IMG/VR virus record: IMGVR_UViG_3300046001_009910
Coordinates: 1 to 21,869 of that record
Source: a virus
DNA length: 21,869 nucleotides
Reading direction: 5' to 3' (one strand)
The notes under the pieces: model-generated
The model's database searches: none
The model's input: the letters and a program-made list of their open reading frames with translations, nothing else
What the model was told of the DNA's origin: nothing
Position numbers and translations under genes: made by a program
Shown here: piece after piece, positions 1 through 21,869 of the stretch
How the letters are laid out: each line of letters begins with the position of its first letter
Position numbering within the stretch: the first letter of the stretch is position 1

Positions 1-1
1 G

Positions 2-946
2 AGCATTGATGCCGGATATACTCCCGAAGATATTGTCATAAAAAGTAGTAAACAAATTCGTTTATTAACTAAAGGAGCTGAACGTAAATCTACAATGGAT
101 AAATTGTTAAAAGATTTAGAAGGTTCACGTTACGATATAAATTTTAAAGGTTCATCTTTAGGTGCTATTATAGCGGATGATGGTACGGCAATTATTGTTA
201 AACCAAAAGAAAGACAAGGTGGTTTATCTGCTGGTTTAGATAACGAACAAATGCTTGTAGATAGTATAAACCAATACGCTCAAGATGGTCCAATCAACAT
301 CAGATTTAAAGGAACAAACAAATCTTTATCTTACAATGATGTTGTTTCAGCTAAATCTGTAGGTACAGATACAGCCGGTGGAAAAAAAGCAGACGTTCAA
401 TTATTAGATAAAAGCGGTAGTGTTATAGCAAATATTTCTCTTAAAAAAGCAAATGCTGAAATGTGGGAAAGTGCTGATAGACGTTATAAAAATTTAATGC
501 TTAAATTATCTGAAAAACTTTTAGATAGTCCATTCCCAAATGTTGCTTTAAGAACAACAGATAAAAAAGATATCTATCGTTTATATAACCCTGAAACAGG
601 AACAGATTTAGGAGGTCTTGTAATTACAGACTTACCAGACAATGAAAATGAATCTATTGTATTTGGTACTGATAATCCAAAAACAATAGTTATTAAACAT
701 ACATTCCAACCTTCAGACTTTAGCTTTAATAAATCTATATTAACTATAGATTCAGGTACTATCTTTACTGATTTAAAAGATATTGAAGGAACAAAATACG
801 AACCTATTTTAGTAATCAGACACGATGTGACTCGTACTGCAACTAATGGTTTACGTCCTATTGTATATAATGCTTCACATGCTTATAAAGACGGTAAACT
901 TGCTGGCGGTAGACAAGAGTTAACGTATGCTGATGCTATTAAATAA
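2..946 (+). CDS. Partial protein of unknown function, possible PD-(D/E)XK nuclease-like fold
   Basis: The frame is open from the first bases of the window, so the true start lies upstream; the Met codon at 95 is internal or a secondary start. At least 314 residues are visible. Counting from Met 95, an acidic helix with E51 is followed by D100 at the end of a strand, then 14 residues later by a strand ending in S115-L-K117. That D...(S/E)xK spacing recalls the PD-(D/E)XK nuclease core with Ser in place of the usual acidic residue. This is a weak resemblance, not an identification. The rest is a mix of strands and helices with no signal peptide or membrane segment. Its stop codon is fused to a TATTTATA octamer, and the next gene starts 11 bases after the stop. 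The position next to probable capsid-interior proteins would suit a packaged or DNA-acting protein. It could equally be a structural protein. Confidence 0.75.
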   Translation, partial: SIDAGYTPEDIVIKSSKQIRLLTKGAERKSTMDKLLKDLEGSRYDINFKGSSLGAIIADDGTAIIVKPKERQGGLSAGLDNEQMLVDSINQYAQDGPINIRFKGTNKSLSYNDVVSAKSVGTDTAGGKKADVQLLDKSGSVIANISLKKANAEMWESADRRYKNLMLKLSEKLLDSPFPNVALRTTDKKDIYRLYNPETGTDLGGLVITDLPDNENESIVFGTDNPKTIVIKHTFQPSDFSFNKSILTIDSGTIFTDLKDIEGTKYEPILVIRHDVTRTATNGLRPIVYNASHAYKDGKLAGGRQELTYADAIK

Positions 947-954
947 TATTTATA
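947..954 (+). promoter_or_regulatory. TATTTATA octamer fused to stop codon
   Basis: TAATATTTATAA spans 944-955 and includes the stop codon of the first gene. The next ATG is only three bases beyond the octamer, so it cannot act as a normal minus-10 for that start. Confidence 0.45.
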
Positions 955-957
955 ACC

Positions 958-1632
958 ATGGATTTAAAAAAGCTAATTAAAGAAGCTCTTAACAACCGTA
1001 AACCCGATTGTGGCTGTGGTTGTGGAGATGGCTGTGGCAAAACTAAAGCACCTATATTAAACGAAAGTTTAGCACCACGTGAGATATTGTCTGAGGGTTT
1101 GAAATACCATATAGACAATAAAAAACCGCTTACTGAACATGTATACCGTGCTGGATCCGAAAATTATTTTAATCTATGGGCCGAAGCAAGAACATTATAT
1201 ACTCGCGGCATTTTAGACTTTTCAGGTGAAGATTTAGATATTTTAACCGAAACTAATTTAGGTCATTTTGGTATTTATGAAGGTCAAAAGGTTCCATTAG
1301 ATTTTATAATGGAAGAAATTGAAGAAGAATTAGACGAAGCTAAAAAGAAACCTAAAAAAAAGAATCCACCAATTGGAAAACCAAAACGCGGTGGCTCTAA
1401 AAAATTCTACGTTTACGTAAGAAAACCTGGAGGCGGAATTAAAAAAGTATCATTTGGTGATACATCAGGTCTATCAGCCAAAATCAATAACCCAGAGGCA
1501 CGTAGAGCATTTGCTAAAAGACACGATTGTGCTAACAAAAAAGACAGAACAAAAGCTTCATACTGGTCTTGTCGCTTACCTCGCTACGCAAAGTTGCTTG
1601 GTTTGAAATCTAACTTCTCAGGATTCTGGTAA
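958..1632 (+). CDS. DUF5872-like basic protein with Cys-rich N-terminus
   Basis: 224 residues. The N-terminus begins with a short helix ending L-I-K-E before Ala10, then a CxCxCxxxC cluster (C18, C20, C22, C26). A middle acidic helical part (about 60-128) is followed by a very lysine-rich linker (129-149). The C-terminal module (about 149-215) has the order strand YVYV, FGDTSGLS, RRAFAKRHDC, KASYWSCRLPRY. From memory this matches the DUF5872 pattern found in many aquatic phage proteins, often in head-assembly regions. The paired Cys and His residues in that module could bind metal. Sites of the form ILNE-S (35) and ILSE-G (46) resemble T4-type prohead-protease cleavage sites. The start lies three bases after a TATTTATA octamer and the stop overlaps the next start in TAATG. 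A packaged basic internal head protein is the inference; no enzymatic role is evident. Confidence 0.85.
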   Translation: MDLKKLIKEALNNRKPDCGCGCGDGCGKTKAPILNESLAPREILSEGLKYHIDNKKPLTEHVYRAGSENYFNLWAEARTLYTRGILDFSGEDLDILTETNLGHFGIYEGQKVPLDFIMEEIEEELDEAKKKPKKKNPPIGKPKRGGSKKFYVYVRKPGGGIKKVSFGDTSGLSAKINNPEARRAFAKRHDCANKKDRTKASYWSCRLPRYAKLLGLKSNFSGFW

Positions 1633-2057
1633 TGATAAAATTAATTAACATATTAAGTGAAGCGGATGTTGAAAAATGTCCTGCTCCTACTCAAAACATT
1701 GAATTAAACCTTAAAAATAGACAAAAGGCAATCAATGAATATGGGTACGGTCCTTTAAATCCAAACGAACCAAATAATAAATTTTGGCAAGCTAAAGCAG
1801 ATATGTGGAAGCTTGATTCTGTAGAAGAAGCCAAAACATCACTTTGTGGTAATTGTGCCGCATTTGATATTACAACTAAAACATTAGATTGTATAGCTAA
1901 AGGAATAGGTGATGATGAGGGTACAGAAGATCCGTTTGATGTTATTGAAGCAGGTCAATTAGGATACTGCAGGTTTTTAAAATTTAAATGTGCCGCGGCT
2001 CGAACTTGTGATGCTTGGGTTGTAGGTGGTCCTATCACAGATGATAAAGCCGTATAA
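1632..2057 (+). CDS. Small six-cysteine protein, possible metal or Fe-S binder, with capsid-targeting-like N-terminus
   Basis: 141 residues. The N-terminal ten residues end in I-L-S-E before Ala11, closely resembling in length and form the capsid-targeting peptides of T4 internal proteins, which gp21 cuts after Glu10. The C-terminal half carries C72-x2-C75, C87, C113, C120 and C126, with the conserved-looking stretches CGNCAAFD, GYCRF and TCDAWVVGGPI. The pattern resembles a family recurrent in aquatic myoviruses and is loosely like HiPIP-type cysteine spacing. An iron-sulfur or zinc site is plausible but unproven. The start overlaps the previous stop by one base (TAATG), and the following gene begins inside its 3' end. 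Translational coupling across this block is likely. The function is not recognised; a structural role inside or on the head is inferred from context. Confidence 0.85.
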   Translation: MIKLINILSEADVEKCPAPTQNIELNLKNRQKAINEYGYGPLNPNEPNNKFWQAKADMWKLDSVEEAKTSLCGNCAAFDITTKTLDCIAKGIGDDEGTEDPFDVIEAGQLGYCRFLKFKCAAARTCDAWVVGGPITDDKAV

Positions 2058-2304
2058 AGATTTAGAAATCACAGATCAATACATCATCAGAGAGTTCAAC
2101 GAGAACATAGATCCGATTGAACTGCTTTGGCATCGCGATAATGAAGATCGTACAGTTGAAATAATAGGAGAAACAGATTGGAAAGTACAACTTGATAATC
2201 AACTTCCAACTTCTATGAATCAACCCATATTTATACCAAAACATGAGTGGCATCGCGTTATTAAAGGAACAGGTACACTTAAATTAAAAATACACAAATC
2301 GTGA
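2041..2304 (+). CDS. Very small cupin-like protein
   Basis: 87 residues from the ATG at 2041, overlapping the preceding gene by 17 bases. A GTG 15 bases further upstream is possible, but the ATG is preferred. The order is LLWHRD, VEII, WKVQLDN, then FIPKHEWHRVIKGTG followed by LKLKIHK. This is the short one-domain cupin pattern seen repeatedly in T4-like phages of aquatic bacteria: a beta barrel with histidines at WHRD and at HEWHR positioned for metal binding. No catalytic assignment is possible from the sequence. An AGGTGG stretch at 2024-2029 could serve as a distant ribosome site. The stop overlaps the GTG start of the next gene in GTGA, so it belongs to the same coupled cluster. It could be an enzyme fragment, a small binding protein or a virion component. 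Confidence 0.8.
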   Translation: MIKPYKDLEITDQYIIREFNENIDPIELLWHRDNEDRTVEIIGETDWKVQLDNQLPTSMNQPIFIPKHEWHRVIKGTGTLKLKIHKS

Positions 2305-2948
2305 AAGATACATTTGATTTAAGAAAATATTTATACAGTCAAGTTTTACTTGAAGAGATTCCTGGCCCACAAGCTGATGAAGCTGAATTAGATGCTTTAG
2401 ATAAAGAAATTGCATCCGCATTTGCATCAGGTTTAAGCTCATTACAAGGTCAAGTTGCTGAAGTTAAAGAACAAATTGAAGAAGCAGACGATAAATTAGA
2501 TGAAGCTATTGGTTCAATTTTAATTTCTCTTTTCTTATCTGCTCCTAAATTATTAGAAATAGTTGGTGGTATAGTAAATAAAGTTGCTGCTAAATTTTCT
2601 AAAGAAAAAGGTGAAGTACCTCCTGGCGAAGCTTTTATACACGCTGGTCATCACTTAGAAGAAAAATATTTAAGTGTTTTAAAGAAAATTATTAAAGTAA
2701 CAGGTATTGCTAAAAAAGCAAATATTAAATCTGATAGTGAATTAGATGTAGCTGCTAGAGTATTATTATACACAGTATTAGGTGCTGCTGCTATTTCTGC
2801 AGGATTTGCTTCAGCTGAAGCAATCGGTAGTGCATTATCTGGAAAAGGTGTTAGTGCTGCTACATACGGGGCTGCTAAAGGAAGTTTAGCTGGATTAAAA
2901 GGAACAGAAATTGTTCAAGGTGTTAAAAAATTAATAGCTAAAGTATAA
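2301..2948 (+). CDS. Helical protein with hydrophobic segments, candidate internal or ejection protein
   Basis: 215 residues with a GTG start that overlaps the upstream TGA (GTGA). No closer in-frame ATG would preserve the N-terminal helix. Residues 1-20 form a basic-hydrophobic peptide ending VLLEE, a possible prohead-protease site. An acidic coiled-coil-like stretch spans about 25-70. Hydrophobic segments follow at about 70-92 (IGSILISLFLSAPKLLEIV) and 152-180 (LLYTVLGAAAISAGFASAEA), separated by a charged region with a HAGHH motif. Small residues (A, G, S) dominate the C-terminal part, as in membrane-active or pore-like proteins. I do not recognise the family. A protein packed in the head that interacts with the host membrane during ejection is an inference from composition and neighbours; a simple structural protein is the alternative. 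Confidence 0.8.
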   Translation: MKDTFDLRKYLYSQVLLEEIPGPQADEAELDALDKEIASAFASGLSSLQGQVAEVKEQIEEADDKLDEAIGSILISLFLSAPKLLEIVGGIVNKVAAKFSKEKGEVPPGEAFIHAGHHLEEKYLSVLKKIIKVTGIAKKANIKSDSELDVAARVLLYTVLGAAAISAGFASAEAIGSALSGKGVSAATYGAAKGSLAGLKGTEIVQGVKKLIAKV

Positions 2949-2951
2949 GAT

Positions 2952-3689
2952 ATGGCCTCATTTTACATGATAGCAGGATTTAATAAGAACCAAACCGGTT
3001 CTTTAGATACCTATTTTGACAATTTTTCATTTAATCAAAATTCACAAAATTACGCTTATTTAGGAATCCCTTCAGGTTCTTCAAGTCCAACATCATCATT
3101 TTTTACATGGCCTGTTGCAAGTAGAGCAAACTCTACTTTAAGAGATTCACAAATGTATACTCCCTTTCCAACAGGTACTGAAAGAGGAAAATTATACTGG
3201 GTAGAGAAAACAACTTATGCTAATGATGCTAGTATTCCTGATAAAGGAAAATTTGTAGAACTATTACTCCCAGAAGAAGCCGGATATTATATTGTTACAC
3301 CTTCATTAAATGAACCTACATTACAAGCACTTGGAGTGCACATAGCACAATATTCATTTGTTGATGAGGATGATTTATTTGCAAATGGTTGGAAATCTCA
3401 AAGAGGAACACCAAGCGCTTCAAACCCATTAGCATCAGAAGCAAACTGGAATACATTAGTAAATGATCCTTCTTGGGCAGCACCACCGTTTAGTTTTTCA
3501 TTACCTACACCAGGTGATAAAGCTAAAATAGTAGCTAATTTATTAGCTTATACTATTAACAGCCATACTATACAAACCGCTTTAGGATTACCAGTCGCTG
3601 ATTTACTTAAAGGGGCTATTGTATTAGGAGGAAAAACAACATTATTCAGTAATAGTACTTATAAAGGACTTGTACCTTTAGTAGGGTAA
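2952..3689 (+). CDS. Unknown protein, probably structural
   Basis: 245 residues, starting three bases after the previous stop. The sequence is rich in Ser, Asn, Phe, Tyr and Pro in its N-terminal two thirds, with short strand-like stretches (KLYWVEKTTY, FVELLLPEEAGYYIV). The last 60 residues are more helical and hydrophobic (IVANLLAYTIN, VADLLKGAIVLGG). No signal peptide, cysteine cluster or catalytic motif is visible, and I do not recognise the family. It is the last gene of the first transcription block: a strong terminator follows within 55 bases of its stop. A virion component, for example of neck or tail, is the most economical guess from composition and context, with low certainty on role. 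Confidence 0.75.
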   Translation: MASFYMIAGFNKNQTGSLDTYFDNFSFNQNSQNYAYLGIPSGSSSPTSSFFTWPVASRANSTLRDSQMYTPFPTGTERGKLYWVEKTTYANDASIPDKGKFVELLLPEEAGYYIVTPSLNEPTLQALGVHIAQYSFVDEDDLFANGWKSQRGTPSASNPLASEANWNTLVNDPSWAAPPFSFSLPTPGDKAKIVANLLAYTINSHTIQTALGLPVADLLKGAIVLGGKTTLFSNSTYKGLVPLVG

Positions 3690-3698
3690 TAACTTATA

Positions 3699-3717
3699 GA
3701 CGGATTCATAGCCCGTC
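3699..3717 (+). other. Short inverted repeat downstream of the first block
   Basis: GACGG at 3699-3703 pairs with CCGTC at 3713-3717 across a nine-base loop and is followed by a weak T-rich stretch (TTTAATTT). It lies between the stop at 3689 and the strong terminator at 3744. It may help 3'-end formation, but the stem is only five pairs. Confidence 0.35.
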
Positions 3718-3743
3718 GCTTTAATTTAAAAATTTTGACAGCT

Positions 3744-3778
3744 GTGGCGTCACCAAATTTGGAGACGCCACTTTTTTT
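3744..3778 (+). terminator. Strong intrinsic terminator
   Basis: GTGGCGTC (3744-3751) pairs with GACGCCAC (3764-3771). Two further C-G pairs (CC at 3753-3754 with GG at 3761-3762) form inside an A-A mismatch, closing an AAATTT loop. Seven T residues follow at 3772-3778. This ends the first gene block and is followed at once by a TATGTATA octamer that probably opens the next unit. Confidence 0.9.
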
Positions 3779-3785
3779 ATGTATA
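3778..3785 (+). promoter_or_regulatory. TATGTATA octamer, candidate phage promoter
   Basis: The octamer begins in the last T of the terminator and lies 23 bases before the FAD-oxidoreductase start. The same core TATGTAT recurs just after the other terminator-bounded gaps at 14341, 17357 and 18358. It differs from the TATTTATA copies elsewhere in the window by one base. The role as a promoter element is inferred from placement only. Confidence 0.5.
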
Positions 3786-3808
3786 TTTAATAGTTAACAA
3801 TTTATAAT

Positions 3809-5182
3809 ATGAAGAAAATCGTAATTGTAGGAGCAGGAGTAGCAGGTGTAAACGCAGCAACAAAACTTGTTGATAATGGTTATCCTGGTAACATGATCAC
3901 AATCATTGATATGGGTAAAGACCCATACAATCGCAAACCAGAAGAAGTAATGACTGGTTTCTTAGGAGCTGGTGGTTGGTCTGATGGTAAATTAACATAC
4001 CATACAGCAATTGGAGGTCAATTATCTAAATATTGTGGTGAGGATAAAGCAATGGAATTGATGGATCAAGTTATCACCAATTTTAAGCGTTTCCATCCTA
4101 AACCAGAGGAGGTACAATGTTCAAATCCTGAAGCAGAACCAGATTTCATTAAACCATATTTCGGTTTGCGTTTGTTTCCTGTATGGCACGTAGGTACAGA
4201 TTATCTATCTGAAATTGCTAAAAATTGGTATGATTATTTAGTTGAAAAAGGTGTACGATTTCATTGGGAAGCTAAAGTAACATCAATTTTATTTGATAAA
4301 AATATAGTATTTGTTAAAGAATTAAATCAATATCTTATTGAAAAACAAGGTTTCCCCGATTTTGAAGTTTCATATGATGAATTAATTTTTGCAGTAGGTA
4401 AATCAGGTATTGACTTTGCTCAAGAGCTAGCTAATCAATACGAGCTCCCAGACGAACCTAAATCAGTACAAATTGGAGTTCGATTTGAGGCACCACAAAA
4501 ACACTTCCAGAAACTAATCGATGTTTCATACGACTTTAAGTTGTATCGTAAATTTGAAGATAAAGGTGTTTCGCTTCGCTCATTCTGTACAAACAACAAT
4601 GCTGCTTATGTTGCTGTAGAAGAAACATATGGTGATCACAGCTACAATGGCCACGCTAAAAAAGACATGCGTTACCGAAACGATATGACTAATTTTGGTA
4701 TCTTGATGGAAATCAATGGTATTGAAGATCCATTTGCTTGGTCACGTAAAGTAGTAAACGAATTGCAATATGCTGGTACTGGTTTATATTATAGTCCATC
4801 TCGTAAACCATCAACAACTTCAGAAGGTGAAAGAGTTAGCTCAGTTCAAATTGATAATTTAAGTGTTGTAAAACATGGAATGGGTGAATATTGGGATTAT
4901 ATTGAAGACTTTATCGAGGATATGAAAAAAGTATTCCCAACACTACAAGACGATTGGGGTGTTTATGTTCCTGAGGTAAAATATCTTTCACCAGAACCGC
5001 TTGTAAATTATAAAGATCTTAGTTTAACTAAATTTTCAAATGTACACTTTGTAGGTGATGCTCTATCAGCCCGAGGCATTACAGTATCAGGAGCACAAGC
5101 AATTTATGTTTGTGAATCTATACTTGGAGAATGGAAAAAACATGTGTATCTTCTAGATCAAGGAACAGGAGATTTATTTTAA
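3809..5182 (+). CDS. FAD-dependent oxidoreductase (COG2509-like)
   Basis: 457 residues. The N-terminal dinucleotide-binding fold shows IVIVGAGVAGVNAA (GxGxxG at 8-13), followed by an acidic strand end (IIDMG). GGWSDGKL at 55-62, the central RSFCTNNNAAYVAV followed by TYGDHSYNGH, and a C-terminal FAD-contacting GDALSARGITVSGAQA (about 416-431) are the arrangement I associate with the uncharacterised FAD-dependent dehydrogenases of COG2509. No membrane segment is present, so a cytoplasmic flavoenzyme is expected; its substrate is unknown. It is the first gene after a terminator and a TATGTATA element, with an A/T-rich leader and no Shine-Dalgarno site. Such an enzyme is not a virion part, so it is best read as an auxiliary metabolic or nucleic-acid-modifying gene. 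Distant kinship to other flavoproteins, including tRNA-modifying ones, cannot be excluded. Confidence 0.85.
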   Translation: MKKIVIVGAGVAGVNAATKLVDNGYPGNMITIIDMGKDPYNRKPEEVMTGFLGAGGWSDGKLTYHTAIGGQLSKYCGEDKAMELMDQVITNFKRFHPKPEEVQCSNPEAEPDFIKPYFGLRLFPVWHVGTDYLSEIAKNWYDYLVEKGVRFHWEAKVTSILFDKNIVFVKELNQYLIEKQGFPDFEVSYDELIFAVGKSGIDFAQELANQYELPDEPKSVQIGVRFEAPQKHFQKLIDVSYDFKLYRKFEDKGVSLRSFCTNNNAAYVAVEETYGDHSYNGHAKKDMRYRNDMTNFGILMEINGIEDPFAWSRKVVNELQYAGTGLYYSPSRKPSTTSEGERVSSVQIDNLSVVKHGMGEYWDYIEDFIEDMKKVFPTLQDDWGVYVPEVKYLSPEPLVNYKDLSLTKFSNVHFVGDALSARGITVSGAQAIYVCESILGEWKKHVYLLDQGTGDLF

Positions 5183-5186
5183 TATT

Positions 5187-5438
5187 ATGGCAAACCACAA
5201 ATACACCCCCTCTAGAAAACTTACTAAAGCTGATGGTACTATCGCTTATGTGTTTGACAACAAACTTCACAATTGGGAAGGTCCAGCATTGATCCCAGAA
5301 GGTGATAATCGTAAACGTGAATATTATCTTAATGGTATTCAACTTACAGAAGATGATTGGAGAGATGCTCGTAAAAATAGAGAAGGATTACCTTGGTATA
5401 AAAACCCTGGTATGAAAGGACAAACAAATAGATTTTAA
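5187..5438 (+). CDS. Small MORN-like protein
   Basis: 83 residues, starting four bases after the oxidoreductase stop. The core has the order DGTIAYVFDNKLHNWEGPAL, IPEGDNRKREYY, LNGIQLTEDDW. This is the H-N-x-x-G-P-A then Y-Y-x-N-G arrangement of MORN-like repeats also seen in YwqK-type small proteins and in many phage open frames. The C-terminus (GLPWYKNPGMKG) is basic. It has no signal peptide and no catalytic residues that I can point to. A protein-binding adaptor role is possible. It sits in the oxidoreductase-cupin-kinase cassette with spacings of two to four bases, so it is probably co-transcribed. Confidence 0.8.
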   Translation: MANHKYTPSRKLTKADGTIAYVFDNKLHNWEGPALIPEGDNRKREYYLNGIQLTEDDWRDARKNREGLPWYKNPGMKGQTNRF

Positions 5439-5440
5439 TT

Positions 5441-5824
5441 ATGGGACACAAGTATCCACCACTACCTCGCAGAGGAGACGTTCATGAAAAAGCATGGGGT
5501 CATGAACTATGGATTGTGAATGATGATGAGTATTGTGGTAAACTACTTGTATTTGAAAAAGGTAAAAAATTCTCAATGCATTATCATTTGATTAAAAAAG
5601 AATCATGGTATGTAGCTGAAGGAGAATTTGAATATGGTTGGATTAATACAGAAACAGCTTCTCACGAGTCAACTGTGATTCGTCAAGGAGATGTTGTAGA
5701 TTTAGAACGTGGACAACCTCATCAATTGAGAGCACTTACACAAGGTGCTACAATTTTTGAGGTGTCTACAAAACATTACGAAGAAGATAGTTATAGAGTA
5801 CTACCAGGATCATCACAATTATGA
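5441..5824 (+). CDS. Cupin protein, sugar-phosphate-isomerase-like
   Basis: 127 residues forming a single cupin barrel. Motif 1 is FSMHYHLIKKESWYV, giving the metal ligands H47, H49 and E54. Motif 2 is GDVVDLERGQPHQL with H94. The opening HEKAWGHELWIV and the closing FEVSTKHYEEDSYRVLPG resemble the cupin half of mannose-6-phosphate isomerases and related sugar-modifying cupins. A metal-dependent sugar or sugar-phosphate isomerase or epimerase is therefore plausible, but the barrel alone does not fix the substrate. It starts two bases after the MORN-like gene. Its stop overlaps the start of the P-loop kinase in ATGA, so the two are translationally coupled and may act on the same pathway. It is much shorter than full-length mannose-6-phosphate isomerases. 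Confidence 0.85.
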   Translation: MGHKYPPLPRRGDVHEKAWGHELWIVNDDEYCGKLLVFEKGKKFSMHYHLIKKESWYVAEGEFEYGWINTETASHESTVIRQGDVVDLERGQPHQLRALTQGATIFEVSTKHYEEDSYRVLPGSSQL

Positions 5825-6351
5825 AAATAGGTTTTTGCGGCACAATGTCAGTAGGTAAAACAACGCTTGTTAATGCGTTGCAGGAATTACCTGAATTTAA
5901 AAATTATCAGTTTAGAACTGAGCGTTCAAAGTATTTGATGGAATTAGGTATTCCATTAAACACAGATTCAACAATTAAAGGTCAAGTTGTATTTTTGGCT
6001 GAGCGAGCTAGTGAGTTAATGTGTGAAAATATCATTACAGATCGTACTGTAATTGATGTTATGGCGTTTACTAAAGCAGCTAAATCAATTGATCATCATG
6101 AGGCAGAGGATTTTGTTCATTTAGCAACACGTTTACTCCCAGAATATGATCATATTTTTTATGTTTCTCCTGAAGGAGTTGATATAGAAGATAATGGTGT
6201 TCGTGAAACTGATACGGAATATCGTGAATTAATTGATTTTATCATTCAGAATATAATCAAACGTTATAAGTATAAATTTAAAAATTATACAGTTATTAAA
6301 GGTTCTACAGAGGAACGTATTGCACAGGTGAAATCTGCACTTTCTCTGTAA
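5821..6351 (+). CDS. P-loop NTPase/kinase, NadR/AAA_28-like
   Basis: 176 residues. Walker A is GTMSVGKT (7-14) at the extreme N-terminus. A TERSKYLMELGIPL segment follows, then ITDRTVIDVMAF in the place where NadR-type and deoxynucleoside-type kinases put the DR/E residues of their substrate site. The C-terminus is a helix with basic residues. Length and order match the AAA_28/NadR kinase-like group, whose better known members phosphorylate nicotinamide riboside. A nucleoside or small-metabolite kinase is inferred; NAD salvage is only one option. It overlaps the cupin by four bases (ATGA). Its stop codon runs into a TATTTATA element, marking the end of the accessory cassette. Confidence 0.8.
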   Translation: MKIGFCGTMSVGKTTLVNALQELPEFKNYQFRTERSKYLMELGIPLNTDSTIKGQVVFLAERASELMCENIITDRTVIDVMAFTKAAKSIDHHEAEDFVHLATRLLPEYDHIFYVSPEGVDIEDNGVRETDTEYRELIDFIIQNIIKRYKYKFKNYTVIKGSTEERIAQVKSALSL

Positions 6352-6359
6352 TATTTATA
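6352..6359 (+). promoter_or_regulatory. TATTTATA octamer fused to stop codon
   Basis: It forms the 12-mer TAATATTTATAA (6349-6360) with the kinase stop codon. The downstream AAAACCTT and the 22-base distance to the next ATG are repeated at 10960 upstream of another gene, giving a shared TATTTATAA[CT]AAAACCTT. The role is unknown: promoter, processing site or translation-initiation element. Confidence 0.5.
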
Positions 6360-6373
6360 ACAAAACCTTTACA

Positions 6374-6775
6374 ATGAAAAAATCTGAAGCTAAAGAATAC
6401 ATCAAAGAACTTATTGTAGCTGAATTAATAGAAGTTGATGCTGATAAAACTCGTGGTACAGTAGTAATGCCTAAAGCATCAAACCCACAAGACGTTAAAA
6501 AATTAACAGCTCAAGGTATTGATGTTGAATTAAAAGAAGAAGAAGAGGATGTAGAACCAACAGCATCTGATATTGCGGCTAATGCTTCAATTGCTAAATT
6601 ACAATCCAAATACGGTGAAGTAGTTAAGCAAATGAAATCAATTGTAAACAAATACAAATCAGCTGAAGGTACTGAAAAACAAAAATATGTTGATCAATTA
6701 AAGGGTTTAACTAAGCTTAAAAAAGAATTAGAAGCTATGATTAATCCTTCATTGGACGACGAAGACGAAGGATAA
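6374..6775 (+). CDS. Unknown charged coiled-coil protein
   Basis: 133 residues, strongly charged and largely helical. The N-terminal helix EAKEYIKELIVAELIEVD is followed by a short strand-like piece (RGTVVMPKA), an acidic linker with EEEEDVEP (about 56-64), and a coiled-coil-like region (about 72-122) rich in K, Q and E. It ends in an acidic tail DDEDEG. There is no cysteine cluster, membrane segment or catalytic motif, and I do not recognise the family. The N-terminal helix contains YIKE and IVAE, so prohead-protease-type sites are conceivable. It starts 22 bases after a TATTTATA element and overlaps the next start by one base (TAATG). It may be a small structural or assembly protein. Confidence 0.75.
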   Translation: MKKSEAKEYIKELIVAELIEVDADKTRGTVVMPKASNPQDVKKLTAQGIDVELKEEEEDVEPTASDIAANASIAKLQSKYGEVVKQMKSIVNKYKSAEGTEKQKYVDQLKGLTKLKKELEAMINPSLDDEDEG

Positions 6776-7125
6776 TGAAATATATTTATCAAATTCTTAG
6801 TTATGCTGTGGTAATAATCATTACGATTATTATTGTTAATAATCTAAAATTTGCAGGTAATATTGATGCTAAAAATAAAATCGAAGCATTAAATGCACAG
6901 ATCGATTCTTTACAATCTCATGTAGATTCTAACAACGTTAAAATTGCCCAATTAGATTCAGTAGCTACTTTGTATAAAAATAAAGTAGCCGAAGATAAAG
7001 AAAAATTGTCAGGTTTAAAAGCAAAAGCTGACTTATACAAAAACAAATATAATGAAGAACATAATCGTATTACTAAGCTTTCTAATGCTGCCCTTGTTAG
7101 CGAGTTCACAGACTCTTTCGATTGA
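6775..7125 (+). CDS. Membrane-anchored coiled-coil protein, candidate inner-membrane spanin (Rz-like)
   Basis: 116 residues. A single hydrophobic N-terminal segment (about 6-22, ILSYAVVIIITIIIV) is followed by a continuous heptad-rich coiled coil (about 30-105), with no further membrane segment. This is the architecture of Rz-type inner-membrane spanins: N-terminal anchor and periplasmic coiled coil. The next gene starts 74 bases before this one ends, in the +1 frame, the arrangement classically seen for Rz/Rz1. No sequence identity to a known Rz can be claimed. It sits directly upstream of the terminase. Alternatives are a small tail or assembly factor with a membrane anchor. Confidence 0.75.
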   Translation: MKYIYQILSYAVVIIITIIIVNNLKFAGNIDAKNKIEALNAQIDSLQSHVDSNNVKIAQLDSVATLYKNKVAEDKEKLSGLKAKADLYKNKYNEEHNRITKLSNAALVSEFTDSFD

Positions 7126-7456
7126 TAGTACTTGCTGTGTACCTTGTAAGACATTAAAAAAGGCATTAATTGTAAAAAGCGAACGTGACTTCTTAAAAAA
7201 TCAAATTGGAGTTGCTCGCGATTCTATTAGTATTTTAACCAGTGTTGTTGTTAACCAAGATTCTGTTATAAAAAATCAAGATTCTTCTATTTCATTATAT
7301 AAGAAAAACGAAGAAAATTACAATTCTATCATAACAAAGAAAGATGGAATTATAGAATTAAAAGACGAACAGATTAAACAACAAAAAGCAAAAACAAAAA
7401 TTGCTTGGATTGTTACAGGTTTAAATACTGTTGCTTTTATTCTAGTATTGTTATGA
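7052..7456 (+). CDS. Exported coiled-coil protein with C-terminal membrane segment, candidate spanin partner
   Basis: 134 residues. The N-terminus is a signal-peptide-like segment MKNIIVLLSFLMLPLLASSQ with a possible signal peptidase I site near Ser19. C28, C29 and C32 follow; they are not at a lipobox position. A coiled-coil-like stretch spans about 40-115 with repeated NQD/KNQDS units. The C-terminus is hydrophobic (about 117-134, IAWIVTGLNTVAFILVLL) and ends the protein. Exported helical rod plus membrane tail is reminiscent of unimolecular spanins, although the expected lipoprotein cysteine is missing. The start lies inside the preceding gene in the +1 frame. The stop overlaps the terminase start in ATGA. 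A lysis role is inferred from architecture and overlap, not from homology. Confidence 0.75.
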   Translation: MKNIIVLLSFLMLPLLASSQTLSIDSTCCVPCKTLKKALIVKSERDFLKNQIGVARDSISILTSVVVNQDSVIKNQDSSISLYKKNEENYNSIITKKDGIIELKDEQIKQQKAKTKIAWIVTGLNTVAFILVLL

Positions 7457-9021
7457 GCCAACCAGATTTAAGACAAATAATTAGAGAAGAGTATTTAAAG
7501 TGTGCCCAAGATCCGGCTCACTTTATGAAAAAATACTGCCACATTCAACACCCACAACGTGGCCGAGTATTATTCAATCTATACCCATTCCAAGAAAAGA
7601 CATTACGTTTATTTAGAGATAACCCATACTCAATTGTATTAAAATCTCGCCAGTTAGGTATCTCAACATTAGCCGCAGGTTATTCTCTATGGTTAATGTT
7701 ATTTCATAAAGATAAAAACGTACTTTGTATTGCAACTAAACAAGAAACTGCTCGTAACATGGTTACGAAGGTTAAGTTTATGTTTGATAACCTACCTTCC
7801 TGGCTAAAAATACAAGCAGAAGAAAATAACAAATTATCACTACGATTAAGTAACGGATCACAAATTAAAGCCACCTCAGCAAGTAGTGATGCTGGTCGAT
7901 CAGAAGCAGTATCTTTGCTGATAGTCGATGAGGCAGCTTTCATTGAACAAATTGGAGAAATATGGGCATCAGCACAACAAACACTAGCAACGGGTGGTGG
8001 AGCAATAGTACTTTCAACACCGTATGGAACTGGAAACTGGTTCCACAAGACATGGGTGTCAGCGGAGTCAGCAGAGAACGACTTTTTACCTATCAAGTTA
8101 CCTTGGTACGTACACCCTGAAAGAGATGAATCTTGGAGAAAACGTCAAGATGAATTACTTGGTGATCCTAGATTAGCCGCCCAAGAATGTGACTGTGATT
8201 TTAGTACATCAGGTGATGTAGTATTTTATCCTGAATGGGTAGAATTTTTAAAAGAAACAACAGTTAAAGACCCCGTAGAGCGAAGAGGTGCTGACCAAAA
8301 TTTATGGATATGGGAACCTGCAGACTATACACGTGAGTATATAGTAGTAGCAGACGTAGCCAGAGGTGATGGTAAAGACTCTTCCGCTTGTCACGTAATT
8401 GATATCGCAACTAATTCACAAGTTGCTGAGTATCGAGGACAGCTTCCACCTAAAGAATATGGTTATTTCTTAGTTGGTTTAGCTTCCGAATATAATAACG
8501 CAATGTTAGTAGTAGAAAATGCCTCAATTGGTTGGGCAACATTAGATGCTATCATTGAAAGAAATTACCGTAACCTTTATCATTCACCAAAATCAGATCA
8601 ATTAACAGCTGAATCATATTTACGAGTATTCGAAGGCAATTCAGATATGACTCCTGGATTTACAATGTCATTAAGAACAAGACCTTTAGTAGTAAACAAA
8701 TTTAGAGAATATGTTGGCGATCGCTCCGTAACAATTCGTTCAAAACGATTGTTAGAGGAAATGAAAGTATTTGTATGGAAAAATGGTAGACCAGAAGCAC
8801 AATCAGGTTATAATGATGATTTGGTGATGGCTTTTGGTATAGCAATGTTCTTAAGAGATACTTCACTAAAATTCCAGCAAATGTCTCATGATATGACTCG
8901 AGCTACACTTGGAAATATGAGTAAATCTAATTATATTGGTGGATATAATAGCAACCAAGTTCAAAATCCATATCAAATTAAAACAGAAGGTGGATTTGAG
9001 GACATTAAATGGTTATTGTAA
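7453..9021 (+). CDS. gp17: Terminase large subunit (T4 gp17-like)
   Basis: 522 residues from the ATG at 7453. An earlier in-frame ATG at 7405 would lie inside the preceding gene, whereas 7453 makes a standard ATGA overlap. It is the DNA-packaging motor: an ATPase that translocates DNA into the prohead and a nuclease that cuts the concatemer. The ATPase half shows the adenine-binding LYPFQ (43-47), a Walker A variant KSRQLGIST (64-72), Walker B LLIVDE (155-160) and the coupling motif LSTP (187-190). The nuclease half has the RNase H-type acidic residues at VVADVARGDG (D301), LVVENAS (E355) and YNDDLVMA (D455/D456). All motors and nuclease residues are present, so the gene looks intact. The small subunit is not visible nearby. 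Its stop is fused to a TATTTATA element before the portal gene. Confidence 0.97.
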   Translation: MSQPDLRQIIREEYLKCAQDPAHFMKKYCHIQHPQRGRVLFNLYPFQEKTLRLFRDNPYSIVLKSRQLGISTLAAGYSLWLMLFHKDKNVLCIATKQETARNMVTKVKFMFDNLPSWLKIQAEENNKLSLRLSNGSQIKATSASSDAGRSEAVSLLIVDEAAFIEQIGEIWASAQQTLATGGGAIVLSTPYGTGNWFHKTWVSAESAENDFLPIKLPWYVHPERDESWRKRQDELLGDPRLAAQECDCDFSTSGDVVFYPEWVEFLKETTVKDPVERRGADQNLWIWEPADYTREYIVVADVARGDGKDSSACHVIDIATNSQVAEYRGQLPPKEYGYFLVGLASEYNNAMLVVENASIGWATLDAIIERNYRNLYHSPKSDQLTAESYLRVFEGNSDMTPGFTMSLRTRPLVVNKFREYVGDRSVTIRSKRLLEEMKVFVWKNGRPEAQSGYNDDLVMAFGIAMFLRDTSLKFQQMSHDMTRATLGNMSKSNYIGGYNSNQVQNPYQIKTEGGFEDIKWLL

Positions 9022-9029
9022 TATTTATA
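9022..9029 (+). promoter_or_regulatory. TATTTATA octamer upstream of the portal gene
   Basis: TAATATTTATAG spans 9019-9030 and includes the terminase stop codon. The remaining 20 bases to the portal ATG are A/T-only. This is the same family of elements as at 947, 6352, 10960, 13017 and 20781. It is a candidate promoter or processing site. Confidence 0.5.
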
Positions 9030-9049
9030 GTATATAATAAAATATAAAA

Positions 9050-10948
9050 ATGGCAGATACTAGTTTATTCACTCGATTACAACGACTGTTTTCAACAGAC
9101 GTTATTATAAGAAACGCGGGTGGCAACGAATTAAAAGTAATGGACGTGGATTCAATCCAACGTTCTGGTGATGTAGCCACAAATTCTTTAGTAGATAGAT
9201 ATAATAGATTATATTCGCCTTCTACCACCTCACTTTTAGGTGCTCAAATCAATATAAACTGGCAATATCTTCGTACCATGGTCTATTCAGACTACGATAA
9301 CATGGATTATGATGCAATTGTTGCTTCTGCTCTTGATATTATTGCTGATGAGTGTACGTTGAAAAACGATATGGGCGAAGTCCTTCAAATCAGATCAAAT
9401 AACGAAGACGTTCAACAAATTCTATACAACTTGTTTTATGATGTGTTGAACGTTGAATTTAACTTGAACTGGTGGATTCGCCAAATGTGTAAATACGGTG
9501 ATTTCTTCTTAAAAATGGAAATTGCTGAAAAGTATGGTGTATATAATGTTATTCCTTATACTGCTTATCATATTGAGCGTCAAGAAAACTACGATAAAGA
9601 ACATCCAAACGCAGTAAGATTTAAATATTCACCTGAAGGTATTTTTGCAGGTGGTTCTGGTTACTATGGTTCACCTAATTTAGGAACATTTGATAACCAA
9701 CCAGGTATCTATTTTGATAACTACGAAATGGCTCACTTTAGATTGTTAACAGATGCTAACTATCTTCCATATGGCCGTTCATATCTTGAACCAGCTCGTC
9801 GTATCTTCAAACAGTATGTGTTAATGGAAGATGCTATGTTGATTCACAGAATTTCACGTAGCCCAGACCGTCGTATATTCTATATTAACGTAGGTTCAAT
9901 TCCACCAAACGAGGTAGAAAACTTCATGCAGAAAACTATTTCTACAATGAAACGTACTCCGTTGATGGATAGCAATACTGGTGAGTACAACTTAAAATAC
10001 AATATGCAAAACTTACTTGAGGATTTCTACATCCCAGTAAGAGGTAATGATACAGCAACTAAGATTGATACTACTCCTGGTTTACAGTACGATGGTATTC
10101 AAGACGTTACTTACCTAAGAGATAAATTATTCGCAGCCCTTAAGGTACCTAAGGCGTTTATGGGTTACGAAAAAGATTTAACTGGTAAAGCAACATTAGC
10201 TGCTGAGGATATTAGATTTGCTCGTACAATTGATAAAATTCAACGTATTGTACTTTCAGAACTGTATAAAATTGCTCTTGTACACTTGTACTCACAAGGT
10301 TATACTGGAGAAGAGTTAACAAACTTTGAATTAGATTTAACAACACCTTCTATCATCTATGATCAGGAAAAAATTGCGTTGTTAACTCAAAAGGTAGATT
10401 TAGCTCAAAAGATTCTTGAATCTAAAATCTTACCATCAGATTGGATTTATGATAATATTTTCCATTTGTCTCAAGATCAATATGATGAATACAGAGACTT
10501 GTTAGCTGAAGACCAAAAACGTGCCTTTAGATTTAACCAAATTGCTGAGGAAGGTAACGATCCTAAAGTAACAGGTAAATCATATGGTACACCACACGAT
10601 TTAGCTTCACTTTACGGTAAAGGAAGAATGTATTCCGAACCAGATAACGTACCTGTAGGATACGGAGATGATGTTAAAATGGGTCGTCCTGAAGAAAACC
10701 CAACTGATCGCAATACACAAGATGATAATTTTGGTAAAGACAGATTAGGCGCTAAAGGTATGAAAAAAGATGACAATGAATCAGATTCAATCAAGCCAGA
10801 ATTTAAAGGTGGTTCACCATTAGCATTGGAAGCAAAACAGATTTACCTTAAAAATAAAACGTTGATTGAGGGTATGGCAAAAAATATTGTTTTTGGTGAC
10901 AATAAGCCCAAAAGATCTTTGTTAGATGAAGACCAAATCAGGGAATAA
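9050..10948 (+). CDS. gp20: Portal protein (T4 gp20-like)
   Basis: 632 residues, longer than T4 gp20 (about 524). It forms the dodecameric ring at the unique vertex through which DNA is packaged and ejected. Diagnostic stretches are MEDAMLIHRISRSPDRRIFYI followed by VGSIPPNEVENFM, then NLLEDFYIPVRG and the very conserved DVTYLRDKLFAALKVPKAF, then RFARTIDKIQR. The first 60 residues and the last 130 are variable. The C-terminus (about 500-632) is hydrophilic, Gly/Asp/Lys-rich and contains TLIE-G, a possible prohead-protease site, so it may be trimmed or disordered. The start is set by the ATG at 9050 with an A-rich leader and no Shine-Dalgarno site. Position after the terminase and ahead of the protease-scaffold-capsid genes supports the call. 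Confidence 0.96.
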   Translation: MADTSLFTRLQRLFSTDVIIRNAGGNELKVMDVDSIQRSGDVATNSLVDRYNRLYSPSTTSLLGAQININWQYLRTMVYSDYDNMDYDAIVASALDIIADECTLKNDMGEVLQIRSNNEDVQQILYNLFYDVLNVEFNLNWWIRQMCKYGDFFLKMEIAEKYGVYNVIPYTAYHIERQENYDKEHPNAVRFKYSPEGIFAGGSGYYGSPNLGTFDNQPGIYFDNYEMAHFRLLTDANYLPYGRSYLEPARRIFKQYVLMEDAMLIHRISRSPDRRIFYINVGSIPPNEVENFMQKTISTMKRTPLMDSNTGEYNLKYNMQNLLEDFYIPVRGNDTATKIDTTPGLQYDGIQDVTYLRDKLFAALKVPKAFMGYEKDLTGKATLAAEDIRFARTIDKIQRIVLSELYKIALVHLYSQGYTGEELTNFELDLTTPSIIYDQEKIALLTQKVDLAQKILESKILPSDWIYDNIFHLSQDQYDEYRDLLAEDQKRAFRFNQIAEEGNDPKVTGKSYGTPHDLASLYGKGRMYSEPDNVPVGYGDDVKMGRPEENPTDRNTQDDNFGKDRLGAKGMKKDDNESDSIKPEFKGGSPLALEAKQIYLKNKTLIEGMAKNIVFGDNKPKRSLLDEDQIRE

Positions 10949-10959
10949 GAATCTTTATA

Positions 10960-10967
10960 TATTTATA
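10960..10967 (+). promoter_or_regulatory. TATTTATA octamer with conserved downstream AAAACCTT
   Basis: It begins 12 bases after the portal stop and 22 bases before the next ATG. The 19-base pattern TATTTATAA[CT]AAAACCTT is shared with 6352-6370, with the same 22-base spacing to the start codon. This supports a real sequence element, not chance AT richness. Confidence 0.55.
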
Positions 10968-10981
10968 ATAAAACCTTAGGA

Positions 10982-11839
10982 ATGAATATCAAACATTCAA
11001 AATATAAAAATACGGGTATTTTATTTGAATTGCTTGTGAGACAAATCACTGCCGACACTTTGTCAGGTAAAGATTCCAAGGCAACCAATATTCTAAAAAA
11101 ATATTTCGTAAAGACAGAATTAGGAAAAGAATATAAACTTTACGAAACACTTTCAAAGTATAAAAATTTAACAGAAAGTAAAGCAGAGGTTGTGATCAAT
11201 TCAGTTATTGAATCTTCTAAAAACTTAAATAGAGGAGCTTTAAAAAGACAAAAATATAATCTTATTAAAGAAATCTCAGCACATTACAATTTAGAAGAAT
11301 TCTTCAAAACAAAATTACCTAATTACAAAACTCACGCCGCATTGTATACATTAGTAGAAATATACAATAGCGAAAATTTATCAAACCCAGATCAAATTAT
11401 TAGCAACAAAATTGCTATTTTAGAAAGTTTAACAACTAAACAAGTTGATAAACAAAAAGTTGAAGATGATCTGTTAACCGAATTCCAATCATACGATAAA
11501 GATTTACGTATTTTAACATATAAAGTTCTTTTAGAAAAATTTAATGGCAAGTATGCTTCATTAAATGATAATCAAAAAGAAGTATTAAAAGAATTTATCA
11601 ATTCGGTTGATTCAACTCCTAAATTAAAGAATTTCTACAATACAAAGATTCAAGAAATCAAAACTGAAATTACTGAATTATCAAAAGGGGTTTCTAATAA
11701 AGCCGTTCAAATTAAACTAAATGAAGTTAACAATTTATTATCTCCTTTAAGTAAAATAGATAAAGTAGGTAACGATGATTTGGTTAACTTGTTGCAGTAC
11801 TATGAACTTTTAGAGGAACTCAAAAATGTCGCAAAGTAA
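10982..11839 (+). CDS. Unknown helical protein between portal and protease
   Basis: 285 residues, highly charged (Lys/Glu rich) and predicted to be almost entirely helical. The N-terminus HSKYKNTGILFELLVRQITADTL is the most distinctive stretch. Further helices run through NLIKEISAHYNLEEFF and THAALYTLVEIYN to a C-terminal bundle. No cysteine cluster, signal peptide or catalytic motif is visible, and I do not recognise a named family. T4 carries the small core genes 67 and 68 at this place; this gene does not resemble them in length. It overlaps the next gene by 14 bases, suggesting coupled translation and a related role. A prohead core, chaperone or neck component is a reasonable guess from position only. 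Confidence 0.8.
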   Translation: MNIKHSKYKNTGILFELLVRQITADTLSGKDSKATNILKKYFVKTELGKEYKLYETLSKYKNLTESKAEVVINSVIESSKNLNRGALKRQKYNLIKEISAHYNLEEFFKTKLPNYKTHAALYTLVEIYNSENLSNPDQIISNKIAILESLTTKQVDKQKVEDDLLTEFQSYDKDLRILTYKVLLEKFNGKYASLNDNQKEVLKEFINSVDSTPKLKNFYNTKIQEIKTEITELSKGVSNKAVQIKLNEVNNLLSPLSKIDKVGNDDLVNLLQYYELLEELKNVAK

Positions 11840-12785
11840 GTTTAAATATAAATTAAAGGAAGAAAGAGATATCCTCAAACCAAATGAGGTTGATCCTTCA
11901 TTAATCGCAAGATTAGAAGATCAATATGGTCCTGTGGATATGGAAAATGACTTTTTTTCTAGAGATTTAAAAACTTATTTTAAAACTGATGATATAAATA
12001 AAGAAACAGGATCTATAAGCCATAAAATTATTAAGTTAGCAAGTTTTTCCGATTCTTTAGAAAAATTAAATACAGCCGTAGATGCTTTATCTGCATTAGT
12101 TAAATCTCCTGGAGGTAAAAGTGATGCAGCGATACTTAAGATATTTGAAAACTTAAAAGCAGTATTTAACAATTTCAGAACACATTTACGCAAGTACTAT
12201 CCTGACCAATACAATGCTATTAAAGATAAATTAGATGAAATTTCATCTATATCTTCAAATTCAGGATTTACATCAGGTGGTGAAGGTGAAAATCATGATG
12301 GACCATCTCCTAAAAAATCAACTTACGGAGCTTATTCGCAAGTTGGATATAAAAAGGTAAGTGAAGGTCCTGGTGCAACAATGGGTCCTGGTCCTGCTGC
12401 TGGTGAAACTGGAGTTACAAATAATGTTTATGTTAAAGACTTTAAATATAAGTTAGTTAACCAAAAAGCATTAAACAAAAAAGCTAAAGGTATTATCGTT
12501 AAACCTCTTTGGAAAGAAAATATAAACGAAGCAAACACAGATGTTGAATCTTACTTACAAGATTTAAACATATCAGATCCTGATAGAAAGAAATTTATTT
12601 CATCTCGTTTATTAGGATTTGATGAATTAGAAAGAAAATTAAACGAACTGTTACCATTATTGCAACAAGCAAAACATAAAACAATGGATTACTACAGAGC
12701 TAATCCAAGTTCATTTGGTGTAGTGTATGGAACAGATTTGGCAAACGATTACTTAAACGATTTAATAGAACTATTTAAAGACTAA
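11826..12785 (+). CDS. Unknown protein between portal and protease
   Basis: 319 residues, overlapping the preceding gene by 14 bases. Helical stretches occupy about 1-145. A low-complexity Gly/Ser/Pro linker follows (about 150-200; GGEGENHDGPSPKK, then GPGATMGPGPAAGE), then a basic region (FKYKLVNQKALNKKAKG). A C-terminal helical domain ends DLANDYLNDLIELFKD. WKENINE-A contains an INE-A site of the type cut by T4-like prohead proteases, at the border between linker and C-terminal domain. I do not recognise the family. Two domains joined by a flexible linker next to a protease site would suit a prohead core or scaffold-associated protein; this is inference. Confidence 0.8.
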   Translation: MSQSKFKYKLKEERDILKPNEVDPSLIARLEDQYGPVDMENDFFSRDLKTYFKTDDINKETGSISHKIIKLASFSDSLEKLNTAVDALSALVKSPGGKSDAAILKIFENLKAVFNNFRTHLRKYYPDQYNAIKDKLDEISSISSNSGFTSGGEGENHDGPSPKKSTYGAYSQVGYKKVSEGPGATMGPGPAAGETGVTNNVYVKDFKYKLVNQKALNKKAKGIIVKPLWKENINEANTDVESYLQDLNISDPDRKKFISSRLLGFDELERKLNELLPLLQQAKHKTMDYYRANPSSFGVVYGTDLANDYLNDLIELFKD

Positions 12786-12788
12786 ATT

Positions 12789-13016
12789 ATGGCAAATATA
12801 CCCGTTAACGCAACCGGAATAGTATCAACAACCTCAGTAACTGGCTCGTATGCTGGTTTTACTGTAGTATCGGGTTCAGCAACATTTACTGGCTTAAAAG
12901 ACGCTAGTAATGTTGAATTAACCACAACAGATTGGATTATCCCTGCAGGTACTACTGTACCTATCTTTGTTACAAGCGCATCGCTTTCATCAGGAGCAGT
13001 ATTATTCTATTTATAA
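12789..13016 (+). CDS. Small beta-rich protein, possible virion decoration protein
   Basis: 75 residues made almost entirely of short strands with Thr, Ser, Val, Ala and Gly (GSYAGFTVVSGSATFTGL, IIPAGTTVPIFVTSASL). There are no charged clusters and no cysteines. Composition and size suit a compact beta-sandwich or barrel found on phage virions, but I cannot assign a family. It starts three bases after the previous stop. The last codons TAT TTA TAA themselves spell TATTTATA, and a second copy follows directly, giving two tandem octamers before the next gene. A head-decoration or appendage role is a guess from composition and location. Confidence 0.75.
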   Translation: MANIPVNATGIVSTTSVTGSYAGFTVVSGSATFTGLKDASNVELTTTDWIIPAGTTVPIFVTSASLSSGAVLFYL

Positions 13017-13024
13017 TATTTATA
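13008..13024 (+). promoter_or_regulatory. Tandem TATTTATA octamers
   Basis: Copies lie at 13008-13015 (in the last codons of the upstream gene) and 13017-13024, one base apart. The second is part of TAATATTTATAA (13014-13025) and ends only four bases before the ATG at 13029. That spacing is too short for a conventional minus-10 promoter serving this ATG. Confidence 0.45.
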
Positions 13025-13028
13025 ACAA

Positions 13029-13634
13029 ATGGAAAAGACCTTACAACAACAATACGACCTTATTAAAGAAGGTAAAGGAAATAAAGACTACTTTTTAAAG
13101 AGTGCCCGTCGTGTATTTCCTGATTTTATATCTCCTTTAACAGATTACAATACTGCTGTTACTATTTTGAAAGGCAAAAGTGTTCTTTCTGAAGGTATCG
13201 GTGGTGTAACTACTGGTAGAAAAGATTGGTTTAAAATCTTTAACGACAATATCGCCGAGGCAGTAGGTGTTAAAGATAAAAAAGAATATGGTGATCAAAA
13301 CACATTCGAAAAACCAGCTCCTGAAGTAGCTAAAGATTTAGAAAGCAATTTCGATAACAATGATCCTAAAAACATTGACAATTTATACGGTCAATCATTC
13401 TTATTAGGTTATTTAACCGAAATGGGTGATCCTAAAAATTCTAAAAAAACAGTTGATGAATTAAAAGCTATCGTTGCTAAAAACATGGCTAAAGACATTA
13501 ACTATTACCACACAAACGCTTTTGCTGGTATTAAAGGAATTGGATACGTAGATAATGCCCCAAGTTTAGGCGAACCTAAAGCACCAAAAGGTAAGTACAA
13601 ATCAAGCGGTTACGGAGATTTAGATAAGAAATAA
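13029..13634 (+). CDS. Unknown head-region protein with protease-site-like N-terminus
   Basis: 201 residues. The N-terminal peptide ends YDLIKE before Gly15 and is followed by KGNKDYFLKSARRVFPDF. A second site-like stretch is VLSE-G (about 55). The middle contains helical GQSFLLGYLTEMGD and VDELKAIVAKNMAKDINYYHTNAF, and the C-terminus is Gly/Lys/Pro-rich and basic. Proteins of this kind occur next to prohead proteases in aquatic T4-like phages as far as I recall, but I cannot name a function. The stop overlaps the gp21 start in TAATG. The I-K-E before Gly would be a fitting cleavage site for the neighbouring protease, so a packaged or core protein is the preferred inference. Confidence 0.8.
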   Translation: MEKTLQQQYDLIKEGKGNKDYFLKSARRVFPDFISPLTDYNTAVTILKGKSVLSEGIGGVTTGRKDWFKIFNDNIAEAVGVKDKKEYGDQNTFEKPAPEVAKDLESNFDNNDPKNIDNLYGQSFLLGYLTEMGDPKNSKKTVDELKAIVAKNMAKDINYYHTNAFAGIKGIGYVDNAPSLGEPKAPKGKYKSSGYGDLDKK

Positions 13635-14236
13635 TGAAACAAGTATTAATTGAAACTATCCCGTTTTCAGTTGCTCCCTCACAACTAACCGAAGGTTTAA
13701 AAGCACCTTCTGGTAATCCTTTAGTTGAAGGAATACTTGCCACAGCTGAAGTTAAAAACGGGAACGGAAGATATTATCCTAGAGAACTATGGGATAGAGA
13801 AATCAGTAAATATGCTCAAATTGTTAAAGAAAATAGAGCAACAGGTGAATTAGATCACCCTGATTCTTCAATTATTAACCTTAAAAACGTATCACACATT
13901 ATCAGAGATATTTGGTGGGACGGAGATAAGGTAATGGGTAAATTAGAAATTTTACCTACCGTTTCTGGTAATATTTTAAAAGCATTAATCGAAAACAATG
14001 TAACAGTAGGTGTATCATCTCGTGGTATGGGTTCACTAAAACAAATTGGTGAAACATTAGAAGTACAAGATGATTTTGAATTGCTTTGCTGGGACTTTGT
14101 TTCAACTCCTTCTAACCCAGGTTCATATATGCAACTAGTAAAAGAAGGTAAAGAAAATACAATAGATCCTTACACAAAGGTAAATGGATTACTTTCAGAA
14201 ATCCTTTGTGCTAATGGGACTTGTCCCATTTTTTAA
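13634..14236 (+). CDS. gp21: Prohead protease (T4 gp21-like)
   Basis: 200 residues. The serine protease processes scaffold, capsid and internal proteins during head maturation and then itself. The family-defining order is visible: strand-rich N-terminus with NGNGRYYPRELW (43-54), GELDHPD with catalytic H75, IRDIWWDGDKVMGKLEIL (90-107), and VGVSSRGMGS with the nucleophile at S128 or S129, then LLCWDFVSTPSNPGS (150-164). Length is close to T4 gp21 (212). LTE-G at 20-21 and LVE-G at 32-33 are possible self-cleavage sites. It starts in a TAATG overlap. The last eight codons double as a terminator hairpin, so the C-terminal residues ANGTCPIF are encoded by the stem and T-run. That constrains this tail at the DNA level more than at the protein level. 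Confidence 0.95.
   Translation: MKQVLIETIPFSVAPSQLTEGLKAPSGNPLVEGILATAEVKNGNGRYYPRELWDREISKYAQIVKENRATGELDHPDSSIINLKNVSHIIRDIWWDGDKVMGKLEILPTVSGNILKALIENNVTVGVSSRGMGSLKQIGETLEVQDDFELLCWDFVSTPSNPGSYMQLVKEGKENTIDPYTKVNGLLSEILCANGTCPIF
14213..14234 (+). terminator. Terminator hairpin inside the 3' end of the protease gene
   Basis: AATGGGA (14213-14219) pairs with TCCCATT (14224-14230) around CTTG, followed by TTTT. The stop TAA at 14234-14236 overlaps the end of the T-run. It looks like an intrinsic terminator that uses the last coding codons, and is probably partial because a second terminator follows 54 bases later. Confidence 0.7.
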
Positions 14237-14287
14237 GACGCCTGCTACCTTAGGCAAACACCCCTCCTTGGATAGTATCCTTGGACC

Positions 14288-14318
14288 AACCCTCCCCTAA
14301 AAAGGAGGGTTTCTTTTT
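14288..14318 (+). terminator. Second intrinsic terminator between protease and scaffold genes
   Basis: AACCCTCC (14288-14295) pairs with GGAGGGTT (14304-14311) around CCTAAAAA, followed by a T-rich run interrupted by one C. Together with the hairpin in the protease tail it separates the protease from the scaffold-capsid unit. Confidence 0.85.
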
Positions 14319-14340
14319 GTGACTTTAAAATATCCTCATA

Positions 14341-14348
14341 TATGTATA
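14341..14348 (+). promoter_or_regulatory. TATGTATA octamer upstream of scaffold/capsid unit
   Basis: It lies 22 bases after the second terminator, 108 bases before the scaffold ATG. It continues as TATTCGTAATA, similar to the sequence after the copy at 3778. It is a candidate promoter with a long leader. Confidence 0.5.
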
Positions 14349-14356
14349 TTCGTAAT

Positions 14357-14377
14357 ATGCGATCTCTTATATCGCAT
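14357..14377 (+). other. Inverted repeat in the scaffold leader
   Basis: ATGCGAT (14357-14363) pairs perfectly with ATCGCAT (14371-14377) across a seven-base loop and is not followed by a T-run. If the TATGTATA element is a promoter, this stem would form near the 5' end of the mRNA. It could be a stabilising hairpin or a protein-binding site. Confidence 0.5.
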
Positions 14378-14412
14378 CGACACTAATAAATTTTATTACG
14401 CTTCGAGTAATC

Positions 14413-14420
14413 TATAATAA
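14413..14420 (+). promoter_or_regulatory. TATAATAA box, possible promoter element
   Basis: The box lies 35 bases before the scaffold ATG and resembles both a sigma-70-type minus-10 and the T4 late box TATAAATA. No minus-35 sequence is recognisable. It is the alternative promoter to the TATGTATA copy at 14341. Confidence 0.35.
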
Positions 14421-14455
14421 GCGTATTTCCAACATTTAATTTGAGGACAAACAGT

Positions 14456-15553
14456 ATGAACAACAGAGATCTGCTAAAAGAAGCAATCGCTGATGCAAAA
14501 GCCGTTAAAGAAACTGCTATTGCAAATGCAAAAGCTGCTTTGGAAGAAGCGTTCACTCCCTATTTGAAAGAAAAGTTAGCTGCAAAGTTAGCTGAAATGG
14601 ACGATATGGAAGAAGCTGAAATCGAAGAAGCTAAAAAGGACGAAAAGGAAATGAAGGAAAATTTTGACATGGACGAATCTAAAGAAATGGATGAAGCTTA
14701 TGAAATGGACGAAATGAAAAAAGACATGGAAGAAGCTGAAGAAATGGAAGAAGGTAAAGAACTTGACGAAATGGACCTTGATGAACTTTTAAGAGAACTC
14801 GATGACATGGAAGAAGGAAAAAAAGAAGACATGATGGAAGGTGAAGAAGACCTAATCAACGATCCCAAAGGACCCACAGCACATGGTAATGTTGCTGAAG
14901 AGGAAGAAATGGAAATGGGTGAAGAAGAAGAGGAAATCGACCTTGAAAACATGTCTGAAGAAGACCTTAAATCATTTATCGAATCAGTAATCGCTGATAT
15001 GGTAGCCGCTGGGGAACTAGAAGGCGAAGTAGAAGGCGGAGAAGAAGGCGAAGAAGAGGAAACCGAAACTTCAGAAGAAGAAGAAGTTAAACTTGACGAG
15101 CTTTTAGACGAAATGAGCAAAGAAGAAAAAATGGAAGAAGGCAAAGAAGCCGATGAAGACAAGAAGAAAATGGAAGAAGAATTAGCTGAAGTTAAGAAGG
15201 AATTAGAGGAAGCTCTATCTGCTCTTGCTGAAGTTAAAACTGATTTAAATGAAGTAAACTTGTTAAACGCTAAATTGCTTTACACTAACAAAATCTTCAG
15301 AGCTAAAAACTTAACCGAAAACCAAAAGGTAAAAGTATTGGAAGCTTTTGATAAAGCCACTACTACTAAAGAAGTTAAATTAGTTTACGAAACCTTGTCT
15401 CAAGGTACAACAAACGAAAAGAAAACCGTTAACGAATCATTGTTAGCTGGTGGTGCTTCTAAAGTATCAGGTGTTGCTTCAACAAAGAAGCCAATTCTTG
15501 AGGTTAACAACCAATTTGCAAGATGGCAAACACTTGCAGGAATTAAAAAATAA
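14456..15553 (+). CDS. gp22: Prohead scaffold/core protein (T4 gp22-like)
   Basis: 365 residues from the ATG at 14456. A TTG 15 bases upstream is in frame, but the ATG has GAGGA eight bases before it. It forms the inner core on which the capsid assembles and is degraded by the prohead protease. The N-terminal MNNRDLLKE before Ala10 mirrors the start of T4 gp22, where the protease cuts after a similar (L/I)xE. Residues about 40-230 are an extremely acidic Glu/Asp/Met/Lys repeat region (many MEE, EEGE and DEM units), followed by a coiled coil (about 235-270). The C-terminus has LTENQKVKVLEAFDKA and ends FARWQTLAGIKK, typical of gp22-type scaffolds. The low-complexity region makes a long false serine-rich frame on the other strand. 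It is immediately upstream of the capsid gene. Confidence 0.93.
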   Translation: MNNRDLLKEAIADAKAVKETAIANAKAALEEAFTPYLKEKLAAKLAEMDDMEEAEIEEAKKDEKEMKENFDMDESKEMDEAYEMDEMKKDMEEAEEMEEGKELDEMDLDELLRELDDMEEGKKEDMMEGEEDLINDPKGPTAHGNVAEEEEMEMGEEEEEIDLENMSEEDLKSFIESVIADMVAAGELEGEVEGGEEGEEEETETSEEEEVKLDELLDEMSKEEKMEEGKEADEDKKKMEEELAEVKKELEEALSALAEVKTDLNEVNLLNAKLLYTNKIFRAKNLTENQKVKVLEAFDKATTTKEVKLVYETLSQGTTNEKKTVNESLLAGGASKVSGVASTKKPILEVNNQFARWQTLAGIKK

Positions 15554-15582
15554 TTTAAACACAAAAAACAAACTTAAAAAAA

Positions 15583-17295
15583 ATGTCACAAGTACAACAA
15601 TTACTCGAAAGCGCAGCTGGTTCTTGGAAGAATCTACAGAGCGATGCTGCTAAATTAGCTGGAAAGTGGACCAAAACCGGTCTTCTTGAAGGTTTGGGTG
15701 AGGTTGATAAAAACAACATGTCTATCTTGTTGGAAAACCAAGCCAAGCAATTAGTAACTGAATCTAACGAAATCGCTTCTAACTCTTTCTACCAATCAGG
15801 TGGACAAGGTGAGAACTGGGCTGGTATCGCTCTTCCTTTGGTAAGAAAGGTATTCGGAACTATCGTAGCTAAAGAATTCGTTTCAGTTCAACCTATGAAC
15901 ATGCCTTCAGGTCTTGTGTTCTTCTTGGATTTCCAATATGGTAATACAAAGAACCCATTCACTGCTGGTCAATCACTTTATGGCACTCGTAACACTGCCT
16001 CTCAGTTCCCCTTCTCTACTCCTGCTCCTGTAGGTGGTTTGTATGGTGGTCCTGAAGGTCGTTTTACCTACGCTACTAACAACTTCTCAGCTTCTGCTAC
16101 TGTAACTACAGCTTCAATCACTTCAGCTTCTCTTGCTGATGTAAACTTTGATTCTGACTTCTCAGCTTCAGTTGCTGCTGGTACTATTAAGGAAATCGTA
16201 GTAGCTAATGCTCAAACTACATTCCCTAACTTCGACCAAGATGCAGTTCGCGGTTTTGAATTAACTTCAGGTTCAGCTCTTACAGTTGCTGATTGCTTGA
16301 ATCAATTCACTACTTACAACTACACTGCTAACACTCTTACTTTCTACGTTTCTGCTTCAACTGCCGAAATCGCTGATTCAGGTGTTTATGTAGTTACTTA
16401 CCAAAAGTCAACTTCACAAGATGGCTTGAACGTACAATCAGGTGCTAACAACGGTGGTGCTATCTCAGGTTCAGGTCGTGGTGATTTCGAAGCTTCAGGT
16501 TCTTTCTCAGTACCTAACGCTGCTTCTAACACTCAGATCGTTATCCCTGAAATCAACGTTAGAATGCAATCACAGCCTATCACTGCTAAAACCAAGAAAT
16601 TGAAGGCAGTATGGACTCCTGAATTTGCACAAGATTTAGCTGCTTACCAGAACATCGACGCTGAAGCTGAATTGACTAACATCATGAGCGAGTACATTTC
16701 AATGGAAATTGATTTGGAAATCTTAGACATGTTGATCGAAGATGCTGCTGCTGCTACTGAGTACTGGTCAGCTATTAATAACCAAGTTTACAGCAACGGT
16801 GCTTTCTCTGCAAACACTTCTGCTTTCTACAACACTCAAGGTCAGTGGTTCCAAACTTTAGGTACTAAAATCCAAAAAGTATCTAACAAGATCCACCAGT
16901 TAACTTTGAGAGGTGGTGCTAACTTCTTAGTAACTTCTCCTACAATCGCTACTATCCTTGAGTCAATCCCAGGATTCGCTTCTACTAACAACGGTGAAGC
17001 TGATCAAATGGAATACGCTTTCGGTGTACAGAAAGTTGGTTCAGTTAACGGTCGTTACAAAGTATACAAGAACCCTTACATGACTGAAAACTTGATCCTT
17101 ATGGGTTACAGAGGTTCTCAGTTCTTGGAAACTGGTGCTGTATTCGCTCCTTACATTCCGTTGATCATGACTCCTCTAGTGTACGATCCTGATACCTTCA
17201 CTCCACGTAAAGGTCTCTTGACTCGCTATGCCAAGAAGATGTTACGTCCTGAATTCTACGGTAAGATCTACATCAATGGTTTGAACACCATTTAA
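15583..17295 (+). CDS. gp23: Major capsid protein (T4 gp23-like)
   Basis: 570 residues, HK97-fold shell protein. Order: N-terminal delta-like helix (1-60), VRKVFGTIVAKEFVSVQPMN (87-106), an inserted Ser/Thr/Ala/Val-rich beta region (about 165-315), the core strand and helix KLKAVWTPEFAQDLAAYQ (339-355), DAEAELTNIMSEYISMEID, and C-terminal ENLILMGYRGSQ followed by YAPYIPL-type and KKMLRPEFYGKIYI stretches. Protease cleavage is likely somewhere near Glu60 (LVTE-S), upstream of the shell domain as in T4; LLE-S at 9 is another site-like match. The leader is A-only near the ATG, with no Shine-Dalgarno. Codons are visibly enriched for C-ending forms (AAC, TTC, ATC) compared with neighbours, consistent with high expression. 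A strong terminator follows. Confidence 0.96.
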   Translation: MSQVQQLLESAAGSWKNLQSDAAKLAGKWTKTGLLEGLGEVDKNNMSILLENQAKQLVTESNEIASNSFYQSGGQGENWAGIALPLVRKVFGTIVAKEFVSVQPMNMPSGLVFFLDFQYGNTKNPFTAGQSLYGTRNTASQFPFSTPAPVGGLYGGPEGRFTYATNNFSASATVTTASITSASLADVNFDSDFSASVAAGTIKEIVVANAQTTFPNFDQDAVRGFELTSGSALTVADCLNQFTTYNYTANTLTFYVSASTAEIADSGVYVVTYQKSTSQDGLNVQSGANNGGAISGSGRGDFEASGSFSVPNAASNTQIVIPEINVRMQSQPITAKTKKLKAVWTPEFAQDLAAYQNIDAEAELTNIMSEYISMEIDLEILDMLIEDAAAATEYWSAINNQVYSNGAFSANTSAFYNTQGQWFQTLGTKIQKVSNKIHQLTLRGGANFLVTSPTIATILESIPGFASTNNGEADQMEYAFGVQKVGSVNGRYKVYKNPYMTENLILMGYRGSQFLETGAVFAPYIPLIMTPLVYDPDTFTPRKGLLTRYAKKMLRPEFYGKIYINGLNTI

Positions 17296-17327
17296 TCTAA
17301 AGTAGAAAAGGATTAATTTTCGAAAGG

Positions 17328-17354
17328 AAGCCCCGCGAGAGTGGGGCTTTTTTT
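17328..17354 (+). terminator. Terminator with GNRA tetraloop after the capsid gene
   Basis: AAGCCCCGC (17328-17336) pairs with GTGGGGCTT (17341-17349), including one G-U pair, around a GAGA tetraloop, followed by TTTTT. It is the most stable-looking hairpin in the window and ends the scaffold-capsid unit. Confidence 0.93.
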
Positions 17355-17356
17355 CA

Positions 17357-17364
17357 TATGTATA
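17357..17364 (+). promoter_or_regulatory. TATGTATA octamer after the capsid terminator
   Basis: It starts two bases after the terminator T-run. An ATG inside it (17358) is in frame with the next gene, but the second ATG at 17370 is the better start because the octamer recurs as a non-coding element elsewhere. Confidence 0.45.
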
Positions 17365-17369
17365 GATAT

Positions 17370-17648
17370 ATGTTTAATATTTTTGAAGAATTATCGTGGC
17401 CGCAGTTTACTCAACTGCCAACAGTTACAAGGTTACCGCTTCAAGAACAAGTAAACTCATACAATCAATATTTATTTGATTTGTCTACAGCAAGACAAAA
17501 TTTTATAGAAACACAAAACAAAGGACCTAGAGGAGTAGTTAATATTGGTCTTTTAGCCCAAGAAGAATACGATTCATCTTCAGAAGATTATTTCTTATTA
17601 TTACAAGAAGATGGTTCAGGAATTTTCGTAACAAAATATATAGACTAA
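17370..17648 (+). CDS. Small unknown protein
   Basis: 92 residues from the ATG at 17370; a start at 17358 would add MYRY but lies within a TATGTATA element. The sequence begins FNIFEELSWPQFTQLP, continues with a helix LQEQVNSYNQYLFDLSTARQNFIE, then short strands (GVVNIGLL, YFLLLQEDGSGIFVTKYI). There is no signal peptide, membrane segment or recognisable motif. The start lies only 15 bases after the capsid terminator, so it is either leaderless or nearly so, or is expressed by read-through. It is followed after one base by an appendage-like gene and probably shares its transcript. A small virion or assembly protein is a guess. Confidence 0.75.
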   Translation: MFNIFEELSWPQFTQLPTVTRLPLQEQVNSYNQYLFDLSTARQNFIETQNKGPRGVVNIGLLAQEEYDSSSEDYFLLLQEDGSGIFVTKYID

Positions 17649-17649
17649 T

Positions 17650-18288
17650 ATGCCAAATTTACCAATATCCCAATTACCATCTGCTAGTATTGTAACCGGC
17701 TCAGATGTATTTGCCGTTGTACAAGGTGGTACAACTAAACAAACCCCTTTAACTGCAATTATTTATTCTCCGGGAAATAACTACGGTTTATTCAATCAAA
17801 CTGGTTCAAGTACTATAATTACAAATACTACTACTGAAACTAGTTTATTAGATGGAGGAGTAGGAACTCTATTAGTCCCAGCAAATGGATTTACAGCAGG
17901 AGATGCTTATCATGCTGTCTTAACTGGAACTTTATCAGCTCAAAATAATAATAATTTACGAATTAGAATTAAAGCAAATAGTGTAATATTAGCAGATACT
18001 GGAAACATAACAATGGCAGGAGCTGATGCTGAACCTTGGAAAATGGAAGTTTATTTTTCAATTAATGCTATAGGTGCTGCTGGAGTTGCTAATATTTCAA
18101 CTGGAGGAACATTTATGTATACAAAAGATGCCTCTACAGATTTCCAAGGTATTAATTTTAGTACACAAAATACAAGTTCATTTGATACAACAATAAACAA
18201 TACTTTAGCTATTACAGCTCAATGGGGTACAGCTAATGCTGGTAACTCTATTTATTCTCAAATATTTACTTTGAATAAAACTTTTTAA
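17650..18288 (+). CDS. Virion appendage-like structural protein
   Basis: 212 residues. The N-terminus PISQLPSASIVTGSDVFAVVQGGTTKQT is a module found at the start of many phage fibre and appendage proteins (from memory; variants read ISxLP...GxDLxPVVQxGxTK). The rest is strand-rich with Asn, Thr, Ser and Gly (LLDGGVGTLLVPANGF, AYHAVLTGTLSA, LRIRIKANSVILADTG), suggesting a beta-sandwich C-terminal domain. It has no cysteine and no catalytic motif. It begins one base after the previous stop and ends before a strong terminator. A receptor-binding or head-fibre role is plausible; the exact position on the virion cannot be read from sequence. Confidence 0.8.
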   Translation: MPNLPISQLPSASIVTGSDVFAVVQGGTTKQTPLTAIIYSPGNNYGLFNQTGSSTIITNTTTETSLLDGGVGTLLVPANGFTAGDAYHAVLTGTLSAQNNNNLRIRIKANSVILADTGNITMAGADAEPWKMEVYFSINAIGAAGVANISTGGTFMYTKDASTDFQGINFSTQNTSSFDTTINNTLAITAQWGTANAGNSIYSQIFTLNKTF

Positions 18289-18309
18289 ATTTTAAAAAAT
18301 TTACTAAAG

Positions 18310-18337
18310 AGGCCTAGAGTTTTCTAGGCCTTTTTTT
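18310..18337 (+). terminator. Intrinsic terminator after the appendage gene
   Basis: AGGCCTAGA (18310-18318) pairs perfectly with TCTAGGCCT (18323-18331) around GTTT, followed by a run of T to 18337. It separates the appendage gene from the deiminase-like unit. Confidence 0.93.
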
Positions 18338-18357
18338 ACTTATAGGTACCTACCTAA

Positions 18358-18364
18358 TATGTAT
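18358..18364 (+). promoter_or_regulatory. TATGTAT element upstream of the deiminase-like gene
   Basis: It lies 20 bases after the terminator T-run and 23 bases before the ATG, the same element-to-start distance as at the copy upstream of the FAD-oxidoreductase gene within one base. It is a candidate promoter of the three-gene unit. Confidence 0.5.
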
Positions 18365-18387
18365 TATTAAACACAAAAAGTTACAAT

Positions 18388-19302
18388 ATGAAAGAAACTC
18401 CAAGTCAGTTACACTTACAAAGTTATGTAATGAATTTCCCCTTTACCTTATCAACCTCAGACCCAAACAATATTTGGATGCAGGAATTGTCAGATGAGGA
18501 ACTATTTGTTAATAAACCTAAGGCATATAAACAATTCATGGATCTTTATAGCTTCATGGCAGGTAATTCTTTAACGTATTTACTGCCATCAGAAGGTAAT
18601 TTCCAGGATCAGGTGTACGTTGCCAATTTAGGTATTTATTTACCACATATAACGGGAGAAAACCACATCGTCTTATCGAACTTTACCTCAGATCCCCGTA
18701 AAGGAGAAGAGTTGGTTGGAGAAAAATTCTTTAATCAAATGGGTTATCAAACAGCTATTTCCCCTTACAAATGGGAAGGTGAAGCTGACTTGAAATATCT
18801 TTACGATAATGTGTATATTGGAGGTTATGGTATCCGTTCAAACATAAAAACATATGAGTGGATGGAGAAAAATTATGATATGAATATTATCAAAGTAGCT
18901 ATGGTTGATGAATATTTGTATCACTTAGATTGTTCTATTTTTGCATTAAACCCAGATCAAACTCTAGTATGTACTGAATTATTTGATCCTGCCGAATTAG
19001 CTGAAATCGAAAAACACACTGAAATTATTGACGTGGATATTGAAGATGCTTTAGGTGGAATGACAAATTCTGTTCGTATGGGTAACATGATTTTATGTGC
19101 TTCTAACATTTCTGAGATGAAAAAAACTCACGAGTACTATGAAGGTGAAAAACATAAACTTGCTTCATTAGAGAAAATTTGTTCAGACGCTGGTATGGAA
19201 CCTGTAATATTCAACCTTTCAGAATATATGAAATCAGGAGCTATGTTAAGCTGTATGGTAATGCATTTAAACAGAATTGATCACAACAGAACCTTACTAT
19301 AA
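18388..19302 (+). CDS. Guanidino-modifying enzyme superfamily protein (DDAH/arginine deiminase/amidinotransferase-like)
   Basis: 304 residues. The superfamily uses an active-site Cys to attack the guanidino carbon of arginine-like substrates. Its motifs appear in order: ANLGIYLPH (79-87), VLSNFTSDPRKGEE (95-108), the substrate-carboxylate motif KWEGEADLKYL (128-138; E130, E132), GGYGIRSN (145-152), the catalytic His in YHLDCSIF (H179, D181), and the nucleophile near the C-terminus in SGAMLSCMVMHLNR (C289). All catalytic-type residues are therefore present and the length suits DDAH or a compact deiminase. The substrate (free arginine, methylarginine, agmatine, protein arginine) cannot be told from this. 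It opens a unit after a terminator and overlaps the decarboxylase-like gene by one base (TAATG). It is unexpected in a head-gene region. Confidence 0.82.
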   Translation: MKETPSQLHLQSYVMNFPFTLSTSDPNNIWMQELSDEELFVNKPKAYKQFMDLYSFMAGNSLTYLLPSEGNFQDQVYVANLGIYLPHITGENHIVLSNFTSDPRKGEELVGEKFFNQMGYQTAISPYKWEGEADLKYLYDNVYIGGYGIRSNIKTYEWMEKNYDMNIIKVAMVDEYLYHLDCSIFALNPDQTLVCTELFDPAELAEIEKHTEIIDVDIEDALGGMTNSVRMGNMILCASNISEMKKTHEYYEGEKHKLASLEKICSDAGMEPVIFNLSEYMKSGAMLSCMVMHLNRIDHNRTLL

Positions 19303-20048
19303 TGGCACAAACACTTCAAGATTGGCTAAACGGTGAGGTAAAACAGCTACAAAAACTTCCCGTAGGCGAGTTATCTAATACTTTCTTTTTTAGAGACCCA
19401 ATTCGCCCAATGTTTATTGACTATGAGCATTTTTACTCACCTGCTGATGGTACAATTTTATACCAAAAATACGTTCAAGATCCTACTTCACCTATAATTG
19501 AAATTAAAGGTATAGATTATACATTACAAGATGTATTAGGTGATGATGAATACAATAAACCATCGTTAGTTATCGGTATATTTATGTCATTTTACGACGT
19601 TCATATCAACCGCATACCCTATGGTGGAATATTAAAATATAAGCCACTAGACGTTATAGAATCAACCAACAAACCAATGTTAGCGGTTGAAAAAGATATT
19701 CTAAACAAAATTGTTAATCCTAACAATATGGAATATCTTAAACATAACGAAAGAATGTGGAATCAAATTTACTCACCTTCTTTAGATTACACTTATTACC
19801 TTGTCCAAATTGCAGATGAGGATGTAAACGTAATCGCTCACTTCACAAACTCACAAAACGATACATTTGCTCAAAATGAGAGATTTTCTTTAATAAGATG
19901 GGGGTCGCAGGTCGATCTAGTACTCCCATTGGACGAACGATTCGATTTTGACCTTGTTTTAGATGACCACATGCACGTAAATGCTGGGTTAGACAAGCTA
20001 GTTAAAATTAATTTTAAAAATGATGAATCAACCAACTCACGAAGATGA
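19302..20048 (+). CDS. psd: Phosphatidylserine decarboxylase-family protein (pyruvoyl-type)
   Basis: 248 residues. Family enzymes cleave themselves at Gly-Ser, turning the Ser into a pyruvoyl group that decarboxylates phosphatidylserine or, in some members, amino acids. Motifs in order: SPADGTIL (46-53; D49), IKGIDYTLQDVLG (68-80), the signature IGIFMSFYDVHINRIPYGG (91-109; H101), HNERMW (148-153), and RFSLIRWGSQVDLVLP (194-209) with the putative processing site between G201 and S202. The spacing D49-H101-S202 is close to that of the Asp-His-Ser triad in the E. coli enzyme, and cleavage would give a 47-residue alpha chain, a normal size. The usual LGST is WGSQ here. No N-terminal membrane segment is seen. 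It overlaps the deiminase-like gene by one base and phoH by 29. Confidence 0.85.
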   Translation: MAQTLQDWLNGEVKQLQKLPVGELSNTFFFRDPIRPMFIDYEHFYSPADGTILYQKYVQDPTSPIIEIKGIDYTLQDVLGDDEYNKPSLVIGIFMSFYDVHINRIPYGGILKYKPLDVIESTNKPMLAVEKDILNKIVNPNNMEYLKHNERMWNQIYSPSLDYTYYLVQIADEDVNVIAHFTNSQNDTFAQNERFSLIRWGSQVDLVLPLDERFDFDLVLDDHMHVNAGLDKLVKINFKNDESTNSRR

Positions 20049-20757
20049 TATCTTCAAAGAAAAAAGAAAACCAAAAAATCCAATCAAATTTAAGTTACAA
20101 CTAAACGAGGAACAAAAAGCAGCTAAAGCTAAAATACTAGAAAGTACAATTACTTTATTAGCAGGAGCTGCTGGTTCAGGTAAAACATTACTTGCTTGTC
20201 AAATTGGTTTAGAAAAACTGTTTATGAGAGATGTTGAAAAGGTAATTATTACCCGACCAACAGTATCTAAAGAGGAAATTGGATTCCTACCAGGTGATTT
20301 AAGAGAAAAAATGGATCCTTGGGTTCAACCAATCTATCAAAATATGTTCTTGCTTTATGATAAAACTAAGATTGAAGAACTTATTAAAGAAGATAAAATA
20401 GAAATTGTACCTGTATCGTTTATGCGAGGCAGAACATTTGTAAACTCTGTAGTAATTGTAGACGAGGCCCAAAACGTAACACACGAGCAAATGGAAATGA
20501 TCGTTACTCGTATTGGTAAAGGATCTAAAATGATCATTTGTGGTGATGATGCACAGGTAGATTTAAAACAAAAACGCGATTCCGGATTTAAGTTTTTATA
20601 TGCGGCTGCTAAAAAGATTAAAAATCTTTGTGCTATATCTTTGAAACAAAACCATAGAGACCCAATCGTAGAAGATTTAATCAACTTGTACAACGATGCT
20701 TACGAATCTGGTTTAAATTTAGGTACCTCAGGAAGTAACGGAAATTCCAGAAAATAA
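20020..20757 (+). CDS. phoH: PhoH-like ATPase
   Basis: 245 residues. Walker A GAAGSGKT (49-56), IITRPTVSKEEIGFLPGD (76-93), Walker B VIVDEAQN (145-152), the GDDAQVD sensor (175-181) and KQNHRDPIVEDLI near the C-terminus give the full PhoH order. PhoH proteins are RNA-associated P-loop ATPases common in phages. Despite the name, a link to phosphate starvation is not supported here by any regulatory site. Two adjacent ATGs (20020, 20023) are possible starts. The gene overlaps the decarboxylase-like gene by 29 bases, so it is in the same unit. The N-terminus is a hydrophilic extension and the C-terminal tail is Gly/Ser/Asn-rich. Confidence 0.95.
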   Translation: MMNQPTHEDDIFKEKRKPKNPIKFKLQLNEEQKAAKAKILESTITLLAGAAGSGKTLLACQIGLEKLFMRDVEKVIITRPTVSKEEIGFLPGDLREKMDPWVQPIYQNMFLLYDKTKIEELIKEDKIEIVPVSFMRGRTFVNSVVIVDEAQNVTHEQMEMIVTRIGKGSKMIICGDDAQVDLKQKRDSGFKFLYAAAKKIKNLCAISLKQNHRDPIVEDLINLYNDAYESGLNLGTSGSNGNSRK

Positions 20758-20780
20758 TAAATAGTTCCATAATTTTTCAA

Positions 20781-20788
20781 TATTTATA
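20781..20788 (+). promoter_or_regulatory. TATTTATA octamer upstream of fibre-region genes
   Basis: It lies in the 42-base gap after phoH, 11 bases before the next ATG, within a purely A/T stretch except for one C. It belongs to the same family as the other octamers. Confidence 0.5.
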
Positions 20789-20799
20789 TATAAAAAAAC

Positions 20800-21216
20800 A
20801 TGGCTGCTGGAAAATATTCTTTTATTATTGAACAAGGTGCAACTTTAAATTTAGAATTACAATACAAAGATTCAACAGGTGATCCTATAAGCTTAGCAGG
20901 TTACGAGGGTGCTATGCAGATTCGTTCCACATATAGTGGTAGTGGTACAACTTATTTAACTTTAACTTCTAGCTTAGGAGACACTTATAATTTTAATAGT
21001 GGTAGTGCATTTTTAAGTTTCTCTGGTAGTAACGGTACTACACCCGTAGCATCTGGTAGTATAGGAATTTATGCAGGTTGGGCTGAAACACAAGATTTAG
21101 TCTTTACAGGTAATGCTTACTATGATATTGAACTTACTTCTGGAAGTGAAAAAATTAGATTGCTCGAAGGTCAAGTACAATTAAGCAAACAAGTTACTGA
21201 AGTTAATCCTGCCTAA
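20800..21216 (+). CDS. Tail/baseplate-region structural protein
   Basis: 138 residues. It opens AAGKYSFIIEQGATLNLELQYKD, followed by DPISLAGYEGAMQIRS, a variable Ser/Gly-rich beta middle, then AYYDIELTSGSEKIRLLEGQVQLSKQVT. This is a common small phage virion module: an N-terminal polarised-polymer-like strand pattern and a terminal (R)LLEGxV...VT. It often sits just upstream of fibre genes in T4-like phages as far as I recall. It has no cysteine and no enzymatic motif. It starts 11 bases after a TATTTATA element in an A-rich leader and is followed after 11 bases by the collagen-like fibre gene, so the two probably act together at the virion surface. Confidence 0.85.
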   Translation: MAAGKYSFIIEQGATLNLELQYKDSTGDPISLAGYEGAMQIRSTYSGSGTTYLTLTSSLGDTYNFNSGSAFLSFSGSNGTTPVASGSIGIYAGWAETQDLVFTGNAYYDIELTSGSEKIRLLEGQVQLSKQVTEVNPA

Positions 21217-21227
21217 ACGAGTTTGTA

Positions 21228-21869
21228 ATGGAGTCAAACTCAATTAATGTAATACAAAGCCAAAATACTATAGTCGTTGTAGAGCCGACAGGTAATACTA
21301 TCACTATTATTCAAAATCCAGACTCCAGTTCAGTAACAACACAAAGTACAACGTTTAGTCCTACAACAGTAGTACAAACGACTTTAACATTAAATTTAGA
21401 TAATCTACCTAACACTGTTACGGTAGTAAATACACAACTTCCAGACAATATTGTAGAAGTTGCACAACCAGTATCTGCAGTAATTGAAGTTGGACAAGTA
21501 GGACCTAGAGGTTCATCTGGTACTTCTGGTTCAAGTGGATCAAGCGGATCAAGCGGTTTATCAGGCACAAGCGGAAGTTCAGGTTCATCCGGAACATCAG
21601 GTTCTTCAGGTACCTCTGGTACCTCCGGTGTTACAGGAACATCTGGTGTTGCAGGTACTTCAGGTTCAGCAGGAACTTCAGGTTCTTCAGGTGTATCTGG
21701 TTTACCAGGTGCCCCTGGTACATCTGGTACTTCTGGTACTTCTGGTTCAAGTGGAACTTCAGGCAGCTCAGGTTCAAGTGGTACTTCGGGCACTTCAGGT
21801 CAAGCAGGTACTTCAGGTTCATCTGGCTCAAGTGGTGTAGATGGATCTTCTGGTACTTCAGGTTCAAAC
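21228..21869 (+). CDS. Collagen-like fibre protein, N-terminal part (runs off the window)
   Basis: 214 codons are visible with no stop, so the gene continues beyond the window. Residues 1-91 are strand-rich and Thr/Val/Asn-rich (TIVVVEPTGNTITIIQNP, TVTVVNTQLPDNIVEV) and probably attach the fibre to the virion. From GPR at residue 92 the sequence is 41 uninterrupted Gly-X-Y triplets to the window end, mostly GSS and GTS, with only GPR, GLP and GAP containing proline. Such repeats form trimeric collagen-like shafts in phage tail fibres; the receptor-binding tip would lie downstream. The start is the ATG at 21228, 11 bases after the preceding stop. The repeat produces several long spurious frames on both strands. 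Repeats of this kind are prone to length change between relatives. Confidence 0.9.
   Translation, partial: MESNSINVIQSQNTIVVVEPTGNTITIIQNPDSSSVTTQSTTFSPTTVVQTTLTLNLDNLPNTVTVVNTQLPDNIVEVAQPVSAVIEVGQVGPRGSSGTSGSSGSSGSSGLSGTSGSSGSSGTSGSSGTSGTSGVTGTSGVAGTSGSAGTSGSSGVSGLPGAPGTSGTSGTSGSSGTSGSSGSSGTSGTSGQAGTSGSSGSSGVDGSSGTSGSN
21501..21869 (+). repeat. Collagen-like Gly-X-Y coding repeat
   Basis: A nine-base-scale degenerate repeat built from GGT-TCA/ACT-TCA/TCT-type codons encodes 41 consecutive Gly-X-Y units, broken off by the window end. Codons vary enough that DNA identity between units is partial, while the protein pattern is exact. Confidence 0.9.

Follow-up and report, generated by a model that had tools for sequence, protein, structure and literature searches.

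An arginine-dihydrolase-like protein and a soluble PSD-fold decarboxylase encoded as a conserved gene pair in T4-like phages: a candidate route from arginine to an amine

The described systems closest to the enzyme pair analysed here are the arginine dihydrolases ArgZ (Sll1336) and AgrE (Alr4995) and the phosphatidylserine decarboxylase (PSD) family. The ArgZ/AgrE dihydrolase reaction takes arginine and frees ammonia (PMC8262935). The first protein of our pair, a guanidino-group-modifying enzyme (GME), resembles the dihydrolase domain of ArgZ/AgrE in its fold (TM 0.80), in the catalytic Cys, His and Glu, in an Asn and in the carboxylate-binding arginines. It differs in that the identity is only about 22%, that it is a single-domain protein without the ornithine cyclodeaminase half, and that it is partnered with a decarboxylase. 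This partner, termed PSD-like in the following, shares with the PSD family (E. coli PSD; short PRK05305 type) the fold, the D49/H101 motifs and the Gly-Ser self-cleavage site. PsiD, the tryptophan decarboxylase of Psilocybe, is a PSD-family enzyme whose substrate is a free amino acid (PMC12603985). In being self-cleaving and in using a free amino acid it is like the role proposed here for PSD-like, but it is fungal and larger, takes an aromatic substrate and shares about 14-16% identity. Phages with pyruvoyl decarboxylases for ornithine or arginine are proven, and these enzymes feed polyamine synthesis (PMC9992855). They derive from AdoMetDC, however, and have a different fold, and the text of that report mentions neither phosphatidylserine nor dihydrolase. 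Orthologues of both proteins occur in Campylobacter Fletchervirus NCTC12673 as gp45 and gp86 (about 40% and 38% identity), where they are annotated singly as 'amidinotransferase' and 'phosphatidylserine decarboxylase'. The two genes are 43 kb apart in the Campylobacter Fletchervirus group, and nearly each genome with one has the other. No paper linking both genes was found in the literature searched; PMC11360552 has both terms and is unrelated. Already known, then, are separate gene annotations in Campylobacter phages, whereas the proposed enzyme pair for phage amine synthesis is apparently new.

The window, i.e., the whole stretch of 21,869 nucleotides that was analysed, is a T4-like head region with terminase, portal and a gp23-type capsid protein encoded upstream of the enzyme pair (Table 1). 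Past the capsid gene, from left to right, two small ORFs, a hairpin, the TATGTATT element, GME, PSD-like and phoH are found. Two further genes of the window are recorded in their own right. A dehydrogenase-like protein (3809-5182; PHROG_12409, Pyr_redox_2) is encoded just upstream of terminase and portal, and a TATGTATA element of its own precedes the gene. A gene at 21228-21869, which runs off the end, carries a long GTSGSSG-type collagen-like repeat and probably encodes a tail or fibre protein.

Table 1. Features of the enzyme cassette and its flanks in the window
Feature	Coordinates	Strand	Evidence or remark
Gene for the gp23-type major capsid protein, flanking the cassette on the left	15583..17295	+	PHROG_138 major head protein, E=1.6e-70
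Intrinsic terminator-like hairpin with T-tract, between upstream genes and the unit	18306..18335	+	sole terminator-like site in 17000-21000
Late-type promoter element TATGTATT	18358..18365	+	family consensus TATKTATA
GME (guanidino-group-modifying enzyme), arginine-dihydrolase-like, 304 aa, PHROG_12759	18388..19302	+	sequence, profile and fold searches
PSD-like: soluble pyruvoyl-type decarboxylase, PSD fold, 'GSQ' subfamily, 248 aa, PHROG_12670	19302..20048	+	PF02666
phoH, core gene downstream	20020..20757	+	PF02562, E=3.9e-63

A first-pass annotation of this DNA had placed both enzyme genes at these coordinates, overlapping by one base and followed by phoH, in one unit behind its own terminator and a TATGTAT element. 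All of this was recovered, with TATGTAT beginning 30 bp ahead of the GME start codon, and every residue it had named is there (E130, E132, H179 and C289 in GME; D49, H101 and G201-S202 in PSD-like). The shared base of the GME and PSD-like ORFs lies in ATAATG, and this overlap is retained in 83 of 84 distinct relatives, while phoH and the PSD-like gene overlap by 29 bp. Within 80 nt upstream of GME, 85 of 87 distinct relatives carry TATNTATW, where 13.2 were expected from shuffles; the motif is mostly located 30-44 nt ahead of the GME ATG. It was found upstream of PSD in none of the 87 and never upstream of phoH, which suggests that the three genes probably form one transcript, phoH apparently being transcribed along with the cassette. 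Purifying selection on both enzyme genes is strong, the median dN/dS in relatives being 0.11 (GME) and 0.085 (PSD-like); the count of intact phoH ORFs in this analysis reflected an artefact in placing the start and was set aside. The features of this locus are not due to chance.

No Pfam match was obtained for GME. NCBIfam pointed to arginine dihydrolase and dimethylargininase, both far under their cut-offs (73.9 bits for the arginine dihydrolase equivalog NF052232, which demands 450 bits). As a single sequence, GME hit arginine dihydrolase structures with E=5e-13 (phmmer), and ArgZ/AgrE were its sole matches among solved structures, apart from chance hits, with the single sequence as well as with the family profile. 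In a fold search with the AlphaFold (AF2) model (mean pLDDT 92), ArgZ/AgrE made up the top 13 with a TM of up to 0.81, followed by DDAH, amidinotransferases, AstB and arginine deiminase.

At the residue level, GME retains D74, N80, R104, E130, R150, H179, D181 and C289. C289, H179 and E130 align with the catalytic residues of ArgZ and are invariant in phages; the key residues are common to aquatic, Campylobacter and Bacteroides phages whose proteins are only about 40% identical. N80 aligns with ArgZ N71, a dihydrolase-type Asn that replaces the second Asp of the guanidinium site; in ADI and DDAH this position is Asp (PMC11659421). The structure of ArgZ N71S (PDB 6juz) contains a covalent reaction intermediate. 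R104 and R150 correspond to the substrate-carboxylate positions of ADI and DDAH and D74 to the amine position, while the position of D181 is Asp in ADIs and Lys in DDAHs; these residue roles were taken from PDB titles and PMC11659421. A dimethylargininase (DDAH) was rejected for GME, which has N80 and D181 rather than the guanidinium-site Asp and the Lys two past the catalytic His. A phage gene bearing such a label, the annotated dimethylarginine dimethylaminohydrolase of Xanthomonas phage phiXF1 (L321:2977-3795), is a close ArgZ relative (E=3e-69); phiXF1 is not among the decarboxylase-bearing records. By its residues, GME resembles a dihydrolase, which turns Arg into Orn, more than a deiminase. 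The guanidino-modifying family assigned in the first pass holds at superfamily level, but its deiminase-like character gives way to a dihydrolase-like one. Since the carboxylate and amine residues are kept, the predicted substrate is free arginine, ahead of decarboxylation. GME would act on a free alpha-amino acid and convert Arg to Orn, a predicted first reaction with good residue-level support.

Pfam, silent on GME, placed the second protein in PF02666 (E=1.7e-25; 90 bits, gathering cut-off 22 bits), and its earlier assignment to the PSD family is right at this superfamily level. The best NCBIfam model gave 71 bits and stayed below the 183-bit cut-off of the PSD equivalog. On their best model the phage protein and its relatives score 70-76 bits, whereas the control, a Paracoccus PSD adjoining pssA (L302), scores 379 and passes. 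No hydrophobic N-terminal or membrane segment was found in PSD-like (KD maximum of 0.29 over residues 1-60, compared with 2.07 in the control), and its relatives likewise lack the strong N-terminal hydrophobic segment of the control. The PS synthase gene pssA, present at the control locus, was absent among the scanned neighbours of PSD-like. D49, H101 and G201-S202-Q203 do not vary among the 34 family members examined; compared to the control PSD, PSD-like has GSQ instead of GSR as well as extra KG and PMLxxE motifs. PSD-like is soluble and belongs to a subfamily of its own, marked by the GSQ processing site. An AdoMetDC-type (PF02675) phage decarboxylase was considered for it and dismissed, because the Pfam and NCBIfam matches are to the PSD family. 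In its structural model, which is of moderate confidence (pLDDT 77), the loop 119-142 (pLDDT <50) may line the pocket; fold matches were E. coli PSD first and PsiD second.

One of two functions proposed in the first pass was a remodelling of membrane lipid, i.e., true phosphatidylserine decarboxylation together with head-group modification. It could draw on the PF02666 membership, on E. coli PSD as the best fold match, and on some exporters near the bacterial operons described below, which could be lipid flippases. We consider it very unlikely, as PSD-like has neither a membrane segment nor a pssA neighbour and its 71 bits lie under every PSD cut-off (at least 183 bits).

GME and PSD-like are direct neighbours in 98 of the 100 distinct viral sequences; Bacteroides phage DAC19 has them adjacent. 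The two non-adjacent viral cases are L300, with one gene between, and L301, with the genes about 2 kb apart and inverted. The order on the L300 contig is GME, a gene of the agmatine deiminase family (4993-5814, catalytic Cys present) and PSD, with an endonuclease VII neighbour. Such a gene inside the pair again points to arginine/polyamine chemistry. Of 52 relatives sharing the capsid gene, a set of contigs chosen by the capsid protein only, 22 have both genes and 30 have neither. Single genes at random positions, which would speak against the coupled pair claimed in the first pass, did not occur among these capsid-matched relatives, where the pattern is all or none; together with the adjacency, this marks the pair as a genuine functional unit. 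In 27 pair-less contigs phoH comes directly after the capsid gene, and since this gap measures just 82-222 bp, the cassette comes or goes as a unit. The PSD-like decarboxylase was not found elsewhere in the available sequence of nine pair-less records. A contig of a Flavobacteriales MAG (L251) carries the capsid gene, GME and the decarboxylase at 59-77% identity, which gives a weak hint that the hosts are Bacteroidota.

Some relatives carry 7-deazaguanine genes, and the pair might then help to make a modified DNA base. The 95-97% relative G001 indeed encodes GTP cyclohydrolase I, a QueD-type protein and QueC. However, QueC does not track the pair: it occurs in the pair-less G965, G966 and G970 and is missing from the complete pair-bearing genomes of NCTC12673 and DAC19, and the pair is also found on bacterial chromosomes. 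A role in base modification is largely refuted by this and retains next to no probability. For the record, the 7-deazaguanine precursor genes of G001 (L166, L167; 105-139 kb) are accompanied by a sugar-nucleotide and glycosyltransferase gene set.

The pair is not confined to phages. A scan of bacterial genomes yielded ten loci plus the one phage contig in the Flavobacteriales MAG. GME is next to or near PSD-like in nine of the ten, generally in the order PSD then GME; one of these nine, L260, is itself a phage contig, and L300 from IMG/VR is identical to it in the decarboxylase. An independent search with a GME profile, run against 297 genomes from a single actinobacterial family and 299 from another class, gave 22 loci, 20 of which have a PSD-like gene directly upstream of GME. 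The reciprocal search with a decarboxylase profile returned exactly the same 14 of the 297 actinobacterial-family genomes. The reversed-order pair is an operon in actinobacteria that has not been described before. With the bacterial decarboxylase as query, no viral relatives were found.

Neighbours of the bacterial operons are often exporters (ABC half-transporters, MATE, EamA or MFS). This suggests that the product is exported, to which plain putrescine is not an obvious fit. A secreted amine would be compatible with a decarboxylase that uses another arginine-family amino acid, the first step being the same or none, and that yields a different cationic amine: arginine to agmatine, citrulline to N-carbamoylputrescine, or a modified amino acid could be decarboxylated. 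The agmatine-deiminase-family gene within the L300 cassette is in line with such a substrate, as are those phage pyruvoyl decarboxylases that take both Arg and Orn (PMC9992855). R104, R150 and D74 are kept in every GME with an intact site, though, and this places GME before decarboxylation. Overall, we regard another substrate as rather unlikely, while still giving it appreciable weight.

Catalytic residues of GME have been lost in at least three clades of bacteria, each time beside an intact PSD gene (L253, L255, L258, L275, L277, L278, L279). The Cys is replaced by Ser, Ala or Arg, the His by Arg and the Glu by Gly; natural C289S/A versions occur in S. hindustanus and Allokutzneria. The PSD active site shows no variation, also not beside a decayed GME. 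Long phage branches are unreliably placed in the decarboxylase tree, and only the GME-clade pattern was used. Since GME decays while its partner stays intact, a complex is suggested in which GME is perhaps needed as a subunit without activity, and the persistence of the operon with an intact PSD shows that GME catalysis is not always required. This could be taken further: GME might serve the decarboxylase chiefly as a structural or activating partner, in the manner of a prozyme, with its own catalysis secondary, and the overlap of the genes in both gene orders would agree with that. On the other hand, the phage active site is complete and invariant across phages only about 40% identical, and the non-adjacent genes of the Campylobacter phages make a strict co-translational complex unnecessary. 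We judge a mainly structural GME to be unlikely.

The best reading of the pair, to which we give about an even chance, is a conversion of arginine to ornithine and on to putrescine. The gene architecture, the conserved fold and residues, the all-or-none inheritance and the bacterial operon are observed directly. We infer both reactions and their order, the ornithine substrate, the complex and the purpose for the phage as follows. GME would hydrolyse free L-arginine to L-ornithine, CO2 and two NH3. Self-cleavage at Gly201-Ser202 would provide the PSD-fold protein with its pyruvoyl cofactor, and it would then most likely convert ornithine to putrescine, as pathway logic and the agmatine-deiminase neighbour suggest. 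The one-base translational overlap would ensure matched synthesis of both proteins, which probably also associate. The cassette would be self-contained and late-expressed, its two steps independent of the host, and the amine would most plausibly serve late in infection as a counter-ion of packaged DNA, or in translation. The second function proposed in the first pass, a polyamine-like compound made from an arginine-derived substrate by decarboxylation and deimination, is broadly favoured, with two changes: a dihydrolase replaces the deiminase, and the GME step would precede decarboxylation. A dihydrolase reaction would also use up arginine and free ammonia (PMC8262935), and one could suppose that arginine depletion, or a rise in pH or ammonia, impairs host defence or translation, with the amine as a by-product. 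This would leave a dedicated and strictly conserved decarboxylase without reason, and late expression would be poor timing; we give the idea hardly any credence.

As for the arginine-to-putrescine reading, 18 phage records yielded no AdoMetDC (PF02675), and hence there is no sign of a further step to spermidine. The idea of a broader polyamine pathway in the phage was also rejected, Pfam revealing no further polyamine gene among 63 of the larger ORFs of G001 outside the structural block. Taking phages and bacteria together, we tentatively put forward, as a possibility short of even chances, an undescribed two-protein arginine-to-amine system that forms a complex and in which GME can become a non-catalytic activator.

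If true, such a system would extend the decarboxylation of ornithine or arginine to a further protein fold and give phages a new polyamine route that does not depend on the host. The pair would be a new enzymatic solution, in which a dihydrolase makes ornithine and a PSD-fold enzyme decarboxylates it; in the literature searched, this fold is unreported for that task. Many Campylobacter phage genes now called amidinotransferase or phosphatidylserine decarboxylase would be re-labelled, and the B. thetaiotaomicron phage DAC19 is available as a cultured test system. Thanks to the empty capsid-phoH site, near relatives can be compared directly for gain and loss of the cassette. In bacteria, an unannotated operon is exposed, and its repeated combination of a pseudoenzyme with an intact partner would offer a clean case for the study of obligate partnership.
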